This document shows positions 1-64,000 of a DNA stretch of 64,000 nt, piece by piece (position 1 is the stretch's first letter; every line of letters starts with the position of its first letter). The DNA is from Cheilinus undulatus (Eukaryota; Chordata; Actinopteri; Labriformes; Labridae), in the NCBI RefSeq assembly GCF_018320785.1, contig NC_054876.1, positions 17,692,212 to 17,756,211 of the forward strand. Reading direction: 5' to 3'. The notes below the pieces were generated by a model. It did not search any database. It was not told the DNA's origin and saw nothing but the letters and a program-made list of their open reading frames with translations. Made by a program: the position numbers and the translations under genes.

Positions 1-1500
1 ATCCAGTGTCATTAATGTGGGTGGTGAAACATCGTACGCACAAATGCACCGTGGAGACACGTTGTGTTGTGTTAGAGCCTGAAGTGTGCATTGGTTGCAG
101 AAAGCCTGGTCTTCATAGGATAACACAACAAATGTTCTCATTTGAGTCGGGTTTGGAGTTTAACTGTTGTATCCTCTCAAAGACGGGCAGGTCCTGGAAA
201 CACAATATCAATCCTCATCCTTATATCCAACAAGTTATTACAGTGCACACCACTCACTGTACATTATAAATCACATTGTGCGACCAAGCACGGGTTGATA
301 AACACCTTCAGAGGAAAATATATCCAGTGTGAGCCAAATTTCCTAGATTAATCCACAAAAAACGCTGCAAAGCGAAGACTTGAACTTCAAAGGCTGGGAT
401 ACAGGTTGCCGCCGGAAAGTTATAAGGCATGCTGGAAGATAATGTAGTGCCAACGAGTTGGGTAATAGTTTTACAACCACGGAGTTGCGAAAAATATCCT
501 TCCAAGAGTTGTTAAATTCAGTTTTATCTAATTATTAACTAAACGAACGGACGGTTGTCCTCCACTTACAACTTAGTATTTTAACTGGGTCCGGCTGTAA
601 TAGCTTATTTTCTACAGTCGGTCTTCATACAACGCCGCTGACTGTTAAAGACACACGCTATCACACATGCACATACACTGAGCTCTGTGCCTCCGGAGCA
701 CTGTGAGAAATCAGACACGATCCTCCTGAAGACACCGAGGGGAAAATAAATCCTTTCTCAAAATTATCACCGCTTAAAGAGCAGAAAATCTACAAAAAGT
801 ATGGGAGAAAAGTGGTCCAGGCTTCTCGTGGTCTCCATGTAAAGTTGATAAAGTTGAGAGACGCCGTGTACAGTTGCGACAACGTCCCAAAAATCTACCT
901 CCCGGACTGTCTCTCGCTCCCCTGGGATCTCATTGACAGTCTCTACCTGCTCACTGCCCTGCTGCCTTCACGTGCTGTGGGACATAGTAGAAGCAAGTGC
1001 ATACTATCGATGCACACGAACGAATCGATTTTAAAGAGAGGAAAGGATTCGTATTACATGACTTCATCTGACAAGAAACCAGTCAAACGAATGTCACCAC
1101 AAATGTTTAAGCTCTAATCTTTGTTACTGTTAACATCATAACGCACTGACCACTATGCAACTTTAGTTCCGACAGTTTTCCTCGATTATTGCATGCAATA
1201 AGATGACGTATTGCAATCTGCCTTCGTTCACAATAAACATGAGATTATGCTTTAGTTGTTTCACCCCCAAAACACTACCATATGAGAATTTTATTAGTTT
1301 CAGAAACATAAAGTAGAAATTTACGAGTAACAAGTGAAGTAAACACCGGACGCTGAGGGCGGAGCAGCCACAGTGTAGCGGTACCCATCAAGAACAAGAT
1401 GGTGCCGCCCTCTAGTGGAGAAAAAAAACAAACCGAATCAGAGCAGTGAAGACAACTAAAATGCACTGTGCTGAAATATATAAACAAATATTAAAAAAAA
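1..1500. other. left-edge intergenic DNA, unassigned
   Basis: No gene is recognised. The part from about 540 to 1000 is less AT-rich than its surroundings and contains a CACGTG E-box near 969. It could be the promoter or 5'UTR of a neighbour lying to the left. The open frames here match no family I know and lack a convincing splice context. Confidence 0.35.
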
Positions 1501-1524
1501 TAAATATAAAATATCTATAAAATC

Positions 1525-2235
1525 AGAGTGGAAAGTACAAAACCTTTGCACTCAAGTAAAAGTACAGTTACTTTGTTTAAAATTTACTAAAGTAAAAGTA
1601 CTGGTTTAGAAAAAAGTAAAAGTAAAATGTTTACTTTAAGCACTAAGTGGCTACTGAGGATTTGCACAATAAGATATAATCTTTCCATATTGGCAACAGG
1701 AGACTAGATCTCCAACCAGATTGGTCAGGTAAAGTCACACCTCTATAATAAAGTAAAATGCACAGCAAAATTGGCAGCGCTAATTCAACTCATATAGAGT
1801 TAAATTTATCAATTTTAAAGTGTCTTTATAGGGCCACTCTACATGACTACCACTGATGGAAGAATATGCATATCTGTTTAGAAGCCCCTAAAGCCACAGG
1901 CTGGAATCCCAACTCAGTGGATAACTTCACTTACAGTGCAAATGTGTCTCACATCAAAAACAACACTCCAATGGTTTCTGTGTTCAACAACTGTCTTGGG
2001 ATGTGATGTGCAATCATTCTCTCCCTATGTGCTACTTTGAAGTCAACAGAGTCGGAAAAAAAGTACAAGAGTACTGTGCTCAAGTGAAAGTAGAGTTACT
2101 CTGGATAAAAATACTTAAGTATAAGTAAAAGTACTGATTTCAAAATACACTCAAAAGTACAAGTACCCCCAAAAAAACTAGCCAATTACATTTACATAAT
2201 TTGAGTCAATGTAATTAGTTACTTTCCACCCATTA
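1525..2235. mobile_element. non-autonomous DNA transposon (MITE-like), copy 1
   Basis: Short inverted ends are visible: GTGGAAAGTA near 1528 and its complement TACTTTCCACC near 2219. Both ends are rich in repeated AAGTAAAAGTAC-type words. No transposase is present. A second copy of the same family lies at about 30783-31440 and shares the internal words about an AAGTA run followed by GAGTGGCTACT. The class is inferred (hAT-like is plausible); the target duplication is not clear. Confidence 0.6.
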
Positions 2236-2299
2236 GTAACTTTCCCGCCCTGTTTATAATACAAATAAACCATAAACTCTTAAACTGAGTCAAAGAACA

Positions 2300-2305
2300 T
2301 TTATT
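2300..2305 (-). terminator. hsf5: candidate poly(A) signal of hsf5
   Basis: TTTATT on the plus strand reads AATAAA on the minus strand, 825 bases downstream of the hsf5 stop codon and just before the MITE-like element. It would give a 3'UTR of about 0.85 kb. Transcript ends cannot be verified here. Confidence 0.5.
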
Positions 2306-3129
2306 TATAATCAATAACAGTTTTATACAGTGTTACTAAACCAGACAATTACAAGTCTTAAAAGTCACTGCAGCATTTAAGTGATGCAGTGCAAAACATC
2401 AAAGTTGGAAAGTGAAACTACCGATTGGCCTCAATCACAAAGTAATCTCTGACTAATTGATAAAATATTCAAACATTTTACTTAAATTGCTTTAATGTTC
2501 TATCCCCTCACAATATTAGTACATTGGAAGTTGCTTAAAGTCAAAAGAAAGCTCATTAAAAAGGGGAGTGATCAAGTTCATGCGGACCTGTTGCTGCAAT
2601 CCTGCATAAATTGCACATTTACTTAAAGGACTTTAAAGAATCACACATCTGTAAAGCCTTTATGTAATATTTTGTTCAAAAATAAAGGGTCAGAATATTG
2701 CTTTAAAGGTTTTAAATTCAATGACAAATCTTATCGCATCAAAAAATATGGCTGATAATCAAAAACAAACATTTCCAAAAGCCACTAAAAGCAAGCAAAT
2801 TCACTAACAAAGCTGCACAAAATCTAAAAAGCCAAACTTCCTTTTTTGAAAAAATATTTGAACTTGTAAGAATGTAAGTTTTTACAAACCAAGTATCATT
2901 GAAGTGTAAAGTGAGACCTTGAGATCAAATTATTTGCCGAATGAAGCCTCTCTTGCCACATGCCAATCGAATAAACAAGCACAGACCTAAAATGAGAAAT
3001 ACAATCAACTGTCAGTACCATGACCTGAAAAACAGCCTGTCCTTTGAAAAACATTTGTTCTTAAGGTGCTCCCTTGATATTTGCTGTAAGACTTACCTAT
3101 TAAACTGTACTTCCTGAACAGCTAATGCT

Positions 3130-3213
3130 TTAATCTTCACTGGTACCATTTGCAGTGTCACTGTCCTCAACAACTATAACATTATAGTTGTCCTCTGAAT
3201 AATCACTGGTAAC
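3130..3213 (-). CDS. hsf5: hsf5 terminal coding exon
   Basis: Minus-strand exon preceded by a TGGCAAG acceptor, in phase 0, encoding 27 acidic residues and TAA. It is too short for ordinary ORF listing and was found by walking the phase-0 donor of the 6173-6529 exon across the 2.96 kb Tc1-bearing intron. It assumes no further exon lies in that intron. Confidence 0.7.
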   Translation of the reverse strand, partial: VTSDYSEDNYNVIVVEDSDTANGTSED

Positions 3214-6200
3214 CTTGCCAGGGCACAGAAGAAACCATGCAGTAAGCATATGATATATGGCTATCCTGTTAAGCTATTATACACTCTCTTATCCACCTTG
3301 TATTCCTGGGAGCTCTACTGTGCATATTATTAGGGATGAAACTCCCAGTGATACAGAGTAGAACAAACACATTTGTCCCAGTGGTTAACCATAGTAGCTA
3401 ACCACCAACAGTGGTTGTTTTAAAAGGAATTGAATCTCAAATTAGAAAATATCGATTATTTTTTTAGATCATATGTTTAACCAGATTGTGTCATACGTTG
3501 TGAGTTATATTTCCTGAAATGCCTTTGCAGAGTTCTGGTACCATTGGGGTTGTAATAATGACCAGACTGAACTACAGTTGTGTCTTCAACAGCAGCATCC
3601 ATTCAAATATTTAAGATGAGCTTGAACTTATCTTGTTTTTTTCCCCTACCTCCTTTAACAAAACACTATTGTCTTCATTACAATGTAAATGGCTAACCAA
3701 ACAGGAGGACATTTCTTCATATTGTCCTCTCATCCCTCCATAGCTGAAAGAAGATGAATAATTACATCATCCCATCTGAGATACAGTAGATAACGTTCAC
3801 ATAATTCAATCTCTGAATCACTCTAGTTATCAGGATTTGTGTCTTATCACATAGTAACAACACCGCCCAAGGTCACACCCAGAATTCACACAAGGTACTG
3901 TAAGGACTAGGGACAAGGTGGATGGATATACAGTTGAAACCAGAAGTTTACATACACTATATAAAAAGGCACAGAAACTTTTTTTTTCTCACCATCTAAC
4001 ATTAAATCAGATCAAATTTTTCCTGTTTTTAGTCAATTAGATTACCAAAATTATTTCTATTTGCTAAATGCCAGAATAATGAGAAAAGGATTTTTTTAGA
4101 CAATTTTTATTACTTTCTTCAAAGTCAGAAGTTTACATACACTAAGATTACTATGCCTTTAAACAATTTGGGAAAGCCCAGATGATAATGTCATGTCTTT
4201 GGAAGCCTCTAATAGGTTTATTGACAACATTTGAGTTAATTAGAGGCACACCTGTGGATGTATTTTAAGGCACACCTGAAACACACTGCTTCTTTGTGTA
4301 ACATCATGGGAAAATCAAAAGAAATCAGCCAAGATATCAGGAAGAGAACTGTGGACTTGCACAAGTCTGGTTCATCCTTGGGTGCAATTTCCAGATGCCT
4401 GAAGGTGCCACGTTCATCTGATCAAACAATTATACGCAAATATAAACACCATGGGAATGTCCAGCCACCATACCGCTCAGGAACGAGGTTAGGTTCTGTG
4501 TCCCAGAGATGAACGTGCTTTGGTCCGAAAAGTGCATCTCAACCCAAGAACAAAAGCAAAAGACCTTGTGAAGATGCTGGCTGAAGCTGGTAAGAGTGTG
4601 TCATTGTCAACAGTCAAACGAGTCCTGTACCGATATAGGCTGAAAGGCCACTCTCCCAGGAAGAAGCCATTACTCCAAAAGAAACATAAAAAAGCCAGAT
4701 TACAGTTTGCAAATGCACACAGAGACAAAGACCTTAATTTTTGGAGACATGTTCTGTGGTCTGACGAAACTAAAATTGAACTTTTTGGCCATAATGACCA
4801 TCGTTACATTTGGAGAAAAAAGGGGGAAGCTTGCAAGCCTGAGAACACCATCCCAACTGTGAAACATGGGGGTGGCAGCATCATGTTGAGGGGTTGTTTA
4901 GCTGCAGGAGGGACTGGTGCACTTCACAAAATAGATGGCATCATGAGGAAAGAACATTATGTGGAAATACTGAAGCAACATCTCAAGACATCAGCCAGGA
5001 AGTTAAAGCTTAGGCGCAAATAGGTTTTCCAAATGGACAATGAACCTAAGCATACTGCCAAACTGGTTACAAAGTGGCTTAAGGATAACAAAGTCAATGT
5101 TTTGGAGTGGCCATCACAAAGCCCTGATCTCAATCCCATTGAAAATTTATGGGCAGAGCTGAAAAGGCATGTGCGAGCAAGGCAGCCTACAAACTTGGCT
5201 CAGTTACACCAGTTCTGCCAGGAGGAATGGGTCAAAATTCCTGCAAACTATTGTGAGAAGCTTGTGGAAGCATATCCAAAACGTTTGACCCAAGTCATAC
5301 AGTTTAGAGGCAATGCTACCAAATACTTATGAAATGTATGTAAACTTCTGACTCTCAAGAAAATAATAAAAAATTGTCTAAAAAATTATCTCTCTCTTAT
5401 TATTATGGCATTTAGCAAATAGAAATAATTTTGGTAATCCTAATTGGCCAAAAACAGGAAAAGTTTAATCTGATTTAATGTAAGACAGTGAGAAAAAAAA
5501 GTTTATGTGCCTTTTTATATAGTGTATGTAAACTTCTGGTTTCAACTGTAAATACCATATAAACACAAAGAGGCGCATTATGGAAATTATTTCTATTTCA
5601 AGCCTTATGGGGACACAACAGTAGGCCTTTGCAGATGAAGTTTTGTGTATTTGGCACAGGGGCGAAAAGTAGCAAACTATATTTAATCATGTTGCTTTTC
5701 TGTGCTTATGCTTTATTTGAATATGATTTCTTCAGAGTTCATTGTGCTAAACCATGACGAAACAGTACTGAACCAAACCAGACCACTTTGTGGAAATGGA
5801 CCCATACATGATTGTAGAATGACACAGTTTGTCCAACCTTTAGATGGAGGCTTTTTCAATTCCTGCCTGCTGTCGTTTCTCTGCGAGTTTGTTTTTTACT
5901 TTTTTTGTCTGAGTATTTCACTACTTTCAGAACACAAATGTATCTGAAAAATTTAAAATGTTTTTTTTATTTTTTCTCTCCAACACCTGGCATAGTCGCA
6001 CACAGCTCAAAGCATTTGGTATAATCATATTAACATGCATAATTACATATTGTTGGCTGCATGATTGTGTTTACTGCTGACTGCTAAACAAATTGCCCTG
6101 TCTCAGATATTATAAAGACAACCTTAAACCCCTCCTTTTAGACCTCATCACCTTTACAAAACTGAGCCTTACCTCAGATATGGCATCTTCAGGCAGCTGC

Positions 6201-9200
6201 ACTGGTATTGAAATCCCAAATTCCTCTTGTGGTTCCATTTTGGCTGGATTAGCCATGCTTGAGACTGCCTTTATGATTTGCCCATCAGAAATAGGCTCTT
6301 TTGAGAAGCTGATGGGAATGGCACTAGGTGGTGGCATAGACACAGGGCTTGGCTTCTCTGGGGTCTTGACTTTAATCAGTAATCTATCAGGAGTAGTTTG
6401 CATCACCTCATCTGCTATCTGGAAAATTCTGTCCAAATTAACTTCATTCTTATTCATCTCGTGGTTCTGCATGTTCTGCAGATTCAGGTTGTTATCCCCA
6501 GCACAGAACATATTGGCAGGGCAGCTCCCCTAAGAACAGTGAAAAGAAAACACATGTTAGATATAGTGTTTATGAAAAGAATAGTCATCATCCTGAAACA
6601 GTCACCCACCTGGTAGTATTTGTAAGGAGAGAACGGCCCTGCATGAAGCCCACTCGAGGCCATCTGGGATGCCCCAAGATTCATAGAGTAGTAATGGCAA
6701 GCTTTAAACAGGAGAAAGGGAAATATTTCAGGTTTTTATTCTGAAAAAATGACTAAGCTGAAACAAAAAAAAAAACATATGAATGATCAGTATTATTAGC
6801 TAAGGATGGGCAGTTTATTAAGTTTTAAGACATACCAATACATTTTCAAATAAAATAAATTAAATTCTTCTGCAAAAAAAGGTGTTAAGCCCAATGCTCA
6901 GTAAAAAAAATGTTTAAATTGAGAAAAACAAACAATATAGTAAGGTATTGCCGGGTTTTACTGTTTGTTTGTTTGTTTTTAATACTAGGCGTATTAACCA
7001 CAAGTTAATATATTTGAAATGCTATATCATAAAGAAAACTAAAATGATACTGATCCCTTTTTAATACCACAACAATTAAAATATTTTAAAATCTCAGCCA
7101 GGGGCGAGCATTGCAAATTAGCTCAAGCTAAAAATGCTGTAGTGTGTGGCAATGGTTTCTTGCTTCATACTTGTCCCTTTACAAATAAACATTAAATAAA
7201 TAAACAGAAGTCCTAATTACCCATTTTTGGGTATCTTGTTGTATTGAATAATGGTAAATTGCCATTAGACTCCTGCTTCCTGTCTAAATTAAACAAATAT
7301 GTTGGAAACATTTGGAAAAAGTGTGTGAAAGTGGTGATGAGCCCTCAACTGCTCTCTCTCTAATGCAGACTTCTGCTTAATCTATGACTAAAGATCCTTT
7401 AATTTCTATACACTTGATAGTAAAAATCACTTCTAAAAATGTATATTGATACTTTACCTTAGAATGCATGATATTGATTTGATTGTAAAACATCTTTATT
7501 GTTACTGAAAACTCACTGAGCTGGAGCACACATGTAGACTGTCTATGTAACAGATTACAACAGTTACATTTCCTACATTGGCTGAGAGTTCATGGTGTTG
7601 ACCAGACGTGTATTTGTGTTTTTTAATCAGGCTGTCTTATCAGGTACGGTATCACAGCATGGTTTGGTAACTTGACTGTGCAGTTAAATCCAATGAGCAC
7701 TGATTCACACTACATGAGGAAAAATAGGAGGTAAAAATCACACATCCCTACAGACTATTTTAGAGCAGGCTGCTCTCACGCAGGCCACTAACACTGTAAA
7801 TGATGAACCTCATGTTTTACACCCAGAGTATGAACTGCTGCCCTCAGGTTAGAGGTGCAGGGTTCCTCACTGTAGACTGAAAATGTTTAAAAAATCATTT
7901 GCACAGGACTTTGATTCCTGTTGTATTTCTGTCAAAGTGTTTTTCATGTGTAATCTGTATGTTTTTGATTGTTGTCTATGGCTGCGGCACGGGCGAAGAG
8001 CCCAAGACAAATTTCTCACTTTGTGAGACAAAAAAGTTTATCTTTTGTTAACTTATTTCAGTATGTAAAAAATTGACACAACCCCAGTATACGTAAATGG
8101 TGACAGTGTTTTTGTAAACATTGCATGGGAGTTTGCCAGCAAATTTTGAAAATTAAAAGCTTAACATTTCCCAGTATATTTCCCAGTATTGAATGTCTAA
8201 GTTTCATTGCTGTGGTATCATCTGACAGAATAAAGAATCATATGAAAGTTTATAATTCTGGTGTTGGGAAACCATTAGTTAATTCTTTTAAGAAAAAATA
8301 ATGAGATACATAATGTGTTTTGCCATTTGTTGAACATATATTGAGATAAGGATGGGCAATATGGAAAAAAAAACATTTCTGTCCATGTGTCTGTTTCATT
8401 CTGTTGTATCATGTTTGTCATCCCTGAAAAGTCTAACCAGGGACAAAGACTGCAAATTAGCTATGGCTAGAAGTCTTTTTTACACTGCAAAAGTTGGACT
8501 GTAATTAAATGCAACATTGCCTATGTATCGTCCCTGACAAACTTAGAATTTTATAAATAAATATAACACTCACACTCGTCTGCTACATACTGGATGAGAA
8601 GAGAGCAGCAGACTGTAAACAAATACTCGTAAATCAATGATTACACTGTTTAAAAAACATTTGAATAATGATAGATTTTTGTACCTTGCTGTTTTCACTG
8701 CCTAGCTGTGTTGAAAAAAAACCCATCTGTTATTAGAAAGTTTCCCTCCATTATCATGAGGCATTTTAATATCTTAATAAATAAAAATAGAAGAGCAGAA
8801 AAATATCAGCTGTAACCATTAAAACAGCAGAATAATATCTGCCTCTGCTGACTGCAGTGTGCATCATTTCCTTCTTCTACCCTCAACAGACCATTTAGGA
8901 TGCTACCTTTCAAGATCATCAAAAACAATTTACAAACTTAGTGCAGATTAAGCAAATAATCCTGACCGTTAAGATTAATTTTTGGTTCATACCATCCAGT
9001 CTTTAGCATATTATTACTATTTTTTTTTTTTTTATCTAATCTTTATTTAAGCATATGCAGACTCGTTGAGATCAAGATTATAAATGTGACCTGGTCAGCA
9101 GCACAAGTCAGAACAAATTAAGTTTACTTTGCATCCTTGCGGGCACAATTGACCTATGTTTTATCCCCACTTTTGTTAAATTTCAGTACAATGTTAAAAG

Positions 9201-10309
9201 AAGTGTGGTTTCTTACTTGTCCAACAGGTAAAGTGGTGCAATGCTCACCTGAGAAGTATCTGGGCTGATATGGTACATTTCTGTGGTTTGCATGGGCCAG
9301 TAACCCTTGTGGAGAATGCATTGCACTGGAGCCTGTGGCTTCTCCAGCATAGTGGTGACTGAAAGATGCTGGTATCCCTTTGTCTGGAGCAAAAACAGAT
9401 GGAGAAAGAGCTGCACCCTGACCCCTCATCAGGTATCTTGGTGGGACTGGGGTTCTATTGTGAGCTATCCCAGGCTGGACTTGCTTTGGATAGTAAGGAT
9501 GAGTTAACTTCTGATGGGTGGGAGTATGCAGCAAAGACGTCTCTGCTCCAAAAGAGAACATCATATTAGCACCCTGTTAGAAAACCATTGTAGTGAAATT
9601 GAACCTACTGGCTTGGGGAATAAAATACTGTTTTAAGCTCTGCTGATGATAAACCTGGGATATTCATTTAAGTTAGGTTTGGATAAAAATAACAGTAATT
9701 GAAAGAGTAAAGAAATGCTTGATTTTTGTAATGTAATTAAACATTCAACAACTGTAACACCATTCTACAATATAGTTTAGTATATTAACACTACAGTACT
9801 GTTTTTACAATCTACAGCAGAACAGCAGAAGACGTGCAGAAAAACTTACCTCTTTTAACATTACCACTGCTCACTCTTGCATATTTACTTGGGGGCCGAC
9901 AGCTGACGTTTTCACCAGCCTCGATCTTGGCCTTGTTCTCGGCAGTGAGTCTCCTCAGTCCCACAATAAGTTCAGGATGATTTCGCTTGAAGATTGGGTT
10001 GTAAAAATGCTGATACTTCCCACTTTTCTCTTCTTCATCAAAGGGCTCTGTTTTCCTGAAGCCATAAAGATTGAGCTGACGGATGAAGCTTGAGAAGTTG
10101 GTGGTTTTGAAGGCATCGGGGTTTTCGATGGGGAAGGTGCTGGGAGACAGGATCTGTTTCTCAAAAAGTTCCTTATCAATGAGGATGCCCTCGCCTTGGC
10201 TGTCCCAGCGGATGGCAGGCTTTGCTGGGCTGTTCACCAAACGCCACAGTTTAGCGGGAAAGTTATTAGGGTTGATGCTGTCAGGCAGTGGACAATTACC
10301 AGCATCCAT
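3130..10309 (-). CDS. hsf5: heat shock transcription factor 5, complete five-exon CDS
   Basis: A DNA-binding transcription factor of the HSF family, acting in the nucleus; HSF5 in other vertebrates is testis-biased and needed in spermatogenesis. Coding exons on the minus strand, 5' to 3', are 10309-9850, 9542-9249, 6701-6610, 6529-6173 and 3213-3130. All have AG/GT borders and matching phases, giving 428 aa and a TAA stop. Residues about 12-125 form the winged-helix HSF domain, including [10 protein letters not shown] and the hallmark [13 protein letters not shown]. The start chosen is the ATG just before the family-like [14 protein letters not shown] segment. HSF5 rather than HSF1/2/4 is inferred from the divergent domain, the absence of an evident heptad oligomerisation repeat after it, and the supt4h1/tspoap1 neighbourhood. 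The last exon encodes an acidic 27-residue tail (VTSDYSED...). The final intron holds a Tc1 transposon in the opposite orientation. Confidence 0.92.
3931..5548 (+). mobile_element. Tc1-like DNA transposon of the Sleeping Beauty IR/DR type
   Basis: 1618 bp flanked by TA on both sides (3929-3930 and 5549-5550). The outer ends begin CAGTTGAAACCAGAAGTTTA and mirror each other. Inner direct repeats recur at about 4125-4143 and 5331-5350 (AGAAGTTTACATACACT-like), so each end carries two transposase-binding repeats, the IR/DR arrangement known from Sleeping Beauty. The transposase between them is broken by only two visible lesions. The element sits in the last intron of hsf5, antisense to it. Confidence 0.96.
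4304..5332 (+). pseudogene. Tc1/Sleeping Beauty-like transposase, inactivated
   Basis: Cut-and-paste transposase of the Tc1/mariner superfamily. The N-terminal paired-like helix-turn-helix begins [20 protein letters not shown]. The catalytic triad is visible: D in [11 protein letters not shown] in [10 protein letters not shown], and E in NPIENLW, with 34 residues between the last two (DD34E). Two lesions break it: a frameshift between about 4490 and 4520, and an in-frame TAG at 5021-5023 where relatives have tryptophan before VFQ. Full length would be about 340 aa. Few lesions imply a fairly young insertion, now not autonomous. Confidence 0.93.
5560..6172. other. rest of the hsf5 last intron
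   Basis: AT-rich intronic DNA between the Tc1 element and the 6173-6529 exon. Nothing further is recognised. Confidence 0.5.
6702..9248. other. hsf5 intron, no further exon found
   Basis: 2.5 kb AT-rich intron. Apart from the LINE tail at 7740-8065 and a possible degraded repeat with a poly-T run at about 9020-9125, no feature is supported. The phase-1 donor at 9248 matches the phase-1 acceptor at 6702, so no extra exon is required. Confidence 0.5.
7740..8065 (+). mobile_element. 3' end fragment of a LINE (Rex1/CR1-L2 type)
   Basis: The end of a reverse-transcriptase ORF is recalled by CTGCTGCCCTCAGGTTAGAGG, followed by a short 3'UTR with GAAGAGCCCAAGACAAATTTC and the end-like AAAAAGTTTATCTTTTG. 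This is the usual 5'-truncated tail of fish non-LTR elements. It lies in the hsf5 intron between the 6610-6701 and 9249-9542 exons. Family assignment is from remembered tail words, not a search. Confidence 0.5.
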
Positions 10310-10319
10310 GCTTGTGTTT
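9850..10319 (-). CDS. hsf5: hsf5 exon 2, start codon and DNA-binding domain
   Basis: Acceptor CGATCCTAG at about 10320 precedes AAACACAAGC and the ATG at 10309. The exon encodes the whole HSF winged helix and ends at AGAG/GTAAGT in phase 1. Having the complete DNA-binding domain in one exon is unlike HSF1/2, where as I recall it is divided by an intron. Confidence 0.88.
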
Positions 10320-11080
10320 CTAGGATCGCACACAAAAATGTTAGAGTTAGTAAATTCAAGGATTCACCTCATCTAAGTATCAAGCCAACTGAATTTGCAA
10401 GCTAATGCTAGCTGGATAAGTATATACCAGTTGCAAAGTCCCATTCAACGATAACACTACCAAGGCAGCCTGCTATCATTTACAATGTGACGAAAAATGG
10501 AAATTAAAGTAATTCCCCCCCTAACTTCTCCTTAATGTTTTTAAATGTATAATCCTGTTGTTTATTATTATTATTCAAAATGCAAAATATTTTAACAGTT
10601 TATAGACTGCATGGCAGTTACAGACATTTAAACTCCATGCAGTACAATTTGGTCGTCATGTGGGTCTCATCTTCGCGTGGCTACGCAAAACTAACTGCAA
10701 CTTTAAGCTAACAGCTAAAATAAGAAAAAGACCTAGTTGAATAATTTTACTCTCTAAAGCTTGATAACAAGTACGGAACCCATGTTAACCCAGCGCTTAT
10801 TAAAAACAATTTTGCAGTCAGGTACAGAGTGAACTTAAAATAAAAGTGACCTTAAAATCCAAGCAGTCCTTGCGACCTAAACTGCTAGCTTTATCATAAC
10901 TGGTGCGCAAGTGACACTAGCATGAACGGTTAACTTCGATTAGACAACTTTAGGTGATGCTAACTAATCTTCCCTCAGTCTGGTTATTATTTTCTTGAAC
11001 AGATTACTTGATATTAATAAAGGTATTTTCGTGTTTTTTTGAGAATTCTATACTAAAAAGAAGCATGATGATGACTGTAC

Positions 11081-11160
11081 CTGAATCACAACGCTGACCG
11101 CAGATCCTTCTCTGTTCCCAGAGCTGTTGGTTGTTCCCGACCGTTACAGCTGTTAAAAAC
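11081..11160 (-). other. hsf5: candidate hsf5 5'UTR exon
   Basis: A strong donor (GATTCAG/GTACAG on the minus strand) at 11080-11081 could pair with the acceptor at 10320, making a non-coding first exon. The upper limit is a guess, since no TATA box or initiator decides it. Confidence 0.45.
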
Positions 11161-11750
11161 GTTGCTTCTTAAAACGAGTGACCATGCCAACCATCAGGAT
11201 TGAACGGTTACAGAAGTGACATAAGGGGCCAATTTTTGTGTCAGAATCTATCATTTCCTCTTGAAAAAAATGATCATTTCATGGTATATATCAATTTGTT
11301 CTTTGAAACCCACTTTGTCTGAATACATTTTTAGTAAATTTGAATAATGTAATTAATTTCATATTTATGCATCTCAGTCCCTAAAAATACCAGTAAATGA
11401 ATGGAGAATTGTCTCTGTTAAAAACAGAATTTTAATATTAGGGAATTAAAATTAAAACCGGGGCGTAGCCAGGATATAGCCCCGGATATTTAACTTTAGA
11501 AAACTCCGAAACATGCACTCTTTTTAAGAAATTTTAGAATGCCAACAAACCAACATCATTTGAGCAAAAATAACAGCTCCACCTGAAAAAGTCATCCTTT
11601 AGAGCCAACACCCTGTTTATTATGTAAATGTTTTCAAAGTGCCCCTTCTTTTAAAAGCAACACATTGATGATCAATAATTTCCACTTCATTCCTAAAAGA
11701 TCCTCTTTAAAAAAGCAGACTGTTTATTTTCAAAGCTATTTAACAAAGGT

Positions 11751-12440
11751 ATTGGCGCAGATAGCTGGTAGTTAGGTTGCATCCCATAAAGGGGTTCAAA
11801 TCTGGCCTGCAGCCCCTTTCCTGCACGTCTAACCTCCATTCTCTCATCCCTATTTCAGACTCTATTCGCTGTAGTGATGGGAATTATGGCTCTATTCAGT
11901 GATTCTGATCATTTGGCTTGGCTCAACAAAAAGAGCCGAATCTTTCCGCTTCCAAGCGGCTCTTCATTCTGATACCAGTTTGGCTTCATTTGACCTGCCA
12001 ATTTTAGCAATGTCATAACATGACTAATATTTGAGCAGGTATTTCACCCCAACTATGCTCAATTTTTAAAACCAATTAATATATCATGCAACTAGTTTTC
12101 AAAATGTACTGTCTCCCCAAAACACCTTGCAGGTTAGATGAAATCTACTAATTGGCTGGGCTGTATGACACACATGAAATAAAGCATTAATGTCACACCA
12201 TCAAACACAAATCTTTCATGCATTGTGTGCCTGTGGTAAGCAATCAAATAACAGACACACACAATCTATATAATAAAATAAATTAGTATTAGTAATAATG
12301 ATATAAAACAGCTCTCAGACAGGATCCGGCTCAAATCGTTCACGAAGAAGAGTCAGCTCCTTGAACCGGCTCCTTCACGAACGATCCATCACTGATCCAC
12401 TGTCCTCTGGCATAAAAAGCCCCAAAACATATTGTTTTTA
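11751..12440 (+). mobile_element. tRNA-derived SINE split by a hAT MITE
   Basis: The head (11751-11871) starts with a tRNA-like stretch and has a box-B-like GGGGTTCAAATCTGGCC near 11792, then the CCTGCACGTCT segment seen in the other two SINE copies of this window. The body is interrupted at 11872, and the expected SINE tail (CTGTCCTCTGGCATAAAAAG) resumes after 12402. The insertion therefore postdates the SINE. Confidence 0.7.
11872..12394. mobile_element. hAT-type non-autonomous transposon
   Basis: 523 bp with ends TAGTGATGG and CCATCACTG (inverted), plus inner complementary words (GAGCCG and CGGCTC, CGTTCACGAA). It is flanked by 8-bp direct copies ATTCGCTG (11864-11871) and ATCCACTG (12395-12402), identical at 6 of 8 positions. 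An 8-bp duplication and CAGTGATGG ends are typical of hAT elements. No transposase is present. Confidence 0.8.
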
Positions 12441-12771
12441 AAAAGTTATATAATGAATGATTTATGTATCTGTCTTCTCCTTTGTTTCCTTCGTCTATAT
12501 TTTCATTAACTTTTTTCTTACTTTTTTTACCTGCAGATTTTCTCTTTCTTTACACAGGAGTGTAAAGTATAGCTTATGGAAATATAGGATTGTATGGTTT
12601 GTTATATTTATTATACTCTACGTCAAGTAAAACTCCATATCGATTTAATATATGGACATACAGTTGAAAACACCCATTGCTTCTTGATTTTAAGGCTGAA
12701 GACACTCACAAATAGGTTACTATGAGTTAATCCGCTAGATACCCTTCAGTTTTTGTGTTTATTTACGGTTG

Positions 12772-13011
12772 CACGGTGGCGTAATGCATTCACTTGAAAA
12801 TAAATAAAATCCTCCTTTTTTACGACATAACTATCTCATAAAAAAAGGAAATTCAAAAATAAATAAATTCCTGTTTTAAGGAGATAGTATCTCGAAAAAA
12901 ACAGGAAAATCTAAAATAAATTTTAAAAAATCCTGTTTTTATGAAAAAGTTAGGTCGTAAAAACAGGATTTTGTTAAATTTTTATTTTGAAGTGAATGCA
13001 ACACGCCCCCG
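12772..13011. mobile_element. 240-bp hAT-type MITE with internal foldbacks
   Basis: It is flanked by perfect 8-bp duplications TACGGTTG at 12764-12771 and 13012-13019. The ends are inverted repeats of about 30 bp sharing GGCGT and TGCATTCACTT, then AAAATA. Inside, three imperfect palindromes follow one another, each with TCCTTTTTT- or TCCTGTTTT-type arms. No coding capacity. It sits about 350 bp upstream of the supt4h1 start codon. Confidence 0.88.
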
Positions 13012-13179
13012 TACGGTTGTGTTAAGTGCCTAAGTTAATAGGGGAGACGGTTGGTAAACGTGAAGAATAAATCTCAATCTCTGTACATTGTATACATCTG
13101 TATGAAAATAGTAGAGTGAACGTATGGTGTGTGCGTAACTATACAGTGTACTTAGAAAACCTTTGCTATTAACATTTAA

Positions 13180-14426
<1,247 letters not shown>

Positions 14427-14600
14427 ACCACATATGCTACCAACAGAGGGACTACCTTTGAGGATGTCTGTGATGTCTCTTGGAACTGCTTTCAGCTGTT
14501 TATTTCTTTTGTTGTGTTGTTATTATGAATATTGGTATGGGTGCTAAAGGTGGAGAGAATGTGTTGAAAATGTTTTTTATTTCTTTGAATGATCGACAAA

Positions 14601-14606
14601 ATTAAA
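14601..14606 (+). terminator. supt4h1: supt4h1 poly(A) signal
   Basis: ATTAAA, 174 bases after the stop codon and followed by a T- and GT-rich stretch. It gives a short 3'UTR of about 200 bases. Confidence 0.65.
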
Positions 14607-14629
14607 AATCAGTTTTATAACAAATGTGA

Positions 14630-17100
14630 GTTAGTCTCTTCTTAGTCTCTGGAAAGGAAGCTTTGCTTATTCAGTGACATTTGTCACACAATTCTGAAGT
14701 AAAAGTCTATATCAGATTCCAAATCATATCTAAAAATGAATCTCAAAGTAGATTTGTGTTTTAGAGAAGTTACATTCCTGTGTGTATTTATGCAACAGTT
14801 GGAATGAGCAAGAAGATCCAGACAAAAATAGAAGAGATGCACAAAACTATCGGCATGATAATGGTATCCGCAGATACAAACACTTCTACCTGTTTTGAAG
14901 CCGAATAATGGCTGTACATAACAGCAGTATATTTCATATATCAGCAAAATGTACAATTGTACCTTCAGGTATAGGATGTTGCCTAGGGTGCTAAACTGGA
15001 TGAAGCCCTCAGTGAGCCCTGAAAATTTTAAATGAACCTCCAAATGTATAACAACTCAGACTATCTACTTCCCAGCTCCTCTCTCAGCTCTGCTTAACTC
15101 AGCCTCTCTTAACAAGAGACACTTTATAACAATAAAAAGCTATATACATATCAGTGTCTGCTAATAGGAGTTTGGAAATATTGGCATATCAGCAAAAATC
15201 AATACTGTGTATCCCTAAAAATAGCTTTTTAACATTTCAGTTTCCAAAGTGGAAATCAGGACCCCCAAAGGAGTCACAATCTTTTCAAAAAAGATTTTAA
15301 ATGGTTTCTGGTGCCCTAATATTTGTAGAAAAACACTGTCCTATGGAATGTAAACAACCTGAAAAAGCACCCTCCAGGATACCCTGTTTAAGAAGTGCCC
15401 TACAAGTGGGCAAAATATGACAAAGTGTACTCTATGTTGACCTTTAATTTGGCAACATATAACAAAGTGTCCTACAAGCGGGCAAGCTTTTTTAAAAAGT
15501 GCCACCGTAAGTAGGCAACATTTAACAAAGTACACTCAAGGCTGCCATTCAAGCCTGCAAAATGTGTTAAAGCGTCCTCGTTGGGGCCCGGTCAATGGGA
15601 AAAACATGACAACAAAGTCATGACAAAAAGCTGTCGGCTGAGACTGTCTTGTCTTGTTACTCCATCTTAAGATTTAAGTCCAAGGCTTGAAAATTAGGGG
15701 CCATAAACATACAAGCCCTAAAGGTGAAAGAAATTATTTCAAATGTTAAAAAAAAAGTTCAATCTCAAATGCAAATGTTGTACAATAAACTCAAACAAAA
15801 GAGGCTGAGGATGGCAGCCAAGCAAAACAAAAGATGAGGAGATAAGGATGCCAGCCCAGCAGTGAGCTAAATAAATTAACCTAACTAAAGAGATCAAAAA
15901 TAGGACAATAATAAATGACTATAATATCAGTAATGCAGATTTAATACACACACACATCATTAAAATATTCTGTCTACATTCTACACTCCTCAGTGTCCCA
16001 TATTTACCGATCCATTTCACAAAAAAACACTGAATCTGACTTCACTGGACATGCAGCTTTCTGAAACAAAGACGTAACATCCATCCACTTACCTTATTTG
16101 GGTCTGTGAGACCATACAGTCCTTTTGAATCCTCCATGTACACTTGTACATCTGAGACATATCTGCATTAATTTATGTAGCCCACAAGATGGTGCTTTTT
16201 ACTGAAAAGTAGAATAAACGTGCATTACCAAACACTGCCAGTAGGGGGAATTATAAACACACTAGCTGATGTGAATCCATTTGCATAATTGTGTAACTCT
16301 CTTTTAAAAAAAATGACTAAATTCCTTGGAGAGAATATTTTCCCTCAGTTCTAGTTAGTACCATTTTCTCCATTTCATTGTCCAGCAGGTTGTTATCACA
16401 CCTGAGGTATGTAGGTTGTCATCCTGAGCTGCTGTGTATCAGGTGATGCTCATCTGTGCCTCTGTATTGTTGGCTTTTATCGCTTTTTAGGCCAGAGGGT
16501 CTAAGTGTTCTGTGTTTTCATATTTATCTGATAGATTGAGGTCATAAATATAGATATGTGTAAAGGAGCTCAGTGAGATCTGGTTGTTTTAATACATGAA
16601 GCTCTCCTTGCTCAGGCACCAGGTGATCCTATTTTGTTGCAAAAGGAAGTTAGTGAAACCTCTTATAAAAACAACTTAGGTTTTGGTTCACTGAAGTGAA
16701 GCAGATAATGTTTTTATGAAGGTAGAGGTTACACTGAATGAATGCACCATATCACTGAGAAAACTAAAGTAACTATAATCACTGAGAGATGTAGCACACA
16801 GTAGGGAAATCAAATGGCTTCCTTGCAGTAAAGTAGTACCATTTGCGTGAGGGGGTTTAAATTTAGGAAGCAGAAAAAAGGCAAAAGTTGCTCCAATGAT
16901 CTTCAGGAAGGCCATCTCATTTTCATTAATATTCCCTACTAGGAATTAAAAGCCTCTTTCTGCATTCAGAGCAGTTTTGAGATATTTAGGTTCAAAGTTT
17001 TGGTATTTAGAATAGAAAAACTTGTCAGTGGTACCAGTCTATTTCATATATGTCACTGGCAGACATCCTAAATATAATTTAGAATAGGCAATGTCCAAAA
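14630..17100. other. intergenic DNA downstream of supt4h1
   Basis: AT-rich spacer without a recognisable gene. The only structure seen is the degenerate repeat at about 15370-15590; a (CA) run lies near 15945. Confidence 0.5.
15370..15590. repeat. degenerate tandem repeat, unit about 60 bp
   Basis: Words such as AGTGCCCTACAAGTGGGCAA, GGCAACATATAACAAAGTGT, TCCTACAAGCGGGCAAG, AGTGCCACCGTAAGTAGGCA and ACATTTAACAAAGTACACTC recur in order three to four times. The units are strongly diverged. A related-looking fragment lies at about 11580-11660. Confidence 0.5.
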
Positions 17101-17154
17101 TCTATTGCATTATTATTGTTTACATGGTTTGTAAGGCCTCATAAATTCAACAGT

Positions 17155-17285
17155 GGATGGAGTTGGAAACAGGGAGGAGAGCAGGGAGAGACATGCGGTG
17201 AAGGGCCTCGGGCCAGATTTGAGCCCAGGCTGCCTGCGTACATGGGGTGTGCGCCTTATCCATTCTGCCACCTACGCCCCTTCAG
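17155..17285 (-). mobile_element. tRNA-derived SINE
   Basis: On the minus strand it begins GGGGCGTAGGTGGCAGAATG, then GGATAAGGCGCACACC (box A region) and a box-B-like GGGCTCAAATC, then CCGCATGTCTCTCCC. The same order of words occurs in the copies at 11751 and 21727, so this is one SINE family. Confidence 0.75.
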
Positions 17286-17396
17286 GTTTTATTTTGATTA
17301 AATTTAGAACATAAGAACGTTTAAGATGAACTGCATAAAGACAAAAACATGCTTTCTATAGGAAGTTTAATATTTTAATATACAAACTTACAAGTA

Positions 17397-18896
17397 CAGT
17401 GCTTAACAAATTTATTAGACCACCACCCAAAGTAAGGTTTATGCCACAGCTGCCCTAAATTAACAGCATTGGTAATTACCAAAATCATTTTTTATGTTTC
17501 TGCAATGGGTAATACACCAATATGTAGAAGCTCTTTAACCCAAATGATATTTTTAATGCTAAAATGTAATCATTATTGTTATCCATGAATTTTCAATTTT
17601 ACTGATTTACAAAAAACTGAAAAATATTAAAGCACATTAATATTTCTTCATTAATATGTCAAATTATAGTTATTTACTTGCATTCCTGAACAGAAAAATA
17701 AGTTTTAGTGGTTGAATGTTATGCTTGATTCATTTCTGACTTCTCAGAGAAGCCCAGTAAGCCGGCTCAAATTTGGGTATAAAAAGGTGAATTCAGTTTG
17801 AAATTCCTCATTCCTGTTCAAACTGGTAAAATGTGGAGAGCTCACTGAAACTCAAAGAGTCCACATGAAAGCACTTCATGATGCTGGATGGTCTCTGAGA
17901 CAAATAGGGAAAGACATAAAGTGTTCTCACAGTGTGGTCAAGCATGCTTTGGAGTCAACTGACCAGACTGGTACTTACAAAATGCGCCAAGGAGGAGGCA
18001 GGAACGAAAGTTAACTGAAGCAGATGTCAGACACCTCAAGATTTTAAGTACTAGAGACAGAAGGAAGACCACTGCTGATCTTCAGGCAGAGATGAATGCT
18101 TCTAGATCAGAGTCTGAGAAAGTCTTAGCAGAAGCACAAACACTAGACTGTTGATGACTGGAAGAAGGTACTCTGGACGGACGAGTCCAAGTTTGAACTC
18201 TTGGGTTAGCATCGTCGTGTTTATGTCCACAGAAAAGCTGAAGAACATTTTGATGCCAGATGCTTTGCACCCACAGTGAAACACTGTGGAGAGTCCATTA
18301 TTAGTGAGCAAATGAGTGAAAATGGATGGTATCATGAACAACAGCGTCTACCACAACATCTTAGTGCATCATGGAATCCCTTCTGGACTGAATCTGATTG
18401 GTCGTGGGTTCATATACCAACAAGACAATGACCCCAAGCATACTTCAAAGCTGTGCAGGGACTATTTGACCAAGAAAAAGGAATCTGGAGTACTGGAACT
18501 GATGGACTGGCCAAGTCAAAGTCCGGATTTGAATCCTATTGAACAAATTTGGGATTCAGTAGATTCAAAGATTGATCGCACAAAAGTTTCATCTAAAGCA
18601 AGTCTGTGGGAACAGCTAGAAACTATTTGGAACTCAATAACAAAAGAGACTGTGGAAAAGTACATAAAAACAATGGCAGCAAGAATGCAAGCTGTTATCA
18701 AGGCCAAAGGAGGCCATACAAAATATGAAGTTTTTTGGTTATTATGTGTGGAAAAAGGACTATTTAGTTGTTTCAGTTTGTTATTTGCCAAATAAATAAC
18801 AATAACATTTTTAGTTTTAACAAGTTTTTAAAAGATTTCTAAAATATTTGTGTTTTCTCATTTTTATGACAGGTGGTCTAATAAATTTAAGCACTG
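17397..18896 (+). mobile_element. Tc1/mariner transposon with DD38E spacing
   Basis: 1500 bp flanked by TA at 17395-17396 and 18897-18898. The ends begin CAGTGCTTAACAAATTTATT and CAGTGCTTAAATTTATTAG (inverted), each reading on into TTAGACCACC. A broken transposase lies between them. The last two catalytic residues are 38 apart, unlike the DD34E copy at 3931-5548, so this is a different subfamily, compatible with the Intruder (DD38E) group as I recall it. Confidence 0.92.
17831..18758 (+). pseudogene. Tc1-type transposase, degraded and internally deleted
   Basis: The N-terminal part near 17831 reads in broken frames (start-like ATGTGGAGAGCTCACTGAAA; words resembling the paired helix-turn-helix). 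A piece is missing near 18130, before the DDWKKVLWTDESKFE-like catalytic segment, which itself is followed by a stop. The C-terminal part from 18316 is open: YQQDNDPKHT supplies the second aspartate and DLNPIEQIW the glutamate, with KKKESGVLELMDWPSQ between them accounting for the four extra residues. The frame ends near the right inverted end. Confidence 0.85.
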
Positions 18897-19079
18897 TACA
18901 TCATTGCAAAATACACTCAAAATGGAAATGTAGTCCATCTCATCAGCCTGAAGAAAAATAACATTACCAATTTAAAATTTAAGAGGAAAATAAAACAAAC
19001 ACCCCACCCCCATCCCAGATAAAGCCCTGGTTTAACTTAAATACACTATTTTTGTGTATTTTGTCTATTTCCCCACTAT

Positions 19080-19640
19080 TTCTGTTCTCTACAGGCCTTA
19101 ACCGAGGGTAAGTGTTAGGGTTACTCCAGGAGACTCCTCTTGGCCTATGGAGCTCAGGTTTTTTCCCAAGAGGCCTGTCGGTGTACCCCATATGCAGACT
19201 TAGCCCAGGGGCCCCTCCTCCAAGCCCTAGGGCCTGGGTTTCATCCATAGGCCTATCCAAATGTACCCCACACCCAAACTTCACCCTGGAGATTGAGTTA
19301 GGGTTAAGGTTATGCTGGGGGAACACTCTGGGTATCCCAAGAATCCTGTGGATATGTACCCCATCTGCATGCTCGCTCCCTGCATTATGTTCTTTTAAGG
19401 GTTAGAGCGAGAATTAGGGTTACGCTGGGGGAGGCCTGTGGGTATGTATTACATTCAAAAACTCCACCCTGAGTGTCCTAGGGCCCCTCCTGTTAGGCCA
19501 GGGGAATGCTCTGAGCCTTGGCCAGGGCCAGGGCCAGGGCTCTCTGAGCCTGTTCATATGTACTCCACATGCACATTCCACCCTGAAGGTTCCAGGGCCC
19601 CTCCTATGAGCGCAGCTCATAGGAGGGGGACTTTTTTGTT
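19080..19640. repeat. degenerate GC-rich minisatellite
   Basis: The phrase TGTACCCCA(T/C)ATGCA or a variant appears at about 19183, 19261, 19353, 19444 and 19558, each time followed by a CACCCTG-like word and then AGGGCCCCTCC or a GTTAGGG-type run. The spacing varies between roughly 78 and 115 bases. The tract is richer in GC than its surroundings. A (GGCCAG)-like short repeat lies at 19519-19540. Confidence 0.6.
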
Positions 19641-19649
19641 CAAAGAAAT

Positions 19650-21720
19650 CCCCTTGTGTTTTATTTCTAACTGGGGGAGGTCCTCACATCAGCTCTCTTA
19701 GATGCACATATCTGCATAGGCAACTTTACTACGAGGTAAAGGCAGGAGGTTTTGTTAAGGCCCAAGGCTATCCACAAGAAGGGCTTGTGCTAACGTTACA
19801 GAGCCATTGTGCATGCATTGATACTTTTAAACTGCATCTTGGGAGGGCCCATTCACTGGGCCTTTCATCAAACTGGCACAAGAAAGTACAAAGCATGAAT
19901 ATTATACCATTTTCATCGGACAGGAGGAGACTTTGTGCTTGTATTCTTAATGATGCGTAATTAGGATGAAAATAAACATATCATGACCTTACCATATCAT
20001 GTAACTGGGTCACTTCCTGGACCACAGCTCAGGAGAAACACCACACGTTAAACTCAGCAGGATGTGTGAGCAGCACATGTAGTTTACCATGAATGTGGGC
20101 CATAACAGAGCAGGTTTCCTTTAAAGCAGGTTTACAACAGGAGTCAGTTAAGGGGGGGGGGGGGCTGCTCTGTCTGATGGAACAGCGGTTTGGTCTTAAA
20201 ACAGTTACATGTGTAAACTTATCAATGGCCTTATTTACAATTAGTGGTTACACCACTGTGCTGAGTATTCATCAGTGAGCTTTTACAGGAAGTTATTATA
20301 CAGAAAGTGTGATTCTTTACGTGAGTAACTGTATATAGTTTTATTTCTTGCTTTAGTTATCAATCTTGATACTTCTGACTTTATTTGAGTTTTTATTGCA
20401 GTTTTGAATAGTATTTTATAGTAGTTTATATGACATATTTAAAAAATGCCCTGCTCAGAAGACTCCTTCGTGGCTTGGATTCAATACAGAAAACACAGCT
20501 CTGAATGTGTCTTTATTCATCAGACTTATTTGACACTGTTAGAGTGCTTTAGGCTGGGGAGTGATGCGTCTCGACTCTACTGTGTGATCTAAACTCAGTG
20601 GAGACATTTCTACATGTCCTATCTGAGTGTGGTTGGAGGTTTTATGTGATTCATTCCTCTAAAACCTGAAACATCAAATCATTGTTCAAAAATCCAAATT
20701 ATTTTGAGTCCAGTGAATCATAGATCATCATATCTTGACCCATTATTCTGGAGTCAACTATTATTGAATAACATGAATAACTGCTTGTCTGGGTTGGGTC
20801 TGTGTCATATTAATTACATCACATGTTGTAGTTTTTTTTTTTAACATTCAATATTCAGATTCAAAAACAATTTTTGAAAAAAAAATACTGGAAGATTAAA
20901 CTTTTTATTTACCCCTGAGACTTGTTCTCTGTATTTTAATCGTCGTAGAGGTGAATTATTTTGAACACTACGAAATGAAAACGAAAGAAAAAACCTCAGA
21001 TGGTGTAAAAGAAATGTCATGCACAGGGTGTTGGTGTCCAAAAATGGTAGTATACATAAATAACAATAAAAACCCTCTACATTAATATTGTCATCCAGCT
21101 TCTTTGCATTTATTTCAAACATCAAGATTCCTAATTATCAAATATTGATCATTTTTGCCAATGTCAGTTGAAGTGCAAAACCCTGATTTTTGCAATGTGC
21201 AAACACACAAAAAGAAAAATTTTTAATATACTACATGCAAATTAGATTTCATTAAAAGTGATTATCACATCCTTGAATATGTCAACAATGAGCAACAACC
21301 TTGATTTTTTTATGGACTCTTATTTTTAAGAATTTTAAGATTTTTATGAATTGTTATCCTGGGTGTTTAAGGCCACAAATGGACACCATACACAATTGTA
21401 AATTAAAATACAGTACATTAATTTTTTTTTAAAAAGCAATTATTTCCCAATCAAGATCAGACCTGATCATAAATATGAAATATTGATTTTTTTCTTTATT
21501 TAATATTTTCTGTGTGTTGTGAATAACACTAAAAACATTTATTTTTCATGTATCACATGTAAATCGGATTCTTGAAAGGGATTATCACAGCCTTGAACAT
21601 GTTGATAATAAGCAATCTTCTGATTTTTATGCATTTTCTTAAAGATTTTATTAAAGTGTTAAAGTAGTGCCCCGAAAGGAAACCAGAGAAAAGCAAATTT
21701 CCTTCATGCCAGATAATCAT
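19650..21720. other. intergenic DNA, no gene seen
   Basis: AT-rich spacer. A run of fourteen G lies at about 20151-20164. No coding frame with a family resemblance was seen on either strand. Confidence 0.5.
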
Positions 21721-21726
21721 GGGAAC

Positions 21727-21865
21727 ATGGCAGACCTTGACAGTTAGGTCATGTCCCCTGTACGTGAGTGGCCAGGGTTCAAGTCTGGCCTACGCTCCTT
21801 CCCCGCATGTCTCTCCCTCACACTCTCATCCCTTTCCTACTCTATTCAGTTCAGTTCAACAACAT
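21727..21865 (+). mobile_element. tRNA-derived SINE
   Basis: The head resembles CAGTTAGGTCATG, then a box-B-like GGGTTCAAGTCTGGCCTAC, then CCCGCATGTCTCTCCCTCAC. This matches the copies at 11751 and 17155 and is the least degraded of the three. The tail is not clear. Confidence 0.72.
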
Positions 21866-22261
21866 ATATTGGCATGGGAGTACATCATCAGTTTGCATTG
21901 CTAAAGCAGTTTACAAACAGAGAAAAAGTATTGTAATTGGTATTAAAAATCTGGGTTTAACTTTGAAATTATGGTTAAAAATCTTGGCGATGTGGTGATA
22001 TATACTCGTAGAATTTCACTGAATGCATTAATTGATATGTTTTCCAACATCTTCTTTGTGAACTCACCCAAACATACAGACTTTTAAATACCAACTCTTA
22101 GACTGGCTTAGACTTTTATTTTTCTAAGGAAGAGGATCTCCTGAAGGCCCAGAAAAGGATAGGCAGAGGGACTTCCAAAGAAAGTAGAGAAAGAAAATAG
22201 AGTGAGACAGATAATAGGTCCTGATAAACACTACAACTACAAATGTAGCACATTTCTGCAT

Positions 22262-22540
22262 TTTTGCACGTTCTACCCGTGCACACGTGGGTTTTCTCCA
22301 GGTACTCCGGCTTCCTCCCACCACCAAAAACATGCTCATTAGGTTAACTGATCACTCTAAATTGACCGTAGGTGTGAATGTGAGTGTGCCTGATTGTCTG
22401 TCTCTATATGTCAGCCCTACGATTAACTGGCGACCAGTCCAGGGTGTACCCCACCTCTTGCCCAGTGACAGCTGGGATAGGCTCCAGCCCCCCCGACCCA
22501 GAACAGAATAAGGGGTAAAGAAAATGGATGGATGGATTTT
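22262..22540 (+). mobile_element. 3' tail of an L2-type LINE
   Basis: It contains GGTTTTCTCCAGGTACTCCG, TCTAAATTGACCGTAGGTGT, TGGCGACCAGTCCAGGGTGT and GCTGGGATAGGCTCCAGCCC, then a short GGATGGATGG tail. This is the well-known conserved end of fish L2 (Maui-like) elements, 5'-truncated as usual. Confidence 0.88.
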
Positions 22541-25310
22541 TTATTTTCAGCTTTATTCATAAATAAAGTCTGGCAGTTATATTCATAAAATAACTAGATT
22601 GAACTATGTATAGACCCACATTAGCTACATAATCTGTGCAGCTTACGTAGCCATGTAAGAGAGGGGGCATCTAAGTCCCACAGTCTGCAGCCAGACCCCT
22701 CTCGTCTTTTCAAACATTTGCCCACCTCAATTTTGACATTACAAAATAATAAATGTATGGCTAACCAATATTTAGCCTTTGTTGACTGTTGTTTATATAG
22801 CCATTTTAGTGCCTATGTGCTTTTAAAAATGTACCCAAAAGTCAAAATTATTTTGTGTATTATTCTTAAATTGATCCGTTTTTAAGAAAAAATTAATTGG
22901 GAAAATTGTGATACCCGATCTTATAGTTACTCTAAATGAAATTGCATACAAAATAATGGCCATAAAACTATAATGACAAGTTCCTCTGATTATTATGCCC
23001 AGCCTTGGCCACTAATACCAGACTTGTTAAATCTTGAAATAATTAATAAGCATGGGGACACATTGTTTTAAGATGAATCAACTTTGCACTGTTGTGGACA
23101 TATTTTTGCAAATGAAGCCACATAAATGACCTTTAACTAAAAAAAACATGATATTCATAATAATATATGAACCATAGGTCCAGAATGTCACTATTTAATC
23201 TGATCCAATACCTATCAGATTGTTTTTAAGTTTTGGCTAAGTCAAACATTTACCAGTTAGAGAACACGCAAATCTGCTTCACATGTAATGACTCCTGGTG
23301 CCGTTTTGGACAGGTTTTATACCCCGTCACTCAAAAACTGAACTGAAAATCAGTCAATTCTCACTCCTCAGACGTAGCTTGTCTTATTGTCTATGTGTCA
23401 TTTTTTTTCCATTGTAAAAAAAAGAAACTCTTTCTGAAGTGTAGATCTGACTGTGGCGGTTGAGACAGTTAATAATCAAATGAGAAGTTAACCACAAGAG
23501 TCTGTTTGTTCACCTCCATGTGGGTTTAAAGTAATCTGATGTATAGATGAGGCCTAACAGCATTACTGTTCATATTAAGTTATTCTGTGTCTGTAAAAAA
23601 GCACATTATTTCACATTAAAATGCAGTTTTGGTGTTCTTTACCCCTGGTTTTAACCTTTTCTCTCTCCTGACTCCATGTTGGTGGAGTCATTTCACGAGA
23701 GCCACAAACTAAAAACAAAACTGAGAACTCTGCTGAGCACGCCGAGGCTTCTACAACCACAGGAAGGCCATCAGCTCCGCCCCAGACGCTCCTCTGTGCA
23801 CTTCAAACGCTGCAGCAGCATCCGAGCAGAGAGAAGACAAGCACGCCCTTCATTTTCACACAGACGCCACTCTGCTGTATGCTGCTGTGACTTTTGCCCT
23901 TATTTGGAAATGTCAAGACTTGAATACGAAGGAAAGTTTAGATCAGGAGACGAGTTGGCGTCTGAGGGTTCAGGTGTGATGCTAAGCTGTGTTGAAAGAA
24001 ACTCTTTATACAGCTCTGTGTTAAAATGAGCGCTGAGAGACTGGAATAAAGACACAGGAGATAGGGAAGTGAAGGGGATGGACATTATCAGCAGAAGGAC
24101 ACTGGCACTTCTGTTTGTGTTTGAGTGTTTCATAAGGCTTACACACTTCCTCTCTCTTTAAGAGCAGCAGGCAGTGACAGAAGTGAGAGCAGCATTTCAT
24201 GCTGAAGATTTCATTTCCTTTTACAAACACTGATATCTGATCTGACCCACAGAGAATTTATGAAACAGAACACACACATTTTCCCTAAATCAAATGCAGT
24301 AATCTGCAGTGACAGCAAGAGGATTATATTCCCCCCTACTGAGGTCTTTTTAACTAAAAAAAAGCAGTAAAATGACTGATACCTGTCATATATGTCATTA
24401 TAATGACATTATTATTGCTGCATCAGTCTGTGCAGTACATTTCTAATGGTTCCAAATTAAAGGCCCTCAAACGGTCAGTGAGAGATGATTACAGCTGCAG
24501 TTCCATCACTGCATACCTGCTGTTTCCCCCACAGCCTGGATTTTGGCATGAGCCTGCAGAAATTGTGCATAAATTACTAAGTTCTAGCAAGTCTGACACT
24601 CATAATGCATGACATTGCTCATGAATTTACAGTATTTCCTGTTTGCATGGCTGAATAAAGGACAAATTGGTATTAAAAAAAAGGTTTGGATCATTTATAC
24701 GTGGACTCTCTCCTATTATTAAAATAAAGTGGCTTGTAAAAATGTATGTGGCTTGTTGACATTTGAATCCACCAGTCACAGTGGCAGCTAGACAAAAATG
24801 TCAAGCTGAACATGACAGTAATGAACATGACTGTTTTTAAGAGCAACAAAGCAAACTAGGACATTTCTATAAAGACTGGTTATTCATATATTGTTATTTT
24901 TAACACCTGTAGGTGCTCCTGCAGGGTAGGTGTCAGGCAAAGTGACTCACTTTTATTTATTTTCACTGGAATTTTTTTTTCTGATAAACTGATAATTCTT
25001 TTGACCTTCAAAAGAAAGCATACTGCTGTTGTTTCACAAAAACAATACCCATACATACACAGGACAACATCAGATTTCACATTTCCAAAATGCATACGGC
25101 ATTATTATCAGCATTTTAAATGATTTACGAACTTTCAGTAAAAGCAGTCAAACACACGCTATAGAGCATTTTTAAAGAGCTGTATGTTTAATTGATTAAA
25201 TTTTGAATCAGGACTGAGAACAAGGTTATTGTGAAAGACATGAATGTAATGCAAAATTTAACATTTGCCAAGAAATAAAGAAATGTAACCCATACAAATC
25301 TGGACTTCAG
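22541..25310. other. intergenic DNA, no gene seen
   Basis: AT-rich spacer. A less AT-rich patch at 23680-24030 holds an open frame of 117 codons, but it has no family resemblance and no splice logic. It could be a regulatory or non-coding RNA segment; nothing decides it. Confidence 0.4.
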
Positions 25311-25315
25311 GACAT

Positions 25316-26620
25316 ACTGCCTAAAAAAAAGGAGACACTCTCTTGGATGTTTAACCGTTTTATTGTTTTTATAAATCAATCATCATCATCAATCATTTAT
25401 AGACAAAAAAGATACAAAAAGCCTCTCTAATGTCAAAACAGATTTCTACAGAGTACTGACAATTAATAAAAGTATGTAATGTAAAATTGGTGACTGCATG
25501 AACATTCACCCCCTTCAAGTCAGTATTCTGTAGATGCACCTTTGGCTGCAATCACAGCACTGAGTCTGACTGGGATCAGGCATGAACATCCCTTTTCAAG
25601 TCCAGTTTTAATTTGTTTATTGGACTGAGGTTTAGGCTTTGACTTGGCCACTCTAGAGCATTCACCTTTTTGTCTTAAAACCATTTCTGTGTAGCTTTCT
25701 CTGTACGCTTCAGGTCATTGCGACTCAAGAAAATAAATCTCCCAAAGTAGTTCTCTTGCAGGCTGAATACAATTGTCCTCCAGGATTTTCCTATATTTTA
25801 CCAGATTCATTTTACCTTCTACCTTTACAAGCCTTCAAGGACTGGCTGCTGAGAAGCATCCCCACAGCATGATGCTGCCACCTCTGTGCTTCACAGTGGG
25901 GATGGTGTGTTTGCTCATCAGAGCAAAGAACTTTCTTCCACTTGACCGTGAAGTCTCCCACATGCCTTTTGGCGAACTCTGGAGATTTAGTCAAGATTTA
26001 ATGAGTCCGCTTCAACAGTGGCTTTCTCTTTGCCACTCTCCCAAGTTTGACCGGTGAAGATCCCAGGCTACAGTTGTATGCAGAGTCTCTCCCATCTCAG
26101 CTGCTGGAGCTTGTAACTCCTTCAGAGCAGTCATTGGTTTCTTGATGGTCCCTCTCACTAGTCTTCTTCTTGCACGGTCACTCAGTTTGAGAGGACGACC
26201 TGATCTAGGCAGATTTACATGTCATATTTCTGCCATTTCTTGATGATGAATTAAACTGAACTCCAGGGGATGTTAAGTACCTTGGATTTTTTTCACCCAT
26301 CCCCTGACTTATACTTTTCATTAACCTTTCCTCTGAGTTGCTTGGAGTGTTCTTTTTGTCTTTATGGTGTAATGGTAGCCAGGAATACTGATTAATCCGG
26401 ACCTTCCAGACACAGGTGTCTTCATACTACAATCTTGAGACATGTTCACTGCACTCCAGTGATCCGCATTTCACTAACTATGACACTACTAGCACCAGTT
26501 GGCTGGGCCTCTGTTGAATCAGGTCAGTCATTTAAATGGGTACATATTTTGCAGTCACTTATTCTAGCTTACATATTTTTGTTTAATTGAAATTACATTG
26601 TAGAAATCTGTTATTAGAGC
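25316..26620 (-). mobile_element. degenerate Tc1-like transposon
   Basis: On the minus strand the remains of a Tc1 transposase gene are visible: the plus strand shows CATCCCCACAGCATGATGCTGCCA, the usual complement of the region before the catalytic aspartate, then CCACATGCC, TGGCTTTCTCTTTGCCACTC, TTGCACGGTCACTCAGTTTG, and GGTGTAATGGTAGCC near the start codon. Many frameshifts and deletions make it non-functional. Inverted ends are poorly preserved; GATTTCTAC near 25441 and GTAGAAATCTG near 26601 are complementary. Confidence 0.75.
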
Positions 26621-26624
26621 CAAT

Positions 26625-27990
26625 GTGGACCATGACTGGTTAGCAGTCAATACCAGGGCTGAGATGAAAAGGCAGCGTAGCATCCAGGCTCACACTCACA
26701 CCTACAGTCACTTTAGAGTTTCTAATTTAAGAAGCACGTCTTTAGTCTGTGCAATACGTAGTACAACACTGTTCTCTGAGTTACAGCAAGCAGAAGTTAG
26801 ATTCACTGCCATGAAGTACAGAACCTCTGTATATAACCTACATTTGCTGCATAAATCTGCTTCCTGCTTGTTCTGTGGATCCTCAGCAGCGTTGACGGGT
26901 GCCCGCTGTGACCCAGGAGGAGCTCAGAGAGCAGGCAGGGAGGGGAAGAGGCTGCCGGCTCAGATAACGTCTATCACAGGAGGCAGCATGACTGACTGGG
27001 GATGGGAAGGCCTCAGCGTCTGCTCAGTGAGCAGGGAGAGAGGATCACGCTGTCCACACAGACCCAGACGCGTGATGGTGGAGGTCTGGGACTCAGAGGG
27101 ATTAGAGAAGTACAGGGTCACGGGTCAGGAGATTGAAGGGTTAAAGGCTAAAATATGAGTGGCTTTTACTGACACCATATGCTGAATATTCTTAACAACA
27201 GGTTTATTTTGAGGCCGAGCATCATGGCTGATCCTTACATTATATATGAATAAACACATTACTACCCAGAATCCTTAGAGTCAAATAAATGTGTTTATCT
27301 GGTTCACAGCTGACCTCACTGTCCCTACATTTATGAGTTTTGTAAAGAAGTGTCATCTTTTTTCAGAGGTTGTAATTTAGAGGTCTGGGTGTCAGGTTGG
27401 CGTTTCCTCCTCTATGACATTATTGGACTAAAGTCACATTTATTTGTGCACTCATGATGTTTGAAATCCGAGCCCTGCTCAGTCACCTTCAACCCAGTGG
27501 TACCTAAACTACTTCCTCCTAGTTATAAACCTCTGTGAGGTATTCAGACAGTTAAAGTACAGCTATGGGTGTTGTTGTGGTGATGTGACTGGTGGAAACC
27601 TTGTTCCCAATAAGGTTTAGGCCCATTAACTACAATAAATTTTTGATTTAAGTCCAGGTGTATGTTTGTACCAAATTTGATAAAAGTACTTCAGTGCATT
27701 CCTAAAATATTGAGCTCACAAGTTTTGGTGTCACACTAAGCTTTGACCTCTAAAATGAAATAAATTCATCTTTAAGTCAAAGTGGCCTCGACCTTAGACC
27801 TCAAAACCTAAAGAGTTAATCCCCGAGTCAGAGTGGAAATTTGTGAATGGGTATGACAATAGTTTGGGAATTTTCATTAGTTTTTATCCTTTTTTTCATT
27901 TTCACTTTATGATTTCAATTTCAGTTTAGCTTTGCTTAGTTTAACCACTGGTTTGTTAATTTAGTTTTTCTTTTGTGAAAATGCTCTTTT
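26625..27990. other. intergenic DNA, unassigned
   Basis: A GC-richer patch (about 26870-27130) contains a 177-codon open frame, but the protein matches no family and no splice site borders it. The remainder is AT-rich. Nothing can be assigned. Confidence 0.35.
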
Positions 27991-28029
27991 TAAGTTTGTT
28001 TTTTTATTAGCTGTAGTGGTAGCACTTTA

Positions 28030-28940
28030 TTTTATTGTGTGATAATTATCTGGTAATTTTATAGTACAAAGTGTAATCGTCCAGTGGTAAATACCAGGTA
28101 ATAAGTTCGTATTTTACAACTAACGACTCAGAAATATGGTGAAATTAAGGATAATGTATTAATTACCAAGTTATTCCTTGTAACATTCTTGCAGTTTTCT
28201 AGTTATAAGTTGGCATTTTACCCCAACCCTAACCTCCTAACCCTAGCCCTTTCACTATTGCGACAATTCTCTTGTAAATGCTACCTAATAAGAAATTATC
28301 AAGCTACTGTGGTTAAGTAGTTTGATAAATCCTGGGTATTTTATTATGTTTGGCCACCTAAATTCACATGAGTCCTCCTTTAATTATTTCTCAAGTAATT
28401 TTTAGGTTTAGGGTTACAAGAGAATTGTTACAATATTGCAAGGGTTATGGTTAGAGGGTTAGAGTTAAATACCACCTTATTACAAGAGATTTGCCACTAT
28501 AGTGCGAGGGTTAGGATAGGGGGGTTAGGGTTAGGGTCAAATGTCACCCAATTACCAGAGAATTGCAACAATATTGCAAGGTTTAGGGAAAAGGCCAGGG
28601 TCAAATACCACCTTATTACAAGAAAATTGCCACAATATTATGAGGTTTAGGGTTAGGGTAAAATACCACACTATCACCAAAGAACTGCCACTATTTTACA
28701 TTTTAGGGTAAAATATCATCTTGTTACTAGAGAATTGCCATAATACTGTGAGGGTTAGGTAAGAAAAAAAAGATACGATGACCCTCCCTGTCCAGCACGT
28801 CACCAAGACAGTTTGGGGTAGAAGGCCCAGGGACAGTCACGGGCCAGGGAACTCGCACCCAACATCACCCAGACAGGGTAAAATACCATCTCATCAGCAG
28901 AGAATTACCACAGATGTATGAGGGTTAGGGCTATGGTTAG
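28030..28940. repeat. minisatellite with TTAGGG-like runs, inverted arms
   Basis: From about 28420 to 28770 a unit of roughly 75-90 bp recurs five or six times: (GG)GTTAGGGTTAGGGT, AAATACCACCTTATTACAAG, AGAATTGCCACAATATTGCGA. From about 28190 to 28330 the same unit runs in the opposite sense (CCCCAACCCTAACCTCCTAA, then ATTGCGACAATTCTCTTGTAA). The two arms could fold back on each other. Fragments persist to about 28930. Confidence 0.7.
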
Positions 28941-28944
28941 AGGG

Positions 28945-29765
28945 TGAGGATTGGAGGAACTGAGTCTGTGTGCTAAAGGATATGGGGTCTGCGCAGTCTT
29001 TCCCCTGGTCCCCCTCGATTACCTGGTCCCACTTGGGTTGATGGGTTTGCTGGTGCCTCCTGCCATAACACACCTCAGCCCAGCCCTCGTCAACCCTCAA
29101 CCTGATAAAGCACAGTGGACCAGCAGCAGCAGATAACATGGCACCCCAAACCATCACTGACTGTGAAAACTGAAAACACTGGACTCCAAGCACCGTGGAT
29201 TCTGTGCCTCTCTGAACTTCCTCCAGACTCCGGGACCTTGATTTCCAAATAAAATTCAACATGTACTTTTATCTGAAGAACAGGATCAGTTCAATAGCCC
29301 AGTTATTTTTCTCCTTAGCCCTGGCGGGAAGCTGATGGTGTTATCTGTGGTTTAGGAGTGGCTCAACACTAAGATCACGACACTTATAGCCCATTTACTG
29401 GACTCGTCTGAGTGTGGTGGTTCTTGGTCCACTGACACCAGCCTCAGTCCACTCTTGGAAGTTCTCCTAAGTTCTTGAATTTGCTTTATTTAACAGTCCT
29501 CTGAAGGCTGAGCTCAACTTTCCATGAAATGCTTTGATAAGCCTCTGAGAACAGGCCCCCCCCCCTTTCAGCAGTGACCTTCTGTGGTTTACCCTCCTTG
29601 TGGAGGGTGTCAGTGATCGTCCTCTGAACTTTTGTCGAGTCAGCAGTCTTTCCCATGATTGTGGTTGTGTGTACTGAATCAGAAAGAGAGAATAAATACT
29701 CAGGAAGCCTTCTCAGATGGGACTTTTCCATAGTATTCTAATATTTTATCAATGATTTCTAAGGA
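28945..29765 (-). mobile_element. degenerate Tc1-like transposon, second subfamily
   Basis: On the minus strand the transposase start is recognisable near 29655 (MGKTADSTKVQRTITDTLHK). Further along, the plus strand carries CCCCAAACCATCACTGACTG and CTCCGGGACCTTGATTTCCA, the usual complement of the catalytic region. Frames are broken many times and the C-terminal end is missing. The right end near 29750 (TATTCTAATATTTT) resembles the terminal region of this family. Confidence 0.72.
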
Positions 29766-29769
29766 TGAC

Positions 29770-30780
29770 TACCTGTCAAAGGGACTGCCACTGAAAAAGA
29801 ATGTTATCAACAGACTCCAAACATGTTATTGTATCATATGAAGGCGTCATTGCTGCAGACATGAGAAGCTCATCAGGTCAGATTTCACAGTTATAAAGAG
29901 AATAATAACAGAGCTGAACTTGCTGTATTCTGGGGACTAAAAATAAAGCAACAGGAAGTAAAACTGTGCTGTAGAGAGCATTTAATAAAGAGTCTGTTGA
30001 GCGTTATAATGTAGCAGTAAAGCTGTACAAGATCAGTTGTTTCTTTAGTGAGAAGAGAAATGAAGCTTCTCTGCAAGAAATGAGCAAATTTGTATTTAAA
30101 GAATAAAAAGTGATATAAAAAGGAGTGTAAGGTTTCCTCTGTCCGTGCATGCACACAGGCCTGTTCATCACTGCTCAGCTTCTTTTTTGTCTTCTGACCT
30201 AGATTTGACTGTGAACCTCAGGCAGGAGCAAAAAAAAAAAAAAAAGAAAAATGTTGCACTGATCTGTTTCATTTTTATTAGTTTTTAAGTCTTCATCCAT
30301 GACATCTTTTAACTTTTATCAGCTGTACATTTCTGCAGAATGCATGAATCTATGATCATTAGGTTTGTGTAGTTTTAAGCAGAACTTCAGCTCTGAACTA
30401 CAGTCTAGTTTCATTTTTCACATGTAAGAAGGATGGGGTGTTGTTTGTTATTTCAAGCACTTTGCCAGGATTTTCTCATTCAACCAGACTGGAGACCTGA
30501 TGTTTCATTAGGGGAATTCATTCAATAGTAAAGTGTAAATTCAGATAAGATAAGATTAAAACTAAAAAGGTTAAAAATGACTTGCATGTTAACCTAAAGG
30601 CTTAAACTGAGGCGATATTTATAATAGCTGCCAAACTACCACTGAGCCCTCTACTTGAATCTAAGGAAGGCAAACCTCCCCATACCAACAAAAAGTCAAT
30701 AAAACAGGAAATTTCAACCTTGTATTGTTTAAAGTTATAAAATCCTACATAACAGGCCAAAGATACTTCTTCCTTCCAAA
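29770..30780. other. intergenic DNA, no gene seen
   Basis: AT-rich spacer with a poly-A run at about 30229-30244. No coding frame or RNA gene is supported. Confidence 0.5.
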
Positions 30781-30782
30781 CA

Positions 30783-31440
30783 GGGGAGGAAAAAGTACAC
30801 GACTGTGGTACTCTAGTAAAAGTACAGGTAGTCTGGTTAAAATTACAGCTCTATAAAAAGTAAAAAGTATTTAATTTAAAGTTTACTTTAAGTATTGAGT
30901 GGCTACTACGGCTGAACTATTAAGGAAAATAATCTACTTGCATTTTTCCCCCCAGTATTGCATTTCTGTGATTTGACATGAGAATATTTTTAAGTTCCTC
31001 TACGAAATAATTTTTCAACAAACACAAACAATAAATCATTCCATATTATAACCAGCTTAATATTAGATAGATTAAAAATACACAGTTGTTTCATGTAGAC
31101 AGGGCTTATATCATAACATCATGCATAATTAATTATGACTTACATATCCTCATTCATGTATTTCAGCCACAATAGTTAATTTACTGATTTGTTTAACTTA
31201 AAGTTTTGTAGGAATCTTCATGAAGACAAGGGCTGATCAATTTTGAGAAAATACCTTACTGGGATTATTTTGACTAATATAGCAGACAAGAGTACTGTAT
31301 TCAAGTAAAAGTACACTTATTCTACTTAAAAGTTACTCAAGAAAACACACACACACACACCTACACACCCACACATGCACCAAATAAAGGCTCAATCACA
31401 GTAATTTGAGCGAATGCAATAACCAGTAACTACCAGTGGA
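30783..31440. mobile_element. non-autonomous DNA transposon (MITE-like), copy 2
   Basis: It shares words and order with the element at 1525-2235: AGTAAAAGTACAGGTAGTC, TTTACTTTAAGTATTGAGTGGCTAC, and near the right end CAAGTAAAAGTACA and CAGTAATTTGAGCGAATGCA. A (AC)-rich microsatellite at about 31346-31378 lies inside it. The ends are more decayed than in copy 1. Confidence 0.55.
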
Positions 31441-31444
31441 TCTG

Positions 31445-32680
31445 TTTCCATAATTGTAGTTCGCATTTGCTAGCTTATTTGGCAACTCCAGGGTAGACGG
31501 AGCCCCGCGCCCTCCTGAGATCCTCTGCGCCCCCATAATAGTCGAGCTGTATAGTAGTCAAGTCATGGGCTTTTTAATAAATGGAAATGTTTCAGCTATA
31601 CATGATCCCTGTCTCATTCATAAACAAACAAAAAAAGTTGACTTTTTTTGCTATTTTTAGGCTGAATAGTGTCTCCATTGTAGTCAGGTCCTCAAATGCA
31701 AATTTAAAGGGATATTTCAGTATTTTTGAAGCTGAGTTGTATGAGGTACGTGGCAGTCGTAGTGGCATTAGCCTCGAGTGAGTTCAAGTCACAATTTTTT
31801 GAAAAGTGTGTAAGTTTGAACTAAGATTGTTTTGTGGCCCATTTTTACCAAAATCTGGATAAATCCTTAAAGCTTGTAAGTTTTATTTGCACTGTTTGGG
31901 AATCCCTCAAAGTCTTGGAATGCAAACAATGCCATATTGGTCTTTGAAAATGTTATTTACACATTCTTTTTTAAACTTGGGCATTGCTTAGTGGACAAAA
32001 AAAAGTTTATAGATGTGTATGTATTCCATGCAAAAAGATTCATTTTTAGCTTGATGAATGTAATTTTACCACTTTAATGTTTAAGCTTGCTACATGTTCA
32101 AAATTTCTTACTTGAAATGACAACTTCATCACATTTTGATAAATATATTTATAAATACTAATTTTAAAAAATCAGTTCCTTTCTGTTTTTTTTTTTTTTT
32201 GGAGGTCATATATCTAAACAGTCAGTTTGATTAAAAAAAAAAAATAGAGATTTATTTCATGAAGTCAAGGTTATGCTGAAAAAAATGATACCAAACATGA
32301 GCACAGTAAACATTTTCTGATTGATTTATACTGTCAAAAGAAAATTTTTAACTAAAAGGCAAAAAGAGAATGCAGACTTCAAAGGGTTAAAACAGTTGTG
32401 ATATTTTTAGATATTTTGTGACTCTCCAAATATTAAAACAATCTTATCATCACAATGCTCATTCTTATTACTGAAAGTAAGAAACAATGGCAGTGAAAAC
32501 ACATGTCAAAGTTTCTTTAGTTGTATACTCACTGTAATCATGCATGGTTGTACAAATTCCCACTGCACACGTAGATTTACCTCAGAGCACACCAGTGTGT
32601 CTCGCCACAGCATTTGAGAACCACTGGTCTAATGAACAGTACTCAAGCCCTCTCCTCATAGCCTCTCACTGACCCTCAGA
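31445..32680. other. intergenic DNA, no gene seen
   Basis: AT-rich spacer. Poly-T and poly-A runs lie near 32186 and 32234. A hAT-end-like word (TTTGAGAACCACTGGTCTAA) at about 32610 hints at a decayed element. Confidence 0.4.
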
Positions 32681-32749
32681 ACCAGCAGACAGAATAATGC
32701 GTGTTTATTCAGACTTTATGTGTTGAATTAATGCAGGCAGGACGTATCT

Positions 32750-33065
32750 CTTCTGTTCACAGCTGCACACTCCTTTAGAAATATGCACTATTACTTAATC
32801 ACCATTAAACCTGCACATCTCTACAGTCCTTTTTTACACCTTTGTACACGCTTTTGTGATGTTTATATTGCATTTTATATTCTATTTTGCTACTATATTT
32901 GTTCTATAATAATCTATTTAAGCTCATAGTCTTTTAATATTTGAATTATCCTTCATTTTTATTGTTTTTTCTTCTTCTCCTGTTATCTGTTTTGCACCAA
33001 ACACCAAGTCAAATACCTGTATTTGAAAATTTTGGCAATAAAACTTGATTCTGCCCTCTGAAAAA
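32750..33065 (+). mobile_element. 3' tail of a non-LTR LINE
   Basis: A T-rich 3'UTR ends with GCACCAAACACCAAGTCAAA, then TTTGGCAATAAAACTTGATTCTG, the terminal signature of many fish CR1/L2/Rex LINEs. No reverse transcriptase remains. Confidence 0.65.
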
Positions 33066-34330
33066 AACACATTGAAGCTCAATAAACCTATTTAAAAGTC
33101 TGATGTTGTGCAGTCTACTCTAAACATTACAGCTGTCTCACAGTGAAACTCATTCTGATGTTTCCACGTCATTAAAAGAGATTACTGTAAATTTAATCCA
33201 TCATTTACAGCACATATAGACATTCAGGTTGACTGATGAGAAACCACACGGCCACAGCTGAACATTTACATTCAGGAGGAATTGAAACCTGGCACCTTTC
33301 ACTTTTGAAAATCTGCAGAATTAGAACGTTAGTAGGGAGGTTTAAATGTCGCTTCACATTCAATAAGTCTTTTAAATGTGATGATTCAAGAGTACGTAAC
33401 TACCCATTTTTACAGCCTTTTTTAAGTAGTGATTGTTTTTCATCATGAAACTCCACGTTAGAGTGTTTATTCTGTGCTGGAATATTCTCATGAGCTATAT
33501 TATACATTTTTTTTCCCTGTCACGTTAATCTTTGTGCCTTAATTGGAAAATTTGGAAATTTTTAACAGCTAATTTCAGTCTAAATAGCTTCATTCTGATC
33601 CCACTGAAAAAAGGGGCTTTTTTACTGTTAGCACATGCAGCTCTTCCTGTCGCTTCATTATCTTTACACCATCTAAGCTAATTTAGATAAACAAGGATCA
33701 ACTTTACTTATGTGACTGTAAATTTACCTGGAAGACTTCTTATAATTTCCTGGTAACCTATCACCTCACAGAACTGTTTTACTCATCGGATAGTTTAAAT
33801 AAGAATAGAAACCTTCTCACGTCAAAGTAGTTCATGCACAGATGTGATTAGGGCCGGATCAGATAACTTCAAAATGAAGAGAGGATGGATGTTTAGTATG
33901 TATATGTGTCAATGAACTGTTGATAAGATTAACCTTAACAGTCTAACTGTAAATAAAGTGTAGATAGTTTTCACTGAGTCTGATGGGAACACTACAAATG
34001 AGCTGACACAATGTGTTGTAACTCTTCCCCACCTTATCATGGGTTTATTGCCCAACACCACATTGCACCGTGCTGTGGCACAATGTCTGCATGAGTATTT
34101 ATGACATCATGCTTAGCAACAAACTATCAGACTGATACAGGCATGTTAAAGGTGAAAAGAAGCCTGTTTCTCTCAATAATTAGATTAAAAGTTGGTAGAG
34201 GAAAATGCCAGTGTATGAAGGATGATTTAGCATTTTGGTGTAAAGATTTCAGAGTGTTTTTGTTTCACCGTTAGTTTGGGCCATACTGAAGAAGCCGTGT
34301 GGTTTGTCCAAACTGTCTTCTTCAGTTTCT
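33066..34330. other. upstream flank of the miR-142 locus
   Basis: AT-rich spacer without recognised repeats or genes. It would be the place to look for distal blood-cell enhancers of mir142, but no motif cluster was strong enough to list. Confidence 0.35.
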
Positions 34331-34375
34331 GTCAGCGTTTTAAAAAAGCGTCTGCAGAAAGATTCTGAGTGAAGG

Positions 34376-34437
34376 CGGAAGAGGAGAGCAGAGAGCGGCT
34401 GTGACTGTTAGACCTCTTCCTGTGGTTAGATCACGTG
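34376..34437 (+). promoter_or_regulatory. ETS, ETS-RUNX composite and E-box cluster upstream of mir142
   Basis: An ETS core CGGAAG lies at 34376-34381. At 34416-34427 is CTTCCTGTGGTT, an ETS site fused directly to a RUNX site; its complement AACCACAGGAAG is the classic cooperative ETS-RUNX arrangement of blood genes. A perfect CACGTG E-box follows at 34432-34437. The local composition is GC-richer than the surroundings. Together with miR-142, a microRNA known to be blood-restricted, this suggests a promoter or proximal enhancer about 0.8 kb before the hairpin. Confidence 0.6.
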
Positions 34438-35243
34438 GCCGCGGAGGGTTCAAAAGGAGACGACTTCTTCTTCTTCTTCATCCGATCTGAGGACGGAGAG
34501 GAGAAGACACCTGCGAGGACGATGATCGCTCAGAGAAGCAGAGAGGGTTTGGGTAAAGTATAACGGCTGACATTGTGTATTTAAAGCGTGAATTATTTGT
34601 GCTTTTGTTTTTTTTTAGATCAGTCTGTTAACGGTAGACAAGTAAGAGTTTTAAACTTTGTTAACTTTGCATTTTTTTTAATCAAACTTCTGGTTAAGGG
34701 GCCTCCATTCAGAAGTTCAGTTTGAATTTGGATGAAATGACTTTTGCCTTAAAACTGACTTTTTTGGTCAATTGTTGCATAAATCTAACCTGTTTTATCA
34801 AAAATGTCTCCACTGGATCTGTTTGTATTTGTTCCATTTTTTCTTTAATGTAAAACCTAGCAATCTGCTATCATTGGGGAACATTTTGAATGACTTCAAA
34901 ATGTACAAACTGATCTTTTACTCAGACAGAAAGCTTACTCATGGCGGCCAAAATGGCTTCCAAAAGATAGCGCTTCCTCTGGCTCAGTTAAGCTTCAACT
35001 TTTTCCCCAAAAGGGGCCGTTTGACGGCTGAGGGTGGAGTCATTCTGATGATTTTTCTCTCATAATGAGGTTAGATTTGACTGAACTGTTTAAAACAGGC
35101 ATGCAAATGTTTCAAGACAATTCAGGAAGTCTGTTCTCTGAAAGCGTTGGGTGGTTTCAGTTTGGTGTCTGGGTGGGGGTTGGTGTGAGAATGCAGCTGC
35201 AGAAGTGTGAGAAGAAAGAAGACGGAGGAGGAGCGGTGGATGT

Positions 35244-35329
35244 ACAGTGCAGTCATCCATAAAGTAGAAAGCACTACTAAACTCCTCGCCACAGTGTAGT
35301 GTTTCCTACTTTATGGATGAGTGTACTGT
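35244..35329 (+). ncRNA. mir142: microRNA 142 precursor hairpin
   Basis: 86-nt hairpin whose arms pair from ACAGTGCA to its partner TGTACTGT. The 5' arm carries miR-142-5p at 35258-35278 (starting CATAAAGTAGAAAG), and the 3' arm carries miR-142-3p at 35295-35317 (starting TGTAGTGTTTCCTAC). Both mature sequences agree with the human ones as I recall them; only the loop and a few flanking bases differ. In vertebrates miR-142 is expressed in blood cells and shapes immune and haematopoietic development. The position between supt4h1 and tspoap1 is the conserved one. Confidence 0.98.
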
Positions 35330-35579
35330 TTTCTTCAGGGGAGACGAACACGACGAGGAGCCCGTGCGGGGAAAAAAAAAAAAAAAAAAAAAAAAAGGAA
35401 GGAGGAAGCTGCTTTGTCTCACAAGGCCACACATCACCCACTGTGTCTCCCCAGTCGGCTCACATGGGCGGTGTGCAGCATGTGGCAAAGATCACACCTC
35501 CATCCTCCATTTTTGAGTCATTTACTCTAAAAAAGAAGTCATGATCATGCATGTTTGCTCTGTAATTTCTGTGATTTTA

Positions 35580-35585
35580 AATAAA
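35580..35585 (+). terminator. mir142: poly(A) signal of the miR-142 transcript
   Basis: AATAAA, about 250 bases after the hairpin and followed by T/G-rich sequence. It faces the opposing tspoap1 signal at 35647. Confidence 0.55.
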
Positions 35586-35646
35586 GATTGAATTGTGAAA
35601 ACAAAACACAACAAACGAGTGGCGATTTCTGTGAAAATATACATAC

Positions 35647-35652
35647 TTTATT
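35647..35652 (-). terminator. tspoap1: candidate distal poly(A) signal of tspoap1
   Basis: TTTATT on the plus strand reads AATAAA on the minus strand. No gene other than tspoap1 lies upstream on this strand, so this would end a 3'UTR of about 4.2 kb. Other AATAAA-like words occur closer to the stop codon, so shorter forms are possible. Confidence 0.45.
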
Positions 35653-38600
35653 CCTGTAAAAAGATTCATAGTGAAAGAAAACCATCACAATTCCTGTCTT
35701 CTACATCTTAACTCTTCTCCACCCATGACGTCTGCACATGCAAAAAAAATCTGAAAAACAATATTAACAAAATATTTACAACATGAGCTTCCAAAAGGGT
35801 AATAAAACATGGATATATAAAAAGGGGAAATCTTACACTGGTTTCAAACAATAAATGCAGGAAAGACCAAAGCAACAAAAAGAAGTTTCCCGCTCTGTAT
35901 GAAAATATAACACAACACTGCTCAGTATATACACACGTCTACTGCAATCTCTCCACTGCTCTGACCGTCTGCACATCAAATATCGCAGAAGGATCAGCCT
36001 AAACCACATAAATATGACAGAAACATAAATAAGGCCAAACATGGGTATAACATTGGTATGCATGCAGTAAATAAACATCCTGTAAACAACATATTAAGAC
36101 TAAACAAGGTCTTCTTGTAAGGCTAAATATGATGATCTGAGCTAAAACACTACCTACATGAGCCGAGCCGCCTACTCACTACACAGCAGGTCGAGGATTA
36201 TTGTGCATTAAAGGCCGTCAAATACAATATGAGTACAAATATTCGCTGTACATTTCGGCAACTTTTGAGCATTCACTCCCCTTTTACAAAAACAAAAGAA
36301 TATACAAATAAATTAAAAATACAGTACAGCCTCAATGTTGCCTCCGTCCCAGTGTCTAAAGTGTCTTTGTCGACCCGCCCTCATGTTTATCCTTGGCATC
36401 AACGCTTTATTAACACTGACAATCAATAACCGCACTGACTGCTTCAAAAAGTGAGTGAAATCACATCTGATGAGCCTCATCCTCCATGCTTGGTTTCTAC
36501 GCTAACAGCCGAAGCACCTAAGATTTTGGCATGTTCTGCAGTTTGATTCCCTGCTGGAGTCAACGGGTGGCTCAGCGTTCAGAAGAAACTACAAGAAATC
36601 ACCTGAGAAGTTACCTAAACAGCCCTGTGCCACACTGATGGGGTGAAAAATCACAGAGTGCTAAATCTGTGTCCACATACTCACATCAAAACTGATCTCT
36701 ACACTACAGCTGATACATGATGGCTCTATTTGACTGCGCTGTATTACTGATGCTCTTATGTAGCTTAAAAACAGTCAGCTAATTTATGATGTAAACGTGG
36801 ATGCACACGACCAAAAATGCTCCACCAGTGCACTGCATGGGCTGAAAAAACATTTTCTATCACTGTTTAGCCTGTTTGAAGCAACTTTAACACACTAGGA
36901 GTTATATTCTTTACACAGAGGCAGAAGAAAAGTGACATTAAAATTGCAGAATCTGTCGTAGTATAATAATGCAACAAACCACCAAAGCAATGAATGAAAA
37001 CTCTTTAGTTTACTGTAAATGCAAATGTTGTTCCTCTTGGTTAAATACCCATCATGTTACTGAATCCTAAAGGCTTTCCAACTGCATGTTTAGCATCAGG
37101 CTGCTTCAGCTACATCCATGGAATAATGAATCCAGACAGAGCTCATCATAATCTCAGAGGTCCAGAAACAATCAATGTGACATTCATTAAAGAATTAGAG
37201 AAAAAAAACTACAGAATCAGCCTTAAAATCCCCTCATTGTTTCAGTTTTCTTCAGTGTTGATGTTATCAAGTGATAGATGTCTACCCTTCTATTGGTACA
37301 CTGATCACATAAGATACTATCTAATACAGCAAACTTTTAATGGTGCCAGTTTTCAAGTGAGCTCCAGCTGAAGCAAAAAAACTAAACTGGCTAAATTCAC
37401 TCACTGTTATATGTCTTTATGTCCAAGTCCAAGATATTTTTTCACAAATACAAAGAAAGAAAACATAAAAAGGAGCCAGTGACATTATTTACTTTTATGT
37501 TATCCGGTTTTATGATAGTAACCAGAATGCTCCATTCAGTCCTTTATTGAAATAACTTCAACATGTTTATGTTTTGAGCTGTTTCTTTGATATCAAAGAC
37601 ATTTGATCAGCTTCACTTTTTTCATATTTTATGGACCAAATAATTAATTGAAAGAATTTCAAAAGTTTACGTTTTTTGATACCAATAAACTTCAATTAAC
37701 AGCCCAGGCTTTTATTTACGTCAGTCCATGAAATTACCCTACCTTAACCTGGGACAGGTATCTTCAGGACAGAATTAGGGCCATTTAAAAAAATATTTTG
37801 AGATGCAATTTTTTCTCTCAGTTCTGAGGCTAAAGTCAAAATTCTGACTTTTTTCTCTTTGGTTGCGTTGTGTTCTCACTGCAGTATTCTAAAATGGGCG
37901 AAAGCACACACACTGATGACAGACTGTCTTTGTGTTTTTACATCCTGCCTATCCTACATGTAAATCAATCCCATGCATAGCCTGCTAGTTACACTTTACA
38001 TTTAAAACGCCAGTTAGCTATTTAACGCACCTACAAAATGAGAAGTGGGTTAACCTGGAGCAGCAATGAGGCCAAATCAGATGAGCATATTTATCAAATG
38101 TTTGACAATAATGGAGAAAATATAGAAGTTAACAAACTCACTGCATGAACCAGAGGGCCTTTCAAAATTTTCTGGTGTTATGGTCTAAGTTGTCATCATG
38201 TCGACTGATGAAAATAAGCCTTTTTTTCATGATTTTTTATGTTTCTATTACAGACATATCTGATGAACTACTTTTGCTATTGAAATTAATAAATGTACAA
38301 AAAGTATTAGTTGTGAATACTGTTGGTGTTTCCACATCTGTTATGACACCTAGGACTAGAAATGGAAGCACTCGACACAGTCACTATTCAAACCATAACA
38401 CCTGCTAGTAAATTTAAACACCCTTAAATTTACACCAGAGAGGACACAGAACTGTCCATAAAATCAGGAAACTGATAAACAAATTAAATGACAACTCACT
38501 GACTTAACCATGTGTTTTATAAGACAGCCCATCTCTATCAACCTACTGCACTGTAGGGAAAGACTCCTATTATTGTCAAGTGCCGTGCTAGTCTATGGAG

Positions 38601-39852
38601 CTGAGAAAACATTTTATGTCTTTAGTTGTTAATAGCAGATGTTATAGTGTTCACAATTTTACATCAGAGAAATTTGAGAAATAGTTTGTTTTTGATGGTT
38701 AAGACATTATTTCCATCTCTAAAGCAGCAGAGTACAAACCCGCAGCAAAAGCAGGCTAATAGAATGGACTGTGCTTTAAATTGGGATGGGCTTTTATTTG
38801 AAGTTTTACGGTAATCATCAATTGCAGCCTTGTAAGTTAACAGCAGCTTAAAGAACACCAAAAACTACGTCAGCTTATCATTTCTGGCAGGTTTCTATCT
38901 ATCTCACACTCACACAGACACAAAATATTTCAGCTTCAATCCTCAGTCCGGCTGTGACTGTCACTACAAACATAAAGAGTTCTTGTTAATGTCGAAAAAA
39001 AGGCATCTGTTCTCAGTCTCTCCAAAGGACTGGGCGGCTTCGTCTACTCACACATACAATCAACAGACACAAACACCCTAAAGAGGGTCACACCTTCACA
39101 TTCTTTTCATGAAAACAAACATATGTTCTTCTGCTAACATCATACTTAGATCAGGTCTAACCAACACGTATCAACAACTATGATGACGACTGTCTGACAG
39201 CTCTACACGTCTAACCTCCTGCCCTGATGTCACTTCATGCAGCGTGGCTTTGATAAGAGCAGGAGTCTGATACAAATAAATAACTGTACAAAGTATAAAT
39301 ACTATTAAAGACGAGAAACATGAGAGGGACAAGTGGACAGATAATTAAAAACCATCCATTCAGGATGGTTTAGTGCATTTGTTAAAGCCCCACAGAGAAA
39401 GAGATGCTCCAATAAATAAAGTGGCACCAGTACATCAAAGTTAAAGCTAATTTTTCATTAGCCGTGTCTGCTCTGCTGCAATATCTCCGTCTCTGTAACA
39501 CTGCTCTAAATAAACCTGATCCAGTTATTTCATGTTTCATATTCAGCTTTAAAGCTTACACTAAGTTGAAAGTTGGTAAAATGCTCTTACAATTAGGAAG
39601 TATTCAGAGAATATATTAGTGAGTTTGCACACTTAAACATGCGAATATAGATGCTCTTGTATAGCAGTAAGCTGCAGCTTTATGTTTAACGTAGTCTAAA
39701 TTTAACAGCCGGTTCTAGCAGGTGCTCTAAGGCAGAAGTATTATTTCTAAAGCATCAATAGATCTGATGGCAGCTAACTGCACAGACTACCGTCTGAGAC
39801 TAACAGTGAGGAGAGAAAAAGTGCTTTCATTGTGACGCCAGTACTCTTAGTC
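35653..39852 (-). other. tspoap1: probable long 3'UTR of tspoap1
   Basis: Between the tspoap1 stop codon and the candidate distal poly(A) signal there is no coding frame of note on either strand and no obvious transposon, unlike the repeat-filled intergenic DNA to the left. The lack of recognised repeats over 4 kb fits an exon. The extent is inferred. Confidence 0.4.
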
Positions 39853-40197
39853 TCAATCTTTCTTGCTGGATCCCAGCTTTTTGAACAGCTTCTTGCCTTT
39901 GGAGAAAAAGCTTTTCTTCTTCTTGCCTTGAGCAGAGCAGTCTGTCTGTGTCGGGACGTCTGCAGGGAGGGGGGGTGAAGGGGGGTAGAAAGCCACTGCT
40001 GCAGCTGGACCCGGAAGACAAGGACGTGGAGCAGCCTCCAGGTCTGATGAGGGGCTGGATGTGGGGGTTTCCTGTTTAGGGGATGGATCTGTGCGCTCTG
40101 ATGGGTCAGGGAGAGGAGGATCTGTTTGGGAGGGTAGAGCCTCTTCTAGTGGTGGGGGCCCTGTATCTGGTGGATCGGTGGATGGCATGAAGTTCCC
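39853..40197 (-). CDS. tspoap1: tspoap1 last coding exon
   Basis: It follows the acceptor TTCTTCTTGAAG in phase 0 and encodes 114 residues. They are proline- and serine-rich, then end in the basic run KKKKSFFSKGKKLFKKLGSS before KKD. A lysine cluster at the C-terminus is a feature I recall from RIM-binding protein 1. Confidence 0.9.
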   Translation of the reverse strand, partial: GNFMPSTDPPDTGPPPLEEALPSQTDPPLPDPSERTDPSPKQETPTSSPSSDLEAAPRPCLPGPAAAVAFYPPSPPLPADVPTQTDCSAQGKKKKSFFSKGKKLFKKLGSSKKD

Positions 40198-43100
40198 CTT
40201 CAAGAAGAAAAAACAATCTTAGAAGAGGTGCAATGAAAATGTGCTGCTATCGAGGACTTTGATAATCTTTGTTATGATTAAAAGGGGAACAGGAACGCAC
40301 ACAAAGAGGGCGGTACTGGATATTAGGTCTTTTAAACAAATAGAACCATACTGAAGTTAAGTTCTGGACCTTAAACAGAAGAGGGGTGCAGAACTACAGT
40401 TAAGTCTAAAGAAGGAGAGCGTAAGCACAGACTGAACAGGGGAGACTACTTTTAAAAAAATGAGCAGTAATACACCTATCAAAAACACTTACGATCATGT
40501 CTCAAAGTGAACAGTTCTTTTTTGTTTCTGCAAAAGGCCATGCAGGAAACGGTGGGACAAAAAACAAATGTGACAGGGAATGGTTAAAGAAACAGAAAAA
40601 AGAAGAAAAACACACAGGAAATATTTCCAAGAGATGAAAAAAAGTAGACTTTTCCACATAAATATTGTGTAAGGAAAATGACACATATTGAAAGACAGCA
40701 TAAACATTTCAGCATGCAAAGACATAAGACATGAAATCACTGGACTACCTGTGGTTCTTTTTTGGGTTCTGGAGCTGGCTGAGCAGGGATAAGCTCAGCT
40801 GGGGCGTCCTCTGGTAGAGCCTGCAGGAAGTTAGAGGGAACCAAACCTCTTTGTCCGTTCAAGTCTCCCTGAAAGAGACAAAAACATCAGAGAGTGAGGA
40901 CACCCTTGAACAACCAGCTTCTGCATCTACATTCTGCAACACCGTAAACAGTAACAACTGAAATCCTGTTCAGTGTAAGAGACTCTCAACAGACACTTGC
41001 AGATGTACAATGATGAATGAATAGATCAATACGCAAATCCAAATAAAAAATAACCACAGACTGAGGCAATTTCAGGTAACATGTTCAGACTCTGTGTGTT
41101 TTTTCAAGCAGTTAAATACAATACATTATATATAGAACAGTTTTTAGACTTGTGAGACAGATGCTATTCTTGGTCTTGTATAATATTTGGGTTTTTTGAG
41201 AATACAAAATATTTCAGGAAATTTAAAACAGGATCATAAGTAACTTTATTTTTCAAAAGGCTTTAAAAAAAGATGATTGGGAGCTCAATGCAAATTCTAA
41301 TCAAAAATCTAATCTAAAAATGTAGCTGATAGTTGCCAGCCCACTGAAATGCTGATTTTCCTGATACATTATAAAAAAGCATTCTTTTACATTTCTATCC
41401 TAATTTTATCCCTCAAGCCAATGACAGCCAGGGGCCAGAGGCGATATGCCTTCTGGTTCTGGGCCAAATTTGTCAACATAATATCTCAAAAATGCTTTGC
41501 AGGAGGCCCTTCAAACTTTGCAAAAATGCCCACTCTGATTTAAAGATCAACAATGTCAGACCAAGGGGCCTCATTTCATCTCCTCCTTGCGAGTCTTATA
41601 TTTTGCAAGTCATATGAGCAGGGTGCAAATAGAAAATCTAACGTTAAATTTAATATGTTTAAAGACCCAAGGTCCCCCTTCAGTCCGGTAACATTAGGAG
41701 CAGTTATATGTTTTGTACTGACTATAAGAGAGCACAAATGAACAGACTTAGTTTATGATAACTCCTTATTACAGTGATATAGTTCAGATTTTTGGTTGAA
41801 ATCAAAGCTAAATATTAAATTAGTTACTAACCTAATGCAAGATTTTATTTTTCCAGAGGAGATTTCTGGGATTTCATATTGATCCTGGACTTCATCAGAG
41901 ACTAGCTGGCTGTTTACTTTTATTGTACTGCAAATGCTTGCAGTACTAACATTAGCAGTCTCTGCAGTGGAATTACACTCAACATGAGCTTCACTAAAAG
42001 TTATTTTTCATTTATTAAAGCCTGAAATTAAGTCCAGGTACAGGCCGCAGCTATGGCTCCAACCCCTTCTCCTCTAACCACTTCTTAAACAACTAGCATT
42101 TACCCATCATTCACACACAACACTCCGTCACATACATTTTCCTTACTAGCTACAGGTGCAATGAAGCCTTGTAAGGACATATTGACAGGTCAGCAACATA
42201 AACAGGTATGTAAAATGAAGATCTGCCATAGTTCCATCAGATTCTCAGGAGATTAGGAATTGGTGCTGCACTGATACCGATACCAGGACCAGACAGTATA
42301 AACCTAAGTACTGGTACTCATAAAACATTGCAGATGCTGTTATCTATATCTTTTTAAAGCATGCAGTTAGCCTTTCATTTTGTGAGTATGTAGTCAAAGT
42401 TAGAGTCATGCCAGCAGTTTGCTGATATTTTAACATAAACGAGGATGATAAGTGTCAGCATGACCTGATTGGATTTTGTTTGTACAAAGTCAAAGATCAG
42501 AAAAACTTCCCAGCCTTTGTTTATGACCCATAGCTGTACTTTTACCCAACCAACAACTGTAAGATGCACACAACCACAGGCAGTAGATCAGCTATTCCAT
42601 CAAATCATTACCTCTGATTAATGTGCATATTAAACTACTGGATGGGAATTATATTGTATTTAAGACTGTTTTTGTATGTAATATTAATTGGATTGATATT
42701 AAATTCAAAGTATCCAGAATTTAAATATATGAACCGTGTTAAGGCTGTTTTAAGTCCAGTTTTCCTTCACTTTTTATTTGACCTATGCCATTTATTTCAT
42801 ATCTTACCCATACATGCTTTTAACACTGTATCAGTTCCTAATTTTTTTTGTACACCGAAGTTCCTTCTGCTGCTGTCATTATCATGTATGTTCCCTCAGG
42901 TAGGGTCCACAAAGTCTGATTTAATTTCTGTAAATAACAATGAGTATGTTAGTACTTACATAAAAGAAACCATCTTCATCCATGTCACCAAACACATGTA
43001 TGATGTCTCCCGCACTGAAGGTCAGCTCAGCCTGAACCGTCATAAAAATGAGCCACATAATGAGCTAAAAAATACACATATATTATACTACATCATAAAG

Positions 43101-46100
43101 ATATATTATGCATGTGCCTGTCTGACCTCGATGTCAGTGTTGGGGGAGCTCTCCCGTGGATCGTAATCAAAGATGGCGACCATCCTGCGAGCTCCAGGTG
43201 TGGGGTTTCCTGCAGGTGCAGCAGGGGCAGCAGTCTGGCTGGGATCTGCCAGTCAAACAGAGAGGGACATATGTGAAGTCTGACATCCTGATAATTAAAA
43301 GAGAGACGTGTCTCTGCAATTCCAATCAGTTCATCTGCATGCAGCTCGCCATGTCTGCGACTCGCTCAGCACCATGCTAAGCTGAGGGAGAGTAGTGCCA
43401 CAACAGTCTAACACTTGGAAATAAGAAAACAACAAGAGGTTACTGGTGGGAGTGAATATTTTTATTTCATAAACACAGATCATAGCAAAAATCAGCAGTC
43501 TGATGAGGACTGTACATAATTGCTGTTAGTAAAATACAAAAAAAAACATCATTAATGGTGATACGATGATGACACTTAAACTGTGAAATGAAATATGAGT
43601 TAGAGAAAGAACTGCTTGATGTACATGACTAGGGGATAATGAAAACTTGATTATATAGGATTTAATATCTTATTTATGATAGTCTGAAAAAAATCATTTT
43701 CAATTTAAGAGAAGCATGTTTATAAAACGTGTTTACCTTTTTTTCAGAGGAAAATCTGGGTGAAAATGTTCATTATTCCCAAAAATAATCAAACAGTCCC
43801 TAATGACAATGAATGATGGTGTTTTTTTTTAACCATATTCACACAGGGCCATTTTCTTTTAATTTCAAGCTGTAGACCAGCAGCTGTCATCAGGAGGATA
43901 ATATCCTACTGAAATGTTAAAGGTTACAAATCCTATTCATGTTAGAAATCAAACAAATCATTGTTGGTTCACCACTTTCTGACTAATCAGCAACAAAAAA
44001 GACAATATAGTAAAAGACAGAGGCTGTTTTCAAATGATTTCATATTTGATTATGAACCAGTTTTAATTTTGGCAGCTATTTCTAATTTTAGTCTTAGTTT
44101 TAGTCTTTAAATGAAATGCATTTTAGTTTTAGTCACATTTTAGTCATTTCTATCCTTTTTAGTTTTAGTCTAGTTTTAGTCGACAAAAAATAGTTTTAGA
44201 CCATAAAAAGTCCTCATATTTTAGTCTTTACTTTTAGTCCAAGCATTTATTTTCTTGCCTAAATCTGGTACCAAATCATGGTAGTGTGTTCTCTGCACCC
44301 TGCCAAACCTGGAGTCCCTGCTTTCTACAGCTGAGAGACAGAATAGATACAGCTGCACTGTTTTTTTGACAGATTTACCCACAGTAGAGAAATGTCACGG
44401 ATTTTGAATGTCCGATGAAAACTAAATTACATTTCAGTCTAGTTTTAGTCATCTTGATGAAAGCTAAACTTAATTTTTGTCAGTTTTAGTCATCACAGAT
44501 CTATTTTTGAAAGTTTTAGTCAAGTTTTTGTCATTAAAAAAAAGGCTGTCAACAAACATTTTTAGTCATAGTTTTAGTCGACAAAATTAACACTGTTATG
44601 AACAGCTACTGCATTAAAATGGCTGCATTTTCGCTGGGATGTGGGTTTTTGCTTCTTGATATGGATATTATTTAGACTCCACAATGATCTTAATCTTTAT
44701 TGATAATACTATTTATGCTTTCTTGTTTACTTGATGGAAAGACAAGATGACATGTTTTATTGCTTTTATAGCTCACTGGATCCTCCTAATGTTCTTCAGT
44801 TGGTCAGAAGAAATGTGACTCACTCTTAATAATATAAAATCCTTGATGCTGTTGTTGCTTGTTGTTTGTGACTCAAAAAGTATCGGTTTCACACATAGGT
44901 GTTGGTTAATGTTGAATGCAATATTCTGTCATGTTTTAGTGATTGGAAAATAAATAATACTAATTTAATAACATCATCTTTGAAAATCTTGGCATCTAAA
45001 GTGTTGTTAACTAATTATAACCTAATAGAAGCTTGTTTTCTTAGCTTCCTGTTAGGAAACATTTTTTGTAGGGATCAAGGCTGTTTTGGATTTTTCAATT
45101 GTTTTGTTTCAAATGTCAGTTTGGTTGAAATTGTTTGTATTTTACAGAAATGTTTTATTTCAGTCGTTTTCATTAGTTTTAGTGTTAGTTATAGTTTTTT
45201 CAGGGGCAAGACTAACAAAGCCTTAAAAAGTAAATATAACTAGAAAAGCACTCGGAGAGCGCAGACCTCTGCCATTAGCCCTATCTCCCAATAGTACAGA
45301 ATCCTTTTAAAAATTCCTGAAACCAGACGGGGATCTGGATCTAAACTAATCAGTTCCTCCTTATGCCATTTCTGACATTTCCTGAAAATTTCATGAAAAT
45401 CCATCCACAACTTTTTGAGTTATGTTGCTAACAAACTAACTAACAAACAAACAAACCCTCCCGATCACATAACCTCCTCTGCAGAGGTAACAAGAACAAA
45501 AACAACAACAAAACACTCTCAAACAGGCTACTATTCACTTTAGATTTTTTTTTAATTCAAATTTGATATTCAAATGCAACCCAAGACCCAACATTACCAT
45601 TGTTCATTCAAACAAATCAGACCATTTTACTCTCCATAGGCTTGGGTATCTGCTATTGATAAAGACTTAAACTATGGACATTTTGCTCCTAATTTTATTT
45701 TTATTTCATTTAGTTTTTCTAAGCATGGATTTAAGTTTTTTGGTTGTTTTTTTTTTGTTTTGTTTTTTATAAAGCTAAGATTTAGTTATTGGTTAGTCTT
45801 AGTTTACTATGATAACCTTGCTGTGCATGGTATTGGATTTTTGCTGATATCCAATATGCCCATACTTAAAAATCAATTTTGGCAAACGCTGATATCAATA
45901 TGATATTCAAATGAAGTCCTTAAAACAATTTAAAGTTTGAGGGTGATCTAAACGACAAATTTCAATCCTTCAAACTAACTTCAACACAAAGAGAATGATG
46001 GTCCAAAACTTATTTGTCTATGCTGCCAATACTTACAGCTGATATAGGTGGATTTTTATATCACAAATATCAGTTGTAAACAAATTTTCATATCTACAGA

Positions 46101-49100
46101 TAATAATTCAGGTTTTTCGGGGAATATCTGCTGGTGCCAATATCATGTTGATATTATCATGGCTACTTCAATTACCCCCCCCCCCCCCCCCAAAAAAAAA
46201 GAAGCACGGAAGTTTCCTTTATTCCTTTTTCTTCACTTTACATTTGACTACCTCATACTGATGCTTTATTTAGATGTCATCACAGTCTACCTGTATGAAA
46301 CCATGTTTTTTTTTTTACCTGTCTTTTGTTTTACCAATTTCAACACCTACATCACCTGACAGCAGTGTCACTGTGCTCAAAAATTAATGATCTGGGCCCT
46401 TAACAGAACACAGTTTGATCCCCATACCTAACTTTCATATTTTTGTTGTCTCTGAATTTGTTATTAAGTCAAAAGTAATGAAATAATAATGATTTGTCAG
46501 ATTCTCACCCGGAATTGAGACACTGTGACCTCAATCAGACCTCACGTGAAAATTGCTGCTGTGTGAATACAGTGGATTTAAAAAAGGATGCAACAGGATG
46601 ACAAATAAATGCAAAACACAGTGAGTGAAGTCATGCTGCAGTCCAGCAGATGTTGTAGAGTCTGCGTAATCATGCAGGAGCAAACAGAGGCTTCAACACT
46701 GACTACAAACCTTGACTGGAGGAGTCTAAACTCTCCTCCCACTGTACTGCAGACTCCACTGCAAGAGAGGAAGTGTGGGGGGGAAAGCATAACCACAGTC
46801 ACTAAATGTAATGAAGGTAAACCAATCTGAGGATAATGTATGTTTGAGTCAACACAGATAAAATCAAAGATGGAGGTCAGAGCAGATGGATGCTTCAACA
46901 AGTGAACTTTAGGTGATAAAGTAATGTATTTGTGACATTGAAGCAGAATTCTGGCATGCTTAAATTCTGTACTTTGGCCACATTCTGCTGCTATGTCTGC
47001 AATGAGTCACATGAATGAAAAGCTGACTCCATATCATGTATGTGCTTTTAAGGAAAAACTTGAGAAGATGCCACAGAGGCATATCAATGCAAATCTCAAA
47101 AATGTGGACCTGTGGAAAGATGCACAGCTTTTGTGTCCTTAAATAAAACTGTAGGACTTGGTCAGAGAAAGAGACTGCCAGTAGAGTTTTAGTGCATAGA
47201 TTGTGCTGTAAAATTTCATTTACTTTGACTTTCTGTCCTAAAAATCTCTGTGCGAGAAGTGAGAAGCAGCAACTGAAAGAGCAGAAGCTTGACTGAAAGA
47301 AAGAGAAGCAAACAAGAGAGGAGAATAGAGAAAAGAGGTGAGAGAAAACAATCTGCAGCGAGACACACCTTTCTTGGACCGTCTCGGTTTCGGCGGTGGA
47401 ACAGGGCGACGTGGAAGCTGTGCATGTGTGCGAGTGCCTTTATGGAGTTTTAGAAAGGAAAACCAAAATAAAAATAATTGTAACAAAAAAGAAAGACAGA
47501 GGTGGAATATTTTTGAGAGAAGCAGACCAGACAAAGTAGACAATGAGAAGCCAGCGAAGAGCAATTTAAAAACATGACAACCAGTGAGCAGCAGACACAG
47601 CAGTGAGAACAAGTGGAAGTGAAAGGGTTAAACCATCTGTATATATCACTCTGGGTAGAAAGTAGACGGAAACAGAAGCAAAGTGTGTGCTGAAGACATA
47701 CACTTTGACTTAAGTTTACATTTTCAGACACCTGCATGAAAAAGCCATCAGTGATTGAGAATATGTAGATGGTTATGATTCCCTTCATAGCAGCACAGTG
47801 AACAAAAATCCAGAATGACAAATATGTGCTGCTTCAAAGTGCCAATGCTTTATTTCTTCAATCACTTGTGGATGACTATGTCCAGTGTTCTTTTGCTTAC
47901 ACAGCGGGCCAACTTAAGAGGAAAATGTGAGATTTAAAATGTATATTTTAGGTCCAGATTCTGTTACACTTGTGCTGCTATTGTCACTTACCACTTACAC
48001 ATGAAAAGTAGTGATATTATGAGTCTAGCATTACAGTTTAAACCTATGGAAAAACATGTCTGAATGTTAGAATTTTGGAAAGTTCAGCTCAAGAAACATA
48101 ATACAGTAAAATTCAGAGTATAAGACGCAGTTTAAATAGCTTTTTTTTTTGTCATTTTAAAGTTGGCTGCCTCCAATAAAATGGTGCCATAAATATACCA
48201 GTCTAAAATGCTGAGAGACATCAATAAATAGACAGTTGAACCAATTACCTATCCTTTTTTATAAACACAGGCCTGAAATCAGGGTCAAATGCTCTCTTAA
48301 AAACTGTAATGAAGCCTCCCGCTGCTGTAGCTTCAATTTATGCCTGTGGCCTTCTAGTTAGAGCTTTCCACCTACACTTCACCAAATGTAAATATGTTTA
48401 GTTTAGCACTAGGCATGTTGTAGAAACAGCACAACATGACAGTTTTTTTTAAACTACAAAACAAACTCAAAGTTGTATGTAGGCTGTTGAGGGTTATACT
48501 CACACATAACTACTCAATTAAAGAGACAGTAACAACTTTATGCATGATATTCAACGGGAAAGAGGAATTAAGGCTAATGTTAGCCATGCTTTGCAAAGCA
48601 TATCGGGCCCACATCATTCCTGATGACACAATATTCCTGTGATGAATCTGACTGTTTTTCTAAGCATTTTGTCCTCTGTAGACTAGTCGGTTATATACAA
48701 TTTAAATGGGCATTTTGTCAAATGATGAGTGCCTCTGTGCTAGTTCTCAGTCATCCAGGGCATGGCTATACAAATCTTGAACCAAAAAGGGTGACTGGAC
48801 TTGGTTTAGATTCTTGAATATGTTTTGTCTTCTTTCCAAAAGGCTTCTTCAGTTTTCCAACTCAGAACGTAAAAGTTTTGGAGGAGAAGTGAAATACTTC
48901 AAGGACAAGCCCACTTGCCCCTTATGGATCAGGCTTTGGGTATACAGTTCAGAATATAAACCTTGTGAAGTGCTGTTCTGGTTAAAAAGACCCCTCAGTT
49001 AAATACAACTCTAGACAGCACAAATGATACTGAAACAGCTACAAAGCTGCACAGAAACCTAATGCCATGGACTTTGCTAAATGCAATGAAACTCATTGCA

Positions 49101-52100
49101 CAGAAAGGCAGGTTAAACTATTTTTTTCCTCAGAGACCCTCCCAAAACAGACTGCATCTTACACACCAGAACCAGAATAAGCTTTGTTGGCCAAGTATGC
49201 TATCACAAAAAGGAATTTGACACTGGTTAGATTTGCTTTCGATGTACAGGAATTGAAAATAAAATATTGAAAAAATAAAACTAATAAAACATAAAAATTA
49301 AGATTTAAATATGTATAAGCTCTTGTTATACGTCTAACCCATGTATACAGGCTGTGTGCAATGATGGTAAGATTGCAAGGTGTGCTAAGGGTGCCAGAAA
49401 GCGGAACAGAATTATTATAGGAACATGCAATAATATGGCAGTTACATGAGGTAAATAAAACAGTGCGACTTATATTATGAATTTTACATTAAAAAGCACA
49501 CAGCCTTAGTATGTTTACAAGGATCATGTTTTTCGTTGTGTGGATGCTACAGTCTTCACTGACCATTCTACCTACCTATCTTGTCCATGGAGGCGGCTGT
49601 TGACAGGAAGCCCTGCTGCAGCAGCTGCTGCCGAGTCTCCTCATCCTCCACCTGGATCTCTGACACCATGTTACATGGCACATATCCTAGGCGACCACCA
49701 CACTCTCCTCGGTAAAACCCATCTGCATCTTTATCGCCAAAAACCTGGACAGAGGAGGGTAACATGTATTCACTGAACTGATTCACACAAACACATTTGT
49801 AAGCAGGATTGTTCAAATTTTTGAGTCATGTTTGGGTTGCCTCAGGACATACTTTGATGATCTGTCCCTCAGTGAAGGGCAGCTCTTCCTCAGCAGCATC
49901 TGGATTGGGTGACATGGTGGCAGGATCATAAGGGAAGAGGGCTACAAAGATCCGTATGTCACCGTCTGGTTTTGGCTTTGCTGATTCACCTCCTGCAAAC
50001 AGACAAAAGTAACAATACTTCATGTGGTGTCCTTCTTCAGCTGCCTTATGATTGTCATATTAAAAGCTCATTTATATTTTTTAATTGTTTATGGCTCTTA
50101 ATGCCCCAATGGTAAAATCAGTTTCCTCTTGACCCGTATGCAGTGCCAGTTCAAGAAAGGATATTTAGATCCCTGTTACACCTCATCTGGAGACAGAATA
50201 ACAGGGCAAAGTCATTGTACTCTAATCCACCATCAGAGATGCAATAAAGGGAAAGGGGGGCAATGTGTATACTTAAAGCATACGAGACAGAACAGTACTG
50301 TGTGTATCATACCTGAGTGTGTGAATAAGACGCTCTGGCTCTATGTTCACACAGCATGACCTGTGTTTCTAAACATGTAATGCAATATGAAACCACACAC
50401 TGATACACTGATGTTATACCAATACAGATGTAATATTTAAGTATGGAGAGATATAATGAGGGCAGAACTTCTTTATTTTGCTGTTGCCAAATCAACATCT
50501 ATATAAGACTTATTAAGTCTAAAGGCCGGCTCAGACTACAAGATTTTTTTGGTCGTTCATGACAGCATCATGTCAGACTATGCAACAAAAATCTTGTCCA
50601 GTCTTGGCCGACAACCTGGCCATACTACAAGAGTGATCCTGACCGCTCACCGTATGCTGACGTCACCACTGTCTCTGCGACTAAGTGCAAGTTCACAAGT
50701 TGACGGGGGTGTCAAAGAGTGTCTGTCAATCTATAACAGAAGCGCTCTAAGAATTGTAGTGGTCTTTTGCTCGTAAAAAAGGAAAATAAACAATTATGGT
50801 TTCGATTATGGATAACAGTTATGGATGTGTCAAGAGGAGGACAATATGGACTGGCTCTCCTTCAGATAGGACTTAAGGTATTCATGTGATAATGTACATA
50901 AAATAAAATGTACACATTAGTTTTAGGGAATAAAAGGGGATAAAAAGAGGTAAATCTTGTAAATGATGGTGCAAAGATAAGGAGCAAATGCTCTCCTGTT
51001 GGTAGACGTCAGGAACCACGTCGTTGACGTCAGGTCAGGGTGTCAAACTAGACAACGATGTAAGAACAATTCTGACATGCTTAATTAGTGACCATATAGA
51101 CCTGATGACTTTTAGCCAACTGTGATCATAGATGTAGTCATTACAGAGGCAGCTGAAAACAGGGAGAGCCTTTGGTAATGTCCCTTTGTTTCTTTTTTCT
51201 TTTGTTTTTTTTTTGATTTTGTCAAAAAAAGTTCTCAACAGTTATATATTAAAAAAGAAACTAAAGCTAGTAAAACCAACAACTGACACATTCAGCTGAA
51301 AGCCACCAGTTTTCTTGGTCATTTTTTAAACTGTAATACTGATCTTATTTTAATGACTTTTTACAGGTTATGACATCAAATCCATGGGACTGACTTTATC
51401 TGTCGCCAGCTGGTTAGACAGACATGTCTGTCTTCCTTCTTTTAGTCATATCATATCATCAAGAAGCTTCTATAATATTGGCACATTATTGGCTCCTGCT
51501 AAATCCTATTTGAAAATATAACAACAAAATGCACATGGCAGTTTTGAATGTAACCAAACTTGCAGTAGTTCCTCGCTGAATGTCTACAGGCACAACTATA
51601 TTTGAAAACATCTACAGAAGAAACCTGACGGTCTATGCATTTAGGAGGATCAGCGTTGGCAAAAGGTAAAACTTATTTAATAATGCCTGCACATCTGATA
51701 TAGGACAAGAACAATATCTTCCATCTCAATGCATACATTTACATTGCATGCAATGAATTTCCCTTCAAATACATTTTTCTTTTGTAAACTTGAGAAAATT
51801 AAAATTGAATTCAGTATTGCTAATAATATACTACTTCTACACTCCACACACAAGTCATGCAGCACCTGCAACAAGCTCTGAACAGTAAAGCCAGCCTTCC
51901 CTTCCCCCACTGCCTGCAAACTGTAGAGCTGCCATGAGCAGAGTTTGCAGAGCACAGGCATGTCCTTAAAAAAGGTAATCAAGCTAAACCACTGATCCTA
52001 AGATTAGCGAGCTGTTTGACAAATGGGCACTCCTACATGACCTGAAGCAACAAGCAACAGTGAAAGGAGTATTCAAGCAACTCTTACATTTAATTGGGCA

Positions 52101-55100
52101 ATTCTTATAGAAAGTGTAAGGTAACATTAATAAAAATGTGTAAAAAACCATAGAACCAGGGAGCAGATCATGCACAGCAGCCTTTGTGGTCTAACACGAC
52201 TGGAAGCACTTTCTACAGCCTGGCAGACAAGTTACAGCATGGCACTGGTGCAGCTAAAAGCTTTACTACTGTTTGACAGCTAGCGACAAATTTGAAGAGC
52301 TGTAGTGACACTTTAAGCTGTGCTGAAGGGACGTGTTCTCTATCTCATTAGAGAGAATCAGCCCATCTGTGGCAAGACTCACAGTCAGTGTACTTTCACA
52401 TCCTCACTGATATTCTAGTAGATAGGACTGAACTTCTCTCTGCACCCTTCCTCTATCTGCACACTTGTACATTTGTGTAGTCAACTGTGCACTCACACAT
52501 GTACCATGGTCAGGGGGATTCTTGAATCAAGAATTCAGCTTGTAAAGACAAAAACTGTGACTGATACCATTGAAGGCAGGTAGGAAGAAGAAGACTCACA
52601 GGTCCACTCTGGAGGCCGCTTGTTTGCTGGCTAATCGAGGTTACTATTTTAATGTCTGTCACTTCCTCCTGTCATGACAAGCCACTTTGGGTTAAGCCTG
52701 TTCTCAGCTTAGCGGGCTCTCTCCCACTTCATCACTGCAGCTACAGCACCTCCCCCTCCTGCCCTACACAAGGTGCTAATCTGACTACCATCATGTGAAA
52801 GAGGGGAAGGCTTGCCAGCAGAAAGCATAGGTGTGTCAGAGGCATACTGCATGTAGCCAGTGCATCTTTGAGATTAGAGACAGAAATCAAGAGAAATGGG
52901 AAGAGAAAACAGGAAACAGTATTTGACCTCTGGGTTGCTTGGCCTGCAAGCATGCTGGTTTAGAAGATAGGTCGGCCTGGACTCCCCACGATGGACCCGC
53001 CTCAGCTGGAGGCATTTGGCTGGGCTCCTGCTCAAGATATTAAAACAAGAAACCATTAAGATTAACTTCTAATACAGAAACACAGTTACACATGGGGATG
53101 AAGGGATGTCCTGGAGTCAGAAAAACATGGACAGTGAATGCAGGCAGTCCTGTTATCCACCAATAATCAATGAACTATGCTTTGTAAAATTATTTTTCAT
53201 TGTTACACTATTTATATGTTTCAATTCTATTTAAACCTTAAAAGCTCTTGAGATTTCCCTCACCTACAATAACATTAAGTTACCAAAAAACATGATTAAA
53301 AAAAAGCAATAAAAGCTGATTCTCAAGAAAAAGAGCTTTATAATTGAGGGGTAGTAGTTTGAGATTGTTATGATTCTAATTTGTCCAAGAGAAACAGTCT
53401 TCTCAGAATCTTTGGACTGTGTTGTAAATTATTTCACATTTTTGCATGAAAGCAGATTTTTTAAGTTCAGAGAAATAACCTGTGGGACTTAAAGCATTAA
53501 ATAATAAGTGGAGTGAGTTTGGTAGGGTCCAGTGGACCAGTTCAGCATAGATATTATATAAGACAGTGATCATCCAATCAGGGATTTATAGATCAAAAGA
53601 TACCAGTGTTTATCATGCCTCTGTGCCATTTAAGTCCTGTGTTGGGGTGATGTGTTATGAGGTAATCCTTCAGCAGGGCTGGGTATTGCCACTGATTGCC
53701 TGAATTGATTCGATTTCGATTCAAGTGGTCTAAATTTGATTCGCAATTTGATCCGATCTGATATCGGTTCTTGTAGGGAGGTTTTAGTTACAAGACCTAT
53801 TTTGCTTCAACATTGAAGTACTACCAAAGAACAAAAGTTGGATATAGCGCAAAGCTTGCATTGATAACGCCCCAGGATATCTGAAATAAAATGATAGGGT
53901 GCAAGATTTTAAACCTCAAATAAGAATCTAAAGTGTCTTAGAAGAAAGTACAGGACAAGTCCCAAGCTGCATGAGGAACGTTAGTCAGAGACTGGTGGCA
54001 TGAGGAGCGGCCAGGAAACAGAGCAGGTCTAAATATAAAGATTGATCTCTGGATTATATGCATTAATGTCCTATAGAGTTGTAATGGTATTTGTATTCGT
54101 CCCGTACATCATGGTACGGCCGTCACAGTTCCGTGCACGCAGTGATACGACAAATACGTCTGAGTGAGCATTAAAAAAAGTCGAGTTCTCATTTCAATCC
54201 AGGTGGCGGCAATGAGCCAAAAAGCTGCCAGCAACCGTCATTACAGAAGGAGGAGTAGTTACAAAACAGACAAAGAAGAGTAATGGCGCGTGTGGAGTTA
54301 GAAGAGCCACCGGCTTCATTTAAATCACCTGTATAGCAATGGTTCTCTGGCTCTGTGAATCATATTAACTTTAACTTCAACTATCAGCCTTGGAGGAGTG
54401 ACAGAGGGACTCTGCAGTTGTGTCATAGGTAAAGTTATCCTCAGATTTCACATGGCTTTAACCTCTTTAGTAGGTCCCATTGGTTTAAAAAGTAATCCAG
54501 TGCTGAAGTCCGTGTTGAAATCAGCAAAAAAGACGCTAATTTGCATACTTAACAAGCTAACTTGTGGTTGTGTGATGATGCGTTCGAGGAAATTTTAGCA
54601 TTTAAAGAATGGGTATGAATATGTCGATATATCAATGAAAATAAGCTAGTTATTCAAAAATGTACTTATTTATTAATATTTTTAATCACTGAAGAACTTT
54701 TGGAGGCTGCATTATTTATAATTTAAATGTAATTTATTCAGCATATTTATTTTAATACAATTTAAGTAAAAAATTAAAATTAATTTTTATTTAATAGCTT
54801 CAATCACCGTACTGAAAACGTACTGAACTGTGACTTCAAAACCGAGGTATGTACCGAACCGAAATTTTTCTGTACCATTACACCCCTAATATCCTAATTA
54901 AAAAATAAGAATTAATCTGTAGTAGGGGATCATTCTTATCCTTTAGGGTACTTGGATTACTTTTTAGTTGCAACAAGTATCATAATTTGTCAGTTCTGTA
55001 ACTCAAGTAATGCATTATGGTTCATTTCAGAGTTGGGCCTTTCCAGGAAAAAAAAAAAACTACATTTCCTTGTACCTTTTGTCATAAAAAACAAAATCCC

Positions 55101-58100
55101 TGAAGCATCTGCACAATCTCTAATTCTGCACTTGTCAGCACAGACCAGCCAATGGTAAACCTACCATTGTCAGTATGGATGCACTGCTAGCTGATTTAAC
55201 TAGGGAGAATAGCAATTGTTTATCCTCATTATTTTAAATTTATGGAAGAAGAGCAACATCATGATGAAACATAGGTTGGAGGGCACATGTTGTATTATTC
55301 TCAATGGAACACTTGGCTCTAACACTGCACACACTCTACCCAGTTCATTGTCAGACTGTGAGTCTTTAAAATAGTTAGAAAGGTTATCATGTCTGTTATT
55401 CCTCTTATAAAGCCGCAGCGTTTCAGACAATGAGCTTAACTAGGCTGTAGAAAGACAGTAGAGGCAACACATAAAAAGGTGGATACACAGTAGGCTATGT
55501 GCTGTGTAGACAATATTAGGTAATAAGTCACCAAAGGGATTTAAATTTTGGTAACTCAAAAGAGCTGTAAAGTGTGCCAATCAGATTTTCTGTGTAGCTC
55601 TTGAGTCTAAAGAAGCCAATAAATCAGCCAAATACGAAAAAATATATTTTAACTGCTACTCTTTGATGCTGCTACTGTTGAGCGTGCATAGCTGTAATCT
55701 TATGAAATCATTACCTACGACTTTGGTGAAGATTACAAACTACTAAACTTTTTATATATATTTCAGATCAAATTTGACAGCATAGTTGTTTTTAAAAAAA
55801 AAAAAAAAGCTGAATGTGTGTCATGCAGACATGAAACATGGGATGTCTGCATGGGATGAGAAAGTATATCCACTAAGACTAAGTTCTGAGTGGTTCTTCA
55901 GGTACAAGGTGAATTTCTAACATAATAGCAATGAGTGCAGTCAGATTAAGGGAGCTCAGGTTCAGACTCACTTCAGCCTTCACTACATCTTAAAGATAAA
56001 TGTTTTTCTTGCATTTATACCATAAAAATGTGCCATAAAGTGTGCAGCCTGAGCTCCTTCTGTCCACTGCAATGATGACAGGAGAGGTAGATTCTCTACA
56101 CAGTACTCAGACAGTTAAACCCACAGTGCTACAGGTAGAAGGAGAAGGACAGCACTGGGGGAAAAAACAGATCACAGCTGGCCTGCAGCAACGTTTACCG
56201 GCAGATCTGCCCTCAGGCCTCGGCGGTGAGGAGGTCTGAGGTGCTCTACAGAAGCCCCCTCTATCCACCACTCAGCACTCATCTGTTCCACCACCACCTC
56301 CCCAGGAGGGTACTCTGAAGGCTCCTCATTGTCATCCGTCCCGTACTCCACGTCTATCTCCACCTCGCGACTGATAGGTGACCTCACAGTGCGTACTGTT
56401 TTGCTGAGCGGGTAGGGTCTTGGCGGGGTAGTACCATATCCAGTGTTGGCTGCCACAGAGGCAGCCATCTGACTCCTGAGCATGGCCTCCCTCCTAAGGC
56501 GGTCCCCTAGCCCTCTGAGCAGTGCTTTGCTGGTTGGAGTCAGCTGAGTAGGACGGCGAGCTGAGAGCCTCCTGCTAGTGTGACCCTCATATACATTCAC
56601 ATCTTTTTCTCCAGGATAACTGATGGTGTCCACCGTGTCTGCGTAGTGAACTCTGTGTTGTGTCTTAGGCTTGACCTGCGGGGGCCCCTGTCTTAGTGAA
56701 GGCTCTTTGGCTACAGGTCTGGGGTCCCTGTTAAACTGGTGATGGGGAGGCGGGACATGTGGGTGTGGGTTGGCATGATGGGGGTGTTGTGTGGAAGCAT
56801 GGTAGGGGCGTTCTGAGTCCCTGGGGAGAAGCTGGCTGGGTCGTGGTCGAGGCTGATTCTGGCGGGTTAAAGGCTCCTCTAGACTGCTATCCTCCTCTTC
56901 TGTCACCTCAGGGATACTGAACAGCTGCTTGTTATGGGACACCTGAGGAGGCAATTTAAGAATCTTCTCCAGAACCTCCTCATCACTGTCAGGAGTCTCT
57001 AACTTGCGTAACTACAATGGCCACAAGTCAATCAAGCAAAATGGGGTCGGTAAAGGTGGGATGAGAAATGTTTGGTAAATAAAGGGAAGTGCAGACAACA
57101 CAGATGACAAACCAGCCATGCAAAGGAAAGAGAAAAGAAAGAAAGAAAAACATAAAGATTCTCAATCAAGCATGATAAAAATTATAACAGAAGAAAAAAG
57201 AAGTGATAATTCAAACATGCAAGACACACTGAAAGAAACACAGCTGACAAAGTGCATGTTAACATGAAGATAAGTATGGCAGAGAAATATAAAGTTAAAC
57301 AATTTTACCCTGTTAGCTGCACATGTGTAACCCCTGGCCTGCACCTCCCCAAGGTGGTCTGAGTACAGGTCTTCCTCCTCCTCCTCCAGGATGTCAGACA
57401 GATCGGAGCGGCTGTTGTCTGCGTTGTAGTCACATGGAGGTTCCACAAGTCCTCTGCTGTAGGCCTGCAGGAAAACAAAAAAAGGATCTGATGTGGATAT
57501 ACTTATAGAAGTATCTCTCACCTCCTATGTTTTTCCTTTTGTATATTAGTGTTTTCTGATGAAAAATTTCCTTTAGCAGCCCAGTATATCACTCACTGTA
57601 AAATTTTGTTCTTAAAAAAAAAAAAGGAAAAAAAAAAGAAAAGAAAAAAGGCAGCTAATCTGACATCCTCAATCCTTACAGGTACTTTAAGTTGAACACA
57701 TCTTGAAGATAAATAACAAATTTGTTGTTCAGTATTTATTACATATACACAATGAGAAGCTCCATCAACTGATAATGAATATTTACTACAGAGTCTTTCA
57801 ATGGTTTATAAAGTTTAGGCAAAGCCTTTGAAAACTGTTTCAAAAAAATCAAACAACTGTGTCAGAGTTGTACCAACAAAATTCGTAATGATGATGGGGG
57901 AAAAAGCAACTTTATGCCCTGGAGTCATTAATACTCATGTCAAGCTTTCTTCATGGTAAAGCAATAACTCCAACTGATCAATGATGTAAAATTGTTTAAT
58001 AAATCATTGATTATAAAGTTGTGATCTAGTATAAGAAAAGCTCCAGACAATGGATGTTTGAACCAATTCTAAATTATTTATTCCTTAAAGTTCAATTGTA

Positions 58101-61100
58101 TTATCTAAATCTACATTTGCCCATTTAGCTAACTTAGCTCTACAATAGAATTGAACAGCTCCTGCAAAACAACCCTGCCACTGCAACGATCACCCATTTA
58201 TTCCTAAGGTTTACAAGTTCACTGACAGTCCAGTAACAGTAATGCCTACAACCTTACAGATAAATGTTCAAAGTTTGGTAAATTAATATGGATACTTCTA
58301 GTCCTTTGAATCAGTTGTTTTTCAACTTTTTCAAGGCACACCTAAGATCAAGTCAAAATCTCAAGGCAAGGCATACAATATCAATTTGCTTAAAAAAATA
58401 GCCTCCTTAAAACATGTTAAAGTAACTTTATTTGTTGTATAGTTTAGAAATAATATATAATATAACAGCCTCCCTGGGCACACCAAGACTTTCCTTGAGG
58501 CAAATCATTGTTCCTTGCCCCACCATTTGAGAACCACTACTTTAGATACTCTAAAAGATTACTCAAACACTGGTGGCCATTTTTATGATTTATATGAACC
58601 ATTGCAGATCAACAGCTTAATATATGAAGGGTTGATTATTATGGCATAAAATTCACATGACTTGCACTTTTGCTGTATGAGGTTTACTACATTCGCCTTA
58701 ACAGCCCTCTAATGTTTAATCTGTAGTTACACACAGCTCAGAAATATTGAATATGTACTTGGGGTCTGGATTTTCAGCAGGAGAACTGTTGTAGTTTGTG
58801 ATTGTAATACATGTGTAGTCTGAGCTCTTTTGACCAATCAGCAGGCTTTGGTGCATGCAGGAGATACAGGCTGTATAGAGCTTTAGCTCTCAACTGGTGG
58901 GTCAGGAGTCAGGACCCTAAAGTGGGTTGCAGATGTAAGCTTGGGAATTAGAAAAGTTGGTTTAAAAAGTCAATGATATAGCCAGACGACAGGTTTTGAC
59001 TAGATGGAAAGACTGTAACCCTCAAACATTCAGACAGTGAATCAGAGACATGCTTCATTTTATTAAATTAGAGAAGATTAGGTACACAGTCAGGGGGTCA
59101 GCTGAAAAATTCTTAATGATTTGGCAGCCTTTTCTGAGTAATGTTGATGTTTGAAGCTCTGATAACTTCGTGGATGAATAACCTTTGGTATCCATGTATG
59201 TAATAAGAAGCTCTGAAAGAAACAAGTGGAAAGATCCCTGAAATGTTCCTCTAGTCCATATGTCATTGCTCTTTTCTCTTGTGTATTTAAATGCTGTTTC
59301 TGCCCTGGACTGTGAGATGTGCTGCTTTAGACCCCCAAACACTTGTACTACACATATTCACTTTATCTATGTTCTTTTTTGTGTTCTTATTACCCACGCC
59401 GATGAAATCGGCAAGGGGGTTATGTAAAGGGTTCCATATCTTTCTTTCTTTCTTTCTTTGTTCATTTGTTTGTTTGTTTGTATGTATACAAGATAACTCG
59501 AGAACGGAAAGTCGGATCTTCACCAAACTTTCAGGGAATGTTGGGATAGTGACAGGGAAGATCATTTTGGTGATGATCCGCGCACCCGTTCAGTTTTTCT
59601 CAGACTTCGAAATTTTGAACACCATAGTAAACAATGGGAGTGTGAGTTCCTTGATGGCCCTGCCTCGGCGTGGGTCTGCCGCCTCAGACAGCCATTCTTT
59701 TTTTTTCTAAATTTATTTAAGATAACTCCTGCTTGTATCTTTTAAATTAACTTATATTCTTTCTGGATGCTATCAGGGTTGGGGGGGTGGGAAATTTTTT
59801 CACTTAACACTACTGTGACACCACTGTACGCTGTTGGAAATTTATTGAAAAAATTCATAAATAAACTTTGTTCAAAAAGTCAATGTTTTGTATTGTTTTC
59901 AGGGACTAAAAGGGGATAGGGGAGATAATACTGGTTTCCATCTTCAAGTAAAGACAAAATAAACTGAAGTGTAAAGTTTGGATTCATGTTAGCAGTTTAG
60001 CAAAGCTTGGTGTAAATGACTCAAATGGCATGAACAGTGGCAAGGTTAGTGAACTTTATTCATACCCGTGATTAATTTGATTTACAGTGAGTGAGCCAGC
60101 CTCCTTTCACACATGATTGTTATCACAGGACAGGACAAAACATGTTATAGTGACGATAATGCTCAAAACAAAAGAAGGGGGTAACCCTATGACCACTTCG
60201 TTCACTTAAAGCAGCTTAAGAAACATGAAGCGCATACTAAAACCACAACACAAAACCATAAAAAACACAGTAAAACGTAGACCGTACCCTCCAAACTCTC
60301 ACTGCAGGTCACAGCACGTGCATATGCCTCTTTTAGGACAAATGGGACAAAAGGGGAGCCATCAAGAAGCCATAAAATGATATTTTTTACTATCTCTAGT
60401 TGAAATTGCATCATTCCTAATTTGAGGGCTGGAAATCGTTTGAAAATCTGTCATCATGAAGTAGGGGTGGGTCCTGAGACTAGAGCAGTTAAGAACCACT
60501 GGTACAGAGAGCAAAGGTAGTCTGAACACAATCTGTGCTATTGCCATCCTGGCTCATACTTACAGTAATCCAACAACCCAATATTACATAAAAGTGCAGC
60601 CAGTATTTCATTATAGATCAAACACTTCAACTTGAGTGACAAATCTACTCGATGCTGTACTGTGAAAGTCAATCAGTATTTGGCTCACTGACTACCTGAG
60701 CTGAATCAGAAATGATTGATCTGATCTTCCAACAAAAAGTCTGTTTCTCATTCATGACAGCCCTGACAAACCTTGATTTTACAAATCTGAATCATGATCT
60801 TAGTTCAGAAAACTTAAGATCCACTAATTGCGAGTAAATCAGACTCATTGCACTGCAGCAAGCCAGAGTAAAGCCTCTGAGTGACTACTATTTACTGCTA
60901 AACTAAGAATCACAAGATACAGAAGCGAGGCTTATGAAGAAAGGTCTATCTTTCATGTAAATCTTTCATAACTTACCAACAGCATCACTATAATAACTAA
61001 AAAATTGGCTTCTTCTCCAGAGGCATATATTATCACCAGACTCTGACATAAGATGATGAATTAAACTTTGAGGTGCCTGTGATATACCTTAAGTTCAGTC

Positions 61101-63864
61101 CTCAAAACTGATTAAACTCAGTTAAACCACAATACCACAAAAAGTTCTGCCGTGGAGGGGAAAGCATACAAGATATTGTCAAAGCATAGGGTCTGACCTG
61201 CTGCCTCCTGTAGATTTCTGGCTCCTGGTCCTGTCTCAAGAACTCCTCGATGGATACCAGGCGGGTGTTCTCTCGCTCCTCCTCTGCCTCTGCCTCTGAC
61301 TCCAGCGGTGAAACAGGAGGTCGCAGGAGGTTAATCTCCTTAGGATTAAGGAGGTCTGTGATAGGGGCTTTGGGTGGAGTTGGGATGCGCTCAGGGGTCC
61401 CGAGCTTGGCACAGGGATCCTCTATGAACTCTGTGATGGATGGGAAAGGGCGTATAGTTCCAGGGCTGTCTGTGTCTCTGCGCTGCTCCAACACCACTGC
61501 TGCTGCCGTCACTGCTGGTGGTGCAGGAGCCGCTGCTGCTACTGGACACGGTGGAGGCGCTGAGGTGATGGGGGAGGTCACATGAACCTGAAGACAAAAA
61601 AGGGGTTTAGAAGTCTAAAAATATGGGCAAAAACGGAAAATGGTATTCAGAAATGCTCATGGATGCTTGATCCCAAAAGATAAAGTACATGCAAATATTT
61701 ATGGAGCATGTAACGTACACTAAAATCTCTACATCATTTATGTGCTCAGTTTGATCCAATTCAGCGGTGCAAAACTAAGCAGATAGCTCACAAAAAGTTT
61801 TATAGAGCATTCAGGGATCATTTGATTCTATTTACTACCACAAAAGGTCTGGAACAAAACAATAATGTGACTGAAGTGTAGACTTTCAGTTTCCATTAAT
61901 AAGTTTTAACAAAAATGTAACATTTGCCATTTTATTCAGAGTACCGTCACCATGGGGCCCACATGTATTTGGAGAGAATAACATAGTCATAGCATTCATC
62001 AAGGTACTCAAGCAACTTTAACTGTAGGTTAGTAAACACTGGGATAAAACTGGGACCACAGGAGGCCACATACTTGAAATATTTAGTTTCTATTGGCCTG
62101 ACTAGTCAGTCTGGTGTATTTCAAATCCCTTAAATTACATCTCACATGAGTCTCTCCCTTGCGTCACCAGAAGATGTAGAGACTCAAAGAAACGAAACAG
62201 AGGACAGAGTACATAAGAAATCTGTTTTAAGAGACCATAGATGTCCTTTCCTGTACAGTGTCTTGTTAAGTAATGTGCGTTTGTCATGACAGCATCAGCT
62301 GATCATCAATCAGCTGTCTGCAGGCTTAAACAGCTGTTGGTGTCTGTGTAAGCATGCACTGTATTTATTCTCATAAGATACACACCGTACCAGTGTTTAG
62401 TCTCAGTACATGTGTGATCACAAACACCTGAACATAAGGAAGAGCAACCTGCAGTCAACTAAAAAAGCATACAGACCACTTCTTCCAAAATCATTAACTA
62501 ATTGATGCGTAGGCTATCTAATGATCATCTGATTATGACCACTACTGTGTAAACACCAATTCTATAGAGTTTCATACACAACGGACATTATTTATTGGTT
62601 TTAAGTTTAGGAAAATATTGAAATCGTTTAACAGTCAAACCCAGTTTTCATCAACTATTGGACTGATTTAAACTTTCCAGACATGACAACAGATGTAAAA
62701 CTTTGTCTAACTGACTCCTGCTGTTAAGACTTTAATGCTCTTTATACGGTGGTCTAATAAACACAGAATCACTGACCATGACAGAAAATATGTATAGCCC
62801 ATATGATTAATTTCATTTTAAGACCTATAACACACTTTTTGTTTGATGCTGAATCAGAAAACAAATCAAATATTAAACTCAATGTTTCATTGTAGATACT
62901 AGTTTTAAACACTTCTTCAAATGCCATCTCATCATGTATTTAAAAAATTATGTTTATGATGTGTTCAATGTCTAGTGTGTCAGTTCTATTTTTTTAAGGA
63001 GAGTGTCTCCTCTGTCATTGAGCTCTGCTGATGTTGTGAAGTTTCACAGAGGTCTGATGTGCTGCAATGTCTGATCAGTGAGTGATATCCAGCAAGGGAG
63101 CGCGTCCTTCAGTAAAAAGATTTCCAGGAAGCCTGCTATCATGTGTCCTCACTTATCGGTCCCAGGTATCTCTGTCCTCTCTCCTCAATCCTCTCTTCTT
63201 TGAGAAGTTCAAGGGCTCTGGGATGGTAATTAAGACAGTGGGTCAGAAACTACTTCCAGTTTGACCAACCCCAAGGACAGATCTTTTAAGAGACTTGAGA
63301 AGCACCCATTGCCTCCATGCATGTGACCTTTTAGAAAAACATCTTAAACCACTCATGAACCTCTTACAAAAAGGCAGAATATCTTACCACAGGAGTGATG
63401 GTGGAGGCTACTGGTAATGTGGCCTCACACATAGCCAAGGCAGCAGAAGAAGATGGGTTGGCCCATGCCCTCACATATGAGGCAGATAAGAGACGATCTT
63501 CTGAGTGAAGGGCATGAGAAGGATTGGCAGCAGCCTCCACTACGAGGCCAGAGCAGTGAGAGTCTGATGGCAAAGAGTTGGGCAGCACAGAGACTTTGGC
63601 AGCAGAGTTCCCGTAGGATGGCGGAGGAGGCAGGTTACTACAACCTGCAGGGGTGCAGGGTAGGGGTGGCACAACTGGAGTGATGACTGCTGGACCTGAC
63701 ATGATGGCAGCCAGCTTAGAGGGCACATTGACAGGCAGAGAGTCGCAGGACTCCCCATGGGCAGATGTGGTGCGGACAGTGAGCTCCTGAGCTGCCTGCA
63801 GAGACTGGATCTGAGAGGGGCCCAGGAGGGCACTGCCAGCTGTTGGGGAAGACACCTCCAGCAC
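39853..63864 (-). CDS. tspoap1: RIM-binding protein 1 (TSPO-associated protein 1), 3' half
   Basis: A presynaptic active-zone scaffold that links RIM proteins and voltage-gated calcium channels through its SH3 domains. Coding exons, 5' to 3', are 63864-63388, 61587-61198, 57464-57309, 57011-56199, 53027-52928, 49992-49853, 49744-49576, 47437-47369, 43245-43127, 43031-42960, 40868-40749 and 40197-39853. Every junction has AG/GT borders and compatible phase, giving 989 residues ending SSKKD and a TGA. The order is: proline/serine-rich linker, an acidic stretch with ILEEEEEDLYSDHL, a basic proline-rich region, SH3-II, the proline-rich hinge QLPRRPVPPPKPRRSKK, SH3-III, and a proline-rich tail ending in a lysine cluster. 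The coiled coils, SH3-I and FN3 repeats must lie beyond 64000. TSPOAP1 rather than RIMBP2 is inferred from the supt4h1/mir142 neighbourhood. Confidence 0.93.
40749..43245 (-). CDS. tspoap1: tspoap1 exons for the C-terminal SH3 domain
   Basis: Exons 43245-43127, 43031-42960 and 40868-40749 together encode SH3-III. The signature runs RRMVAIFDYDPRESSPN (RT loop), then LTFSAGDIIHVFGDMDEDGF and GQRGLVPSNFLQ, with the ligand-binding tyrosine/aspartate pair and the PSNF motif intact. The 72-nt middle exon encodes exactly 24 residues in phase 0, so it could be skipped without a frameshift but would remove the domain core. Confidence 0.93.
41040..42950. other. tspoap1 intron, no feature
   Basis: AT-rich intronic DNA between the 40749 and 42960 exons. 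Nothing is recognised on either strand. Confidence 0.5.
44060..44600. repeat. TTTTAGTC-rich repeat element
   Basis: The word TTTTAGT(C/T) and variants recur more than fifteen times over about 540 bp, ending GTTTTAGTCGACAAAATTAA. A GTCGAC word occurs in both halves (near 44179 and 44577). Shorter, similar T-rich stretches lie at 45110-45240 and 45680-45810. The class is unknown; a fish-specific non-autonomous element is likely. Confidence 0.5.
45241..45490 (-). mobile_element. interspersed repeat, RTE/SINE-like end
   Basis: On the minus strand it begins CCTCTGCAGAGGAGGTTATG, then a (TTTG)/(TTAG) microsatellite, then AACTCAAAAAGTTGTGGATG, ATTTTCATGAAATTTTCAGG, and GGTCTGCGCTCTCCGAGTGC. This arrangement is common in fish genomes; the element at 59395 has the same layout. 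The class is not settled. Confidence 0.5.
46168..46199 (+). repeat. poly-C/poly-A tract
   Basis: A run of about 20 C followed by about 9 A in a tspoap1 intron. Such tracts are error-prone in sequencing. Confidence 0.8.
47369..47437 (-). CDS. tspoap1: tspoap1 small proline-rich hinge exon
   Basis: 69-nt exon in phase 1 at both borders, encoding THAQLPRRPVPPPKPRRSKK between SH3-II and SH3-III. Being a multiple of three, it could be skipped without a frameshift. PxxPxxP-type content next to SH3 domains makes a self-binding segment conceivable. Confidence 0.85.
49155..49480 (-). mobile_element. 3' tail of a non-LTR LINE
   Basis: On the minus strand the end reads ACCAGTGTCAAATTCCTTTT, then ATACTTGGCCAACAAAGCTT and ATTCTGGTTCTGG. 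This is the same tail signature as at 32750-33065, in the opposite orientation, within a tspoap1 intron. Confidence 0.6.
49576..49992 (-). CDS. tspoap1: tspoap1 exons for SH3-II
   Basis: Exons 49992-49853 and 49744-49576 encode SH3-II. Motifs are FVALFPYDPATMSPNPD, ELPFTEGQIIKV, FGDKDADGFYRGE and GYVPCNMV. The intron falls between IIK and VFGDKD. The 169-nt exon continues through EIQVEDEETRQQLLQQGFL beyond the domain. Confidence 0.94.
52928..53027 (-). CDS. tspoap1: tspoap1 100-nt linker exon
   Basis: Acceptor TTGAGCAG and donor CCAGAG/GTCAAA on the minus strand enclose 33 codons plus one base (EPSQMPPAEAGPSWG...). It was found by phase logic: the 56199 donor is phase 0 and the 49992 acceptor is phase 1, and this exon bridges exactly that difference. 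No resemblance beyond a proline/glutamine-rich linker. Confidence 0.7.
53675..53785. repeat. fragment of a dispersed repeat
   Basis: GGCTGGGTATTGCCACTGAT followed by several GATTCGA-type words resembles the end of a common fish hAT-like element. Only one end is visible. Confidence 0.4.
54073..54887. mobile_element. hAT-type non-autonomous transposon, 815 bp
   Basis: Flanked by AATGTCCT (54065-54072) and AATATCCT (54888-54895), identical at 7 of 8 positions. The right end, read inward, is AGGGGTGTAATGGTACAGAA; the left end ATAGAGTTGTAATGGTAT is related but decayed. Sub-terminal GTAC-rich words (CCGTACATCATGGTACGG; ACCGAGGTATGTACCGAACC) mirror each other. No transposase remains. Confidence 0.78.
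58312..58539. mobile_element. hAT-type MITE, 228 bp
   Basis: Flanked by CTTTGAAT (58304-58311) and CTTTAGAT (58540-58547), identical at 6 of 8 positions. The left end CAGTTGTTTTTCAA and the complement of the right end TAGTGGTTCTCAAA are related, matching the common hAT end CAGTGGTTCTCAAA. AAGGCACACC and GGGCACACC form further sub-terminal words. Located in a tspoap1 intron. Confidence 0.65.
58881..58960 (+). repeat. end fragment of a hAT-like element
   Basis: CTCTCAACTGGTGGGTCAGG, then GGACCCTAAAGTGGGTTGCA, is the well-known sub-terminal sequence of a fish hAT family. A similar inverted end lies at about 60460-60505 (GGGTGGGTCCTGAGACTAGA, then TTAAGAACCACTGG). They may be two ends of one decayed element or two separate copies. 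Confidence 0.45.
59395..59695 (+). mobile_element. interspersed repeat, RTE/SINE-like end
   Basis: It starts with a small palindrome (GCCGATGAAATCGGC), then GGGGGTTATGTAAAG, a (TTTC)n/(TTTG)n microsatellite, AACTCGAGAACGGAAAGTCG, and CAAACTTTCAGGGAATGTTG. The layout equals that of the element at 45241 in the other orientation. It lies in a tspoap1 intron. Confidence 0.5.
61600..63380. other. tspoap1 intron, no feature
   Basis: AT-rich intronic sequence between the 61198 and 63388 exons. No exon is needed by phase, and no repeat is recognised. Confidence 0.5.
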
Positions 63865-64000
63865 CTTGGAAAGGGGAAAAACAGTCTTTTTTTAAATTTA
63901 CCACATCACAACAGCAAACAGTGACAGGCCTGAAGCTAAATTAAAACACCCTACCCAGCAGGGTTACAAGGATGCAAAAAACTGTTCTTGCCTTTTTCTT

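Follow-up and report, generated by a model that had tools for sequence, protein, structure and literature searches.

The 86 nucleotides at positions 35244 to 35329 of the window, i.e., of the whole 64,000-nucleotide stretch of Cheilinus undulatus DNA that was analyzed, raise two questions: do they encode a microRNA and, if so, what does it tell us about the genes around it? A first-pass annotation, made from the letters of the DNA, proposed a perfectly conserved miR-142 with both arms unchanged, located between supt4h1 and tspoap1. miR-142 is a well-studied microRNA of blood and immune cells. The features of the hairpin are the following.

35244 to 35329, plus strand: mir-142 precursor hairpin, from its match to Rfam RF01896 and its fold.
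35258 to 35278, plus strand: annotated form of miR-142-5p, 0 substitutions relative to the form printed in PMC2762519.
35295 to 35317, plus strand: annotated form of miR-142-3p, 0 substitutions relative to the form printed in PMC2762519.

Positions 35245-35329 of the plus strand match the Rfam mir-142 model (RF01896) at 109.8 bits (E 6.7e-23 in the 64 kb window), where the gathering score is 57 bits, and the match is full length, covering model positions 1-85 of 85. At a permissive Rfam threshold, four matches are present around the locus, namely mir-142 on both strands and two that are far below their own gathering scores. Folding had been proposed as a check on the annotation, and the stem is indeed continuous: the 86-mer forms a single long stem with both arms paired (-47.4 kcal/mol, z -10.9), and none of 200 dinucleotide shuffles is as stable. 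The reference mature forms are those of miRBase, as given in Table 1 of a mouse T-cell study (PMC2762519), and both are found in the window letter for letter. The AUAAAG seed is present in the window 5p, and the mismatches to the Rfam consensus are outside the arms: the loop differs, and there is a U for C at position 35256. The human mature forms have the same letters as the printed mouse forms. The hairpin thus resembles mammalian mir-142 in its full-length family match and its identical annotated arms, and the gene is the known, ordinary and strongly conserved microRNA miR-142. The statement that both arms are unchanged has to be limited to the annotated 5p and 3p, which are exact, because position 35256 is the first base of a longer 5p isoform and that base differs. 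A run of 25 A residues, a simple repeat, is located directly 3' of the hairpin (35372-35396, plus strand).

The proposed location is also supported, with Spt4 exons upstream of the hairpin and SH3/RIM-binding-protein exons downstream of it.

About 13363 to 13431, plus strand: first coding exon of supt4h1, from matches to SPT4 chains in PDB (best E 5.5e-9), its end inferred from the match.
13689 to 13811, plus strand: Spt4-domain exon of supt4h1 (PF06093, 43.3 bits).
40740 to 50059, minus strand: SH3 exons matched in a RIM-binding-protein gene that is tspoap1 by its position; all of the SH3 and RIM-binding-protein matches are on this strand.

The first supt4h1 exon is within the open piece 13180-13461 (plus strand), and the gene is ~21 kb upstream of mir-142. 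On the other side, SH3 domains were matched in pieces 49571-49825 and 42924-43064 (minus strand), the former having a RIM binding protein 2 chain as its best match (E 2.7e-15). tspoap1 is a member of the RIM-binding-protein family, and by family and position we assign the window gene to it; its short SH3 exons do not distinguish it from the other RIM-binding-protein genes of the genome. Its exons are on the minus strand at higher coordinates; therefore, its 3' end faces mir-142. Thirty-four open pieces of at least 75 amino acids are present between supt4h1 and mir-142, including one that overlaps the hairpin. Nine of them were run against Pfam; eight have no family and the ninth, 18316-18792, is a transposase remnant. 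Tc1-like transposase remnants, with HTH_Tnp_Tc3_2 and DDE_3 matches, are at 4493-5020 and 18316-18792 (plus strand). An exon for an HSF-type DNA-binding domain is at 9815-10363 (minus strand, 81.2 bits); by its place it is presumably hsf5, a name that we take from the human gene order.

A search of the genome (1.17 Gb, 46 contigs) by DNA and with the Rfam model revealed at least two mir-142 loci, the one in the window (C12) and one at C2:39020484-39020569. Two candidates were scored by DNA and 64 of 243,731 by the Rfam model, and the locus counts are lower bounds. Against the mir-142 model the C2 copy has a score of 107.5 bits, and its fold has an energy of -35.5 kcal/mol (z -5.3). The mature arms of the two copies are identical. 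The eight differences between the 86-mers are in the base of the stem on its 5' side (three of 14 positions) and in the loop (five of 16), with none in the 5p (0 of 21), the 3p (0 of 23) or the 3' base (0 of 12). Judged by sequence, kept arms beside a diverged loop and 5' base are the pattern to be expected of a microRNA under selection. A second copy with identical arms would also suit a window copy that is a dead duplicate, intact but silent, with C2 making all of the miR-142. We regard this as most improbable; arm drift would be expected in a long-dead copy, but none of the 44 arm positions and none of the 12 positions in the 3' base have changed while the loop and 5' base diverged, and a block upstream of the hairpin, described below, appears to have been kept. 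The locus is almost certainly one of two mir-142 genes found in the genome, and would be independently transcribed and give miR-142-5p and miR-142-3p.

Zebrafish likewise has two copies, miR-142a and miR-142b (PMC4860776, PMC2427041), and each of its two 5p forms is grouped under AUAAAG (PMC2427041), the seed that was noted above for the window copy. In zebrafish mutants for miR-142a, blood stem and progenitor cells are lost, and mutants for miR-142a/b have defective neutrophils (PMC4860776); reads of dre-miR-142a have been obtained by sequencing (PMC2684549). It is likely that the C12/C2 pair stems from the teleost genome duplication.

In the 39,601 bases examined around the C2 copy, SH3 exons of a RIM-binding-protein gene are on the minus strand, the nearest ~0.7 kb downstream of the hairpin, and no piece of supt4h1 was matched at E 1e-3. 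The window exon 49571-49825 matches C17 (80.7 bits), C5 (69.1 bits) and C2 (59.2 bits) in the genome, and so two loci score above the one beside the second mir-142.

C17:23969555-23969731: RIM-binding-protein SH3 locus.
C5:11856145-11856321: RIM-binding-protein SH3 locus.

Exon by exon, C2 is second to C5 for one exon, behind both C17 and C5 for two and behind C17 for one; for another exon it is the only match, one that the ~3 kb compared from C17 and C5 may not reach. Because these short SH3 exons do not show the C2 gene to be the twin of the window gene, that pairing rests on its place beside mir-142, and the reading of C12 and C2 as a duplicated segment rests on position. By eye, open frames around C2 positions 39014367 and 39037196 (plus strand) resemble a carbonic anhydrase and a 14-3-3 protein.

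The first-pass annotation also considered that miR-142 firmly anchors the orthology of the whole window, which is only partly right. Because a second copy with identical arms is present beside another RIM-binding-protein gene, the hairpin by itself points to a duplicated pair. The better anchor is supt4h1, since the only match in a genome search with PF06093 (eight candidates scored) is in the window.

In both fish copies the RIM-binding-protein gene is downstream of mir-142 on the opposite strand, i.e., the two are tail to tail. In contrast, human and mouse mir-142 are upstream of BZRAP1/TSPOAP1, and rat mir-142 is within the first exon of one BZRAP1/TSPOAP1 transcript (PMC2632650); in mouse, Bzrap1 follows mir-142 downstream at a distance of 3.5 kb, and a deletion of mir-142 also removed some of the 5' region of Bzrap1 (PMC4556616). 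Mammalian mir-142 is upstream of BZRAP1 (PMC2632650, PMC4556616), whereas the window mir-142 is downstream of the tspoap1-like gene and opposite to it, and the tail-to-tail arrangement of the two fish copies is apparently unlike that of mammals. If the neighbors are indeed tspoap1, either that gene or mir-142 was inverted in the lineage leading to fish or in the one leading to mammals, and if the arrangement is shared by descent, the inversion preceded the parting of the two fish copies. Among the literature matches listed, none deals with how tspoap1 is oriented in fish, which is not proof of absence. The tail-to-tail neighbor and an upstream block, both common to the two copies, are the small new points of this analysis.

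Beyond the observed sequence, fold, family membership, second copy, neighbors and common upstream block, we infer the transcription, processing, cell type and targets of the window mir-142. Three further candidate features are the following.

34401 to 34460, plus strand: block common to both mir-142 copies, candidate core promoter of pri-mir-142 (blastn score 25).
35580 to 35585, plus strand: AATAAA, a possible polyadenylation signal for pri-mir-142 (pattern match).
35647 to 35652, minus strand: AATAAA, a possible polyadenylation signal for the convergent tspoap1-like gene (pattern match).

An independent transcript would begin some 0.8 kb upstream of the hairpin, possibly at 34401-34460, and may terminate near the AATAAA at 35580, a motif with 187 sites on the two strands of the window. 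Drosha and Dicer would then cut the stem to yield miR-142-5p and miR-142-3p, which presumably repress mRNAs through seed pairing, chiefly in cells of the blood and immune system.

The block is the best same-strand match between the 2.5 kb upstream of the C12 hairpin and the 2.5 kb upstream of the C2 hairpin, and it is about 0.8 kb upstream in C12 and 0.3-0.4 kb upstream in C2. None of 300 dinucleotide shuffles reached its score of 25, although their maximum of 24 leaves a narrow margin in a comparison of two sequences. Ninety-two other window tiles, which overlap and include both strands, scored at most 21 against the plus strand of the C2 stretch. A second upstream match, on the minus strand (E 3.6e-4), is outside this shuffle and tile control. 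In both copies the block has, in this order, CTGTTA, CTTCCTGTG and CACGTG, which we take to be MYB-, ETS- and E-box-like; the ETS/E-box pair occurs once in the window and in none of 100 shuffles. The C2 block contains AATAAAA, while the C12 block has neither AATAAAA nor TATAAA. CpG observed/expected values are 0.75 and 1.04 in two 250-base bins around the C12 block and 0.57 in the bin of the C2 block, the latter not above bins elsewhere in its stretch (0.59). In human, pri-mir-142 starts 1,205 bp before its precursor, and the core promoter combines a TATA-box with a MYB site and an E-box that are within 100 bp upstream of this start (PMC3827369); the MYB- and E-box-like sites of the fish block resemble it. 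On these grounds 34401-34460 is a candidate core promoter of mir-142, and such a short block common to the two copies may be of use.

The position at which the precursor differs from the consensus beside its 5p arm has a possible bearing on processing.

35256, plus strand: U replacing the consensus C in the Rfam alignment; the C2 copy has a C, which is unpaired there.
35333 to 35336, plus strand: CNNC motif, beginning at +16 (16 bases past the 3p end) in both copies.

CNNC is a processing motif. Position 35256 is two bases 5' of where the annotated 5p begins, and in the predicted fold its U pairs with an A, which closes the mismatch that would otherwise be at an alternative Drosha site; in the C2 fold, besides the unpaired counterpart, an internal loop further down the stem is wider than in C12. 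In mouse T cells, the most often cloned 5' end of miR-142-5p was CCCAUAAAG (13 of 21 clones), with CAUAAAG in six of 21; these start variants are attributed to alternative Drosha cuts, and the alternative site sets the seed of the mouse miR-142 isoforms (PMC2762519). The longer 5p form from the window copy would begin UCCAUAAAG. A literature search with this form gave no match in RNA or DNA spelling, and among the matches listed for fish papers that print the mature sequence, none had either spelling. The pairing difference at 35256 could shift Drosha cutting between the C12 and C2 copies. If so, the copies would have identical annotated miRNAs and different Drosha cut sites, and the duplicates would have divided the work by choice of isoform and not by mature sequence; we put this forward as a doubtful proposal built on the predicted folds. 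The two fish copies, which have the same mature sequence, could serve as a natural test of how mismatches in the stem set Drosha cutting.

The genome search also matched mir-142 on the reverse strand at both loci, and in the window this match is above the gathering score of the family.

35244 to 35328, minus strand: reverse strand of the hairpin (75.6 bits).

This strand folds at -41.3 kcal/mol (z -8.1), and the reverse strand of the C2 copy, with 68.9 bits, has a slightly more stable fold than its plus strand (-37.2 versus -35.5 kcal/mol). It might therefore be proposed that the locus works on the minus strand as well, with read-through from the tspoap1-like gene giving an antisense hairpin and a 5p with an AUAAAGU seed. 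Constructs of antisense pre-mir-142 have yielded mature products in human cells, although no such products were detected in brain (PMC3827369). Even so, we give the proposal very little credence; near-perfect hairpins tend to fold on both strands, and the minus-strand AATAAA listed above is on the way from the tspoap1-like gene to the hairpin. The likeness to human antisense mir-142, which is in an intron of BZRAP1-AS1, is that the window reverse strand is also a miRNA-like hairpin (PMC3827369); the difference is that the minus-strand gene here is the downstream tspoap1-like gene.
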